In this document: one piece after another, positions 1-64,000 of the stretch
How positions within the stretch are numbered: position 1 is the first letter of the stretch
Layout: each line of letters begins with the position of its first letter
Source of the DNA: Erinaceus europaeus
Lineage: Eukaryota > Chordata > Mammalia > Eulipotyphla > Erinaceidae
Direction: 5' to 3'
Assembly (NCBI RefSeq): GCF_950295315.1
Contig: NC_080175.1
Coordinates: 70,369,357 to 70,433,356, forward strand
Length of the DNA: 64,000 bases
Position numbers and translations under genes: made by a program
The notes under the pieces: model-generated
What the model saw: the letters and a program-made list of their open reading frames with translations, nothing else
Told to the model about the DNA's origin: nothing
Databases searched by the model: none

Positions 1-1525
1 ATTATGTGGCTTCCGTGCCATTTATTTGTGTCGCATCAGCTCTCAAAGGTGTTCCTGGTAGACACCCCCTCCGATTCTTTCCTTCATTTCCACTGCTCAG
101 CATGGTTTCTGCCTTGCACAAGGGAAGATTTGTAGTGTGAGACAATCATGTTCAACTCTGAAGATAGTATTTGAGAAAATGTGTATACTTTTTCATTTTA
201 CTATTATCATCAGCAACTGTGTACTCATCCCGCCAGTATTAGTGAAACTACAACACATATGAAATATATTTTTTAATTTATTGCTTTTATTGCTTTTAAG
301 CTCCAGACATGGCTTTGGCAGATTCTAATCAGTAATATGATACAGAACATTGAACGTGCACTTATCCTTGTTCCCAGGAAACTAATTGAGTCATTAAGTC
401 ACAGTCATTAGAAAACTGGCCAAATGATACAAACCTAAGTTATGAGATTACCAATGATCTAATGTTACTTCACTTGCTATTTTCAGCTCCTTCCTTCTTT
501 TCCTTTTCCCTGTGGAACTCTGTGAAACAATTGTAGCACATAGCTACATCTTCCTTAATAATGCCATTTATTTAGGCCCATGAATCTATAATTGGAATTA
601 CTTGGAGTTTGTTCAGCAGCATCAAATCTTACTCATTATGCTTAGCAATGTGTCTTTCTTGTGTGTATTCAGCTATATGCTCCAAAATTAAGATGCTTGA
701 CAAATATCTCCAGTATCATTGTGTGATATCACTAGATAAGATTTTTAGTTAGATGCCATTGGTAAGAAGCTCTTTTTCAGTCCAGAAAACGTGTGACCTC
801 TGTGACAGCAACGGGCACACATTTTCTGTTTCACTGACTCCCAAAGCCTATCACAGACTGACTCAGTGATTGAGTGAATGAACGCATGCACGCCATCAAT
901 TTACATGCTTTCTTGGGGGATACACGATGGATGGTCCACATTCATCCTCTGTGCTTAAGCATAACTAATAAGAGTTATAATTTGCATCACTGTGGTAATA
1001 TATGAGGTATTATTTGCTCTTGGTTCTAGTGTGTGAAAGGAAAAAAAAAGCCAGAGTTACTTCTCAGTTATTCAATAGTAATGCTACTATTTATCGTGAA
1101 ATTGTGAAGAGCTTTTATAACATGAGAAGAATGTTTACTGCTTGTGCCTGTAAGCTTCAGATTGATCTTTATTTAAAGCTTTACTCATGGAGCTCTGCTT
1201 GAATTCTTTTATTTTACTTGAAAATGTCATCCTCTAGATTCATGGATGGCCTCCTAATTCCAAATGGACTTCTTTATTTTGGTTGGCCTTCATGCTATTT
1301 GTGGTGCTTCCATTCTCCCATCTTTCCTCTGATGTCTACTCATCTTCAGCAATTTTCACTTCAACCCTGAACTTCTAACTGCCTACCTTGCATTTAAGTC
1401 TATCTCTGTAACAGTGGGGACTATATCTGCTCATTGATTTATTCTCTCAGAAAATCACTTTGATTCTGCAACTTCTCATTTCACAAGTTTTCAGTGACCT
1501 TCCAGTTACATTAGAGTGAATAGTC
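1..1525. other. Unique AT-rich DNA, no gene seen
   Basis: No reading frame longer than chance, no recognisable repeat and no splice-bounded conserved frame is visible. The small ORF near 1002-1202 has low-complexity composition and no family resemblance. Confidence 0.5.
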
Positions 1526-1540
1526 AAATAGCATGCACTT

Positions 1541-1835
1541 GGGAGTCGGGCGGTAGCACAGCGGCGCAGGTGGCGCAAAGCACAATGACCGGCGAGAGGA
1601 TCCCGGTTCAAGCTCCTGGCTCCCCACCTGCAGGGAAGTCATTTCACAAGCGGTGAAGCAGGTCTGCAGGTGTCTATCTTTCTCTTCCCTCTCTATCTCC
1701 CCCTCCTCTCTCCATTTCTCTCTGTCCTATCCTACAACGAAGACATCAATAACAACAACAATAATAATAACTACAACAATAAAACAAGGGCAAAAACAAA
1801 GGGAAAATGAATAAATAAAAATAAAAAAATAAAAA
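1541..1835 (+). mobile_element. tRNA-derived SINE, hedgehog type
   Basis: The 5' head reads gggagtcgggcggtagcaca, followed by a B-box-like cggttcaagc, the conserved ccccacctgcagg block, the gtgaagcaggtctgcaggtg block, a pyrimidine-rich body and a CAA/TAA-rich tail. A 15-bp target-site duplication, aaatagcatgcactt, lies at 1526-1540 and again at 1836-1850, which fixes both ends and shows L1-type insertion. It encodes no protein. Confidence 0.93.
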
Positions 1836-1879
1836 AAATAGCATGCACTTAGAGCCAATTATTGTGGGCCCTTGTTCTC

Positions 1880-2375
1880 TTTTCTGACAATTTCTCACAC
1901 ACTTTCCTTTCCCTTCTTCCCCCTTCTTTCCCTTCTGATTTCCCTTCCCCTCTCTTTCCCCATCCTTTTCCTCCTTCCCCTTCCCCCTTTTCTTTTCTTC
2001 CTTCTCCCTTCCATTTTCCTTCCTTCCCTTCCCTTCCCTTCCCTTCCCTTCCCTTCCTTTCCCTTCCCTTCCCTTCCCTCCCCATCCCTTCCCTTCCCTT
2101 CCTTCCCTTCCCTTCCCTTCCCTTCCCTTCCCTTCCCTTCCCTTCCCTTCCCTTCCCTTCCCTTCCCTTCCCTTCCCTTCCCTCCCCATCCCTTCCCTTC
2201 CCTTCCCTTCCCTTCCCTTCCCTTCCCTTCCCTTCCCTTCCCTTCCCTTCCTTCCCTTCCCTTCCCTTCCCTTCCCTTCCCTTCCCTTCCCTCCCCTCCC
2301 CTCCCCTCCCCTCCCCTCCCCTCCCCTCCCCTCCCCTTCCCTTCCCTTCCCTTCCCTTTCTTCTTCTTCTTTTTT
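1880..2375. repeat. Polypyrimidine tract with CCCTT pentanucleotide array
   Basis: A continuous C/T tract. From about 2020 it becomes a near-pure CCCTT array (AAGGG on the minus strand) with two interruptions of the form CCCTCCCCATCCC near 2078 and 2182. It then turns into CCCCT repeats (about 2290-2335) and ends in TTC/T runs. The interruptions recur about 100 bp apart, so part of the array was probably duplicated as a block. The long Pro/Ser/Leu and Gly/Lys/Glu frames across it are by-products of the repeat. Confidence 0.95.
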
Positions 2376-2399
2376 TTTAAGTTAAGAATTCACTGTTCT

Positions 2400-2701
2400 A
2401 GATAAGTCAGAGAGAGAAGGATAAATAAGAGATAATCTCAGTCACAGGCAGAAGTTGAAAAACAACATCAGAAGAGAAAAACCTTAACAATACTTGTACT
2501 GGAATTGGTGTATTGCACCAAAGTAAAAGTCTCTGGGGTGGGTGGGGAAGGTTCAGGTCCTGGAATATGATGGTAAAGGAGGAACTAGTGGGGTTGTGTT
2601 GTTATGTGGAAAACTGGGAAATGTTACGCATGTACAAACTATTTACTGTCCACTGTAAAACATTAATCCCCCAATAAAGAAATAAAAAAATAAATAAAAA
2701 T
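2400..2701 (+). mobile_element. 5'-truncated LINE-like 3' end
   Basis: The last 140 bases match the short insertion at 50605-50729 (gttatgtggaaaactg, gcatgtacaaact, gtaaaacattaat, then ccaataaa and an A-rich tail). The flanks share an imperfect repeat, aattcactgttct at 2387-2399 and aatttgctgttct at 2702-2714, consistent with target-primed insertion. The 3' end differs from that of the main L1 family in this window, so it is a second LINE subfamily or a different A-tailed retroelement. No ORF is preserved. Confidence 0.7.
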
Positions 2702-2714
2702 AATTTGCTGTTCT

Positions 2715-4017
2715 GACCTGATCTTCTTAGATAAAAATAGAGACAGAGAGAGGGAAAGAAGCACAGCACCAAAGTTTTCCCTGAGACCCCCAATGGGATG
2801 GGTGGACACATGGCAAAAGTAAGCACCATTCCTGGTGAGCTCTCATGCCAGCCTCTTGCATTATTTTACTTCTCAGACTCTTCGGTTCTTGGCTGGGGCT
2901 GCCTGCTTCCAATAAAGATACACATATCTCTAGGCAGTGTGATTTGCAAAAGCACACTTAGTATTACATATATATTCTTTTTTGTCCAAACTAGCATACT
3001 ATTTGGTGAAAATAGTCATCAGATATTCTCAGAATATTGAGTGATATTGATAAGATTGTCTTGGTTGGTAAGAATAAACAGAAGAGCAGAAGACAAGCTT
3101 TCCTACATTTTCACATCTATCAGTAGATGGATACAAAATTCTTCATCAGATGAACAGGGTTCTACTATCAAATGGAGAGGCTGTGGGAAGAGTTGCTGTT
3201 CACTGGGCCTTCTCATGTGTTATGATACTTTTCAAGATGGAGTATGGCAAAAGGTGCTATTTATACACATGTAGCATATCACCTCATTTTTTCAGATTAA
3301 GTTGTAAAATGCCCCTGAAAACAAAACCTGCTTGTTTTAATGTATATCTCTGGGACTTTGTGTAGACACCCTGGCTCATAATCAGTATTCGGTCATTTTT
3401 TTTGTGTGTGAATGGATGCATTAAATTCAAAGAAGTCCATAGATTCAAAATCATGAATTTCATTTTAAGAGCTCAGATTTAAAAAAAAAAAAAAGAGCTC
3501 AGATATTATAAGGTTACTAGTAAATACTTTTTGCTAGTATAGAGTGTCCTTGAACTGATAGGGGACTTTAGGTTCTCAGAAAGAAATTACAAAATCTTGA
3601 TTCAGAGTAGAGAGTATTGGGCATTTATCTGAGTAGTTTCTGATCTTGGCTCAGCTACCAAACCTTCAGAGTAGCATATGCCATTAGTGTCTCCTCAAAT
3701 GTGTCTGTCATCCAAGTCCATAATATTTGGACAGTTAGGTGGGAATGGTGCAATTAAAGGTTATGATCGTGGCTGCTCCCTATAACCATAGCTGGTTAAC
3801 TCAGTTAAAGCATAGAGTTAATAAGACTGGGGTCAAGAGATTAATAGCCTTTGTGGCCCAGTTAACTTCCATTCTTTTTCTGGCCAGAGATGCAACACCA
3901 ATTTGTAGCCTGCCAACTCTCAATGGCTTGCTTTGGCTGAAGTAGATTAGATGGGACAATACTGATGTATCAGCAGAAATCAGGCTTACAGGGAAAAGCT
4001 GTTCAAAGCACATCTTC
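2715..4017. other. Mostly unique DNA, no gene seen
   Basis: About 2720-2900 has GA-rich, SINE-like character but is too decayed to place. A poly-A-only insertion lies at 3467-3504. No convincing coding frame is present. Confidence 0.45.
3467..3504 (+). repeat. Poly-A run flanked by 12-bp direct repeats
   Basis: The 12-mer aagagctcagat occurs at 3467-3478 and again at 3493-3504, separated only by TT and a run of A. The 5' context is TTTT|AAGA, close to the L1 endonuclease preference. This is the structure expected of a target-primed insertion that kept only the poly-A tail. Replication slippage could also produce it. Confidence 0.6.
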
Positions 4018-4030
4018 TGCTCACATCATC

Positions 4031-4864
4031 GTTTTATTTTATTTTTTTATTATTTATTTTAAAAAAGGAGACATTAACAAAAGCATAGGATAAGATGGGT
4101 ACAACTCCACACAGTTCCCACCACCAGAACTCTGTATCCCATCCCCTCCCCTGATAGCTTTCCTATTCTTTATCCCTCTGGGAGTGTGGACCCAGGGTCA
4201 TTGTGGGATGCAGAAGGTGGAAGGTCTGGCTTCTGTAATTGCTTCCCCGCTGAACATGGGCATTGACAGGTCGATCCATACTCTCAGCCTGCCTCTCTCT
4301 TTCCCTAGTGGGGAAGGGCTCTGGAGAAACAGAGCTCCAGGTCATATTGTCTGTCCAGGGAAATCTGGTTAGCATCATGCTAGCATCTGGAACCTGGTGG
4401 CTGAAAAGAGAGTTAACATTCAAAGCCAAACAGATTGTTGAACAATCATGAACCTAAAGGATGGAATAGTGCAGATGAAGAGTTGTGGGGGTCCTCCATT
4501 TTGTAGATAGCTAGTAGGCATATTTTAGTTATATATCAAAGGGCCTGTAGCTATACTAGTTTTTTTTTCTCTGAGCCTGAGATCTGATATGCAGGTGGAT
4601 CCAAGTTATTGTCTTGGGAGGTGATGTCATGGTTGGAAAAGGGACAGAGAGCTGAATCAGGTTAGAGAGCAGCTCCCTAATATGGGGGAGGGGTATAAAT
4701 ATTGTTGACTGTAAACCCCATCAATTTTATTTGGTCTGGAGCCCATATTCAGCTTAGGAGCCTATGTGACCTCTGCATCCCTGTAGATCTGAGCTCACAT
4801 TCTGTTGTCATGAGTAGGAGCATTCCAAGATGCCCCAATATCAGGACCCATCTTCCTAAGGTGT
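4031..4864 (-). mobile_element. Short L1-tailed retroelement (about 0.83 kb)
   Basis: The T-rich left end is the poly-A tail of a minus-strand insertion. The 3' half (about 4070-4450) is shared with the 3' UTR of the L1 copies at 35.0, 42.6, 48.4 and 58.6 kb (ggacccagggtcattg, ctgtaattgcttccccgctg, gaacctggtggctgaaaaga). The 5' half (about 4450-4864) is not found in those L1s but is shared with 29348-29742 and 40433-40900. A 13-bp duplication, tgctcacatcatc, flanks it at 4018-4030 and 4865-4877. It contains no ORF. Confidence 0.85.
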
Positions 4865-4877
4865 TGCTCACATCATC

Positions 4878-5726
4878 TTAAATGATCAATTCAAGCATTC
4901 CTTCAAAATTTGAGGAGTGCCTACCTTAGGTACCACTCTCCACTAGACCCTTGATACAAAAAGATATATGTGATGCTATAGCTCTGAATGAGCTTCCATA
5001 CCTTTTTCTTTCCAGATTGTTAAGGCTTCTGTAAAAGAGTAGCATAGTCAGATTTCTTTCCAAACCACAGAAATTTGCCAGGCCAGAAGATAGCTGACCA
5101 AGCAGCTTACATGCCTTGCCATGTAAGCAGATGGATTTGAACCCTAGCACTAGTTATTTCTCCCTCTCTCTGTCTGAAATAAAATAATTTAAAAAATTCC
5201 TAGAATTAGTGAAATCACACAAACACAAGGCCCCAGTGCCACCGAACAAACAAATAACAGAAGTCACAGCCCATCCTACCCCCACCAAGTTTATTTCTGA
5301 AAGTTTTGGAGGCTGGAAATCAAAGCTCAGGGTACCAGGGTGGTTGAAGAAGGTCCAAGATTTCAGACATACCCACATGGTGGAAGGGGTTAGGGAGTTC
5401 CGAGATTGGGTGGGGGGGTGAGGGGGCTTCTGTTTATGAGTGCTGCACCTCATGACTAAATTATCCCCCCTCACCTCCTTCTAATGTCATCATATTGAGC
5501 TCTAGGATTTTCATTTAGAGGGACATGACAGTCAGACTACAGCAGATCTTAGTTTTTCTATAGTTGATGGGTTTGACAGGAGGATTCTGAGTTTTTTGTT
5601 TGTTTGTTTGTTTGTTTGGTCCTCTGGTTGATTAGAAGAATTTTGAGCTTCAGCTACTGTTTCTATCTGGAAGTCTTTCAGTAGGGTCTTTTGCCCTATA
5701 AAAGAGTTTTCTAGGCCGAAATAAAT
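4878..5726. other. Unique DNA with a decayed SINE fragment
   Basis: About 5105-5190 resembles a SINE 3' portion (ggatttgaaccctagcac, then a CT-rich stretch and AATAAAATAA). The rest shows no repeat or coding signal beyond a GTTT/GTTTG run near 5594-5618. Confidence 0.4.
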
Positions 5727-5735
5727 CACATTTAG

Positions 5736-5905
5736 GTTGTCTCTTCTTTCTCTCCTTCCCTTTCTTCTTTCCTTCCCTCCTTTCTTTCCCTTCCTCCCTT
5801 TCTCTCTCTCTCCCTCCCTCCCTCTTCCTTCCTTCCTTCCTTCCTTCCTTCCTTCCTTCCTTCCTTCCTTCCTTCCTTCCTTCCTCCCTCCCTCCCTCCC
5901 TCCCT

Positions 5906-5986
<81 letters not shown>

Positions 5987-6306
5987 TTCCCCAGAATTAT
6001 TTTATTCCTGGGTCCAGGACAAATCCACTGCTCCTAGAGGCCACCCCCTCCATTTTGTTGCCCATGGTGACCTTGCTGTTGTTGTTATTGTTGTCATTGC
6101 CACTGCTGTTGTTGGCTAGGACAGAGAGAAACTGAGAGCAGAGGGGAAGACAGAGGGGAAGAGAAAGACACTTGCAGACCTGCTTCACTGCTTGTGAAGT
6201 CATCTCCCTGCTGGTGGGGAGTCGTGGTCTCCAACTGGGATCCCTGCAACAGTCCTTGTGCCTTGTGCCTTGTGAGCTCAACAGGCTGCACTACCTCCCG
6301 GCCCCC
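5736..6306 (-). mobile_element. tRNA-derived SINE with expanded tail
   Basis: Read on the minus strand it has the SINE head (ending at the right, decayed), the B-box region, the cctgcttcactgcttgtgaag block and a CAA-rich tail. The 9-bp duplication cacatttag at 5727-5735 and 6307-6315 brackets both the SINE body and the whole polypyrimidine tract 5737-5990. The microsatellite therefore lies inside the insertion, at its A-rich 3' tail. The total length is about twice that of other copies here. Confidence 0.85.
5737..5993. repeat. Compound polypyrimidine microsatellite
   Basis: Successive blocks of CCTT/CTTT mix, pure CCTT (about 5826-5883), CCCT (5884-5912), CT (5913-5940) and CTTT (5941-5987). 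It is the tail of the adjoining minus-strand SINE, i.e. GAAA, GA, AGGG and AAGG units on that strand. Confidence 0.95.
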
Positions 6307-6371
6307 CACATTTAGTTTTTGAAAAAACATTTTTTTCATTGCCAGGGCTTCACCATTTTGATTTGACTTTT

Positions 6372-6425
6372 TATATGGGGGAGAGAGAGAGAGAGAGACA
6401 GAGAGAGAGAGACAGAGAGAGAGAA
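6372..6425. repeat. GA-rich microsatellite
   Basis: Runs of GAGAGA interrupted by ACAGAGA. This pattern is typical of the purine-rich end of an inverted, decayed SINE, but the rest of the SINE is not recognisable. Confidence 0.75.
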
Positions 6426-6429
6426 GCAG

Positions 6430-8495
6430 AGGAGAAGGAGAATAACAAGCTGAAGTGGATTTTGAGCTCTTTTCATGTACATATAAAGCATAAGATTATT
6501 CTCCCAAATTTAAGATGTAGTCACATCCCAAAATTCTACCTGTTTAGGATAAATATTACATACTGAGACAGGAAGCTTAATCATATTAAACATACTAGAC
6601 TTTCTTTGATTGTAGTCTAAATATTCCCATTTTTGTCCCATTGTCCCTGTAAATTATTTGGCATGTCATTGGCGTTCATTAAGAATAAAGAAGCTGCTCA
6701 AGCAAGGAAGGTAGAATTTTCATCACATTGTTAATAAATTTGTGACTGAGAATCTAGTCTACTTTGGAGTTTCTTGTTGGTCATGGGAAGATTAGAAATA
6801 TCAGTAGATACAGAAATCTTACTATCAGAAAGGTAAGAATTTTTTTTTTTCCTGGTACAGAATCCCAGACATTCCAGTCAGTATTATGAATAGCACAATA
6901 GTCATTGTATGCTACAGTAAGTTTATAACAAATATGTCTGTTGCTTTGAAATCAGTGAGAAAAAGGAAAAATTTCTTGTTAAAATGAAGAATCATATTAC
7001 TTTCAATAGACCAACTGCAAGCAAGCAGAATGGAACATTTTTTGGTATTAACATCCAGTCCCTATTTGTGATAAATAAATAGAATAGTTTATTTTGCTTG
7101 AGTCAATATATGTATATTTGCAATATTATAATTAAGTAGGACTATTAATTTGCATGAAAGACCTTTACTGTCCAAGTATACTGTGGTAACTCTCCATGTG
7201 TGATTATAAATCCTGCTGGTGTTTGTAGAAAGTAAAAAAAACCTCAAGATTAAAAGAGAAACAACAGTAAAAAGACAATAAACAGCACCAAGAATTGGGC
7301 TATTAAAATGCAAAAAGGCCAAATCAGTGTGTGTGTGTATAGAAATATCTGGTAGATGGGTGATATCCGATAGAAGATATATAAGTACTCTTTTTCACTT
7401 GTATAGTAAGTGTATTTTATTAGAATTCCCAGACAAGAGGGGATGAGAAATACTAAGTGAACTCATGTTATAATTAGCGCTTTACTCAGGACATTATTGT
7501 GCAAAAGATATAAACTTAAAAAATGCAAGTTAATCTTAGCAGTGTCAGAGAACAAGATATTAGGGTAAAAATGAAGAGTGATGATCTTACTTTTAAGTTT
7601 TACATTTTATTTATCTGCAGACAAGTTGACAGGATTGCATCTCCTCTTGCAGAGGGCAGCCCTTTGAGCTGTCAGAGCAACATAGACATTTGGGAGAACT
7701 TAGCCTTTGGAGCTACTGAGGTTCTAAGTGATACACAGTGATGAGGGAATGAATCTGAGGGAGACATTACCTCCCACACTAAGCATACAAAAAACAGTCC
7801 ATGCATAAAAATGTTCATTAGGTATAAAGAGTGAGGGGAAATGATTGTTTAAAAGCATCTGTTACTTTTTTGAGATCATAGAAGTCAGGTAAGTAAAATG
7901 CTGCATTTTCAAAAAACTGAAGTTAGACCAAAATTTCATTTTTTTTCTTGTTTTGCTTTTTGTTAGTACACCAATTGCTTTTAATTCTAGATATTCAGAA
8001 TGTAGCTTCAGATATGTAGATATTCAGAATTCGTGCTTCATATGGAACAGCAAAATGCATTCACTCAAGTTTGGTTTTTAGTGAAGGTTGCAATATTGCC
8101 AGTTGAGCACCAGTTATCTGAAAAGTGTTTCTAATATAAATTTCCTTTTCTTCACTGGTGCTTTCTGCTCAAAGCCAACTGTTTCAGAGAAGGAGACTGA
8201 AACTTGAGAGAAAAGGAACGGGAGGGGAAGATAACACAACATGAAGTTTCCTCCAACATGTTGGGGACTGGCCTTCAACTTATTTCACAAACATGACAAT
8301 TTGTATGTGTTTTATCTTGTGTAATGATGGGTAAGGTTGGCCAACTCTGCCAACTGAGAGGCTATTCACTAATTGAGAAGGAATTGAGAAAAGCAACTTT
8401 AAAGTCAAACATGGACAAATCTTAACTCTTCCATATCCTAACCATGTATCATTTGCTTACTTACAGGACTTTTCCAGCACTCCTTCCTTGTCTAT
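6430..8495. other. Unique AT-rich DNA, no gene seen
   Basis: No repeat family or supported coding frame. A short internal duplication (agatattcagaat) occurs near 7989 and 8018. ORFs of 72-77 codons here are at the chance level for AT-rich DNA. Confidence 0.45.
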
Positions 8496-8497
8496 AG

Positions 8498-8640
8498 AAA
8501 GAGATTACAGGCAGGCTGGGGAGATAACATAATGGATATATAAAAGACTTTCACTGTTGTTACAGGTTCGATTCCAAGCACCACCGTAAACCAAAGCTGA
8601 GCAGTGCCCTGGTAAAAAAAAAAAACACTCACACATAAAT
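8498..8640 (+). mobile_element. tRNA-derived SINE, second subfamily
   Basis: It carries the landmarks gctggggagataacataat, caggttcgattccaagcacc (B box) and aaagctgagcagtgccctgg, followed by an A run. This is the subfamily whose head reads like ggctggggagatagcataatgg. It is diverged. Confidence 0.75.
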
Positions 8641-8835
8641 ACACATATACATACATGAGCTTATAATCTCCAGGGTCATTGCATAAGTTTTTTAAGGTGC
8701 ACATTTTTAGCAACTGCCTATTTTATGATGAAAATCTTTTAAAAGCTTTGTAACTATGCTTACAGATTTTGTCATGAGATACCTTTAAAAGAAGGAGTCA
8801 TAAATGTAGAATGTATGAAATGAAGAAATAATAGA

Positions 8836-9035
8836 GGTCTAGGCAGTGGCAAACCCAGTTGAGTACATGTTACATTGCACTCAAGGATGCAGGTTCAAGC
8901 TCCTGGTCCCCACCTGCAGGGGGGAAAGCTTCATTAATGGTAAAGCAATGCTATAATTATCTTTTTTCTCTCTCCTTATCTCCCATCCTCTCTTAATTTC
9001 TCTCTGTCTCCATATAGTAAATAAATAAATGTAAA
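8836..9035 (+). mobile_element. tRNA-derived SINE, diverged copy
   Basis: It retains caggttcaagctcctggtcc, ccacctgcaggggggaaagc, a TTCTCTCTCTCC body and an AATAAATAAAT tail. Confidence 0.8.
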
Positions 9036-9611
9036 ATGTGACATCCTAAAAATAATGGGGAACACTAAAGCATTTTAATGGGAAAATATAGAACCTGAAA
9101 AGTTTTGGATAAATCCACGTCTGTATTTACTTGATATCCTTCTTGATTTTATTTTCTATTAGCCATTATGGGAAATTAACTATAAAATTAACAATAGAAG
9201 GATCTTTTATTATTTTTCCTAATCTGAAGAAAGGCTTAATCCTTTAGTTTTAATGGGTTTAGAAAATTGTAAACAATATTGATGAGGAAATACAATCTTC
9301 TAGTCATATTGTTATATTCTCATGTGCTTTGGAGGCCAGGGAATGTTTTGATAGTGATAAATATTTGTCCACAAGTGGGCAGGAGACCAGGAAATGTATC
9401 CAGAAAGTTCAAATTGCTGACCGAGTAGAAAGCAGTGTCTTCCTGTTAAAGATGAAAAAAAAAATGTGGTGGAATTAAAGGAGAAAGACTGCCTAGTGGG
9501 AATCCCAAATCCAAATGTCTTCAAGTATAAAGCACCATCAGTAAGAAATGAGACTGGACATAAGACAATAAGGAATAGGCACAATTGTGGTGCACCAGGA
9601 ATGTAAATATA
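9036..9611. other. Unique DNA, no gene seen
   Basis: AT-rich sequence with no recognisable repeat. The antisense 109-codon frame overlapping it has no identifiable domain. Confidence 0.4.
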
Positions 9612-9613
9612 TC

Positions 9614-9825
9614 CAAATGGGGCAGCTGGGTGGTATAACACCTGGTTGAGTGCCTATATTACTATGTACAAGGACCCAGGTTTAAGCCACCAGTCCCCAC
9701 CTGTGGCAGGGGAAGCTTCATGAGCGATGAAACAGTGCTGTGGGTGTGTTTTATTTTCTCCCTCTCCATCAACCCTTTCCTTTCAAGGTCTCTCTCTAGG
9801 TAAAATAAATCAATAAATAAGACCC
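9614..9825 (+). mobile_element. tRNA-derived SINE, diverged copy
   Basis: Contains acctggttgagtgcc, aggacccaggtttaagccac, cagtccccacctg, a CT-rich body and an AATAAATCAATAAATAA tail. Confidence 0.8.
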
Positions 9826-10093
9826 ACACGGATATTTTGAAAATTACATGCCTGAATAAAAAGCTTTTTTTTTTCCAGGCTAAATTCAATGTTCATTTCT
9901 TCTTCTGTCATCAGCATATTGTTTCTTATCCTGTATAAAAGACAGTACTAGCAATAGAACCCTACACAATTAGCGTTATCTCTGCCATCTATTAAAGGAT
10001 GCATGGATAAATTTGGGAGACTGGGAGTTATGTATTCTTTATTTATTCAAGTTTTGTCTATCCTTGGAATGTTAGTGATCTCTCTCTCTTTCA

Positions 10094-10121
<28 letters not shown>
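10094..10121. repeat. CA dinucleotide microsatellite
   Basis: A run of about 13 CA units preceded by a TCTCTC stretch. Confidence 0.95.
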
Positions 10122-10124
<3 letters not shown>

Positions 10125-10204
10125 TTCTGCTCCTGATGAAACATAATTTTCATTTATTTCATTCAGTGTGTGCTTCCTTTAATTATGGCAGATCTGCAGA
10201 TACA

Positions 10205-10400
10205 TACAGTGTATAATGTCTTATTTATTTATTGGATAGGGACAGAGATAATTGAGAAGGGGGAGATAAAGATGGAGAGACACCTCCAAGCATTGCTTTG
10301 CTGTTTGTGATGCTTCTCCCATGCATGCGACACCCAGGATCTTGAACATGAGTCCTTGTGTATGGTGACATATCTTCTCTACCAAGTGCACCCCACTAGT
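10205..10400 (-). mobile_element. tRNA-derived SINE, diverged copy
   Basis: On the minus strand it reads as a SINE: a TTATTTATTTATTGGAT tail on the left, a GAGA-rich body, then the gcttctcccatgcatg region and an acccaggatcttgaacatg B-box remnant. Confidence 0.7.
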
Positions 10401-10915
10401 ATATAACTAAAATGCTTGAAAAAGTAACTTAGACACTAATAACTTTGTAAATGTTCCCAGATACAAAGCAAAAACTATTAATAGTTATTGTATGGAATCC
10501 AAAATTATATCTATATTCAACTACAAACTCATCTTTCTGCAAATTTTGTAACAATTCAGACCTGTTAGGGAAACACAGTATGTAGTTGCATTATACAGTA
10601 CAATCAGTCCAACTGGAAAGGCCTATGTGGCCAGATGTTTAGATAACAATAAAAACATCACTTCTGGTAACACTGGCGCCATGGGGAGCATTTAGTATTC
10701 TTGTCTCCATATTCTTTGGCTTCATATTTTCTCTTCTGATTCCACTTATACAGACACTTGCTATTCAAAGTTGTCACAGCCTTCACGGAGTTTATTTTCT
10801 GGGGGGGGGGATGATGATACAGATATAAAATGATGACAGAGAATAATTTGTTTGCTCTTACCTAGAATTTTATATTTTTGGCAACAACCCAGACTTATGT
10901 TACAGTATCTTGAAA
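10401..10915. other. Unique DNA, no gene seen
   Basis: No repeat or coding signal; a G9 run lies at 10802-10810. Confidence 0.4.
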
Positions 10916-10917
10916 TG

Positions 10918-11145
10918 ACAGGAAGCCTGGTGGTTTCACACTAAGTGCATGTACTATGATTCACAAGGATCTAGGTCTAAGTCCTTGTTTCCCACCTACA
11001 GGGGGAGTTTTTACAAGTGATGAAGCAGTGCTACAAGTGTCTCTCTCTTACCCTCTCTCTGTCTCCCTCTCTATCCTCCTTCCCTCTCAATTTCTCTCTG
11101 GCTTATCAAGTATAATACATTAAAAAATAGAAAAACATTTATAAA
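10918..11145 (+). mobile_element. tRNA-derived SINE, diverged copy
   Basis: Recognisable blocks: aagtgcatgtactatgattc, aaggatctaggtctaagtcc, cccacctacaggggg, aagtgatgaagcagtgctac, then a CTCTCT body and an ATACATTAAAAA tail. Confidence 0.8.
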
Positions 11146-12030
11146 AGAGGTAAATATGTTTTTGTTTTAAATTTAAGTAAAAGGAGTCCTTTATTTTGGC
11201 CACCTAGTTTATGAGAGAAAGGAGTCTTCTATTTGCTTTTAAACCCTTATCTTGCATCTCCTTAAACTGACCTAAACCCGTGTCTGGAATTAGTCACCTG
11301 TAAGAAGGCTATGTAAGGCAGTGCAAACAGGAACATTTTAGCCATAAGCTGAAATTAACCTTGAGAAACTTTGCAGGCTGGATGTGAGTTATTCCACAGT
11401 GGAAAGTAGAGTGGTGATCAGCTTACAAAATAAAAGATTCCCTCTGCCAACAAAAGTAAACAAGGCAGAGTTATCTTGTCCCTCTTTCTTGATTTACCAG
11501 AATTACTGGTTCTTCCTTTCAAAAAAAAACCCTGCTTTTAAAAACCATTTTTTACTCTGAAAAGTTGTTCTAAACCATGTTTCATGCCATAAATACGTAT
11601 ATACGAAACAAAAGGTCAGTATAACAACATTTTTCTTATGTTTGTATTTTTATTTACTTTAAATATAGAAATAATATATATGGTTAAGAATAATAATTAT
11701 ATATTTTATTGACAAAGACTACCTATGACGATTAAGATTCCTATAATGTCCTTGACAGAACTGAATTTGGAAGATCCTTTTGCTTTTTTCTTTAGGATAG
11801 AAGGAACTATATGAAATACATTAAATCAAACCAAATGGTGACATTGTGATATATTGTTTACTCACAAGTACATTAACAAGTGTTATTAAGGACTTTCTTG
11901 GGGTCTGGGTAGGTGACTTAGAAATAGATTTTGTTTCTTTCAAGTGTCAGGTGCTAACTTTTATCCGTAATACTGCCTGAGAACAAGAAGATAAAATAAG
12001 TGAAATTCTGTATTGGAGGAGTATGTTTTG
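11146..12030. other. Unique DNA, no gene seen
   Basis: AT-rich, with no repeat family recognised and no ORF of note. Confidence 0.4.
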
Positions 12031-12042
12031 TATTAACTTTCT

Positions 12043-12320
12043 TTTTTATATAATGTTCTTTTATTTATTTATTCCCTTTTGTTGCCCTTGTTTTATTGTT
12101 GTTGTAGTTGTTGTTGTTAGATAGGACAGAGAGAAATCAAGAGAGGAGGGGAAGATAGAGTGGGGGAGAGAAAGATAGACACCTGTAGACCTGCTTCATC
12201 TCTTGTGAAGCGACTCCCCTTCAGGTGGGAAGCTGGGGGCTCGAACCGGGATCCTTACATCGGTTCTTGCACTTTGTGCGACCTGCGCTTAACCCGCTGC
12301 ACTACCGCCTAACTCCCTTA
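12043..12320 (-). mobile_element. tRNA-derived SINE, full-length
   Basis: The full hedgehog-type SINE on the minus strand: TTTATTTATTCCC tail, TTGTTGTTGTTAGATAGGAC, purine body, cacctgtagacctgcttcat, a well-kept B box (rc of gggctcgaaccggg) and head. A 12-bp duplication, tattaactttct, flanks it at 12031-12042 and 12321-12332. Confidence 0.93.
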
Positions 12321-12349
12321 TATTAACTTTCTAATAAAAAAGAAAGTAA

Positions 12350-12440
12350 TTGGTCCAGGGAGGTAGCTTAACAACATAACTCTTGCCTTGCATAGGTAAG
12401 ATCCTGGGTTTGATCCCTAGCACTACGTAAAAAAGAATTT
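12350..12440 (+). mobile_element. SINE head fragment
   Basis: tggtccagggaggtagctta, then cctgggtttgatccctagca (B box) and an A-rich end. It is short and ends soon after the tRNA-like portion. Confidence 0.6.
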
Positions 12441-12814
12441 CATGAAAATTCTAACTTGGAAGTATGATGTTTTCTTTCTAAACTAAGCAATTTAACATTT
12501 AAACAATTTGGAACATCTTTTTAAGTCCTAAGCAATGTAGATGGTATTCTCTATTGTTGAATTCAGAAGACAAATCATTAAATATATAAACATATATTCA
12601 AGATCATATTTGAATATATTACTTGACTATTTCAGCTCCCATCACGTTTTTTTTAATTGAAGAATGAAAATCAGTATTTTTATTTCCTGAAATTTATACC
12701 AAAAAAAAAAATCTTAGTTGAGTTTTAAATGAGTCTGTCATCTCAAAATCTTTCTAGGGTCTTAATTTATAAAATGGATATATTGTGGATAATGAAAAGA
12801 CACATAGGTTATAT

Positions 12815-12990
12815 TTTTCTTATAAAGAAGGAAAAAGAGAGTGAGAGAAGAGAACTATCACTGTACTGCTCCCTCATTCACGGAACTACCCTGATACAGT
12901 TCACAGCACCCTCGTGGTATTGGGGCTCTAATCTACAGCCTCACATATGATAACAGATACACTGTACCCCTTCAACTATTTCCCAACCCC
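12815..12990 (-). mobile_element. Decayed SINE
   Basis: Minus-strand SINE features: AAAGAGAGTGAGAGAAGAG body, a cactgtactgctccctcatt segment and a tattggggctctaatc B-box remnant. Confidence 0.55.
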
Positions 12991-13105
12991 ATATGTTTTA
13001 GTAGTTTCAACTGTGTTGTAGTAGATTTCTTTACAAAGTAGATAGGCATTACGTGCTTTCCCCAGAAAAATGACGAATATTTATAAAATCGGGATTTACA
13101 TGGAA

Positions 13106-13258
13106 GGTCCAGGAGGTGGCACAGTGGATAAAGAACAGGACTCTCAAGCCTGAGGTTCAGAGTTCAGTCCCTGGCAGCACATGTACCAGAGTGATGTCTG
13201 GTTCTTTCTCTCTCCTCCTATCTTTCTCATTAATAAATAAAATCTTTAAAAAAAAGAC
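13106..13258 (+). mobile_element. tRNA-derived SINE, third subfamily
   Basis: ggtccaggaggtggcacagt head, gagttcagtccctggcagca B box, acatgtaccagagtgatgtc, a TCTCTC body and an AATAAATAAAATC tail. The duplication ttacatg lies at 13096-13102 and 13259-13265. A second copy of this subfamily is at 21396-21550. Confidence 0.85.
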
Positions 13259-13561
13259 TTACATGCAACTTCAAGCTACTTTTCTTTTTGGAAGCTTCCA
13301 AATGATCGACAAGTACACTATTGAGAAATGTTTATGAAGGGCAGATGTCTAGTGACAGCTACTAATCAAAACCTTTTAAACTCTTGCTCCTGTTACTTAG
13401 CATTCCTGGACCACAGATCACAGACCTGCTTCCTTTTCTCAAATCTCTTGCTCTTATCCAACTTCTTCTACTTCTAGTCTCTATTCAGATTGAGCACACA
13501 TCCAATTAATGCTCAGTCTCTTAGCCATACAATCTTAATTTAATTATGTTTTCAAAGATTC

Positions 13562-13563
<2 letters not shown>

Positions 13564-13618
<55 letters not shown>
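13564..13618. repeat. AT dinucleotide microsatellite
   Basis: An uninterrupted TA run of about 55 bases. Confidence 0.97.
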
Positions 13619-13620
<2 letters not shown>

Positions 13621-13755
13621 CATGAGAAAGAGAGGCTGAGAGATGGTATATTTGAATGCACAGAGCTACACACAAGAAGGTTCTGAACTCAACCTCTGAG
13701 TCCACTCTCCAATTGCTACAATAGTCATTTTCTTTGGGGGGCGGCATTGTGTTCC
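13619..13755 (-). mobile_element. Decayed SINE fragment
   Basis: GAGAAAGAGAGGCTGAGAGA body and aacctctgagtccactctcc. It probably supplied the tail in which the adjoining AT repeat grew. Confidence 0.45.
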
Positions 13756-15235
13756 TAGTGACACTTCTTCTGCTCTCTTATCAAAAGTTATACCATGCAA
13801 GGTTTACCAAAAACACACACTGACACCTGTGCTTTATTAGAAGGCTTCTGAGTAAGAGAAAATCTAGACAATGGATGTTGAAAAAGCCAGAACACTAGCT
13901 GCAAACATTTGCAGGCAAACTAAAAAAAGACAGGAAAAAATTTCGACTGAAGAGAAAGAGGAAATGTTAGGTGATGAACTGGCACACCTATACAAGCTTA
14001 TAATTTAATATGATTAGCATTGTGATATGTCAAAGCATGATTATGTTAGAAATGAATCTACCTTGAAATAACTTGTGTTCAAATACTCCCATAGATGAGT
14101 AGAATGGAATTTGGACTCATTAGACTGCTCTGAGGTTTCCTTTACATTTTTTTCACTCACTGGCTATAAAAGCCTCAAAAATCCCTAATATAAAAGAAAA
14201 TGCTTTTTCTCCCCAGGAATTGATAAATACCCAGAGAATCTTTTCTAAATATTTCCTTGGCATCTTGCAATAAATGCTCTTAACACTTATTTTTATAAAG
14301 TACCTTTTTGTCAAGCAGTATATATGTTAGAAATTAGCAGTTCTTCTAGCTATAAAACCTTGACATTGACTATAATTGAGGAGGTGAGTGTTGGCATGTT
14401 CATAAGTATTACCTGTCATTTGAAATATGACAGTGCAGTAACTGCTAGACCTTGGGGATGCTGGTGTGTTGGCACTGCCATCTGACTGCTTTAGAAACTG
14501 CCAGACAGTCTTCTTAAAGCCTCCGACCCTGAGATAATTAACACGGCCCTAGAGGCTTCTGTCTTTTGCATTTGTGCACTTGTTGTTTAATAAGATATTT
14601 GCTGCTAGCTATGCTTTCCTCTGATGTAAAAATGTGCCTTTAAGGAGGATGGGGCTTGAGTTCATTAAGTTTTCTATTATAAGTATTCCCTTTGTGTACA
14701 ATTTGCCTATATGCACAGCTTGTTATTTCCTGAAAATTAAAATATTTTCTAATATTCTGTTGTGAGTCTTGCACTTGATTCCAATACTTGCATTTCACAA
14801 CAGGGCAAATGAGCAGCCTGAAACATAGTGCATTGCTTTGACAGTTGTGTTATATATTGGGGAGACTAGTAAATGATAAAAATAGGAGCCAGAAACAAAA
14901 GCAGATTTGATATGGTTTTAACTTCTGTCATTCTAAGGGCAAAGTCAATATTTAAAACAACTGCTTCTACTTCCTTTAAGATAAGAGCTATTGATTTACA
15001 ATTAGCAGTGTATAGAATTTGCAAAATTAGTTTCCAAATTCTGTATAACTCTTTGTAAATAGGATCTAAGGAACTTTAAGGGAGATGTTAACTATAATGG
15101 AACAAATACTTAATGTAAGGAAGCATAACATTGCAGAGTTTACTATTAGTAGGCTGATATACTTGTTAAATGTATTTAGTCTCATCATGAAAGAGTCTTA
15201 GGCCAGAAGTGAACATTTTAAAAGCTATATTAATG
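13756..15235. other. Unique DNA; possible conserved non-coding segment
   Basis: Repeat-free. The part at about 14400-14640 is less AT-rich than its surroundings, with TAAT-core homeodomain-like motifs (gataattaacac). Compositionally it resembles conserved non-coding DNA. This is only an impression without an alignment. No coding frame is visible. Confidence 0.35.
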
Positions 15236-15237
15236 AA

Positions 15238-15410
15238 AAGGAGCATGGAGATAGCATAATGTTGATCAAAGGACTTCTTTCATATCTAAGGCTTCACAGG
15301 GTCACGTCACAGGTTTAATCCCCAGGACCACCATACACCATAGCTAAGCAGTGCTCAGGCCTCTCTCTGTGTCTATCTCTTTGTAACTCTAGCTTATTCA
15401 AATTAAACAC
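15238..15410 (+). mobile_element. tRNA-derived SINE, second subfamily
   Basis: gagcatggagatagcataat head, caggtttaatccccaggacc B box, ccaccatacaccatagctaa, gcagtgctcagg and a CTCTCT tail region. Confidence 0.8.
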
Positions 15411-16418
15411 TATATATATATATTGGATGGTTAATGGGATTAGAAATGTACATGTTAATTTCTGTAAATACACATGATATTGTGCTTTATCCACAGTTAG
15501 AAGAAATTCATTGTAGTAAATTTGAAAGGCATCAAAATATATAAAGATAAAGTACATTGCCTAGATTTTGGACTCTGGAACTAATGTTTACTATTTTTCC
15601 TATTCCCTTTTCTTCATTTCCTTTATCTGTCCTCATTTTTAGTTATATTGTAAATATTTCCATGTCGATAATCTTCAGATAAGATATATTGACTTAGAAG
15701 TTACATCGTTAACACTAGACATTCAAGTGTTTAAAAAACATAATATCATAAAATATACTAGATCAATTAATCGCAACTTTAAATGTAATGTAATTCATTT
15801 TATATTGCTGTTAACATAGCCTTATAAATCTTTGTTCTGCAAAAAAAACAAAACAAAACCATAAAAAACCAGTAGTGTCTCACAAATACATGTGGGTAGT
15901 AATATCCATATGGTAAGCATTCTATAAGGTTTTAAATAAATGTAATCTTTCTGATTCTTGTATCAATGATTCACTGACTCATGCTTTATGAATGCCTACA
16001 AGGCAACAGGTGCTCACTAAACAAACCTCATTTCTACATACCATGTTACAATATAGATGGCTCATCTGAAACCTGCATCACAGGCACAGATATCACATCA
16101 TATAGTCAACTAGCCAGCCACAAATAGGATTTTAGAGAATAATACTATGATGCTGGGAATAGAACTGGGTGCCTCAGATATGTAGGTTCTACGCGCTACC
16201 ATTGGACTGTTCTTCAGATGGGAATTTTGTTATAAATATTTACTTTTAGTTGTGTCACCAAATTATTTAGGCTTCTAAACTCATATTTCTGTAAATTAAT
16301 TTTTCCCCAGTACCTTCTTTCAATTCTATTACTTTCTCTGATAGTACTTGAAAGAGATTCTCTATGTTGTCATCACTCTAGTTTGTTAACTCATAGTCAG
16401 TGTTTATTTTTTTAAACT
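15411..16418. other. Unique DNA with one SINE scrap
   Basis: About 16140-16215 is a minus-strand SINE scrap (atgctgggaatagaactggg). Otherwise AT-rich with no coding signal; a short TA run occurs near 15412-15423. Confidence 0.4.
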
Positions 16419-16419
16419 T

Positions 16420-16608
16420 ATCTGTATTTATTTATTAGATAGAGACTGTCTAAAATCAAGAGGGAAAGAGACATAGGGAGAGAGACAGAGAGACACCTAC
16501 AGCCCTGCTTCACCGCTTGCAGAGCTTTCCCCCTGCAGGGCTCAAACCTGGGTCATTACACAATGTAGCATATGTGCTTAGCCAGGCGGGCCACTACTCA
16601 GTCCCTCA
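16420..16608 (-). mobile_element. tRNA-derived SINE
   Basis: Minus-strand copy: TATTTATTTATTAGATAGAGAC tail side, AGAGACAGAGAGACACCTAC body, gcttcaccgcttgcagagct, ggctcaaacctgggtcatta B box and aggcgggccactactcagtcc head. Confidence 0.85.
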
Positions 16609-17275
16609 TGGTCAGTGTTTAAGACTCACATCTTTCTCCTCAGTGAGCCAGTGAGCACAGGCTAAGATTGTGGTTCATAGTTCAGAAGAAAAAAAAACTA
16701 AATAATTATATGGTTCCCTTTGTTCCTCTAAGGTTTGGAGTAGGGAGGAGAAAGGGAAGGGAAAATAGAGTGATGATTGAAAGGAATTTCTTGCTCTGGC
16801 TCCATTGCATGGTGGTAATATGTAGTTCTGATAGCTGTGGTTGCCCCCAAATGTGGTGCTAGTGATTTCATCTTAACACCCTCAATTTTTTTGAAGAATG
16901 TAATTATCACTTAAAAGATCATTCACCTCAGCAGTGATAGATGGTCTCAAATATTTAAGCTGGTTATTTTTCCATTTACTCGATCAAATAACCACCTGAC
17001 AGTCTAACCTCAAGATCCAGTCTGTAGAGTCATGGGAGCCACTTCCATACTTGTGGAAGACCTCAGAAGCAGGATAAATGTATCCTAAACCCAGATCCAT
17101 TAAGTCAGAAATTTTAAATTCTAGGACCTTTGGACTAAACTCATCACCAATCTTTATATCCATATTTAATTCATTTCAGGAATTGTCCTTTATTATCTCT
17201 ATAACTAGGTGAAATAAGCTGAAAATGAGACATACTGTATGTTTCTCTGTTCCTACATTTTCCTTAGAATCCCTT
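16609..17275. other. Unique DNA, no gene seen
   Basis: Two overlapping opposite-strand frames of 60-64 codons near 16668-16910 have no recognisable domain and look like chance. Confidence 0.4.
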
Positions 17276-17277
17276 CA

Positions 17278-17392
17278 GCATGCTGAGCTCTGGCTTATGG
17301 TGGTACAGGGGATTGAACCTGAGACTTTGGAGCCTCAGACATGAGAGTCTCTTTGCATAACCATTATGCTATGTACTTGTCCTCTCGCTCTT
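17278..17392 (-). mobile_element. tRNA-derived SINE, second subfamily
   Basis: ctgagctctggcttatggtg, gggattgaacctgagacttt (B box, inverted) and gcataaccattatgctatgt match the 48256-48414 copy. Confidence 0.85.
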
Positions 17393-17633
17393 GAATGGTT
17401 TATTTTCATAGTCAGATCTCTCACTTTGAGTCTCTGTTTAAATGCATCTTATCAGGCTTCACTGACTGCCCTTTCTTCATTATTCTCTGTTCCTCTTCTT
17501 ATGCTTGATTTTCCTCCATAGCACACATTTTACTCTATTCATAGCACTTATTTTTAATTATTTATTTATTTGTTAATATTTTTATTGACTAGAAGGCATG
17601 GCTAGGCCTTAAGTTAGAATTAAAAATTCCTCA

Positions 17634-17672
17634 GGGAGTCGGGCGGTAGTGCAGTGGGTTAAGTGCATGTGT
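17634..17672 (+). mobile_element. SINE head-only fragment
   Basis: gggagtcgggcggtagtgca and gtgggttaagtgcatgtg are present, then the SINE stops abruptly. Insertions that stop inside the tRNA-like head are unusual because L1-mediated loss normally removes the 5' side. A later deletion of the 3' part is likely. Confidence 0.8.
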
Positions 17673-18890
17673 ATATTGTTGGTGGTTAACACAAAGCAAA
17701 GTGAATGTACACATGTAATCAGTAAATATTCACCTGGTGTTACTAATACCATCCTATAATACTGTATTTTTAATAGTTATTGTCTGTCTTCTTTCACTGT
17801 ACTATAAGCTCATTTTGCCTGTTGTTTATTGCTTATGAATAGCCAGAAATATCCCAGACATGTTGTAAGTTCTCAAGATAATTGTTGTTTAGATAATAAA
17901 ACAACATAATAGATGAATGAGGGATATTAGGGATGTAGAATTTCCTTAAGACCAGTGCCTCACCACAACTTGCCAGGACAGGTGGACTTGTGGTTTCCTC
18001 TGTGAGCACCTGCATTCTGCATGTTATCTGACAGTTTAAAAGTTTATATAAAATACAGTGGAGTTCAAATATAAAGGAAGTAGGTTTTTGATGGGAGGTA
18101 TAATACAGGGTTTACAAAGAAAGTGGATCTTTAAATGGCCTTAAATAAGGATTCATTTTAATGTGTGAACGGAACAGAAAAAGGAAGAACATTGAAAGTA
18201 AAGGAATAGCAGTCTTGTGTAAAGTCACTCCATGCTCAGCCAGTTGGCATGCTAGGATACTTTCAGTGTTAAGAAATTTAGGCCAAGGTCTGTAATGGAA
18301 GGCTTTGGACAGGAGATGAAGAAACCTGACTTTATGTAAAGCCTTTATTTCCTCCACTCCAAATGGGTGTAATGATTTCTGTTTATAAAAGTACCTGAAT
18401 AAATATCAAGTTTCAGTAATAGAAGGGGCAAGCAGAAACAAGAGGATGATTACAGATTTTCCTGGACTACTTCCCTTTGACAAGAAAAAAAATGAATAGG
18501 AATATATTTTTGTTAAGAGAAAGGCCGGAGAAAGAGATTCAAACAAACACTGTGTGGAAGCTTCTTTCAGTGCTCTGGGGGCCAGGCTCAAAGCAGGTTT
18601 GTGCACACAGTAAAGCAGCTTACTGTCCAAGTGAGCTATCTTGCAGGCTCCAAATAGGAGTGCTTTTAGATCACTACAGCAATGCAGATATGAGTATGAA
18701 GAAACTGGAAGCAGTATAGTCTAGACATACATGATTGAGACATTTAGCAATAATTCTTTTGTTTCCTTTTGATTAAGCAATATATATGTGTGTGTTTAAT
18801 ATTTTCTGTGTCTTCAAAAACTCTCAAAATAATTTTATAAGACTTCCAGTATCAGAATAATTTGGAGACTGAATATTTTATTAGCCTTAT
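17673..18890. other. Unique DNA, no gene seen
   Basis: Small ORFs up to 81 codons on both strands have no recognisable motif. About 18510-18640 has faint SINE character (gaaaggccggagaaagagat). Confidence 0.4.
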
Positions 18891-18892
18891 TT

Positions 18893-19065
18893 TATGAGAT
18901 AGGGAGAAAGATTTGTGAGAGAGAGAGAGAGAGAAGAGAATAAAGAGAGAGACTTCACAGTCCTATTCAGCCCTGGCTTATGGTGGTGCAGGGTATTGGA
19001 CCTAGGACTTTGGAGTCTCAGGCAGAAAAGTCCTTTTGTATATCCATAATGCTATCTCCCCCACC
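18893..19065 (-). mobile_element. tRNA-derived SINE, second subfamily
   Basis: GAGAGAGAGAGAGAGAAGAG body, ctggcttatggtggtgcagg, gtattggacctaggacttt, catccataatgctatctccc. Confidence 0.8.
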
Positions 19066-19395
19066 TATTTTGTGATTCTTATAGATAACCTGGTCTCTCT
19101 GCAGACTCTTCAAGTTTGAATTCCCAAGGTTTAGTTTAGCATCTACATCTTAAAACACCTCTTCATCCCCCATTCAGTATATATTTTGATTACTAACCTC
19201 CAAAAAATTAACGCCTTTCACTTGATTAATTAAAGTAGGTAAAGTGAGTAACTTTCAATACAGGGGAAACTAAAAGATGGAGAGATATTTAATTATTTCA
19301 CAAAGTCTGTAATTTAGAGAACATACAAATTCTTCTAAATTTTCACCTCATTTATGGCAAAATGCTTCAAAGTAAGTAAATGTTAAAAAACTTAA

Positions 19396-19660
19396 TTGGG
19401 TCAGGCAGTAGCACAGTGAGTTGAACGCATATGACGCAAGGCGCAAGGACCAATGCAAGGACTGGCTCAAGGATCCTGGTTCAAGCCCCTGGCTCCGCAC
19501 CTAGCTCACCTACAGGGGTGTCGGTTCACAAGCGGTGAAGCAGGTCTGCAGGTGTTTATCTTTCTCTCCCCCTCTCTGTTTTCCCTCCTCTCTCAATTTA
19601 TCTCTGTCATATTCAACAATAACAACAACAATAATAACCACAGCAATAAAAACAATCAAT
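19396..19660 (+). mobile_element. tRNA-derived SINE
   Basis: ggtcaggcagtagcacagtg head, a locally duplicated caaggacc segment, ggatcctggttcaagcccct B box, gcggtgaagcaggtctgcag, CTCTCC body and a CAACAACAATAATAACCAC tail. Confidence 0.85.
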
Positions 19661-19859
19661 TGTAATATATCCATACCAGAGAATATTTATGGACAATAAA
19701 CAATTTATATATGCTGCCGTACAAAAGAATCTTGAAGACTTTGTAGGTGAAAGGAGAAAAGAAAATAAAAAACTTAATTAGAATCACCATGACACTAAAT
19801 TAACTTCTACCATTTTCTCTTTTTTCTTCCTCCACCTCTTTTTTTTCTTTTTCTTTTTT

Positions 19860-20215
19860 CTTTTTACATGGGTGGATGGCCCTTCTGGTCCCCCAGAAGA
19901 CCAGATTATGGCTCGGTTCTGGCATATGCAGTGCTGGGTTTTGAGCCCATGACCTCATGCATGCATATCCTGTGCTCTACCTCACAAATATCTCCCCAGC
20001 TTTGTAGGTTAATTTTCTTTTTAGAACTAGAGCCTGCAATGTGTGATTTTCACCACTCTGAGTCACCTTTTCATTCAGTGAGGGAGAAACACAGGGAAAG
20101 ATAGAGGAGGAGATAGAAGAACACTAGAGCATCCCCTTGGAGTCTGGGACTTGACCTTGGGTTGAATGCATGGCAAAGACTGTCCCACCCAGTGAGTTCT
20201 CTCTCTAATTTAGCA
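19860..20215 (-). mobile_element. Two decayed SINE copies in tandem
   Basis: 19860-20005 contains the inverted B box (gctgggttttgagcccatg). 20030-20215 has a purine body (AGGGAGAAACACAGGGAAAG), cttggagtctgggacttgac and gttgaatgcatggc. Both are diverged second-subfamily copies. Confidence 0.55.
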
Positions 20216-20540
20216 TTTGTTTCTGCTTATAACCTGTTCTCTCATTCACTCTGGTTATCTTCTGACATTTATATTCTACATGTACTTAATCCTTTTATAT
20301 GTATCCATTTTATACTGGCCTATTTTAACATTATAAGGTAATAACTATTTAGGACAATATAGAATATTTTTCAAAAGGGAGAAAATGAATACTTCTAATC
20401 TGTCTTAGTTTATTCTACAAAACCTGGATCATATAGGACATGCTGCTTTGTAACCTGCATTGTTTTCATTAGCTTTTTACATCGAGTACAAAAATAGTGT
20501 TTTTTTTTCTCACAAAGTTATAATATCATTTATAATTTTT

Positions 20541-20877
20541 TTTATAAATATTTATTTTATTTATTCCCTTTTGTTGCCCTTGTTGTTTTATTGTTGTAGT
20601 TATTATTGTTGTTGTCGTTGTTGGATAGGACAGAGAGAAATGGAGAGAGGAGGGGAAGACAGAGAGGAGGAGAGAAAGATAGACACCTGCAGACCTGCTT
20701 CACCGCCTGTGAAGCGACTCCCCTGCAGGTGGGGAGCCGGGGTTTGAACCGGGATCCTTATGCCGGTCCTTGGACTCCCCTGCAGGTGGGGAGCCGGGGT
20801 TTGAACCGGGATCCTTATGCCGGTCCTTGTGCTTTGCGCCACCTGCGCTTAACCCGCTGCGCTACAGCCCGACTCCC
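20541..20877 (-). mobile_element. tRNA-derived SINE with duplicated B-box segment
   Basis: A young-looking full SINE whose minus-strand head ends at gcccgactccc. The 57-bp segment 20716-20772, which contains the B box (rc of ggtttgaacc), is repeated exactly at 20773-20829. Target duplication: catttataattttt at 20527-20540 and catttataaattttt at 20878-20892, differing by one inserted base. Confidence 0.93.
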
Positions 20878-20892
20878 CATTTATAAATTTTT

Positions 20893-21395
20893 AAAGGAGC
20901 CATATAGAGAGCTTTGACTTTCAGTTTTAAATGTGATATATTTTTCACCCACACTTTTTTGTAGTTGAATATCATGAATAATGTAAAAAAAAAAACAACC
21001 AAAAAAAACAGATAACATGCTGGTTTGTTTTGTATTCTTTATTCTGCATTATTTTGACCATTTCCCATTATTTTGCTAGTCTTAAAGTTACTGGGGAGGT
21101 GAAGCAGAAGAGAATAGTTCATGCTGTTCTGACAATAGGAAGATTTATCCGTGAAGTGTTTATTGAGTCAACTACCAAGAATTTTGTATAGAGCAGGAAA
21201 AACTTATTCCATTCCCCACAGTATTTTCATAACCCAATCTGGTTTTGGTATACATACATACTGCCTTATTCATTTCATTTATTCATGCCTTATTCCTGTT
21301 CTTTATTGTGACAGTTGAGTAAATTTCTGCAGGGTTATAAATAATACTTGATACTAACAGCATGGTTGTTTTAGTTTTGCTTTACAAAAATATGT
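20893..21395. other. Unique DNA, no gene seen
   Basis: AT-rich with A runs near 20985-21010; no repeat or coding signal. Confidence 0.4.
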
Positions 21396-21550
21396 AGAAT
21401 AGCCCAGTAGGTGGTAGGATGGATAAAGTGGTGGGCTTGCTGGAATAGCTCCTGAGTTTGAGCCCTGGCATTCCATGTGCTGGAGTGACACTCTCACTGC
21501 TCTCTTTCGTGAGTAAGTAAATGAATACATAAATAAATCATTTTAAAAAT
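21396..21550 (+). mobile_element. tRNA-derived SINE, third subfamily
   Basis: agcccagtaggtggtaggat, ggataaagtggtgggcttgc, gagtttgagccctggcattc (B box), ccatgtgctggagtgacac and an ATACATAAATAAATC tail. Confidence 0.75.
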
Positions 21551-22224
21551 CTATGTAGATCTTTGTCAGGCCAAGGGTCAGATATCACTGGTTGAAGGGA
21601 GGTACAGGGAGGTGAGGCCCTTAGAACATGAAGCCAGGGAAAGAGAGAGAGACAGAGGCCACCAGGCCAATAGGCCCTAGTTTTGGCTTGTTTATTGTTT
21701 TTTTTTCTCTCTCCCTCTCCCTCTTTTTATCTCTCTCTCTCTCTCTTGTGGAGGGGGAGAGGAGACTGCCAGATCCCTCAGAGCCCTCAGCTCCTATGCC
21801 ACGAGGTTGACGTCTTTTCATCTGTTTCAGTCTCCAAACAGCCTACATGAGCTGACATTAGGTATATTACATCTATCAATCAATCAATTCAGCAAGTGCA
21901 TAATATCCTTTACATCAGGTGTAGAAGGTGCTGGGTGCAAAACCAAAGCTAAACATGGGCTTTGAGTCAGGGTGTAGGCCTTTGCTAACAATCTTACAAC
22001 TATAAAGATACACTTAGGTGTATTCAAATTCACCTTACCTTCTGCCCCAACTAAGATGTCTTTTATGAGCACTGCAACTTTGTCAGTGTGCCTAGTAAAC
22101 ATCTTTATTTGGATGTTTCAAAGTCCATATATTCAAACGTAAATGTACTTTTTTTTTTGCCTCCAGGGTTATCACTAGAGCTTGGTGCCTACACTATGAA
22201 TCCACTGTTCTTGGCAGCTATATT
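21551..22224. other. Unique DNA with opposed GA and CT tracts
   Basis: 21638-21655 is GA-rich and 21702-21752 is CT-rich, so the strand can fold back on itself. The opposite-strand frames across them are low complexity. No gene is recognised. Confidence 0.4.
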
Positions 22225-22468
22225 TTTTCTGTTGTTGTTGATGCTGTTATTATTGTGGTTGATGCTGATGCTGTTATTGTTGGACAGAACGGAGAGAAAT
22301 TGAGAGAGGAGGGGAAGACAGGGGGAGAGAAAGATAGACACTTGCAGACCTGCTTCACCACTTGTGAAGGGACTCCCCTCTACAGGTGGGGAGCTGGGGA
22401 CTCAAAAGGGATCCATGAGCCAGTCTTTGTGCTTTACTTAACCCTCTGTGCTACCACCTGACATCCTC
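22225..22468 (-). mobile_element. tRNA-derived SINE
   Basis: TTGTTGTTGATGCTG tail, ttggacagaacggagagaaa, agacacttgcagacctgctt, aggtggggagctggggactc and a decayed B box. The head at 22440-22468 is degraded. Confidence 0.8.
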
Positions 22469-22712
22469 CCTCCCCCCAAAATTATACTTTCTTTCCAAAT
22501 TTGCCTTTCCTAGTATCCCATTTGTGAATAAACTGGTGTTACTGTCTACAAAAACACCTCAACTGGGGTCCAGATGGTGGTGCACCTGGTTGAGGATACA
22601 CATTACAATGTTCAGGGATCTAGGTTCAAGCCCCTGGTCCCCACCTGCAGGGGGAAAGCTTCACAAGTGGTGAAGCAGGGTTGCAGGTGTCTCTTTGTCT
22701 CTCTTCCTTTCT

Positions 22713-23127
22713 TGTTGTTAAAATTCTCGGCGGCTCTTGCTGGGCGGGCTAGCTTCACGGGCGGGTAACAGTGACGCGGAGACAACGGCTGGGCAGGGAA
22801 GCTGTATTTCTTTATTCAGGAACAATGATTCATAAACTAAGACAAACTAATCACCAAACAGAACTCTGCTGTCTCTTTGTGGCGGCGCAAGCACTCTCTC
22901 TTACTCTGGAACTCAGGAACCCTTCTCGCAAGCACTCTCTCTAACTCTGGAACTCAGGAACTCTCGAACTCTGCAACTCTTCAACTCTGGAACTCTGACA
23001 CTCTCCCACTTTGGAACCCTCTCTCGGGGTTCCTAGGGGCGGGGCCAAGCGGGCCCGCGAAAACTAACTGGACTGATCCAATTCTCTTGGCGGGGGAAAA
23101 CTAGAACCCAATGTAAAGCATACAACA
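22713..23127 (-). repeat. LTR 1 (3' LTR of the minus element)
   Basis: It starts with the inverted tttaacaaca end and finishes with gcatacaaca, i.e. TG...CA on the minus strand. It is about 75 bp longer than the other LTRs because of extra aactctggaactcagg-like units at about 22885-23010. A CCCCGCCCC-type GC box, an AATAAA signal and R/U5 type a (gttgtctc then gcgtc; gtcttag) are visible on the minus strand. Confidence 0.9.
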
Positions 23128-23149
23128 ATTCCCCCTTTTCTTTTAACTA
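23128..23149 (-). promoter_or_regulatory. Polypurine tract, minus element
   Basis: On the minus strand it reads aaaagaaaaggggg followed by AAT and then the LTR start. This is the site expected to prime plus-strand DNA synthesis. Confidence 0.8.
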
Positions 23150-24051
23150 AATGGCTACAGTATCAAGGGTGTGGGGTGGACAGAAACCTATATCGTACAG
23201 GCATTTTTATAAAAAGAAACTAGCACAAACATGGAGAAACATGCAAGCAAGTAACAAGAACCAGTGTGCTTCTAAGGGAAGGCCTGAGGGGGCCATATCT
23301 GCCTCTGTGGGCAAAACTTTATCAGCTTAAAAAAAACATTTCTTGTCTCTGGGGGGCTACTTGCCTCGACGGGCATTTGCATGGGGGCGGGGAACGGCTT
23401 AGAGTCCCAAAGGCAGCTGGCTGCAATTTACTTACTATGAAACAAAACTTGTTATTAGCATATTTCTAATAGAGAAGGAATTTGAGACTTTTACATAGCA
23501 ACAACATCTTTTTAACCTTTTGTTACACCCATTCAAGATGGAGTCAGGAAAGGAAACCTCAGGCATAAGAATAATTAGCATAGCCATTGTGCGATCTACT
23601 ATTTCTAATAGAGAAGGTAATGGAGAGTTTTACATATCAACAAGTCTATTTAAGCTTTTGTTTAGACCAACTTAGTTAAAATATATTGATAACTAATTTT
23701 TATCTCCGATTTAAATGTAAGTTAATTTTATCTTTATGAGAATTACGTTGAAAACCCTTTTCATTTAACTTTGACTAGTAAGAATTTAGCCTTAAAGTTA
23801 CTGTTTACCAAACTTTAAACATACACATAAACATGGTCATTAATACACTAGGAGAGAAACCTTTGTTACGAAGACATCTCATTTTAAACACGAATTTAAA
23901 TCTGTACTGTCTTAGTTGTTGGGGGGGGTTCACCATCCGGAGGTGGCTTCCTGCGCAGCTTCACTTTTAGGAATTGCAGGTTGCGATCTTTGCACGAATC
24001 TCTGCGTACTCCAGCTTGTCGGCCTTCAGACCGGACCGGCAGCTGGAGATC

Positions 24052-24402
24052 TCATGTGCCCAGTTTCGGCAGGGAGCCTGGGGGTCCGGGAGGTCCGGAA
24101 TCGTTCCAGAATTCATAGCAAGAGGGCAGGCAGGCCAGTTTTGTAGAAGGCGTGGGCCTAGGTGCCCAGGGGTGGCGGCCATGATAGGCCGCCGCGGCCC
24201 TGCTCCATGGCCCTGCCATGTCTGCTGCCCTGCTTGCAGTGGCCGAGCAGCATGGAGGGATCACGCGTCCAGTGCCCTGCTCCACGTGGTGGAGAGCCGG
24301 CTCCTGTGGGCTGGCCTGCGTGCTGGCATTGGGCTCCTGCATGGTGGCATCGGGCTCTTGCGTGTTGGCATCGGGCTCCTGCATGGTGTGGGTACGGAAC
24401 AC
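24052..24402 (-). pseudogene. ERV internal reading frame of unknown function
   Basis: 116 codons from an ATG shortly after the primer-binding site. The N-terminal part has a few Gln-Glu-Pro-Asp-Ala-x-x repeats; the rest is Pro/Ala/Arg-rich and ends in a segment with GPPGPPG. The C-terminal 70 residues match the 25627-25839 frame of the plus element at most positions, so the frame was present in the common ancestor. I recognise no gag, zinc-knuckle, protease or envelope motif. It may be unexpressed sequence whose frame is open by composition. Confidence 0.35.
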
Positions 24403-24413
24403 GATGGGCGCCA
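24396..24413 (-). promoter_or_regulatory. Primer-binding site, minus element
   Basis: Two bases inside the LTR end, the minus strand reads tggcgcccatcgtg. The first eight bases match lysine-tRNA-primed retroviruses; the remainder is diverged. Confidence 0.65.
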
Positions 24414-24415
24414 GA

Positions 24416-24725
24416 TGTTGTTAAAATTCGGTGGCTCTAGCTGTGCGGGCTAGCTTCACGGGTGGGTAACAGAGACGACCAGAGACATACGGTTGGGCAG
24501 GGAAGCTGTATTTCTTTATTCAGGAACAATGATTCATAAACTAAACCAAACTAATAACCAAACAGAACTCTGCTGTCTCTTTGCGGCGGTGCAAGCACTT
24601 TCGAACTCTGCCACTCTCCCACTTTGGAACCCTCTCTCGGGGTTCCTAGGGGCGGGGCCAAGCGGGCCCGCGAAAACTAACTGGACTGATCCAATTCTCT
24701 TGGCGGGGGAGAACTAGATCCCAAT
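24416..24725 (-). repeat. LTR 2 (5' LTR of the minus element, clipped at U3)
   Basis: On the minus strand it ends in aattttaacaaca at 24416 and carries R/U5 type b (gtatgtctc then ggtcgtc; ggtttag). At the other side it stops at cccaat (24720-24725). The last 15 bases seen in LTR 1, gtaaagcatacaaca, are missing where it meets LTR 3. Confidence 0.9.
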
Positions 24726-25065
24726 TGTTGTATGCTTTACATTGGGTTCTAGTTCTCCCCCACCAAGAGAATTGGATCAGCCCAGTTAGTTTTCGCGGGC
24801 CCGCTTGGCTCCGCCCCTAGGAACCCCAAGAGAGGGTTCCAAAGTGGGAGAGTGGCAGAGTTGGAGAGTTCCAGAGTGAGAGAGAGTGCTTGTGCCGCCG
24901 CAAAGCGACAGCAGAGTTCTGTTTGGTGATTAGTTTGTCTTAGTTTATGAATTGTTGTTCCTGAATAAAGAAATACAGCTTCCCTGCCCAGCCGTTGTCT
25001 CTGCGTCTCTGTTACCCACCCGTGAAGCTAGCCCGGCCAGCTGGAGCCTACGAATTTTAACAACA
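24726..25065 (+). repeat. LTR 3 (5' LTR of the plus element)
   Basis: It starts tgttgtatgc and ends ttttaacaaca. It contains a GC-rich U3 with ccgcccctagg, an AATAAA signal at 24964-24969 and R/U5 type a (gtcttag; gttgtctctgcgtc). These diagnostic bases match LTR 1, not the plus element's own 3' LTR. Confidence 0.92.
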
Positions 25066-25067
25066 AA

Positions 25068-25085
25068 TGGCGCCCACATGGACCT
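25068..25085 (+). promoter_or_regulatory. Primer-binding site, plus element
   Basis: tggcgcccacatggacc begins two bases after the LTR ends. The leading tggcgccc is the lysine-type signature; agreement beyond that is poor. Confidence 0.65.
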
Positions 25086-25135
25086 GACCTGCACATCTCT
25101 CTGATAAGTAAAGACAATTTGGCTACCTATGCACT

Positions 25136-25630
25136 ATGGCCTTCTCTTCTGCTTGTGAAGAGATCTCCAAAGGCCTCTGCTCTTTCTTCACGAGATTGTT
25201 TTGCTGTTTCTGGAACATTTATCTCTGGACCACTCTGTGGTTTCCACTCTCTGGGGCGAACTCAGAACAGCCAGTGGGAATAGCCAGCGGGCGGGAGGCG
25301 AGGTGCGGAGCTGCTGTTTCCACCTGGTTAAACAGCCAGCCAGCCGGCTGCACCCAGACAACCCCGCCACCGTGCCCGCAGCCCCGCAGCCCGCAGGAGG
25401 CCGATGCCAGCACACAAGAGCCCCAAGAGCCCGACGCCAGCATGCAGGAGGCTGACACCAGCACACAGGAGCCCGATGCCAGCACGCAGGAGCCCGATGC
25501 CAACACGCTGGAGCCCGATGCCAACACGCTGGAGCCTGATGCCAACACGCAGGAGCCTGATGCCAGCACGCAGGCCAGCCCACAGGAGCCGGCTCTCCAC
25601 CGCGTGCACGTGGAGACACTGGATGTGTGA
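25136..25630 (+). pseudogene. ERV internal ORF with Asp-Ala-Ser-Thr-Gln-Glu-Pro repeats
   Basis: 164 codons starting at the first ATG about 50 bp after the primer-binding site. The N-terminal third is Cys/Phe/Trp-rich, with a short hydrophobic stretch around residues 14-35. Residues about 85-150 are a run of roughly nine degenerate heptads of the type DASTQEP, coded by a 21-bp repeat (gcccgatgccagcacgcagg type). The frame ends at 25630. The homologous sequence in the minus element continues in frame into a further 70 codons, and a 2-bp length difference near 25590-25615 breaks that continuity here. I do not recognise the product, and it is not an obvious gag. It may never be translated. Confidence 0.35.
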
Positions 25631-25839
25631 TCCCTCTATGCTGCTCGGCCACTGTGAGCAGGGCAGCAGACATGGCAGGGTCATGGGGCAGGGCCGCGGC
25701 AGCCTATCATGGTCGCCACCCCTGGGCACCTAGGCCCACGCCTTCTACAAAACTGGCCTGCCTGCCCTCTTGCTATGAATTCTGGAACGATCCCGGACCT
25801 CCCGGACCCCCGGGCTCCCTGCCGAAACTGGGCACATGA
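25627..25839 (+). pseudogene. Downstream ERV frame, out of frame with the repeat ORF
   Basis: 70 codons, Ala/Pro-rich, ending in the GPPGPPG segment. Most positions match the C-terminal part of the minus-element frame at 24052-24402. Conservation between the two arms may only reflect their shared nucleotide ancestry, since non-coding parts of the arms are equally similar. Confidence 0.3.
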
Positions 25840-26785
25840 GATCTCCAGCTGCTGGTCGAGTCTGAAGGCAGACAAGCTGGAGTACACAGAGATTTGTGCA
25901 GAGATCGCAACCTGCAATTCCTAGAAGTGAAGCTGCACGGAAAGCCACCTCCGGATGGTGAAACCCCCCTCCCCAACAACTAAGACAGTACAGATTTAAA
26001 TTCGTGTTTAAAATGACAGGTCTTCATAACAAAGGTTTCTCTCCTAGTGTATTAATGACCATGTTTATGTGTATGTTTAAAGTTTGGTAAACCGTAACTT
26101 TAAGGCTAAATTCTTACTAGTCAAAGTTAAATGAAAAAGGTTTTCAATGTAATTCTCATAAAGATAAAAATTAACTTACATTTAAAGCCTGAGGTAAAAA
26201 TTAGTTAACAATCAATATATTTTAAATAAGTTGGTCTAAACAAAAGGTTAAATAGACTGGTTGATATGTAAAACTCTCCATTACCTTCTCTATTAGAAAT
26301 GGTAGATCGCACAATGGCTATGCTAATTATTCTCATGCCTGAGGTTTCCTTTCCTGAGTACAACGTGACTCCATCTTGAATAGGTGTAACAAAAGGTTAA
26401 AAAGATGTTGTTGCTATGTAAAAGTCTCAAATTCCTTCTCTATTAAAACATTAGATTGTGCTGTGGATGTGCTAATAACAAGTTTTGTTTCATAGTAAGT
26501 AAATTGCAGCCAGCTGCCTTTGGGACTCTAGGCCATTCCCCACCCCCATGCAAATGTCCATCGAGTAAGTACGCCCCCCAGAGGCAAGATATATATTTTT
26601 TTAAGCTGATAAAGTTTTGCCCACAGAGGCAGATATGGCCCCCTCAGGCCTTCCCTTGGCAGCACACTGGTTCTTGTTACTTGCTTACATGTTTCTCCAT
26701 GTTTATGCCAGTTTCTTTTTTAAAAATGCCTGTATGATATATGTTTCTGTTCACCCCACACCCTTGATACTATAGTCATTTAGTT

Positions 26786-26808
26786 AAAAAAAAAAAAAAG
26801 GGGGGAAT
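26786..26808 (+). promoter_or_regulatory. Polypurine tract, plus element
   Basis: A run of A followed by GGGGGG and AAT directly precedes the 3' LTR start at 26809. Confidence 0.85.
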
Positions 26809-27146
26809 TGTTGTATGCTTTATTGGGTAGTTATCCCCCGCCGAGAGAATTAGATCAGTCCAGTTAGTTTTCGCGGGCCCGCTTGGCCCCGCCCCTAGGA
26901 ACCCTGAGAGAGGGTTCCCGAGTTGGAGAGTTGGAGGGTTCCAGAGTTACAGAGTAAGAGAGAGTGCTTGCGCTGCCGCAAAGAGACAGCAGAGTTCTGT
27001 TTGGTGATTAGTTTGATTTAGTTTATGAATCGTTGTTCCTGAATAAAGAAATACAGCTTCCCTGCCCAGCCGTATGTCTCTGGTCGTCTTTGTTACCCGC
27101 CCGTGAAGCTAGCCCCGCCGGCAAGAGCCGCCGAATTTTAACAACA
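26809..27146 (+). repeat. LTR 4 (3' LTR of the plus element)
   Basis: It starts tgttgtatgc and ends ttttaacaaca, with AATAAA at 27042-27047. Its R/U5 is type b (gatttag; gtatgtctctggtcgtc), matching LTR 2. Its U3 differs from LTR 3 at many positions, including a short deletion after tgttgtatgcttta, so the two LTRs of this element are not a recent identical pair. Confidence 0.92.
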
Positions 27147-27239
27147 CTTTCTATCTCTCCCTCCCCTCTCAATTTCTCTGTTTCCATCCTATAATAAATA
27201 AATATTTTTTAAAAAGAAAGATTCAAAAACACCCCAACC

Positions 27240-28566
27240 TTAGAAACTGATAAAGAGTTAGAGTAATATAGCTATTGCTTCTCTTCCCACATATGTACCT
27301 GTAACTTCCTTGAGAACAAGACTCATTTTTATTTTTTCTTTACATTTCCAGCTTTTAGCATAATGCTCACCATAAAATAGCCCATTTGTGGAACAGAAAC
27401 TAGACCTGTCATTTCAAGCATCCTAAACTACTCCTGATCTTATTGTGGTATACACACAGGGACTATTGATATTTCTTCACAGAGAAGTGTGGTGTAGATA
27501 AATATTGCAGAGCAGACATGAATACACTAGTTTTTCTCTCTCTTGGTCCCATTTCAACCTCTTTCTGCTTCTTCGTGGCATTTTTCCGAGGATCCATTTA
27601 TACCTCCATAGCAATAGTAACTTCTTACCCATCTACCATGTCACATTATTGTAAGGATAAACTGAGGTATCAGTCTGAAACTATTTTATGAATTGTGATG
27701 TTATCTAGAAAGATAAAGCAAATCATTTGTAATACCCTTTATCAGACTTGTATAGGCAAGTGTACAATATTATCCTCATTCTCAGCAAGGGAGCATTCTT
27801 CTTCTGTTTTTCCATATGTACAATATTAATTATTCACTAAGATATGCATGACCCCATATTAAAAACATGCATCAACTCAGGGCCTAGAAATGTTCATGCC
27901 TGGGCACACACCAAGTAGTTGTAGTTACAGTGTCTGCATGCCACTGCATATCTACAATACATTTTTATTTATTCTCTTTCCTACCTTAATTTTTCTGTTA
28001 GCCTGAAAAGCTGCTTTTTATTCATGCCATGGCCTTATTTTCTGCAAATGCCTCTTGGAATACATTATTATTGATATTTTGCATATCGTGGTTATAGCAC
28101 TTTTCAGTCTGGAAATTCACTTTTCATGCTGATGCTATGCTTTCTAGGTCTAGTATATGAAATACATTATTAAAAACATTTTGAAGTTCACTGTATTTCA
28201 CTTGGCCCTTCTCATCCTCAAGATTCTTTACAAGATAACTAGTACACTTAGTATTTTTGGCATCTGTGAGATGTTGGCAGTTAAGACGATCTGCATTTTT
28301 TATCTAGAATTTGAGAAAAATTATGTTCAAAGTGTGCTTTGTTTAGAAGTAAATGATTTCAGAACAACTTAAAATAGTCTACAGAGCAGCTTCTTCTTTC
28401 TTGAAATACTGTCTAAATAGCAACTAGCCCACAAAACTTTGAGGTTTTTCCAAGTGCCCTACGATCATTGGGAACCAATATCAGTAACCTATATCAGTAA
28501 TCAATAATGTAACTCACTTGTTTAGTGAGGCTTAGTAATCTCTGATGGCAACGGGCAAGCATTTAA
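27240..28566. other. Unique DNA, no gene seen
   Basis: AT-rich. The 71-codon frame near 28157-28372 has no family resemblance. Confidence 0.4.
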
Positions 28567-28567
28567 A

Positions 28568-28745
28568 AAATTATATATATTTGGGGGCTAGAAAAATAGC
28601 TCACCTGAATAGTGTATTTACTTTTCCATGTGCACAGCCAAGGTTCCCCTTGGCTCTCACAGTAATGGAGAAAGTTTCAGGGCTGTGGTATTTTTCCTAT
28701 TCCCCCTTGATCTCTTTCTATCAAAACAAAACAAAGAAAATGTTG
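28568..28745 (+). mobile_element. Decayed SINE, variant head
   Basis: ttgggggctagaaaaatagc and tcacctgaatagtg, a gctctcacagtaatgg segment, then a CT-rich part and an A-rich tail (AAAACAAAACAAAG). A related copy lies at 41350-41490. Confidence 0.55.
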
Positions 28746-28840
28746 GTTTAGACTAGTGAAGCCTATGCATGGCAAAAACAAAAAAGTACATGTATTTATT
28801 TTATGGAGGTAACATTAATGTACAAGACTATATATGTTTT

Positions 28841-29742
28841 TTTTTAAGTTTTTATTTATAAAATGGAAACACTGACAAGACAAGATAAAAGCGGTACAAT
28901 TCCACACAGTTCCCGCCAACAGAATTCCATATCCCATTCCCTGTCCTGATAGCTTTCCTATCCTTTAATCCTCTGGGAGTATGGACCCAGGGTCATTGTT
29001 AGGTGCAGAAGGTGGAGGTCTGGCTTCTTTAATTGCTTCCCCGCTGAACATGGGCGTTGGCAGGTCGATCCATACTTCCAGCCTGCCTCTCTCTTTCCCT
29101 AGTGGGGCAGGGATCTGGGGAGGTGGGATTCCAGGACACATTGGTGGAGTTGTCTGCCCTGGTAAGTCCGGTTGGCATCATGGAAGCATCTGGAACCTGG
29201 TGGCTGAAAAAGAGTTAATGTATAAAGCCATACAAATGTTGACTAAACATGAACCTAAAGGCAAGAATATTGTGGATGGGGATTTGGGGGTCTTCGTTTT
29301 GGAAAAAGCTAGTAGATCTATTTTAGGTATACTCCAAGAGGCCCATGACCGATTTGTGGGCCCCTATAGGACCTGACCCTCAATGTGAATCAACAATGGT
29401 AGGGCATGTTCCATTCTCTAAAGGGAAGTTGTATAGCATACTCTGCTTATCACCTGAGGATGATGGGTCCTGAAATTAGCATATCCGGGAATGTTCCTAA
29501 GGTGTGACCACAGAATGTGAGCTCAGACCTACAGAGATGCAGAGGTTACATAGACTCCTGTGCTGACTGTGGGCCCCAGATCAGATCGATGGGGTTTACA
29601 GTTAACAATATTTATATACTTTTCCCATATTTGGGAGCTACTCTCTTCCCTGACTCAGCTTTCTGGTCTTTTTTCCAACTATAATATCATCCCCCCAGAC
29701 AATATCTTAGGTCAACTGCACACTAGATGTCAGGCACAGGCA
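28841..29742 (-). mobile_element. Twin-primed short L1-tailed element
   Basis: The 3' segment is on the minus strand (28841 to about 29347, poly-T at the left). The 5' segment (about 29348-29742) is inverted to the plus strand and matches 40433-40830. A 17-bp duplication, aagactatatatgtttt, at 28824-28840 and 29743-29759 encloses both. A 131-codon ORF across 28981-29376 is a by-product of the 3' UTR-like sequence. Confidence 0.88.
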
Positions 29743-29759
29743 AAGACTATATATGTTTT

Positions 29760-31485
29760 ATGGGAACAGTTTCATACTTCATCAAACTCAGTTACCTATG
29801 GCCACACCACACACTACTCATATCACTTAACCATGTTTCATTGTATTCACCTCTTTTTTCCTCTTATTTTTTCATAACCTCAGTTGTCTTGTCAGTCTTA
29901 GGACTTGTTTTAGTTTAGCTATAAATACACTGTTTTCCACATGAGAAAGATCACCCAGCATTAATCTTTCACCTTCTTAATTGTTTTACTAAGCATGACT
30001 CCTCCAATCCCATCTGTAATATTTCAAAAGGCAAAATTTTATCTTTTCTTACAGTTGAGAAGTATTCTATTGTGTCAATGCATATACTGACACATACATA
30101 ATATATAACATACACACACACATGATCATTATCATGTTTGTCTACTGTTTTGTTCTTAGAATCTATTTCATATTGAAAGCAAAGATTAATTATAAGTGGA
30201 TAAAAGACTTGGATGGAACTATATATGATAAATGTTTCCTATAAGACCATGCAACTTAATTGAATCTGTAAAAATGCTGACATTAAGAGAATTTTCAAAG
30301 AATAATGCATTTATTTCTTTCAATTGTTTTACATCCATTTTTGTTTTGCTAGTGTTGCTCCTTGAGTAGTTTTAATCTCACAAAGTCAAGGGGCAAATTT
30401 TCTGACTGTTTTGTTGTTTAATTAATGCATTAACATTAATCTTCACTAATAGTTAAGTGAAGATTATTTTCCTTCCTTTCATAATAAGCTTATGTTTAGG
30501 GATTTGTGGTTTTCTCAGTTTATGCTTTATTTTGTCCACCTAAGTTCAACCCAGAAGACGTTATCTTTACATAAAACCTTACTGATACGACCTCTTATAA
30601 TTATTTGGTTCTTACTACTTTGTAAAAGATTTTTTTCTCCAGAAAGCTTTTAGAATTTTCTCTTAAACTCCTGAAATTTTACGGTCATATAACTGAGTCT
30701 CATTTTGTACTTCATAGCATTATGCATATTCATCTAAGGAAATTAATGCCCCCTTTAAAAGCTTTTGTTTTTCCTAGTTCACTCATCTGTTGTTCTTCCA
30801 TTGACTTTGTTATTCACTAGTATTTTGATTATGTTTTTGGTTTCTTTGGGTGTTTTTACATACTTTTGGACCATCTACCTTCTGTCACTTTTACAAAACT
30901 ATAATTAGATCTCTTTGATCATTTGTCTTTTAGGCCAATGGTTTGGTCTCCACATATGCCCCTTTTAGGATGGTAAAAATCTGGGAAGATTCTGAGACTT
31001 TAACCTCTTGGAGGCCTGACAAGTTAAGCTCCCGCATTTCATGGATACTGGAAGAGAACACGAGACTTTTATATTAGAGACGAAGAAATGTATTACTTAT
31101 GGCATGGCAGCCAGCATGAGCATCAATATATTTGTGTCAGTTCCCTTGCCCTTAAGTCCCTTGGGGTGATTGTTCAAACATTTTAAGAGAAAAACTCTGA
31201 GTTTAGAGAACTAGAATCTTTTAAAGTGGTCATGAAGCATGTCTGCCCTCTCCTCTAGAGGTCAACATCATCTCTATCTTCCAAGGCTATAAACAAACCT
31301 GCCCTTTGCACTGGAGAGAAACATCACTTTCCCCCCCAAACATCTACCATTCAAGTATACTTGAAAAGAGAGTCCAAAACAAAAGCAATCAGTGCCTTGC
31401 TTCAGAAGGTGTGCAGAAATATGAGAAACTAAATTAGTTCTCATCCATTATTTTCATTATTTTCTCCATTCCTTAAATTTTCTCA
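29760..31485. other. Unique DNA, no gene seen
   Basis: AT-rich, with a short CA/CACACA stretch near 30110-30122. No repeat family is recognised. Confidence 0.4.
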
Positions 31486-31487
31486 GT

Positions 31488-32260
31488 TTTTTTTTTTTAT
31501 GATTGTTTCTATTAATGATCTACAGTAAGATAATAGGGCTTCGACACCACTTCCACCACCGGAGTTCTGTGCCCCATCCCCCAACAAAATTAACCACCAT
31601 AGTTCTTCTAGAAGCTTAACTTTAGGTTGACTTCCCCCCACCAAGTTTATGTATTCAAGTTCTCAGTATCCCACATATGAGTAAAATCATCCAGTAGTTG
31701 TCCTTCATTCCCACACTTATATTACCAAGTACAATCGCCTTCAGCTTCATTTATTTTATTCCAAAGGACACAAAATTGTCTTTTTACAGTGCTGAGTGGT
31801 ATTCCATTGAGTGTATTTCCTATAATTTCTTTATCCATTCATCTGTCAATGGACACTCAGGTGGCTTCATATTTTGGCTACTGTGAATAATGTAGCTAAA
31901 AGCATAGGGGTGCATATGTCCCTTTGAATTAATGTTTTCATGTCTTTTGAATAAATTTCTAGAAGTGGTATTGCTGGATCATAAGGCATTTCCATTTATA
32001 TTTGTTTAAGGATTCTCCATATTGTTCTCTTAAGAGCTGTTCCAGTTTGCATTCCCACCAGCATTTCAGTAGAGTTCTTTCTCCACATCCTCTCCAACAC
32101 TTGTTTTCTGATTTGTTGATGAAGAACATTCTCACATGTGTGAGGTGGAATCTCAATGTGATTTTTAGTGTGCCTTCTGTAATGATGAGAGAACTGTAAC
32201 ATGTCTGCATATGTCTGTGGGCTATGTGTATCTGTCTCTTCTTTAGAGATTTCTCAGTTT
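31488..32260 (-). mobile_element. Old L1, ORF2 C-terminal part
   Basis: Poly-T on the left marks a minus-strand insertion. Translated fragments around 32000-32200 give the ORF2 C-terminal signature KCWRGCGE followed by KCWWECKLEQ, as in the younger copies at 36.6 and 60.4 kb. The frame is broken and divergence is high, so this is an ancient L1. Confidence 0.8.
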
Positions 32261-32269
32261 TTATTGACT

Positions 32270-32610
32270 TTTTAATCCTTTTTTTTAGCTATCGGAACTT
32301 TTAAAGTCTGTTTTACTTGTTTCCTTTTATCATTTTATTGAGGGTAGGTTAAACTCTTACAATGCCATTGTTGACACATGAGTACAATTCTCATGTCTCC
32401 ATGATAGGTGTCCATAAAACACTCACTCCCTACTTCAGTCTCTTTCCACTGTCATACACCAAGATGCCAAAGCCCCTCCACAGACTACTTCTTCCCCTCT
32501 TCTCCCCAGAGTCTTTTGCTTTGGTGCAATATACCAAATCCAGTCCAAGTTTTAATTTGTGTTTTCCCTTTCTCTGAAGGTGGGACATATATTGTTAACT
32601 AAACAGTACG
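32270..32610 (-). mobile_element. Old L1 3' UTR relic
   Basis: gttgacacatgagtacaatt, ctcatgtctccatgatagg and cacactccctac-like elements recur in diverged form at 46700-46830. The pattern resembles an ancient L1 3' untranslated region in inverted orientation. Confidence 0.5.
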
Positions 32611-32970
32611 TTGAGATGGTTTTCAAGAGTTCTGTTTACTAGGTCAATGATACTTAAACCTTTGTGTGCATATATCATCTGGGAAATATGTTCAAATGTA
32701 GATTCTGATTTAGTATTTTAGGAGTGAGTCTTGAGAATCTAAATTCCTAACAGGATACTGACAGTATTGTACTACTGGTCAACAGTTTGAGTAGCTGAAC
32801 CCTATTACCTTTGTTCACTCAAGGTCTTTTTTTTAATCTTACATAAACTTTTGACTCTTTTAGACTTGTAACAATTAATAATTTATTCAAACTTATACTT
32901 TAAGTAACCAAGACAAGTTTTGTGGCATTCTAACTTGACCTGTTCTTATTCTCCTATCCCTAGAACTGTG
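32611..32970. other. Unique DNA, nothing recognised
   Basis: No repeat or coding signal. Confidence 0.4.
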
Positions 32971-32974
32971 GTAG

Positions 32975-33145
32975 CTTTAAAAACACCGGTCCATCCCCAC
33001 CTGCAGGAGGAAAGCTTCACGAGTGGTGAAGCAGTGCTGCAGGTGTCTCTCTATCTCTCTTCCTCTCTATCCCACCCTTACCTCTCAATTTCTGGCTGTC
33101 TCTATTCAATAACTAAATAACTAAATAAATAAATAAAGATAATAA
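32975..33145 (+). mobile_element. 5'-truncated SINE
   Basis: ggtccatccccacctgcagg, gaaagcttcacgagtggtga, agcagtgctgcaggtgtctc, CTCTCT body and an AACTAAATAACTAAATAAAT tail. The tRNA-like head is absent. Confidence 0.85.
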
Positions 33146-33204
33146 AAAGAAGCACTGGCCCTAGCACCAAGAGATAGCTCCTTCAGTGAGTACACACTTT
33201 TTTT

Positions 33205-33496
33205 TCTTTTTTTTAAAAAATATTTATTTTATTTAATTATTCCCTTTTGTTGCCCTTGTTGTTTTATTGTTGTAGTTATTATTGTTGTTGTCGTTGTTGG
33301 ATAGGACAGAGAGAAATGGAGAGAGGAGGGGAAGACAGAGAGGAGGAGAGAAAGATAAACACCTGCAGACCTGCTTCACCACCTGTGAAGCGACTCCCCT
33401 GCAGGTGGGGAGCCGGGGTTCGAACCGGGCTCCTTATACCGGTCCTTGTGCTTTGCGCCACCTGCGCTTAACCCGCTGCGCTACAGCCCGACTCCC
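33205..33496 (-). mobile_element. tRNA-derived SINE, full-length, little diverged
   Basis: Minus strand: head ending at gcccgactccc (33496), perfect B box (ggttcgaacc at about 33418-33427), caccacctgtgaagcgactc and a TTGTTGTTGTCG tail. Apart from the 57-bp duplication it is nearly identical to the copy at 20541-20877, so both are probably young. Confidence 0.92.
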
Positions 33497-33519
33497 TACT
33501 TTTCTTTTTCTTATAAACA

Positions 33520-33760
33520 CTTTTTGAAATATTTTATTTCATTTATTAAATTTATTCTACTTTATCGTATTTGATAGGATACAGAGAAATTTAGAGGGAA
33601 GAGGAAGATAAGGGAGAGAGACAGAGAGACACCCACAGACCTGCTTCACCACTTGTGAAGCTTTCCCCTTACAAATGGAAACTGGGGGCTTGAATCCAAA
33701 TCCTTGCACTGTTTAATGTATGCACTTAAACAGGTGCACCACCACCTGTCCCTCTGAGTG
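33520..33760 (-). mobile_element. tRNA-derived SINE, older copy
   Basis: AGAGGGAAGAGGAAGATAAGG body, acctgcttcaccacttgtga, agctttcccc, ggcttgaatccaaatccttg B-box remnant and caccaccacctgtccc head. Confidence 0.8.
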
Positions 33761-33989
33761 CACCCTTTTTCATCTGTGAATACCTGGGTCCAAGCTCCTC
33801 CACTACATGGAAGTAGCAGCAAAAAGGGAAGCTTTATAAGTAGAGAAGTAATCCTCTGGAGTCTCAACTCATTATCTCTGCCTGTTTTTCTTTTTATCCT
33901 TCACCTTGAATTTGAAAAAAAAGTTCATAGTTCATTGGGAGCAGTGGGATTGTACAAGCATACAGCTCCAGTCACAGAAAAGGAAACAA

Positions 33990-34152
33990 TGGCAGAAGGA
34001 AAGAAGGAAGGAAAAGAGGAAGGGAGGAAGGAAGGCAGGCAGGTAGGAAAAAAGGAAGAAAGGAAGGTAGAAAGGAAGGAAGGAAGGAAGATAGGAAGGA
34101 AGGAAGGAAGGAAGGAAGGAAGGAAGGAAGGAAGGAAGGAAGGAAGGAAGGC
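33990..34152. repeat. GGAA/AAGG polypurine microsatellite
   Basis: From imperfect AAGGAAGGAAAAGAGG units to a pure GGAA array (34096-34152). The 215-codon Lys/Glu/Arg/Gly frame across it and the antisense Ser/Phe/Leu/Pro frames are artefacts of the repeat. Confidence 0.95.
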
Positions 34153-34997
34153 CAGCTCTGCAAGTATAGTGAATGCCTACGAACTGGCAGTTGTGGGGAT
34201 ACAGGTGGGAAGAAGGGATCATAATAGAACCCACCAGAAACAAACTCTCAGAAATTTTCATGATTTGGTCATTTTGGCCATCCCTGGCAGTCCATTTAGT
34301 TTCATCTTTAGCTTCACACAAAATTCACTTGGTTCAAAGAGTCTTTGCTCTGGGTCCTTCTTCAGAAAACAGGCATGCCAACTGATTACTAGTAAACTTA
34401 CCTGAGGTAAGAAAGAGTTGATCCACGTTTATCAAAAGCTGCTTTTGTTTTTCCCTTGTAAAGAAATGTGGGGAAAGCTGTCATATTTCTAGGAATCTAG
34501 GAGGTTATGCACTTGTACAGGAATATGTATATGTCCAGAAAATGCCTGAAAAGAACCTAAACTCCCACCTACAGCTGACTCAGCTCTTGAGTTTCCTTAC
34601 AAGCAGCAGACCCTGATGGTGAAGATAGCGTTGTAAATTGCCTGTGTGTTAAAGGCAAGGCACAGTCTGTATATACAAATCTTGGATAATTTGGAGAAAT
34701 TCCTTAACTCCAGGCATTTGAAATAATCTCTTCAGAATCATTAGATGATCAGTAAACTAGATAAGCAGAAATATAAAGACTGCACATAAAAAAGAACACA
34801 AACTTTATACATTTAGAAAAGATGATGATGAATAAGGGCAAGAGACTGGCATACTTTACTGACTCTTTAGTCACTACCAGGCCACCCTACAAGCTGGGGC
34901 CCTAGTGGGGGAGTCCTGAGATTCCGAAACAGACATGATGGGCCTAGACCTCAAATAAATCCCTCTCTCCATTGCTACCGGTCATCTCTATCTATTG
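34153..34997. other. Unique DNA, no gene seen
   Basis: No repeat is clearly recognised. It ends in a poly-T block that is the tail of the L1 to the right. Confidence 0.4.
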
Positions 34998-36239
34998 TTC
35001 TTTTTTTTTTCTTTTTTTTTAAAAATGTATTTATTTAAGAAAGGAGACATTAACAAAATCATAGAATGGGGGGGTACAACTCCACACAATTCCCACCACC
35101 CAATATCCATATCCCATCTCCTCCCCTGATAGCTTTCCCATTCTCTATCACACTGGGAGCATGGACCCAGGGTCATTGTGGGTTGCAGAAGGTCGGAGGT
35201 CTGGCTTCTGTAATTGCTTCCCCGCTGAATATGGGTGTTGACTGGTCAGTCCATACTCCCAGTCTGCCTCTCTCTTTCCCTAGTAGGGTGAGTCTCTGGG
35301 GAAGCCGAGCTCCAGGACACATTGGTGGGGTCTTCAGTCCAGGGAAGCCTGGCCGCCATCCTTATGACATCTGGAACCTGGTGGCTGAAAAGAGAGTTAA
35401 CATACAAAGCCAAACAAATTGTTGAAGAATAATGGAACCAAAGGTTGGAATAGTGGAGATGAAGTGTTGGGGGGTACTCAGTGCAAACTCTGGTGTACTT
35501 CTGCTTTCAGGTATATATTTGCCCTGGTTTATGGATACGTGTGGACATATGCTCTATCTCCTGGAACCTGGTCTATATCTAGGTTTTGGGACTTTGTTAG
35601 GAAGTGAACCACCTGGGATGGAATTAGAGAATGCTATGAAAGGAAAGGTCTCACCCGAGTGATGAAGCTGAAGGGTTGTCATTCCACACCTGAAGTCTCT
35701 GGACACAGTCTGAAGTGAAGCATGCTAGGGTGGCACTCTGTATTGATTAGGTTGCAATCAGCAGATGGAATATTATTTGATAAGAATTGTGAGAAGCATC
35801 TGGAAAAATGGGCCCTACCCTAGGGTCCCAGGACTGGGGGAAGTTTAGGCTCTATAGTGGAAATGTGAGGTTCTTGCTGTCTTAGGGTTCAAGAAGACAA
35901 TGGATAGTTACTGTTATCCTCACATTATTTGGTAATTGGGTTAACTTTGAAAAGTCCCTTTGTTAGACATACAATCAATTTTCCCCCTCTCATATTAATT
36001 AAATAGTGATTTATATGACTACAATTTAATAGGTGTGTACATAAACACCATTCCCATCACCAAAAGATTATGTCTCATCCCACCAACCCACCCTCACCCC
36101 CAAACCCTGCCGGCCCAGGAAGCCGCATGTCCACTCTCCTGCTCACCACAGGGTTTTTACTTTGGTGCCCTACTTTCAGTTTAGTCAGATCCTGCCTTTA
36201 GTTTCCCTTTCTGATCTTCTTTCTCAACATCTGTTGAAG

Positions 36240-39200
36240 AGTGGGATCATCCCATACTCATCTTTATCTTTCTGACTTAGCTCACTTAACATAATCCTTC
36301 TAGCTCTGTCCAAGATGGGTCAGAGAAGTTGAGTTCATTGTTCTTAGTAGCTGCATAATATTCCATTGTGTATATATACCACAGCTTTCTCAGCCAATTT
36401 TCTGTTGTTGGGCACCTGGGTTGCTTCCAGGTTTTAGCTATTATGAATTGTGCTGCTATGAACATAGGAGTACACACCTCTTTTTAGTTGGGTGTTATGG
36501 AGTCCTTGGAGTATATCCCCAGGAGAGGAATTACTGGATCATATGGAAGGTCCATGTCTAGTATTGTGAGAGTTCTCCAGACTGCTCTCCACAGAGGCTG
36601 GACCAATTTACATTCCCACCAGCATTGCAAAAGGGTTCCTCTGTCCCCACATCCTCTCCAGCATTTGTTGCTGCTGTCCATTTTGATGTATGCCATTCTT
36701 ACTGGGTTGAGGTGGTATCTCAATGCTGTCTTTATTTGCATTTCTCTGACAATCAGTGACCTGGAGTAGTTTTTCATATGTTTGTTTGTCTTTTGGATCT
36801 CCTCTGGAGTGAATGTTTTGTTCATATCCTCTGCCCATTTTTGGATGGGGTGATTTGCTCTTTTTGGTGCTAACTTTGCTGAGCTCTTTGTATGTTTTGG
36901 TGATTAGTTTCTTGTCTGATGTATGGCATGTGAAGATCTTCTCCCATTCTATGAGGGGTCTCTTTGTTTGTGTGATAGTTTCTTTGGCTGTGCAGAAGCT
37001 TTTCAATTTGTTGTAGTCCCATTTTAGTCTGCTTTAGTCTTCCTTGCAGTTGGGTTTGTTTCATCAAAGATGTCCTTGAGGTTTAGGTGGGAAAGTGTTT
37101 TACCAATGTTTTCCTCTAAGTATTTGATTGTTTCTGGTCTAACCTCCAGGTCTTTAATCCATTTAGAGTTGATTTTTGTTTCTGGTGAGATAAAGTGGTT
37201 CAGTTTCATTCTTCTGCATGTTACAACCCAGTTTTCCCAGCACCATTTATTAAAGAGAGCCTCCTTCTTCCATTTAGTGCTTTGGGTCCCCTTATCAAAG
37301 ATTAGATGTCCATAGGTGTGGGGGTTTAGTTCTGGGCTTTCAATATGTTCCACTGGTCTGTGTTCCTACTTTTGTTTCAGGACCATGCTGTTTTGATTAT
37401 GATGGCTTTATAATGAAGTTTGAGGTCTGGGAATGTGATGCCTCCATTTCTGTTTCTTTTCGTTACGATGGTTTTGGCAATTCTAGGTTTTTTCTGGTTC
37501 CAGATAAATGATTGTAGTGTTTGTTCTATTCTCTTAAAGAAGCTTGGTGGAACTTTGATGGGTATCGCATTGAATTTGTATATTGCTCTGGGGAGAATAT
37601 TCATTTTGATGATATTTATTCTTCCAATCCATGAGAATGGGATGTCTTTCCAAATCTTGGTGTTAGTTTCTATTTCCTTGAATAGTGACTCATAGTTTTC
37701 AGTATACAAGTCTTTCACTTCTTTGGTCAGCTTTATTCCTAGGTATTTTATTGATTTTGCTGCAATAGTGAATGAGAGTGATTTTTGGATGTCTTCTTCT
37801 TCAGATTTTATGTTTACATAAAGAAATGTCACTGATTTTTGTACATTCATTTTGTAGCCTGACACCTTGATATATTGCCTAATAACTTCCAGTGGTTTTC
37901 TGCTGGATTCTTTAGGTTTTTCTATATATACTATCATATCATCTGCAAATATTGAAAGCTTGACTTCTTCCTTTCTAATCTGTATTTCTTGCTCCAGCCT
38001 GATTGCTATGGCAAGAACTTCCAATACTATGTTGAAGAGTAACAGTGACAGTAGACAGCCCTGTCTAGTCCCCGATCTGAGGGGGAATGCTTTCAGCTTC
38101 TGTCCATTGAGTATGATGTTGGCTGTAGGTTTGCTATATATGGATTCCACTATCTTGACAAATTTCCCATATATTCCCATTTTTTGTAGTGTTTTGAGCA
38201 TGAATCAGTGTTGGATATTGTCAAAGGCTTTCTCTGAATCTATTGAGATAATCATGTGGTTTTTGGCTTTGCTTTTATTGATGTGGTGAATGACATTGAT
38301 TGACTTACATATGTTGAACCAGCCTTGCATTCTTGGGATAAATACCACTTGGTTGTGATGAACAATCTTTTTGGTATTCTGCTGTATCTGTTAGGCCAAG
38401 ATCTTGTTTAATATTTTGGCATCTATGTTCATCAGAGATATTGGTCTGTAGTTTTCCTTTTTTGTTCTGTCCCTATCTGTTTTTGGTATCAGGGTGATGT
38501 TGGCTTCATAGAAGGTGGAAGGGAGTATTCCTGTTTCTTCAATCTTATGGAAAAGCTTAAGATTATGGGTACTGTTTCCTGAAGGTTCTTCTAGAATTCA
38601 TTTGTGAAGCCATCTGGTCCGGGACTTTTTTTGTTGGGCAGATTCTTAATAACAGTTTTGATTTCTTTGTCTGTGATTGGTGCATTTAGGTTTTGTAGTT
38701 CTTCTTGGTTCAGTTTTGGAAGGGCATATGCTTCTAGGAATTCTTCCATTTCTTCCAGATTTTCTAGCTTGGTGGAGTATAGTTCTTTATAGATGTTTCA
38801 CATGATTTTCTGGATTTCTGTGGTGTCAGTTGTGACATCTCCTCTATAGTTTACAATTCTATGAATTTGAGTCTTTTCCCTTTTTTGTTTAGTGAGTCTG
38901 GCTAGGGGTTTGTCATTTTTGTTTAATCTTTCATAGACGCAACATTTGGCTTCATTGATCTTCTGTATGGTTCTCTTATTTTTCGATGTTGTTTATTTCT
39001 GCTCTAATTTTAGTGATTTCTGTCCTTCTGGTTGCTTTAGGCTTCCTTTGTTCTTCTTCCTCTAAGTCCTTGAGGTGTGCAGTAAGGTCATTTACTTGAG
39101 CTTTTTCTTGTTGTTTAATATGTGATTGTATGGCTATGAGTTTCCCTCTAAATATTGCTTTAGCTGTGTCCTTAATATTTTGATAGGTTGTGTCTTTATT

Positions 39201-40030
39201 TTCATTTGTTTCCAGGAACATTTGAATTTCTTGCTTGAGTGACTCTCACCCAGTGGTTGTTAAAGAGTATGTTGTTTAGTTTCCAAATTCTGTGTCTTTT
39301 AGTAATTTTCTGTTTGTTGTTAAATATTAGTTTTACTCCACTGTGGTCTGAGAAGATACTAGGGATGATTTCAATGCTCTTGAATTTATTTATACTGTCT
39401 TTGTGGCCTAATATGTGGTCTATCCTTGAGTATGTGTTGTGTGCATTTGAGAAGAATGGGTATTCCAGTTTTTTGGGGTGAAGGGCCCTGAAGTTGTCCA
39501 GGAGGTCTAGTCCGACAATCTCTTCATTTAATTCTCTTGTTTCTTTGTTGATTCTCTGCTTTGTTGATCTGTCTAAGTGTGAGAGTGGGGTATTAAAGTC
39601 TCCCACTATTATTGTATTACTATTGATGTATTTTTGAAGTTCGTTCAGTAGGTGCTTGATGTATTTAGATGGTCCCTCATTGGGTGCATAGATGTTAATA
39701 ATTGTTAAGTCTTCTTGGCTGATTGATCCTCTAATAATTATGTAATGGCCTTGCTTATGTTTTATTATTTTATTTAATTTAAAATCTATTGTGTCAGAGA
39801 TGAGAATGGCTGTTCCTGCCTTTTTTTTGTGGTCCATTAGCCTGTATGATAGTTTTCCATCCTTTCACTTTACGTTTGTGTTTATCTTGTTGTATAAGAT
39901 GAGATTCTTGCAAGCAGCATATGCTTGGGTTATGTTTTCTGATCCATCCTCCCACTCTGTGCCTTTTGATGGGTGCGTTAAAGCCATTGACATTTATTGA
40001 TATTATGGGTTTAATGTATTGTAGTGCCAT
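36240..40030 (-). pseudogene. L1 ORF2 relic (endonuclease-reverse transcriptase)
   Basis: The start ATG is at 40030. The N-terminal endonuclease is seen at 40030-39794 (INVNGFNAPIKRHR, CCLQESHL) and 39837-39202 (GDFNTPLS, RIDHILG, SDHSGVKL), with a frame change between them. The reverse transcriptase lies in the frame 38201-37377, with [10 protein letters not shown] near its residue 43 and FADDMIVY, the catalytic Asp pair, at residues 85-92. C-terminal pieces at 37353-37024, 37006-36608, 36825-36484 and 36477-36286 carry KCWRGCGDRG and CTPMFIAAQFIIAKTW. A 1-bp difference near 36293, compared with the 59983 copy, shortens the C-terminus. In life the protein nicks DNA and copies L1 RNA at the nick; here it is inactive. 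Confidence 0.92.
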
Positions 40031-40088
40031 TGTTCAACAAATTTTTATTTGCTCTGATATATGGCAAGTATTCTAGTGAGGTTCTTGT

Positions 40089-40428
40089 TTATAAGATGTC
40101 TGTTAAAACCTCTTTCAGGGCATGTTTGGTGATGGTTGCTCCCTTTAACTGTTGTTTGTCTAAGAAGATTTTGATCCCTCCATCTAGTTTGAATGAAAGT
40201 CTAGCAGGATATATTATCCTTGGTTGAAACCCTTTTTCATTCAGGGCTTGATAGATATCTTGCTATTCTCTTCTGGCTTTTAGAGTTTGAGTGGAGAAGT
40301 CTTCTGATAGTCTTATGGGTTTTCCCCTGTATGTGACTTTTTGTTATTCTCTTGCAGCCTTTAGGATCCTTTCTTTATCCTTACTTCTTCTCATTGTGAC
40401 TATGCTGTGTCTTGGTATCTTCAGGAAT
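40089..40428 (-). pseudogene. L1 ORF1 C-terminal remnant
   Basis: Translation of the minus strand gives IPRHSIVT, KDKERILKAARE, then VTYRGKPIRL, GFQPRIIYPARLSF and ALKEVLTDIL before a stop at 40089. This matches the RNA-binding C-terminal domain of the L1 ORF1 protein. Two in-frame stops interrupt it, one after KAARE and one where a Trp is expected after KARRE. The trimerisation coiled coil and the N-terminus are absent. Confidence 0.85.
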
Positions 40429-40432
40429 AGAC

Positions 40433-41355
40433 CATTTTGTGGGCCCCCCATGGGACCTTGCCTTCAACTTGGATGAACAATGTTAGAGGATGTTCCATCC
40501 TCCGAAGGGAGTCTGGACAACATACTGTAAGCTACACCTGAGGAAGATGTTCCTGATATTGGGGCAGCTTGGAAAGTTCATATTCATGACCACAGAATGT
40601 GAAGTCGGATCTACAGGGATGCAGAGGTCACATAGACTCCAAAGCTGAATATGGGCCCCAGATCACTTCAAATGGATGGGGTTTATAGTCAACAATATTT
40701 ATACCCCTTCCCCATATTAGAGAGCTACTCTCTTCCCTGATCCAGCTTTCTAGTCCTTTTACCAGCCATGACATCATTTCCCCAGAAAATAACTTGGATC
40801 CACCTGCATATCAGATTTCAGGCTCAGGGAAAAAAAAAACTAGTATAGTCACAGGCCCTTTGGAATAAAACTAAAATAGGCCTACTAACTTTCTACAAAA
40901 TTTAGGACCCCTCCCCAGCTCTTTATTCTAGCCTTTAGATTCATGATTAGTCAACAGATTATTTGGCTTTATATGCTAACTCTCTTTTCAGCCACCAGGT
41001 TCCAGATGCTAGCATGATGCCAACCAGACTTCCTTGGACAGACAACCCCACCAATGTGTCCTGGATCTCTGATTCCCCTGGTTTTCCACCCCACTAGGGA
41101 AAGAGGGAGGGAGGCTGAGAGTATGGATTGACCTGTCAATGCCCATGTTTAGCGGGGAAGCAATTACAGAAGCCAGACCTTCCATATTCTACATCCCACA
41201 ATGACCTTGGGTCCATACTCCCAGAGGGATAAAGAATAGGAAAGCTATCTGGGGAGGGGATGGGATATGGAGTTCTGATGGTGAGAATTATGTGGATTTT
41301 TACCCCTCTTATCCTATGGTTTTGTCAATGCTTCCTTTTTATACATTTTTTAAAA
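40433..41355 (+). mobile_element. Short L1-tailed retroelement (about 0.9 kb)
   Basis: It starts near gaccattttgtgggcc, runs through the same 5' half as 4031-4864 (inverted) and 29348-29742, then the L1-shared 3' half (ctttttagccaccagg-type block, caatgaccttgggtcc) and ends in an A-rich stretch after tgcttcctttttatac. It abuts the 5' end of the minus-strand L1. No ORF is present. Confidence 0.85.
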
Positions 41356-41500
41356 AAGGAAGTGCCACCAAAATAGCTCACATGGATAAATTTGCTCTGC
41401 CAGTGCATGGCTGAGATTTGAGCTGACCCTCCTCTATAGAGAAGGAAACTTCAGTGCTGCAGCTTCTTTCCATGTCTCTCTACTTCCATATCTTACTCTT
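41356..41500 (+). mobile_element. Decayed SINE, variant head
   Basis: gtgccaccaaaatagctcac, ggctgagatttgagctgacc, then ctttccatgtctctctac. It is similar in layout to 28568-28745. Confidence 0.5.
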
Positions 41501-41808
41501 TCTACTTGAAGAATAGTCAGTCTGGAGAAGTGAAAGCCCACAAGAGACAGAAGAAGGAGATGGAAGAGAAGACGAGGAGAAAATGGAGAAAGAAAGCTAA
41601 AGAAAATAAGGAATTTGGCTTTCATTTAGTTCTAGCCTTTTATGACTGGAAATTTTTAAATTGAGAGTCCACTGTTAGTAATGTATGCTGTAGAGGATAA
41701 TTTTGCCAAGAGCATGGTTGTATAATATTTTGCTTACATTTTATACCTTGGGGAGATCTAAAAACATTTTTCTTTGCACTGCCTTCTTCTTTCTTCTTAT
41801 GTTATTTT
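41501..41808. other. Unique DNA, nothing recognised
   Basis: Purine-rich around 41555-41615; no coding signal. Confidence 0.35.
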
Positions 41809-41811
41809 TTT

Positions 41812-42066
41812 TAATGGGCACACGACTTTGCACCTGCATAGTCCCATAGTCTCTGGTAGATTCATTTTTCACTCTTTAACTTCACATTTTCAGATAGAGA
41901 CAGGATAAGGTTATATAGAGAGGGAGAAAAAGAGAACCAATTAAAGATGTCACTGTACCAGTTCATCTTTTAGGATGTTTTTGTTGGTGCCATGGATGGT
42001 GAACTCAGGGCTCAAACTGTTGTATAGTAAAGACTGTGCTCTGTGGGGTGAGCCATCTCTCACCCC
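41812..42066 (-). mobile_element. Decayed SINE
   Basis: AGATAGAGACAGGATAAGG and GAGAGGGAGAAAAAGAG body, gatgtcactgtaccagttca, ggctcaaactgttgtatagt B-box remnant and gtgagccatctctcacccc head. Confidence 0.6.
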
Positions 42067-42570
42067 TGTGTCTTTTTGCCCCTTATTTCTCTTCTCTTTT
42101 ATTGTAGTTTAAATCACAAACAAAATCCAGACCATAACTTCAGCTCTATTTCCAAGTCTATCCAACTAAGTATCTATCTCATCTTTTACAAGTTAGTTAC
42201 CATACTTGTAAAATTCCTTTTATCATATACGATGGGTTTTGCAAAGATCACAGGGAATGTGGTAGGAACCATAGGAAATGATGTTATGTTTATATTCAGA
42301 GTTCATTATACACACTAATATACTGAGTATCATAACATGAGCAGTAGTGAAGGAAGAGAGTTGGTGGCAGCTGTTCACAAGGAAATAAGAGACTTTATGC
42401 ATGTGACAGCAGCTATCTTTTAAATAATTAATTACCCATATAAAATGATATTAAAAAGATATGTAGACAAAATAGAAGATTTGAATTATCCCTATCAGCA
42501 CATAGGGGTCACATTAAATATAAATAGTTTAAATTTTTTTATCATGATGTAGAGATTACAAAGTATTTTT
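42067..42570. other. Unique DNA, no gene seen
   Basis: The 80-codon frame at 42076-42318 has no recognisable domain. Confidence 0.4.
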
Positions 42571-42587
42571 GGTTTAATTTTTTTTAG

Positions 42588-43788
42588 GTGTTTCTCAATT
42601 CTTTTTTTAATTTAATTTTATTTAAGAAAGGATTAATGAACAAAACCATAAGGTAGGAGGGGTATAACTCCACACAATTCCCACCACCCAATCTCCATAA
42701 CCCACCCCCTCCCCTGATAGCTTTCCCATTCTCTATCCCTCTGGGAGCATGGACCCAGGGTCATTGAGGGTTGCAGAAGGTAGAAGGTCTGGCTTCTGTA
42801 ATTGCTTCCCCGCTGAATATGGGCGTTGACTGGTCGGTCCATACTCCCAGTCTGCCTCTCTCTTTCCCTAGTAGGGTGGGTCTCTGGGGAAGCTGAGCTC
42901 CAGGACACATTGGTGGGATCTTCAATCCAGGGAAGCCTGGCCAGCATCCTGGTGGTATCTGGAACCTGGTGATTGAAAAGAGAGTTAACATACGAGGCCA
43001 AACAAATTGTTGAGCAATCATGGGCCCAAAGCTTGGAATAGTGGAGAGGAAGTGTTAGGGAGGTACTCACTGCAAACTCTAGTGTACTTCTGCTTTCAGG
43101 TATATATTTTGCAGTAGTTTATGGATACGTGTGAACATAAGCTCTCTCTCACAGAAACTGGTGTATATCTAGGTTATGGGACTTTGTTAGAAAGTGAATC
43201 ACCTGAGATGAAATTAGAGTGTACTATAAAAGGAAAGGTCTCACCCGAGTAATGAAGCTGAAGGGTTGTCATTCCACACATGAAGTCTCTGGACACAGTC
43301 TGAGGTGAAGCATGTTGAGGTGGCAATCGTTGTGTTGGTTAGGTTGTGATCGGCGGATGCAATATTATTTGATATGGATTGGGAGAGGCATACGGGAAAG
43401 TGGGCCCTATCCAAGGGTTCCAGGACTGGGGGAAGTAAGGTGTGGGAATGGGTGGGAGGGATGGGTCACAGTCTTTTGGTGGTGGGAATGGTGTTTATGT
43501 ACACTCCTAGCAAAATGTAGACATATAAATCAGTAGTTAATCAATATGAGAAGGGGAAAATCAACACAAACTGAATCTTTTTAATATATAGGCTGTGTAA
43601 TTGATATGCAGACTCTCTCAAAAGCCTAGACCAAGTAGATCAGAAGCAACCAATAGCACAGCTATATACAAAATACTGGGTACTGTACAGCAAACCCTAA
43701 CAAATGGACTTTTCAAAGTTAACCCAATTACCAAATAATGTGATGATAACATTAACTATCGATGGTCTTTTTGAACCCTAAGACAGCG
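42588..43788 (-). mobile_element. Twin-primed L1 3' end
   Basis: The minus-oriented 3' segment (42588 to about 43438) is joined to an inverted 5' segment (about 43440-43788, plus). Compared with 59450-59510, about 45 bases of 3' UTR are missing at the join. The 17-bp duplication (ggtttaa, eight T, ag) is at 42571-42587 and 43789-43805. Between the left duplication and the poly-T lie 14 bases (gtgtttctcaattc) that the other copies lack. Confidence 0.9.
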
Positions 43789-43805
43789 GGTTTAATTTTT
43801 TTTAG

Positions 43806-44305
43806 AGCCACAGTCATGCTGTCTACAGAAAGCACACTTGAGACAAAAACAAGGGACATAGTGCTGAAAGTACAAGGATAAGAAATACATTTCATATAAA
43901 TAAATAGTAGCTTAGAGAACTGAAGCACCTATTATACCAAATTACCATACCTTTATATCAAAAGGATTACTAGAGATTATATTTTATAATAGGGTCAATT
44001 CATTCAGAAGAATTAACAATCATAAACATCTGAACATTTAAAAAAATACACAGAGTAAATTGAAAGAACTAAAGGAAAAAGATATAATCTAGCAAAAACA
44101 ATTGGAGATGTCAACACCTCACTTTCAGCAATGCATATTATAACTACCCAGAGATTACTTAGGGAAAATATTTTACTACTATTAATCAGTGAAACCTAAC
44201 ATAAACCCTTAAAGCACTCCAAAAGACAACAAAAATATGTTCTGAAGTGTGTAGGAAACATTCTTTTAAAAAACGATCAGATATTACCCCATTATAAATA
44301 TATCA
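43806..44305. other. Unique DNA, nothing recognised
   Basis: AT-rich; no repeat or coding signal. Confidence 0.4.
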
Positions 44306-44309
44306 GTGA

Positions 44310-44525
44310 GCGCGTCATATGGTGTTGCTCCTGGTTTAGTGCACACATTACCATCAGCAAGGATCTTGGCTCAATTTCCTGGTCTCCACCTGTTGGGGGA
44401 AAGCTGCTGTCTGTCCATCCGCACATATATGTATCTATTTATCTATCTATCAATCATCTATCTCTATATCCCCCTTCCTTCTTGATTTCTCTCTATGCAA
44501 AATAAATAAATATATTAAATATGTA
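44310..44525 (+). mobile_element. tRNA-derived SINE, diverged
   Basis: tcctggtttagtgcacacat, ggctcaatttcctggtctcc, acctgttgggggaaagctg, then an ATCTATCT-type repeat within the body and an AAATAAATAAATA tail. Confidence 0.75.
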
Positions 44526-46290
44526 TCATTGAGTTTAAGAGAATTTAAATCTTACAAAATGCATTTTCAGACTATAAGAGTTAAATAAAGAATCAGTAAT
44601 AAAAGGAGATTTGGGAAGTGCACAAATAAGTGAAAACTAAGCAGTGTTCTTGTGGTTTAATAATGATGAATCAATGAAATTATCTTAAGGGAAATTAGAA
44701 AATATCTTAAGATAAATGAGAATGAAAACACATCCTATCCAAATGAAGAGGTACAGTAAAATCATGTCCTGGGGCAAATTTATGCTACTTGTGCCTAACT
44801 CAGAAAGAGAAGAAATATCTCAGCTTTTGACCAGTGAGGCTGTTGTTTTTCACTCAGGGGTTTTGGTGTGAAAACTATAATTTTTTCTTGTAGCAAGGTG
44901 TACAGTAATTTTGTTCTTCAAATATTTACTGAGAGTGTGTTAAAAATGACAGTCATCACACTGAAGGGGGACTTTCTGATACTGAGAACTCACTTTCAAA
45001 AAATACAGTGTTTCTTGAAAGCTCTCACACATAAATAGACACACAACCTCCTAAAAATCTAAAGTAAGAACAATTATTTATCTTTGCCAATTAATCCCAT
45101 CTCACTTAAGAAATTTTGAGGTAAAAAATTTTAGGTGTAATATTATTAGAATCTTTACATTAGCTTTCCTTTTCTTCTTCTGATAAAGTGATACAGATCA
45201 AAGAATGAGATGAACTGACACAGTTTTGATTAAAGTATAGGTGAAAAGCTGTGGCATTTTACAAACACTCAATCCCAATTCGTGTATCTGATATTCACCT
45301 TTCATAGATTCACAACTGGCAAATGTCTGGTTTTAAATAGCACATTTGTGTGTGACCTTTTAAGAAAATTACCAATGTCTTTGTTTAGAGTGCAGAGGGC
45401 ACGAATTTCACAGAGCATTTCCCACTAAATGGAGTATATTACTCCAGTATCACAGCCATGTTGTCAGGAAGTGGCACTTCATTAAGATAATGTGACCTTT
45501 AGAATATTTCTCCAACCTTTCACTGTATATTTGGTAGTGGGATTTGTACTTTGATTTCTGTGGCTTTTTTGATAAGTTGGGAATAAAAAGTAGTTGAAAG
45601 CTATATCTTTTCTCTTCAGCAATTCATGATGTGTTTTTTATTAAAATGGCAAAAAAATGTCAGGTAAAGAATTTTTGTTCAAACTAGGGATTATTTGCCA
45701 GGAAACTGTCTTATAGAGTTAAAATTAAGTTGGTGGACTTACACCTTTTGGAGAAAGGAGGGAAGAGCATAAATGGCTGTATAGGAGAAACCAAATTTTG
45801 TAATTTTCTCCACAGATGTTTAAAAAAGTTATGTTTCCCTGTAACAGTGAGATAATTGTTTTTTTCATGTGCTTGCTACGGTAAATTAAAGGCATATATT
45901 TGTAGCGAGCCACCCAGAAAATAGAAGTTTAACTTGCTGAACTACTTTTATGAAAAAGTCAAAATTGATAATTTATAGAAAGAAGGAAAGAAATGACTTA
46001 TTTAGTTAAACTAGAAGTAGCTTTTATTAGGAATCATTTGTGTGTCACTTGTTTTACTTATAGGATTGAATATTATGATTATAATTGAATCTTTCACTTA
46101 AGTATCTTGAAATATAAATATTATCAAGCATTATTTTAATTTTAGACACTAATACATCAGTACTTGTATTCCTTTAGTAAAAGGCGAAACATTTATGTGA
46201 TCTGAAGAGAAACCAGAGTATAGTACTTGTATTTCTTAATCACATCTTTGACAATTGCCATACTGAGATCATCTTTATGATATATTTAAA
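44526..46290. other. Unique, repeat-poor DNA; possible conserved non-coding segments
   Basis: No repeat was recognised over about 1.7 kb. The stretch at about 45190-45560 has mixed composition and looks more constrained than its surroundings, but there is no alignment to support this. No coding frame is seen. Confidence 0.35.
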
Positions 46291-46300
46291 TTGAAATATT

Positions 46301-46575
46301 GGGAGTCGAGTGGTAGTGCAGCGGGTTAAGTGCAAGTGGTGTAAAGCCCAAGGACCAGAGTAAGGGTACCAGTTTGAGCCCCTGGCTCCCCACCTGCAGG
46401 GGAGTCGCTTCACAGGTGGTGAAGCAGGTCTGCAGGTGTCTATTTTTCACTCCCCATTTCTGTCTTCCCCTCCTCTCTCCATGTCTCTGTCCTAACTAAC
46501 AATGACAACATCAATAACAACAACAATAAAAAACAAGGGCAACAAATAAATAAACATAAAAATAAATAAATAACC
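46301..46575 (+). mobile_element. tRNA-derived SINE, full-length
   Basis: gggagtcgagtggtagtgca head, gtaccagtttgagcccctgg B box, gagtcgcttcacaggtggtg and a CAACAACAATAAAAAACAAGG tail. The duplication tgaaatatt is at 46292-46300 and 46576-46584. Confidence 0.92.
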
Positions 46576-46689
46576 TGAAATATTCACTTGTTACCATGGG
46601 AGTGGCAGAATTAAAATAAAATGGCAGAACCATGTAGTGATCAGAAAGCTGACTAGAATTTTGTGATTCTTCTATTAGGTTATATGGCT

Positions 46690-46860
46690 TTTGCCCACAA
46701 AGTAATTTTATTAGGTGAGGGATAATGGTTTATAGGACAGTGTTGACACATGGTTATAATTTCTCCCCATGGTGGATGCCTACACAGCACTCCCACCTCA
46801 ATTTAGGTCCTTTTCCACACTTATGATTTAGTTTCTCTATTAGAAATATAATGGTGTATA
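46690..46860 (-). mobile_element. Old L1 3' UTR relic
   Basis: agtgttgacacatggttata, ctccccatggtggatgccta and gtccttttccacac parallel 32350-32450. Heavily diverged. Confidence 0.45.
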
Positions 46861-48245
46861 TTCGGAATGCCTTCAGCTGCAAGTGTAGCTATTGTGTTTG
46901 AAAAGTAGAGAATTTTTTTTCATATAAACAGCTCAGAAAATGGGTAACCCAAGGCTCACTATTTGCTGAAAGCTATCATCAAAGATTCTGTTATGTCTTA
47001 TTTATTTATTTATTTATTCATTCATTCATTCCATTTGTGGTTGAGACTTCATTCTCCTAAGACAGTTGCTGAACTTCCATGTATTATGTCTGTCTTTCTG
47101 GCAGAAAAAAAGAGTAGAAAATTTCTCCTGGTCAAATTTTGTCTTTTTAATGAGAATGGGGAGTTATACCTATCAGACTATTCTCTATGCTTTCCTATCT
47201 GGAATTATGCTATTTAACCTTTCTTTGATGTAAGAGATTCTAAGAAATTGTATTTAGATTTCTAGACATTAATGGTGGAACACAAGAATATTGTTGAGGA
47301 GTGTCGATTACTACTCCAAGAGCAAGGTTCAATGAAATACTATTTATGTAATGTTTCTTTACCTTATTGATGTTCTAGAAATACCATTAGTTCAACTGAA
47401 AGAAGACAACATTGCCATTTTTATCATGGTAACATGTATCTAGTTGAAAATGTTGTCTTTGATTTTGAGTACTTGAAAGATTTTTACTGTACCTCAAGAA
47501 AAAAAAAAAGTGAAATTGTGAGTCATGTTGAAATTATGTCATGTAAGGAATTAAAGAAAGAAGTATTGATTTTTTTTTTCTTATTTGGAGTAAATAAGAT
47601 TTAGTAGAGGTCCAAGATTTTTTTTCAGAATAGGGAATTATATATATATTATGGATTAAGAAAACCAGGAAGATAATGTATTATGTCATACCAGGAAGAC
47701 ATATTTTGAGTCAGCATAAATTATTTCTCAAGTATCAGGGTTATGAATACTATATGTGTAAGAAATTTTCTTATGCATTACAGATGACCTCAACTCTATG
47801 ATAAAGAAAAATCAATAATCTGAAGAGCTAAGAAAGCCAGTGTTGTAGTCCCCGTCAAAAGATTAGCAGATGCAGATTACAGAAAGAGCCAGTGTCTCAT
47901 TTTCAGTTCAGTTAGAGACAAAAAGCCAACATTTCATTTTCAAAGCCCACCAGGTAGGAAAATTTCTTTTATTGGAGAATAATCACTGTTATTTATTTAT
48001 TTTACTGTTCAGAACATCAACTGCATGGGCGTGTTGTACTCATACTAGGGAGGCCAGTCTCTTATTTATTCTACTTATTCAAATATTATTCTCCCTTAAC
48101 AATACCTTCATGTCAACACCCAAGGAAAAAAAATCTTTGGGAACTGACTGTATGACACAGTAGAGTCAGCACATAAAATTAACCACCATATGGCCTGAAC
48201 TGAGTAATTATTTAATGACATACTGGTTTTACATTGACACACCAC
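46861..48245. other. Unique DNA, no gene seen
   Basis: A TTTA/TTCA tetranucleotide run at 46998-47030 is the only simple repeat of note. The 97-codon frame at 47870-48163 lacks any recognisable domain. Confidence 0.4.
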
Positions 48246-48255
48246 AGATTTCTAG

Positions 48256-48414
48256 GGTTTTTTTTTTTTTTTTTTTTTTAGTATTTATTTATTTATTTAC
48301 CAGAGCACTGTTTAGCTCTGGCTTATGGTGGTGCGGGGGATTGAACCTAGGACTCTGGAGCCTCACGCATGAGAGTCTGTTTGCATAACCATTATGCTAT
48401 CTACCCTCTGCCCA
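48256..48414 (-). mobile_element. tRNA-derived SINE, second subfamily
   Basis: Poly-T of more than 20 bases, TATTTATTTATTTATT, gctctggcttatggtggtgc, gggattgaacctaggactct and taaccattatgctatctacc. The 10-bp duplication agatttctag is at 48246-48255 and 48415-48424. Confidence 0.92.
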
Positions 48415-48427
48415 AGATTTCTAGTCT

Positions 48428-50125
48428 TTTTTTATTTTATTTTTTTAAGAAAGGATTAATGAACAAAACCATAAGGTAGGAGGGGTACAATTCCACACAA
48501 TTCCTACCACCCAGTCTCCATTTCCCATCCCCTCCCCCTGATAGCTTTCCCATTCTCTATCCGTCTGGGAGCATGGACCCAGGGTCATTGTGGGTTGCAG
48601 AAGGTAGAAGGTCTGGCTTCTGTAATTGCTTCCCCGGTGAACATGGGCATTGACTGGTCGGTCCGTACTTCCAGTCTGCCTCTCTCTTTCCCTAGTAGGG
48701 TGTGTCTCTGGGGAAGCTGAGCTCCAGGACACATTGGTGGGGTCTTCAATCCAGGGAAGCCTGGCCAGCATCCTGGTGGCATCTGGAACCTGGTGACTGA
48801 AAAGAGAGTTAACATACGAAGACAAACAAATTGTTGAGCAATCATGGACCCAAAGCTTAGAATAGTGGAGAGGAAGTGTTAGGGAGGTAGTCACTGCAAA
48901 CTCTAGTGTACTTCTGCTTTCAGGTATTTATTCTGCAGTAGTTTATGGATACGTGTGAACATAAGCTCTCTCTCACAGAAACTGGTGTATATCTAGGTTT
49001 TGGGACTTTGTTAGAAAGTGAACCACCTGAGATGAAATTAGAGTATACTATGAAAGGAAAGGTCTCACCCGAATAATGAAGTTGAAGGGTTGTCATTCCA
49101 CACGTGAAGTCTCTGGACACTGTTCGACGTGAAGCATCTTGAGGTCGCAATTGTTGTGTTGGTTAGGTTGTGATCGGCAGATGCAATATTATTTGATATA
49201 GATTGGGAGAGGCATATGGGAAAGTGAGCCCTATCCAATGGTTCTGGCACTGGGGGAAGTAGAGGCTCCATAGTGGAGATGTGAGGTTCCTGCTGTCTTA
49301 GGGTTCAAAAGGACAATCGATAGTTAATGTTATTATGACATTATTTGGTAATTGGGTTAACTTTGAATAGTCCTTTTGTTAGGGTTTGCTGTACAGTACC
49401 CAGTATCTTGTATATAGCTGTGCTATTAGTTGCTTCTGATCTACTTGGTCTAGGATTTTGAGAGAGTCTGCATGTCAATTACACAGCCTATATATTGAGA
49501 AAAGATTCAGTTTGTGTTTTGAAAAACTTCGAGACATACAATTGATTTTTCCCCTCTCGTATTAACTAACTAGTGATTTATATGACTACATTTTACTAGG
49601 AGTGTACATAAACACCATTCCCACCACCAAAAGACTGTGACCCATCCCTCCCACCCACTCCCACCCCCCACTGGCCAAGGAAGCTGCATGTCTACCCCTC
49701 ACCACAGGGTTTTTACTTAGATGCCCTACTTACAGTTTGGTCAGGTCCAGCTTTTAGTTTCCCTTTCAGATCTTCTTACTCAACTTCTGTTGATGAGTGG
49801 GATCATCCCATACTCATCTTTATCTTTCTGACTTAGCTCACTTAACATAATCCTTCTAGCTCTGTCCAAGATGGGGCAGAGAAGGTGGGTTCATTGTTCT
49901 TGATAGCTGTATAGTATTCCATTGTGTATATATACCACAGCTTTCTCAGCCACTCATCTGTTGTTGGGCACCTGGGTTGCTTCCAGGTTTTAGCTATTAT
50001 GAATTGTGCTGCTATGAACATAGGAGTACACACCTCTTTTTGGTTGAGTGTTATGGAGTCCTTGGGGTAGATCCCCAGGAGAGGAATTACTGGATCCTTT
50101 GGAATGTCCATGTCTAGCCTTGCTA
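48428..50125 (-). mobile_element. 5'-truncated L1: 3' UTR and ORF2 end
   Basis: Poly-T on the left, then the full main-family 3' UTR (about 48455-49800) and the last part of ORF2 (to about 50120), ending near gtccatgtctag. It landed directly beside the right-hand duplication of the SINE at 48256-48414. I could not find a convincing duplication for this copy. Confidence 0.88.
49800..50120 (-). pseudogene. L1 ORF2 C-terminal fragment
   Basis: The minus-strand frame 50168-49842 contains CTPMFIAAQFIIAKTWKQPR and LWYIYTMEYYTAIKN, the C-terminal segment of ORF2. It carries the same 1-bp shortening near 49849 as the copy at 36293, relative to 60047. Confidence 0.88.
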
Positions 50126-50129
50126 TCTC

Positions 50130-50595
50130 TCTATCTAAATTGTGTTTGTGGGGGGAAACAATACACATTTATTATTTTGTTTTCCAAGAGTCAAAAGTTC
50201 ACCTTTTTTTTTCAGAAGACTGCAATCAAGATTAGCCAGACTACTAATCTTTCTAGAGCCCATAGTTCTTTAGCATGGGTGGTAGAAAATTCCAGCTCTT
50301 TCTAAAAGATCTAAGTCTCTCACTTTCTGTTGGCCAATTGCATGGCCTCTCATGCTAGATTGTTACAGCAACTTGTTTCTTTCCTTTCAGATCTTCTGGA
50401 GAGTCTTCTTCCCAGTGAGCAAAGAGAGATTCTTATGTAATACAACTTAATCATGAGAATGCCAGTCTTTGTCATAGTCTATTGTTTAAAAGTTAGTCAC
50501 ACTCATGGAAGAAAATACTAAATTGGTATAGACACTAGGAGGTGAATAGTTAACCTGGGAGCTAGTTTTCTAGGTTGTTTTTGGGATTGGCTTTT
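50130..50595. other. Unique DNA, nothing recognised
   Basis: No repeat or coding signal. Confidence 0.4.
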
Positions 50596-50604
50596 GAAAG
50601 ACAG

Positions 50605-50729
50605 AGGGCCTAGTGGGTTGTATTGTTATGTGGAAAACTGAGAAATGTTATGCATGTACAAACTATTGCATTTTCTGTTGAATGTAAAACATTAATTTCC
50701 CAATAAATGAAAAAAATAAAAAGAAAAAA
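50605..50729 (+). mobile_element. Very short LINE-like 3' end
   Basis: 125 bases matching the end of the 2400-2701 insertion (ttatgtggaaaactgagaaa, gcatgtacaaactattgc, gtaaaacattaatt, ccaataaa). The 9-bp duplication gaaagacag is at 50596-50604 and 50730-50738. Confidence 0.8.
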
Positions 50730-50739
50730 GAAAGACAGT

Positions 50740-51208
50740 GAAGATAAAACTTGATTATGGTATTCATATACCCATTGGTTCCAAAGCATAATTATAGATC
50801 CAGCTGAAAGATAAAAGAGGACATTTCACAACAGCAGAAGAGATGGTTTTATTCTTAATTGGCGTTAATGCAGGTTATTTTGACACTGGATACTTTGCAA
50901 TAACTAGGACATAACTTTATCTCCTCAAATTGTTACTCATTCAAAAATAATGTATTTAGGTAACAGTTCTCATACTCCAAATTTTATCTAATAAGAAAAA
51001 AGGAAGAAAATAAAATATGTTTTATTTAATATATACATATTTAAAATATATATTATACAATCCGGTAAGGCTTTAATGGTGTCATGTATTTTTCCAGTGA
51101 ATAATTAATTTAACCAACAAAAATGACCCATTCTAACATTCAAATTTCTGTATGATAGAGTGGTGTCTATTTAAAAAGCCAAAGGAAATCTTTATATACT
51201 TTTAATAT
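50740..51208. other. Unique AT-rich DNA
   Basis: A TA-rich stretch lies near 51026-51058. Nothing else is recognised. Confidence 0.4.
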
Positions 51209-51209
51209 T

Positions 51210-51358
51210 TCATTTTAATGAGTGTGAGACAGAGAGAAGGAGAGACCAGAACACTATTCAGCTCTGGTTTATAGTGGTGCCTGGGTTTAGCCATAGGACC
51301 TCAGAGCCTGAGGCAGGAAAAGTTTTTGGATAACCATTGTGCTGTATCTCTGACCCTT
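51210..51358 (-). mobile_element. tRNA-derived SINE, second subfamily
   Basis: GTGTGAGACAGAGAGAAGGAG body, ttcagctctggtttatagtg, ggtttagccataggacctca and ataaccattgtgctgtatct. Confidence 0.8.
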
Positions 51359-53099
51359 CTAGAGGTATCTTTATAGTTCACAGTAAATAGAATGTTCTTG
51401 TACTTTCATTCACTTCTCTGTTGCCAGATTTCCAAATATCTTTATGGTGGAGTTAGTATCTCAGAAAGTTCCAGCAACGTGGGACTTTTTCTGCATTTCC
51501 CCACTTCTTTGCTTCTCTTACCCTATTGACAATTTATAACCCCTGCACCATCTGGGGAACAGACTGTTGGCTGCCAAGTAGACTCATTAACATTCCCCTC
51601 CAGGAACTCTTGCTGTTTAATTAGGCTGTCTGCTGGATTCAGGCGGTGAGAGCCTTAGGTGGTTGTGTAACAAATCCATGACTCCATGAATTCAGATGTC
51701 AAGGTCACTAAAATTCCTGCCTATCCTCAGTGTAAGAAAGGGAATCCAGATTATTGACTGCTCAATCCAAATCATCAATGAGTTCACCTTAAAGGGGACT
51801 TTCCTATACTTAATTGAGACACGAAGTTATCCTCCACTGAATCCACAGCTGTCACTACTGTGTAGTTTGACAATGTTCTGATCCTTAGGCCATGAGGTCT
51901 AACATTTAGGCCAAACTTCTTGACAAAAATGGTCAATAGTATTTGTATAGCAGTATCTAAACTCAATACTGAGATTATTGTATGTGCTATAATTAAATGC
52001 TGTGGAGCTAGATTATTTAAGGTAATGACATTCCAGACATATTTGATTTAAGTAGAGCAAATGGTATGTTTGTAAAAATCCAAAATGGTAAAATCCTATT
52101 TTAAGAAAACACTCAACCCAATGATTTGGCTAATGTTAAGTAAACAATTTCTAGCCATCATTGGTTTGGGGGGAAAAGAAGTTAAAATAGTCATTATGAA
52201 CACACACACACAAAGTTAAAATAGTCATTATGCACAATGTGTCAACAACTCAGGGGTTTTCCAGATTTAGAAATAAAACCATCATAAGTATCTCCAAACC
52301 AGTGTTAGTGTTTTTTAGCTAAGTATTCATTCATCTACTAGTTCATTTAGTCATCAGGCATTTATATTGATTATTTAGTTTCAGCTCAGCATGAATATCA
52401 AGGTGACTCAAAGTAAAAACTATTTGTCACTTTAATAGGGAGGTTCCTCTTCATCAGATATAGGAAAGCAAAACACAATACCAACACCACACCTACTTCC
52501 ATGACATTTCCTAATCTAGTGTGTTGACCTAATCTATGTAACAGTGTTCCCTGAGAAAGTTATTTGAAGAATGAGATAGGAATGCCGGGTTATTGCTATC
52601 CAGGCAACACTTTGAAAAAAGCCACTGGACCTTCTGGAAAAAGAAATAGCGTCTCCATGTGCTCTGTGTCTGGTAGCGAGGAACACTTGAAAGAGTGCTG
52701 GTAAAACTAATTTTCCGAGAGGAGAGGAGACTCCAGTGTGAGAGGTTTAAGGCATCCTGAGTTTACCTAGATGGTTAAATTGCCCATTGCCATTAGAGGC
52801 TCACCTTCCAGAACTGTTCTTAACATTAAGACCTGTGCTATTTTTTTTCTTGGGCTATGTAAAACTACACCTACCTCTTGCTCAAAGAAAAAGTATTGGA
52901 AACATTGCTGTACTTCATTTTGCTTTGCTTATTCCTCACACCTAGTGATCATGGTGATAAAATTATGTGATTCTTCATAGAAAACTGAAAAGGATTTGTC
53001 AGTAGCATGACTGTAACATGTCTTTTTTGTTTAATGCATCAGAAATTTTGTATCAAGAATAACTATTGGTATTAAACTTCATTTTTTAAAAATGAAGTA
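51359..53099. other. Repeat-poor unique DNA; possible conserved non-coding segment
   Basis: About 51460-51720 is less AT-rich, with TAAT cores and runs such as gctgtttaattaggctgtct. It looks like candidate conserved non-coding DNA. No coding frame is seen. Confidence 0.35.
52179..52232. repeat. 20-bp direct duplication around a CA run
   Basis: aagttaaaatagtcattatg occurs exactly at 52179-52198 and 52213-52232, with a CA run of 14 bases between. The identity implies a recent tandem duplication or a filled staggered break. Confidence 0.9.
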
Positions 53100-53231
53100 G
53101 TCTAATGCTGGCTTGCACACTAAAGTACTAGAGATACAGTTTCACACTGCATTCACCACCAACAAACAGCTTTCGGTGTCTCCGTAGCCCCATAAAGCCT
53201 TCATAGTTCTCTCAAAGTCTGAGACAGTTTG

Positions 53232-53267
<36 letters not shown>

Positions 53268-53540
53268 TATGAGCTTGCATGATTTGGTCATCTATATTCC
53301 ACATGTGAGTGAATCTGTCCAATAGAAGTTTTCACTGCTTATTTCACTAAACATAACACTTCTGTTTTCAACTATTTTGTCCCAAAAGATAAAATGTCAT
53401 GTTTTTTTTAAATTGCAGAATAGTACTCCATTGAGTATATATTTTATAACTTCTATATCCAGCTGCCAGTTAATGGATATGTGCATTACTTCCATACCTT
53501 GGCTATTTTGAATAATGCATTTATGAAATCAGCTTTGAAC
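53100..53540 (-). mobile_element. Old L1 relic with ATTT repeat
   Basis: Around 53400-53520, gaatagtactccattgagta, atggatatgtgcattacttc and ggctattttgaataatgc parallel the ORF2 C-terminal region of the 31.8 kb copy. A pure ATTT run at 53233-53268 lies inside. Highly diverged. Confidence 0.65.
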
Positions 53541-56500
53541 TTTAAATAAGATAAGTCTCTTGGCAAAAAGAAACTTTTCAATTTTTTTTTTATCAATTTC
53601 TGCATTTATTTCCTTTCATTGTTCAAGCATCTTTCCTAAGTCTCTGTTTTCTTTTTCAGAAGACAAAATGAAAGACCTTTTTGCTACATAATTGTATTTT
53701 CTTGTAATTACAGATATCAGTGGTGAACTTTGAGATTTGTTTAATTAACTCTAGTTCATTTTAAAAGAGAGAGAGAAATACCAGTTGCATCAATCAAACA
53801 CTGATAATCTTTCCTTTGGGGGTTGGGGAGCTATTGACTGAAAGGGAAGTCATCATTTTTTTACTATATTAAACTCCCCTTTCCTCCAATTATTTCATTT
53901 TTAAAGATCTGTGGAAATAAATGAAGAGGACTTTTTAAGTACACATAGCATTTTACCTCCTTGTTCTTAAAACTTTCTGTGTATGATAACTGTTTTGGAG
54001 ATGTCACTTATCTGTAAAAGTTACAAAGAGTATGACTAACCACATGCCTTATGTCTGAAAATTCTATATTTGAAAGAGGGCAATTATGCTGATGATTTTT
54101 TGTTAATGGTTTTGGTCTAGGTAATTTTAATACTAGTCTTTATTGTATTTTGTTTGATAATAATCATCTATAAGATAACTGAGCAATGATGTAGTATAAC
54201 TCAAAGTGATTTTCAACATCTCAGGATTATAATTGATGTATTACACTAGCTGTAGGACAAGTTAGAACAAGTTCTGGGAGCCGTGGTAGAACACAAGCTG
54301 TCTGAGATTGTAAAGAAATTCTTGAAAAAGACATTACATAGTTGAAGCTTTTTACATAGTTGTGCAGTCCTCACCCAGTTTTCTTTTTAATTTGGGAATA
54401 TGCAGTATTTAAGAAAAGAGCAGAGCAGGGCACTAGCACTCATTAAAGTGCCAGAAAATATTACTGGGGGGGAAGCCTAAATGAATTGGAATTAGTTCAT
54501 GGGCAGATGAAAAAGCTAATGGTCTTTTCATAAGTCAATAATAATGTTAAGCAGCAGGAAGGTGTTTTATGAGCAGGACTGCCATCAGCTGGTTTTATTA
54601 TTCAGTGAAAATAAAGCATGAGAAAATAAATTTCAACTGGAACTGTAAGCAAGAAAATATCTTCCCATTGCAAATGTCCATTGCTGTTTTATATGCTTTC
54701 CTGCTTATAGTCCTCATTCACAAACACTTCAAATGTACAACCTTTTGTTCTTTTCACTAGGACTGTCTATAGTGGCAGCAAAAATAATTAGTACTTGGGA
54801 TGTCTCTTTACATGGAGAAAGAGAATGTCAGAGAAAGGAAGGACATTTGCAGTGCTCACATTTGAATCAAGAGAAAACTAAACTTTAGACTTGATTTCAG
54901 CCTTAATAATAAATTGAGGTAATTTCCTTGTCTTTCATTCATTTCCCACAAGTATGACATAGGGTCAGCAAGTCAATTTGCTTTGCCCAAGTATGCAACA
55001 TCTATTTAAAAATAATCTACAAAATTACATATTATAATAAAGCCATGAGCTAATGCTCATGTAATTTTGCCTGCTTTGGCATTTCTTCCGTGGTGCTAGT
55101 GAAAGCCTAGTGTTAAAGGAGCTATGTAGACGCACATGGGTAAATATAGAAGGCTCCCACTGAATTCAGACAGATGGGGTTTAATCACAGCTTGCTCTCA
55201 TACATATGATAACATAAGAACTGGAACACAGGTGTGAGGGAAGCACAGAAGTTCCTTGGTAAGTTTGTGGAAATAGAATCTTTGTTTACTTTTTATTTAG
55301 CATTAAAAATTAATTATCGTTACCACAATAGGGTAATATAGAGATCATATTGCACTAGCTTTCAATGAAGGCAGGATTGGTTTGTAGTGCTTGCATTTTT
55401 TTTTTTTTTAACATGGTAACAGAGCAACTTCATCTTGAAAGAAAACAGCAGGACCTTGTTTTGGTTACAAAATGTACTTTTCCAATCCTGTCAGGATTAT
55501 TGATAGAGAAAGAAACGCAAGGTCATAGGCCTTGGTGTTTTGCTCATTCTATGGTAATCTTATTTCTGGAGATTGTTGGCTCAGCTAGTTCTTTAGCTAG
55601 ATGCTGTGAAGATAAATTTGAACTTGAGCTTGTGACACCACTTAACTTGTAATAATGATTGTTATCAGTGTCTCTGTTTGGAGGGCAGGAAGTTTGTTGT
55701 TCTGTATCTTTTCCACCCCCCTACTGTGAATGACATTTGAAATGCCTGGCTATTTCCCCCAAAGTAATGCCTAGGAATTACTGCTATCATAAAAAAATTA
55801 TAAACTCATTTGTATTATTTAGGACAAGAAAATGCTACTAAGCCATTTCTATCTAGTTATGATGGGGCTAGTTGTTGTTGTTGTTTTTCCTTTTTACAGA
55901 ATTTTACAGGGCTAATCTTAACCAATCATTCACATGTTATTTACAGATAACTTTTGATTTTGTGCTTTAAAATACATTACTCATTTGATAATGTTTTTAT
56001 TCTGCCTATACCTTCATGAAATGAAGCATATTTGCTGTTGTGTTAAAGCAGTCTGTAATATGAGAAAGTAAGCTGATAGGTAAGTGGTCAGGAGGAGTCA
56101 AAGAATGGACTATAAAACAAAGGTAGACAGCTTGCTTTTGAAGAGTATGTTCCTCAAGCTTTCAATAATTTATAACAAACAACTCTAAAACAAGATCATA
56201 TATGCTAAGTAAATACATATAAATTTATTCAAATTAATACATAATAATGGAGCTATTTTATTTAATATGTGACCCACATGTTTTCATAATCCTCAGTCCT
56301 GCTAAATTATTCTGCTGAATTTTAGTAACTCAGCTGTCACATAATAGTCAAAGTTTTTTTTTTCTTTCTGTAAACATGTCCTTGTGGTCAGAAACCCCTT
56401 ATACCCAGGGGCCAGGATCACCCCAGGAACCAGCTCCAGGATTATTTGTCCTGAAGTCCTCTGAATCTTACATAGACTTTCTAGACAGGAATCAACAACA

Positions 56501-58631
56501 AAAGAAGAAATTATGTTAAGAAGATGGCAATTATGACCAGAGTTAGGATATTTTCCCTGTGAGGAAATAGGTAAGAAACAGCCCAAGAGTAGTCATAAAC
56601 ACTGTGGTTTCTGGACAAAAAACACTAGGAAGCCATGTGGTAATTCTCGTCACATTCATTTCTCTAAGACCTGAGATCAGAATGTATTATTTTCAACAGT
56701 TATAAGAAATATGTGGCACATTCAAAGAGTAAAGATGTAGACAAATTTTAATAAAATAATCCCAGACCCAATTTACAGGAAAGCCTTTTCCTGCCATTTG
56801 CCCTGAGGGTAAAGATACAATGGAATAGTTGATGGAAAGGAGAGAGCTGGATAGAAGGTAGGTAGTACTGGAGGGAATTATGACCTTCAGTTCAGGGGTA
56901 AGTCAACCTGATAAGACCTTACAGGGAAGAAGTCAAGTAGTAAACTTTTTGATTATACTCTCTTCTTCCCAGTGAGCTTCCAATATTTCCTTCCATTGGC
57001 CAAATCCAAATAAAAGTCAATGTCAAAGACACTTCTTATTTTAGACTACTACACAAGTCAGCTTCTCTTCTGTGGGCACAGAGTGGCATGGGGAAAGTGA
57101 AGTTTTAATCTAGAGGTCCAATGAAAAACCTACAACATAAAATCTTTTTGTTGTAGCTCAAGTTAAATGAGCTCAGTTTTAAAGGCAAGGAAGCCTTTTG
57201 TTACATTAAAAATATGATTTAATAATATATAGTGAGAGAAAGTACATCAGCTAACTTATTGATTTAAAAATTCCTTTTCAACAATTCTAATATATGTTAA
57301 TAATGCATGTTGAAATAAAAGTGAGACTAAGGCTATACATCATGTAATAACCACAATTTAACTAGATGAGAAGGCCATTATGAAGGTATCCAGGAGACTT
57401 GGGAATTCAGATGATTTTGATGTCAGGATTAAGCTTGAATCCCAATTGGTTCATTACTACTGATACCTTAAATACTTGTTTAAACATTGGGCACAGTGCT
57501 GTTCAGAGACTCGCAAGCAGTAGGTGCTAAATGACCTCATGCTATTATTGTTATCACAATTCCCTTGCAGAGTTCTAATTATAAATTGCTGAGAATGCAA
57601 GTAGTATCCATTTCTGTATACCACTGTGTCTTATAATTTTGCTCTCACAATGTTAATGCCTATTATTAGAATCCTTTCAGGTTAAAAAAAATAGGTGAAG
57701 AATCCTACATAGAATTTATGAGGGGGATATTTCTTAGATATTTATGATCAGATTCACTGATATTGATTAAAATAGCCCAAATGGGCACATGAGATATATA
57801 ATCCGATTTAAAATGAATTATTTCCAAACCAGATCCATTTCCATCCCCACCACGAGTACTGAGAATCAAGGCTGTGTAATCATTTTAGACATATGCTCAT
57901 GACTGAAACAAAGAATGTAAGAACAGGTGTTGGGATTCAATTTTCAACATATGGTAAGTTCTTCCCATGCAGCTAGCTGTGATCTTTGTCAAAGGTCTAG
58001 AGACAAAAAGACAGAGTCAGAAGTGGCTCTGTGTTTCAAAAGCACACTTGGAACAGCACCATTATAAATTCACTTTCCTTAAGCCAGAGAAAAACTCTCC
58101 TTTATATCAGTAATGTAGAATGAATTGAAAGCAGAATCTGAATTGAGTTATATAACTTCCCATGTCTTAGAGAGCAACAGAGCAATAGAGTGATGAATCA
58201 AGGTCAGAAACCCTTTTCATAGCAGCGTATGGTCTTAATATGCTATCTAGCTCCAGACCTAAGTGTAGACATATACAACAGGGAACAGAGTAACAGAATA
58301 TACCCTGAGATTTAACCAAGGTCAGCCCTGTCAGTTTCTGTATTCACCTTGCCACAGAGAAATGAATAGAAATTCTGAAATGTTGCCATCCTGTAATGGC
58401 TAAAACAGAACGGCCATTGTACCAAATTTCTGGGGCTATGGAAAAAGAGATTAACTAGAGGATACCCCTATGACAGGAAAAAAACAAGGACACAATGTCC
58501 AGAGAGTTGCCATTCAGTCATTCTCTGAGAAAAGAAGCTGTTATAACACTTAGCTTATTTGAGGTGTCTTTCCAGACCCTTTAAATCAGCTAAACCCAGG
58601 TTAGGTTGTTACGTTGAGTACCCCCACACCA
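53541..58631. other. Five kilobases of repeat-poor unique DNA
   Basis: I find no SINE, L1 or ERV in this block, only short homopolymers (for example poly-T at 55388-55400). ORFs up to 95 codons (55365-55652; 56302-56586 on minus) lack recognisable domains. The low repeat density contrasts with the rest of the window and may reflect regulatory constraint. That is an inference. Confidence 0.4.
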
Positions 58632-59982
58632 CCCTGTACCTTTCTTTTTTTTTTAATTTTTTATTTAAGAAAGGATTAATGAACAAAAACATAAGGTAGG
58701 AGGGGTACAACTCCACACAGTTCCCACCACCCAATCTCCATAACCCACCCCCTCGCATGATAGCTTTCCCATTCTCTAGCCCTCTGGGAGCATGGACCCA
58801 GGGTCGTTGAGGGTTGCAGAAGGTAGAAGGTCTGGCTTCTGTAATTGCTTCCCCGCTGAACATGTCTGAACATGAACAGTCTGCCTCTCTCTTTCCCTAG
58901 TAAGGTGTGTCACTGGGGAAGCTGAGCTCCAGGACACATTGGTGGGGTCTTCAATCCAGGGAAGCCTGGCCAGCATCCAGGTGGCATCTGGAACCTGGTG
59001 ATTGAAAAGAGAGTTAACATACGAAGCCAAACAATTTGTTGAGCAATCATGCATCCCAAGCTTGGAATAGTGGAGAGGAAGTGTTAGGGAGGTACTCATT
59101 GCAAACTCTAGTGTACTTCTGCTTTCAGGTATATATTTTGCAGTAGTTTATGGATACGTGTGCACATAAGCTCTCTCTCACAGAAACTGGTGTATATCTA
59201 GGTTATGGGACTTTGTTAGAAAGTGAACTACCTGAGATGAAATTAGAGTGTACTATAAAAGGAAAGGTCTCACCCGAGTAATGAAGCTGAAGGGTTGTCA
59301 TTCCACACATGAAGTCTCTGGACACAGTCTGAGGTGAAGCATGTTGAGGTGGCAATCGTTGCGTTGGTTAGGTTGTGATCAGCGGATGCAATATTACTTG
59401 GTTTGGATTGGGAGATGCATACGGGAAAGTGGGCCCTATCCAAGGGTTCCAGGACTCGGGGAAGTAGGGGCTCTATAGTGGAGATGTGAGGTTCCTGCTG
59501 TCTTAGGGTTCAAAAAGACAATCGATAGTTAATGTTATCATCACATTATTTGTTAATTGGGTTAACTTTGAAAAGTCCCTTTGTTATGGTTTGCTGTACA
59601 GTATCCAGTATCTTGTATATAGCTGTGCTATTGGATGCTTCTAATCTACTTGGTCTAGGTTTTTGAGAGAGTCCGCATATCAAATACACAGCCTATATAT
59701 TAAAAAGATTCAGTTTGTGTTTTGAGAAACTTTGAGACATACAATTGATTTCCCCCCTCTCATATTAATTAACTACTGATTTATATGTCTACATTTTGCT
59801 AGGAGTGTACATAAACACCATTCCCACCACCAAAGGACTGTGACCCATCCCTCCTGCCCACTCCCACCCCCCACTGGCCCAGGAAGCTGCATGTCTACCC
59901 CTCACCACTGGGTTTTTACTTTGGTGCCCTACTTACAATTTGATCAGGTCCTGCTTTTAGTTTCCCTTTCAGATCTTCTAAG

Positions 59983-60464
59983 TCAGCTTCTGTTGATGAG
60001 TGGGATCATCCCATACTCATCTTTATCTTTCTGACTTAGTTCACTTAACATAATTCCTTCTAGCTCTGTCCAAGATGGGTCAGAGAAGGTGGGTTCATTG
60101 TTTTTGATAGCTGCATAGTATTCCATTGTGTATATATACCACAGCTTTTTCAGCCACTTATCTGTTGTTGGGCACCTGGGTTGCTTCCAGGTTTTAGCTA
60201 TTATGAATTGTGCTGCTATGAACATAGGAGTACACACCTCTTTTTGGTTGGGTGTTATGGAGTCCTTGGGGTATAAGCCCAGGAGAGGAATTACTGGATC
60301 CTATGGAAGGTCCATGTCTAGCCTCCTGAGAGTTTTCCAGACTACTCTCCACAGAGGCTGTACAATTTACATTCCCACCAGCAATGTAAAAGGGTTCCTC
60401 TGTCCCCATATCCTCTCCAGCATTTGTTGCTGCTGTCCTTTTTGATGTATGCCATTCTTACACT
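59983..60464 (-). pseudogene. L1 ORF2 C-terminus, native stop retained
   Basis: The frame 60237-59983 carries CTPMFIAAQFIIAKTWKQPR and continues through LSELSQKDKDEYGMIPLINRS to a stop at 59983. It appears to keep the original end that the copies at 36.3 and 49.8 kb lost. [16 protein letters not shown] lies upstream at about 60450-60390. Disrupted between the two. Confidence 0.88.
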
Positions 60465-61297
60465 ACAATCATTTATCTGGAACATGAAAACACCTAGAAT
60501 TGCCAAAACCATCTTAAGGAAAAGAAACAGAAATGGAGGCATCACACTCCCAGACCTTAAACTATATTATAAAGCCATCATCATCAAAACAGCATGGTAC
60601 TGGAACAAAAATAAGCACACAGACCAGTGGAACAGAATTGAAAGCCCAGAAGTAAATCCCAACACCTATGGCATCTAATCTTTGATAAGGGGGCCCAAAG
60701 GATTAAGTGGAAAAAGGAGGCTCTCTTCAATAAATGGTGCTGGGAAAACTGGGTTGAAACATGCAGAAGAATGAAATTGAACCACTTTATCTCACCAGAA
60801 ACAAAAATCAACTCCAAATGGATCAAAGACCTAGATGTCAGACCAGAAACAATCAAATACTTAGAGGAAAACGTTGGTAAAACACTTTCCCACATACGCC
60901 TCAAGGACATCTTTGATGAATCAAACCCAATTGCAAGGAAGACTAAAGCAGAAACAAACCAATGGGACTACATCAAATTGAAAAGCTTCTGCACATCCAA
61001 AGAAACTATCACACAAACAAAGAGACCCCTCATAGAATGGGAGAAGATCTTCACATGCCATACATCAGACAAGAAACTAATCACCAAAATATATAAAGAG
61101 CTCAGCAAACTTAGCACCAAAAAAGCAAATGACCCCATCCAAAAATGGGCAGAGGATATGAACAAAACATTCACCTCAGAGGAGATCCGAAAGGCTAACA
61201 AACATATGAAAAACTGCTCTAGGTCACTGATTGTCAGAGAAATGCAAATTAAGACAACACTAAGATACCACCTCACTCCTATAAGAATGGCATACAT
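60465..61297 (+). pseudogene. Inverted L1 ORF2 segment after the RT domain
   Basis: Frames 60424-60678 and 60771-61346 give [60 protein letters not shown] and NKHMKNCSRSLIVREMQ. These are the ORF2 region between the reverse transcriptase and the Cys-rich end. A stop after NTYGI and a frame change break it. Confidence 0.9.
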
Positions 61298-61349
61298 CCC
61301 TGTACCTTTCATTATTGTGCTGTGCTGTGTGTCCTCACTTACCTAAAAT

Positions 61350-61590
61350 TTGTTGTAGAGTTTGAGGAGAGAGCTCAATGGCTAACTACAAGATTTACAG
61401 GCCTGAGGCCCAGATCATATACTCCAGGCACCACCATAAGTTGGAGCTGAATAGTTTCTGTTCTCTGATTCTTTTTCTCTCCCCTTCTTTATCATTTGTT
61501 GCCTGTTTTCTCTCTCCCCTCTCTCCTAACCCTTCTCCTTTTTTTCTGACCTCCATCCCTCCTCTTCTTCCTCTGTCTCTCATAATATTA
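61350..61590 (+). mobile_element. Decayed SINE
   Basis: gagtttgaggagagagctca, ggcctgaggcccagatcata, ccaggcaccaccataagttg and gagctgaatagtttctgttc, then a long CT-rich body. Confidence 0.65.
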
Positions 61591-62390
61591 ATGGGTAATA
61601 TTAAAAATCAAGAAGTAATATATACCATATTGGGCAATTTTATGAGCATAGGCATTGATTCTTCTGCATTATAATCCAGTGCCTTGCACCAAGCAAAATA
61701 GATGGTCAATATGATTGCTGATTAGTTGTATAACCAAATGTGTTTGTAGCAGAAAACACAGAGAACCAACTAGAAATTGTGTGAGAATGCTCATTTTATC
61801 TTAATTATATATATATATATATATATGGTTATATATATATTATAATATATATTATATATAATATATATAATATAATATATATAATATATTATATTATATA
61901 ATATATTATATTATATATTATATATAATATAATATTATATATATTATTATTACTTTATTACTATATATATATATATATATATACATATATATAGTAATAA
62001 AGCAGAATTATCCCTAGGATAATTCTGGAAGATAGTGGTAGTAAATATTTGTTTGAAGAGTTCCCTTGAAATTAGAGTTTATCCTGACAGGAAAAAATTG
62101 TATTCACTCCAGTATATTCTTAACCTATGGTCCTGTAAAGGCCTCATCAGACTTTCTATCTATGAGTCCCATCTTCTAGGAATAATGAAGGGTTCCATAG
62201 GATCCCAGCTGTAGGACACCTAGTTCTGACCCACAACTGAGCTAAAATGTCTCTTGAGAACTGTGGTACCATTTAACAAAGAATCTCAAAGGAACTCTGC
62301 AAGTGTCCTAAAAGTCTTTGTGACTATGCCTTTCCTTTTGATTTTTAAAACTCAGATAGCCTAGGCAAAAATCATCATTAAATCTTGTTT
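61591..62390. other. Unique DNA around an AT-rich repeat
   Basis: Apart from the TA-rich tract at 61805-61995, nothing is recognised. Confidence 0.4.
61805..61995. repeat. Palindromic TA-rich tract
   Basis: About 190 bases made almost only of TA, TATAA and TATTA units, bounded by pure TA runs on both sides. Many overlapping inverted repeats allow hairpins or cruciforms. Confidence 0.95.
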
Positions 62391-62392
62391 GC

Positions 62393-62590
62393 TAAAAAGC
62401 TGAAAGATAGCTCAGTTGGGTGCACAGCTAGACCTCACAGCATCAGGGGAAGCATCCATGCTGTGGTGTCTCCCCCTATCTCTATGTCTTTTTCTAGCTG
62501 GAAATGTCAACTTGGACTGATAAAATTTCTTCAATAACCCCACTCACCAAATAAACTCACCTTTCCTCCTAAAAAAAAAAAAAAGAGGGA
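62393..62590 (+). mobile_element. Decayed SINE with A tail
   Basis: aaaagctgaaagatagctca, gttgggtgcacagctagacc, then tctccccctatctctatgtc and an A run at 62573-62584. Confidence 0.55.
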
Positions 62591-63118
62591 AGAAAACATA
62601 GAAGATTGTTGATTCTCATTTTGGGTGGGGAAAGTAAGAAGATCCTAGTGGAAATGTGCTGACAGATTTTGACATTTGCCTCAGTTTGTAACATGCATCC
62701 TTGCATTTCTAACTCCCAAAGCATTCCACTAGAATGCTATAGATGCAATTTAAATAATGTATGAAGCTATAGATACAAAAGAGTAATGCTATGAAAAATA
62801 TTTACACACGCTTCCACCAACATTTTGGTTTGTGGAGTTAAGGTCAGATCAACCCTTTGGTTCTGAAGAAAATTATCACTTTCTTAAAACAAAAAAAAGA
62901 AAAGAAAAGGATTACTCAAGTTTGGGGCCATCTCTGAGAGATAAAACCTTTTTGTCAGAACAACTTAGCCTGAATCAGGGCACATAGCTCATGGTAGAAC
63001 TTTGTCCTGTGAAGTCATCTCTTCCTTATGCTGTGAGTTCACCTTCCTCTAACCTTGACTCCACAATTCGCTATCCCACCATCCCATTCTTAACTCTAAC
63101 ATCAGTTTGTCTCATTTA
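62591..63118. other. Unique DNA, nothing recognised
   Basis: No repeat or coding signal; AAAAGAAAAGAAAAGG near 62894. Confidence 0.4.
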
Positions 63119-63121
63119 TTC

Positions 63122-63265
63122 TACATTTTATTTTTATTTTTTAACCAGAGCACTGCTCAGGTCTGGTTTACTGTGGCTCAGTGGATTGAAATTGGGACTT
63201 TGAAGCATCAGGCAAGTATCTTTGCATAACCCTTATGTTATCTCCCCCACCCTGCCCCATTTATT
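63122..63265 (-). mobile_element. tRNA-derived SINE, second subfamily
   Basis: agagcactgctcaggtctgg, tggattgaaattgggacttt and cataacccttatgttatctc. Confidence 0.8.
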
Positions 63266-63411
63266 CTAGAATGTAGAACAATTAAAAAATTTCATACTTA
63301 AGCTACTAACTTTAATATTTTCCTTCTAATTTAACTAATGTTATTTGTTTTTATATAATAGTAAGAAGGACCTAGAATGGTGGGAGGATCTCCCCCTGAA
63401 TATTACAATAT

Positions 63412-63612
63412 CTTTTAAAAACATTTTATTTATATACTGAATAGAGACAGAAACTAAGATGGAAGAGGGAGAGAGATAGGGAAAGAGAGAGGCACCTGCA
63501 GCTTTGCTTCACCTCATTGAAGTTTCTACCTGCGGGTGGGGCTCGGGGGTTTGAAACTTGGTTCTTGTATAATAATGAGTGCTGAACTGAGTGCACCATC
63601 ACCTGACCACTG
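63412..63612 (-). mobile_element. tRNA-derived SINE, diverged
   Basis: TTTATTTATATACTGAATAGAGAC tail side, GGGAGAGAGATAGGGAAAGAG body, gcagctttgcttcacctcat, gcgggtggggctcgggggtt, ttgaaacttggttcttgt and accatcacctgacc. Confidence 0.8.
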
Positions 63613-64000
63613 AATATTACAGTAGATTACAATCTATATTCCACAGGAAGCATGAGCTCTTCTAAAATAGACCATTTCAATATTGCCAACAACATTTTCT
63701 GAGCTAAATCAATCTTATGTCATATGTGCTTTTATTAGTTGAAGGAAAGAAAAGTCATCCCAAAGGTTTATTTAAAATAGAACTTAACTCTGTAAGTTTC
63801 TAAACTATTGTCTTAAACATTTTCAATAATTCTATCAAAATGCTTACAGTTTCACTAGGGCTTGATCATAGAAATGTTAGAACTCTATGATGAGGAGGTA
63901 AAATGTGGAATTTCAAAGCACTATTAGGTTGACTTTTATTGCACATAATGAGCATCTCCCAGATGGTGTAGAAATCATTAAAAATTAATTTTATAACCAC
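63613..64000. other. Unique DNA to window end
   Basis: No repeat or coding signal. Confidence 0.4.

Follow-up and report, generated by a model that had tools for sequence, protein, structure and literature searches.

Head-to-head endogenous retrovirus composites with like outer ends in the genome of Erinaceus europaeus

Textbook integration joins a single cDNA to the target through its U3 end and its U5 end. The stretch of E. europaeus DNA analyzed here (64,000 nt; hereafter the window) contains two endogenous retrovirus (ERV) elements whose outward-facing termini had both been called U5 in a sequence-only reading, and this raises the question of how an insertion can come to carry the same retroviral end on both sides. 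We aligned the LTRs of the two elements, surveyed members of the same family in the same genome, and compared the target sites, central joins, and LTRs of the composites found.

Anatomy of the composite

A (−) element (22713–24725) and a (+) element (24726–27146) form a head-to-head pair with U3 facing U3. Alignment of all four LTRs confirmed that the outer termini are exact U5 ends, not U3 ends, on both sides. The sequence immediately following CTTTCT at 22707–22712, which lies within a SINE tail, is TGTTGTTAAAATTC, the U5 end on the reverse strand, while the right arm terminates in GAATTTTAACAACA at 27146 and is followed by CTTTCT at 27147–27152. The entire composite is bounded by this single 6-bp duplication, which had also been read correctly from the letters.

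In the left element, all of whose parts are on the − strand, the 3′ LTR (22713–23127, 415 nt) forms, with its U5 end, the left-hand outer terminus and is separated by AAT from a polypurine tract, AAAAGAAAAGGGGG (23131–23144). The internal region (23128–24415, 1288 nt) contains a primer-binding-site-like sequence, TGGCGCCC (24396–24413), which we take to be of the tRNA-Lys type, and is followed by the 5′ LTR (24416–24725, 310 nt), from which the first 15 nt of U3 are missing. The right element, on the + strand, consists of a 5′ LTR (24726–25065, 340 nt) with a complete U3 tip (TGTTGTATGC), an internal region (25066–26808, 1743 nt) with a primer-binding-site-like sequence from 25068 and a polypurine tract at 26786–26805, and a 3′ LTR (26809–27146, 338 nt) whose U5 end forms the right-hand outer terminus. 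Near 25427–25574 its internal region carries a 21-nt tandem repeat, and ca. 406 nt of its leader is absent from the left internal region. The top listed open frame in the left internal region, on either strand, has 159 aa, and the longest listed in the internal regions of the window has 164 aa. The internal regions of the two arms differ at 100 of 1287 positions.

The U3/U3 junction (24722–24746) reads CCCAAT followed by TGTTGTATGC. Its placement at 24725/24726 in the earlier reading held, but the implied integrity of both tips did not, as the left one is without its terminal 15 nt. The AAT at this junction may be a 3-nt microhomology with an unprocessed cDNA end.

Paired TG...CA LTRs, a primer-binding site, and a polypurine tract were thus found in both arms, apart from the missing U3 tip of the left 5′ LTR. 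The fixed duplication, in contrast, does not lie between the U3 and U5 of one element but joins the U5 ends of two. Since one linear cDNA cannot supply two U5 outer ends, two cDNAs are required.

Recurrence and target sites

We surveyed 36 other family members, which were the top LTR matches in the same genome ranked by similarity. Twenty-eight were ordinary insertions with U3 and U5 outer ends, and their 6-bp duplications, of which 23 are exact and five carry a minor caveat, define the norm of the family. Based on the LTR, polypurine-tract, primer-binding-site, and duplication marks, the family is probably class II (ERV2/betaretrovirus-like). Three of the 36 were U5/U5 head-to-head composites, each with one exact 6-bp duplication: GGGATG at L018, AGTGGC at L053, and AACTAT at L060. 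One member was irregular, and the remaining four were left unclassified. The share of U5/U5 composites (3/36) has a 95% interval of 1.8–22%, and this rate may be off because the sample was ranked by similarity. Pattern searches yielded one further U5/U5 composite (L045/L047, GATCCC) and one mirror case, flanked by the duplication ACAGAT, in which the two outer ends are U3. Three of the four U5/U5 composites outside the window were accordingly drawn from members picked irrespective of structure.

The search for more head-to-head pairs with one 6-bp duplication, which the sequence-only reading had suggested as a check, therefore gave a positive result. All five head-to-head pairs with readable outer ends, the window included, showed U5/U5 ends and an identical 6-mer, and the sole readable tail-to-tail pair showed U3/U3 ends and an identical 6-mer. 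Another four head-to-head places and C350, a second tail-to-tail place, lie outside these counts, as do the outer ends of C1:715932, C1:130667945, C4:134310012, and C88:24267300; L033, L052, L056, and L061 contributed one end each. A one-off event was ruled out by the composites at L018, L045/L047, L053, and L060 and by the mirror case. We also considered a composite replicating as a unit and rejected it, since the window-junction pattern had one match in the genome and the six readable centers were all different. These results support like-end insertion as a recurrent mode in this ERV family, extending what had been described as a single event.

Inverted repeats can be misassembled, and two separate insertions might have been falsely joined in the assembly. 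We regard this as the least probable of the explanations considered: the arms in the window diverge internally as given above, the flanking host repeat joins up across the site, and the head-to-head structure is found on separate large contigs, five in all (C92, C1, C94, C97, and C102).

Random 6-mer pairs drawn from the fetched DNA were identical in 75 of 200000 cases, while 6-mers from different C/T-rich SINE tails were identical in 747 of 98522 draws. Because such tails repeat 6-mers, the CTTTCT match by itself is only moderately strong. When one copy of CTTTCT was kept, the flanks in the window rejoined into one SINE, which aligned without a gap at the site with five of nine copies, namely the nearest (32994–33123) and four more; in the other four the length of the tract at the site was off by 1 to 5 nt. 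The register of the SINE supports the duplication, though the C/T tract is length-variable. Closure of the target in a host repeat was checked in three cases, the window, L053, and the U3/U3 mirror case. The latter two lie in related host repeats, and their restored sites aligned without gaps at both junctions, with gaps only further downstream; the alignment scored 132 with one copy of the 6-mer versus 122 and 126 with two.

These observations bear on a second explanation, in which two independent insertions used one 6-bp target and a later deletion took away the inner duplication together with a portion of one U3. Neighboring insertions are generally common, and the target in the window is a C/T tract with the repeating 6-mers and varying length just described. 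However, this course requires reuse of the exact 6 bp plus a fitting deletion, the coincidence would have to be repeated in every readable head-to-head and tail-to-tail pair, and in each of the three cases checked the host repeat is restored at the insertion site. Two independent insertions are therefore considered very improbable, if a little less so than misassembly.

Central joins and LTR relationships

No two of the six readable central joins are alike. The window has the 15-nt loss from one U3; in the others we found a 12-nt loss joined to a truncated partner, a 4-nt stretch (ATAC) common to both sides, a 39-nt filler similar to the start of the host SINE (L053), truncation on both sides, and a 15-nt primer-binding-site-like remnant. 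Judged from their letters, these centers look like products of end joining. At C4:134310012, AAT, which normally stands between the polypurine tract and the LTR, is retained on both U3 tips, and a filler similar to the U3 tip sits between them. Retention of AAT at this place, whose outer ends were unread, is as would be expected of unprocessed cDNA ends. The partners in L018 and in the C94 composite bear different U3 tips (TGTT/TGTC), and hence two source RNAs are indicated for each.

The four LTRs in the window do not pair in a simple way. Indels (alignment columns 344 and 353–354) group the left 3′ LTR with the right 5′ LTR and the left 5′ LTR with the right 3′ LTR, and distances in R-U5 lean slightly in the same direction (13/185 and 15/187, versus 16/184 and 18/185 within arms). 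The U5-tip sites instead pair the two 3′ LTRs. Substitutions alone rejected none of three trees, the exchange tree being lowest (p-AU 0.173). The ordinary provirus L034 has 13/185 differences between its own two R-U5 parts. The pairing in the window counts against the like-end route proposed below, to which later recombination or an unusual strand transfer would have to be added, unless it is noise of the kind seen in L034. These LTRs were treated as mosaic and kept out of dating. An inversion behind the exchanged partners was rejected, as the U5-tip sites pair the 3′ LTRs and the substitutions reject no tree. Intermolecular strand transfer as the rule for every composite was likewise rejected, since the C94 composite misfits at the U5 tip; L018 fits it in U5 only, its U3 matching its own 3′ LTR. 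Such transfer is retained as a lead.

The exchanged or mosaic LTR partners in the window leave room for some recombination between arms and would suit a third explanation, that an ordinary provirus was made head-to-head after integration by inversion or inverted duplication. But a second exact U5 end beside the duplication is unattainable by internal inversion, and the arms of L018 and of the C94 composite are different LTR variants and not copies of one element. Such a rearrangement is improbable to nearly the same degree as two independent insertions, and slightly more so.

Proposed route and known systems

Most probably, the feature in the window arose when two cDNAs were integrated in concert through like ends, whether their free ends were sealed before or after. 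Exact LTR termini, a fixed stagger, and, in the three cases checked for closure, no loss of target were found, and the origin of the two ends from different cDNA molecules follows from the U5/U5 argument and from the variant arms of L018 and C94. We propose that two different cDNAs, both from this non-autonomous ERV family, each offered a U5 end to integrase, which made both outer joins in one concerted reaction with the usual 6-bp duplication. These cDNAs would have been present together, perhaps within one particle, and host end joining would have sealed the two free U3 ends with the loss of 15 nt from one. The sequence-only reading had offered integration through the like U5 ends of two cDNAs, with ligation afterward or as a prefused dimer, and recurrence lends support to this proposal.

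The two versions differ only in the order of steps, so the probability given to a dimer made first is a share of that given to like-end integration, not an addition to it. Two cDNAs end-joined U3 to U3 and then integrated through the two U5 ends of the linear dimer would look no different at the outer ends and would bear the same traces of end joining, and the AAT that may remain at the window junction and at C4:134310012 suits the joining of unprocessed ends. On the other hand, the SINE-like filler of L053 is easier to understand as repair of a broken chromosome, and the U3/U3 mirror case would require fusion of U5 ends too. Sealing after integration is moderately favored, and a dimer made first is a lesser possibility that we still take seriously.

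More tentatively, at least a few per cent of this family's insertions may trace back to particles that reverse transcribed both packaged RNAs, one alongside the other. Pairing among the four ends would then take no account of the molecule, and like-end pairs (U5/U5 or U3/U3) would integrate in concert, the second partner often being an unfinished cDNA. Intermolecular second strand transfer has been proposed for HIV-1. If our suggestion is true, strand transfers between two cDNAs would also explain why the 5′ LTR of an arm differs from its 3′ LTR, and the palindromic insertions would document, as fossils, particles that had contained two cDNAs. The frequency with which a particle reverse transcribes both of its genomes, an old question, could now be tested by sequence alone.

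If a measurable share of germline insertions used like ends of two cDNAs, pairing of ends in vivo is sometimes intermolecular, and these insertions are natural products available for study. Their recurrence, as far as genomic sequence can tell, points to a repeated non-textbook route for retroviral DNA. Long inverted repeats are prone to instability and can yield hairpin RNA; like-end insertions leave such repeats and are therefore relevant to genome stability and silencing. The composites may be under-counted because repeat annotation would probably split each into two broken elements.

The composite resembles an ordinary non-autonomous class II ERV in its TG...CA LTRs, polypurine tract, TGGCGCCC primer-binding site, and 6-bp duplication, but differs in having U5/U5 rather than U3/U5 outer ends and two genomes per insertion. 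Tandem LTR-sharing proviruses, commonly attributed to LTR recombination, are similar in that one duplication encloses two elements, as in L032 of this genome, but their elements lie head to tail, share an LTR, and keep the normal U3/U5 termini. A 32-base LTR pattern had no match among IMG/VR viral contigs, a collection that may omit source-genome records, and no account of such a composite was found in the excerpts of open-licence PubMed Central papers. For a plant element, close opposite-orientation LTR pairs were sought and no read pairs of that kind were found, but one antisense nested insertion was reported (PMC11624286). In alternative transposition of DNA transposons, as excerpted for VANDAL21 (PMC12312487), a recombinase likewise uses the ends of different elements, but the enzyme and life cycle are other and the elements are already chromosomal, not two cDNAs. 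According to an excerpt on aberrant HIV-1 and avian retrovirus integrations (PMC5041404), one end is normal and the other aberrant, often truncated, and the aberrant end may have further viral DNA attached to it in either orientation; the host side mostly has large duplications, also deletions or inversions, whereas both host joins of the composite are exact and its duplication is the normal 6 bp. The composite also resembles concerted integration by integrase in vitro, in which, in the part of PMC11054761 available, oligonucleotides modeling a viral end are used and the ends of two DNA molecules enter one target. Unlike that reaction, the composite is germline-fixed, is built from long cDNAs of different origin, and has its other ends sealed together.

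Structure of the composite in the window

In the window composite, the left element lies on the minus strand (3′ LTR, 22713–23127; internal region, 23128–24415; 5′ LTR, 24416–24725) and the right element on the plus strand (5′ LTR, 24726–25065; internal region, 25066–26808; 3′ LTR, 26809–27146), with copies of CTTTCT outside both outer LTR ends (22707–22712 and 27147–27152). Alignment of the four LTRs placed U5 at both outer ends and U3 against U3 at the centre. The outer U5/U5 ends, the central U3/U3 meeting, and the single CTTTCT pair of the sequence-only reading thereby held, but the left U3 tip proved to be 15 nt short; the right one is intact. Since 100 of 1287 aligned internal-region positions differ between the arms, neither arm is an assembly duplicate of the other. 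Both elements look non-autonomous from their sequence, because the longest open frame listed for the internal regions has only 164 aa. The internal region also contains a 21-nt tandem repeat (25427–25574 and 24317–24388), unequal in copy number between the arms, one frame of which gives EPDASTQ-like heptapeptides. A variable-number repeat lies between U3 and R of the family LTRs (e.g., 22886–22996), whose length ranged from ~310 to 585 nt among the copies read.

The two LTRs of an ordinary provirus begin as copies of one sequence. The four LTRs of the window composite show unusual pairing. Judged by indels, LTRs of different arms belong together; sites at the U5 tip place the two outer LTRs together, and substitutions favour no grouping. 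The 5′ LTR of another head-to-head composite, L018, has a U5 tip like its partner's and a U3 like that of its own element. Gene conversion between the arms at a later stage could produce such pairing, as could strand transfers between two cDNAs; for HIV-1, the second strand transfer has been proposed to occur between molecules (PMC5651808). Differences in R-U5 within the ordinary provirus L034 (13/185; 7/183 in L025) equal those of the closest window pair. Therefore, the odd pairing in the window is treated with caution, and the insertion was left undated from its LTRs.

Like-end composites elsewhere in the genome

The assembly was searched with an LTR query, and the 40 main matches gave 37 elements including the window. 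They are the top-scoring set for this one query, with 40 of 4386 first-look candidates scored, and thus a non-random draw. The other 36 were inspected with ~9.8 kb (20 elements) or ~1.3 kb (16 elements, three of which were later extended). In 28 of the 36, the outer ends are U3 and U5, as is ordinary, and the flanking 6-mers match; the match is exact in 23 (L019, L020, L021, L023–L030, L032, L036, L050, L051, L055, L057, L058, L059, and L062–L065); slight caveats apply to L022, L031, and L037 (one mismatch each), L034 (U3 tip 3 bases short), and L035 (6-mer offset by one base). One provirus, L054 (with L069), is irregular: its 3′ LTR ends before the U5 end, and no target-site duplication was found. 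L033, L052, L056, and L061 (4/36) stay unclassified. L033, whose family LTR precedes an interior that is longer and largely unrelated, is possibly the autonomous helper of the family. L032 contains a tandem LTR-sharing element (L032:4237–7177) with CTTGGG on both sides despite a deletion that begins at the U3 tip and extends into the 3′ part of the internal region.

Three of the 36 elements (95% interval, 1.8 to 22%) were U5/U5 head-to-head composites with an exact common 6-mer: L018 (GGGATG), L053 (AGTGGC), and L060 (AACTAT). A head-to-head pattern matched nine places, three of which were two-LTR junctions (window, L018, and a composite at C94:44165721 with GATCCC at both outer sides); in five of the remaining six, a single LTR adjoined a chance match to the left half of the pattern, and the sixth was a short LTR fragment. 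A second head-to-head pattern matched L018 and C94 only. The further head-to-head pairs with one 6-bp duplication proposed as a check thus exist (L018, L053, L060, and C94). A symmetric U3-centre pattern matched six places and its U5-centre counterpart two (C8 and C350), but these patterns were built on different core sequences and their counts give no rate comparison. The six were the window, C94, and four new places: C1:715932 and C1:130667945, where one partner starts near the polypurine tract, C4:134310012, and C88:24267300, reported without sequence letters. Reversed controls of both head-to-head, the U3-centre, and the U5-centre patterns gave 0 matches in the genome.

The mirror arrangement, in which both outer ends are U3 and each is flanked by ACAGAT, was found at C8:34888800–34892230 (L066 and L068). 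At C350:87881–87977 (L067), two U5 ends meet tail to tail with a remnant of the primer-binding site; the left LTR has lost its U3 and lies beside a SINE. A common outer 6-mer was present in all five readable head-to-head pairs and in the one readable tail-to-tail pair. The L053 and C8 composites sit in copies of one host repeat, presumably LINE-like. Their restored sites align to each other without gaps at either junction, with two gaps further downstream, and the score of 132 fell to 122 or 126 when two 6-mer copies were kept. They are independent composites inserted a few bases apart in the repeat, which may reflect target preference.

Is CTTTCT a true duplication?

The window composite is flanked by a C/T-rich SINE tail. 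The CTTTCT match alone is weaker than it appears, because 6-mers from different C/T-rich SINE tails agreed in 747 of 98522 comparisons compared with 75 of 200000 between randomly chosen sites of the retrieved DNA. An ordinary solo LTR, L028, likewise has a CTTTCT duplication, a reminder of how common this 6-mer is. When the composite and one CTTTCT were removed, the flanks made a single SINE, gapless at the site against five of nine other SINE copies within the window, including the nearest (32994–33123); against the other four, the tract shows gaps of 1 to 5 nt there. This closure argues against two separate insertions with host DNA lost between them, though a change of a few bases would still be compatible. 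The recurrence of like-end composites carries more weight as evidence for duplication.

Central joins and comparison with known systems

A linear cDNA ends in U3 at one side and in U5 at the other; an insertion bounded by U5 on both sides, within a single fixed duplication, therefore needs two cDNAs. In L018 and C94, U3 tip variants differ between the arms, and hence two source RNAs were present. At the window centre, 15 nt were lost on one side and 0 nt on the other, and the AAT found there may represent microhomology to the nucleotides after the polypurine tract. One U3 of L018 is short by 12 nt, and its partner starts 48 nt before its LTR; C94 lost 4 nt and is joined at a common ATAC, with a partner starting 32 nt before its LTR. 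In L053, a complete U3 tip is followed by a 39-nt filler similar to the start of the host SINE and a partner truncated inside U3. The left partner of L060 is truncated in U3, and the right one starts ~220 nt before its LTR. The head-to-head junction at C4:134310012–134310120 (outer ends not read) has two intact U3 tips, each with AAT, around a short filler similar to the U3 tip. In C8, U5 is followed by 15 nt resembling the primer-binding site and then the partner's U5, which suggests a U5 end still bearing tRNA-copied bases.

Fillers of polymerase-theta type belong to the marks of end joining, and from established knowledge of both we infer that the central joins bear such marks. The U5 end of an unfinished cDNA is made first. 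Unfinished cDNAs would fit the start of several partners near the polypurine tract, but this is a lead only, as the patterns favoured short distances.

No description of such like-end insertions was found in the parts of the literature searched. Integrase, in vitro concerted joining of two end molecules, and end joining are known parts; integrase routinely acts on separate end molecules in vitro (PMC11054761). What appears to be new is that they come together in a recurring class of germline insertions; the novelty lies in normal joins to the host on both sides and in repeated germline fixation of the products. Infected cells have yielded aberrant viral ends joined, in either orientation, to other viral DNA (PMC5041404). 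Whereas those products pair an aberrant viral end with other viral DNA, both host joins are normal in the like-end composites described here.
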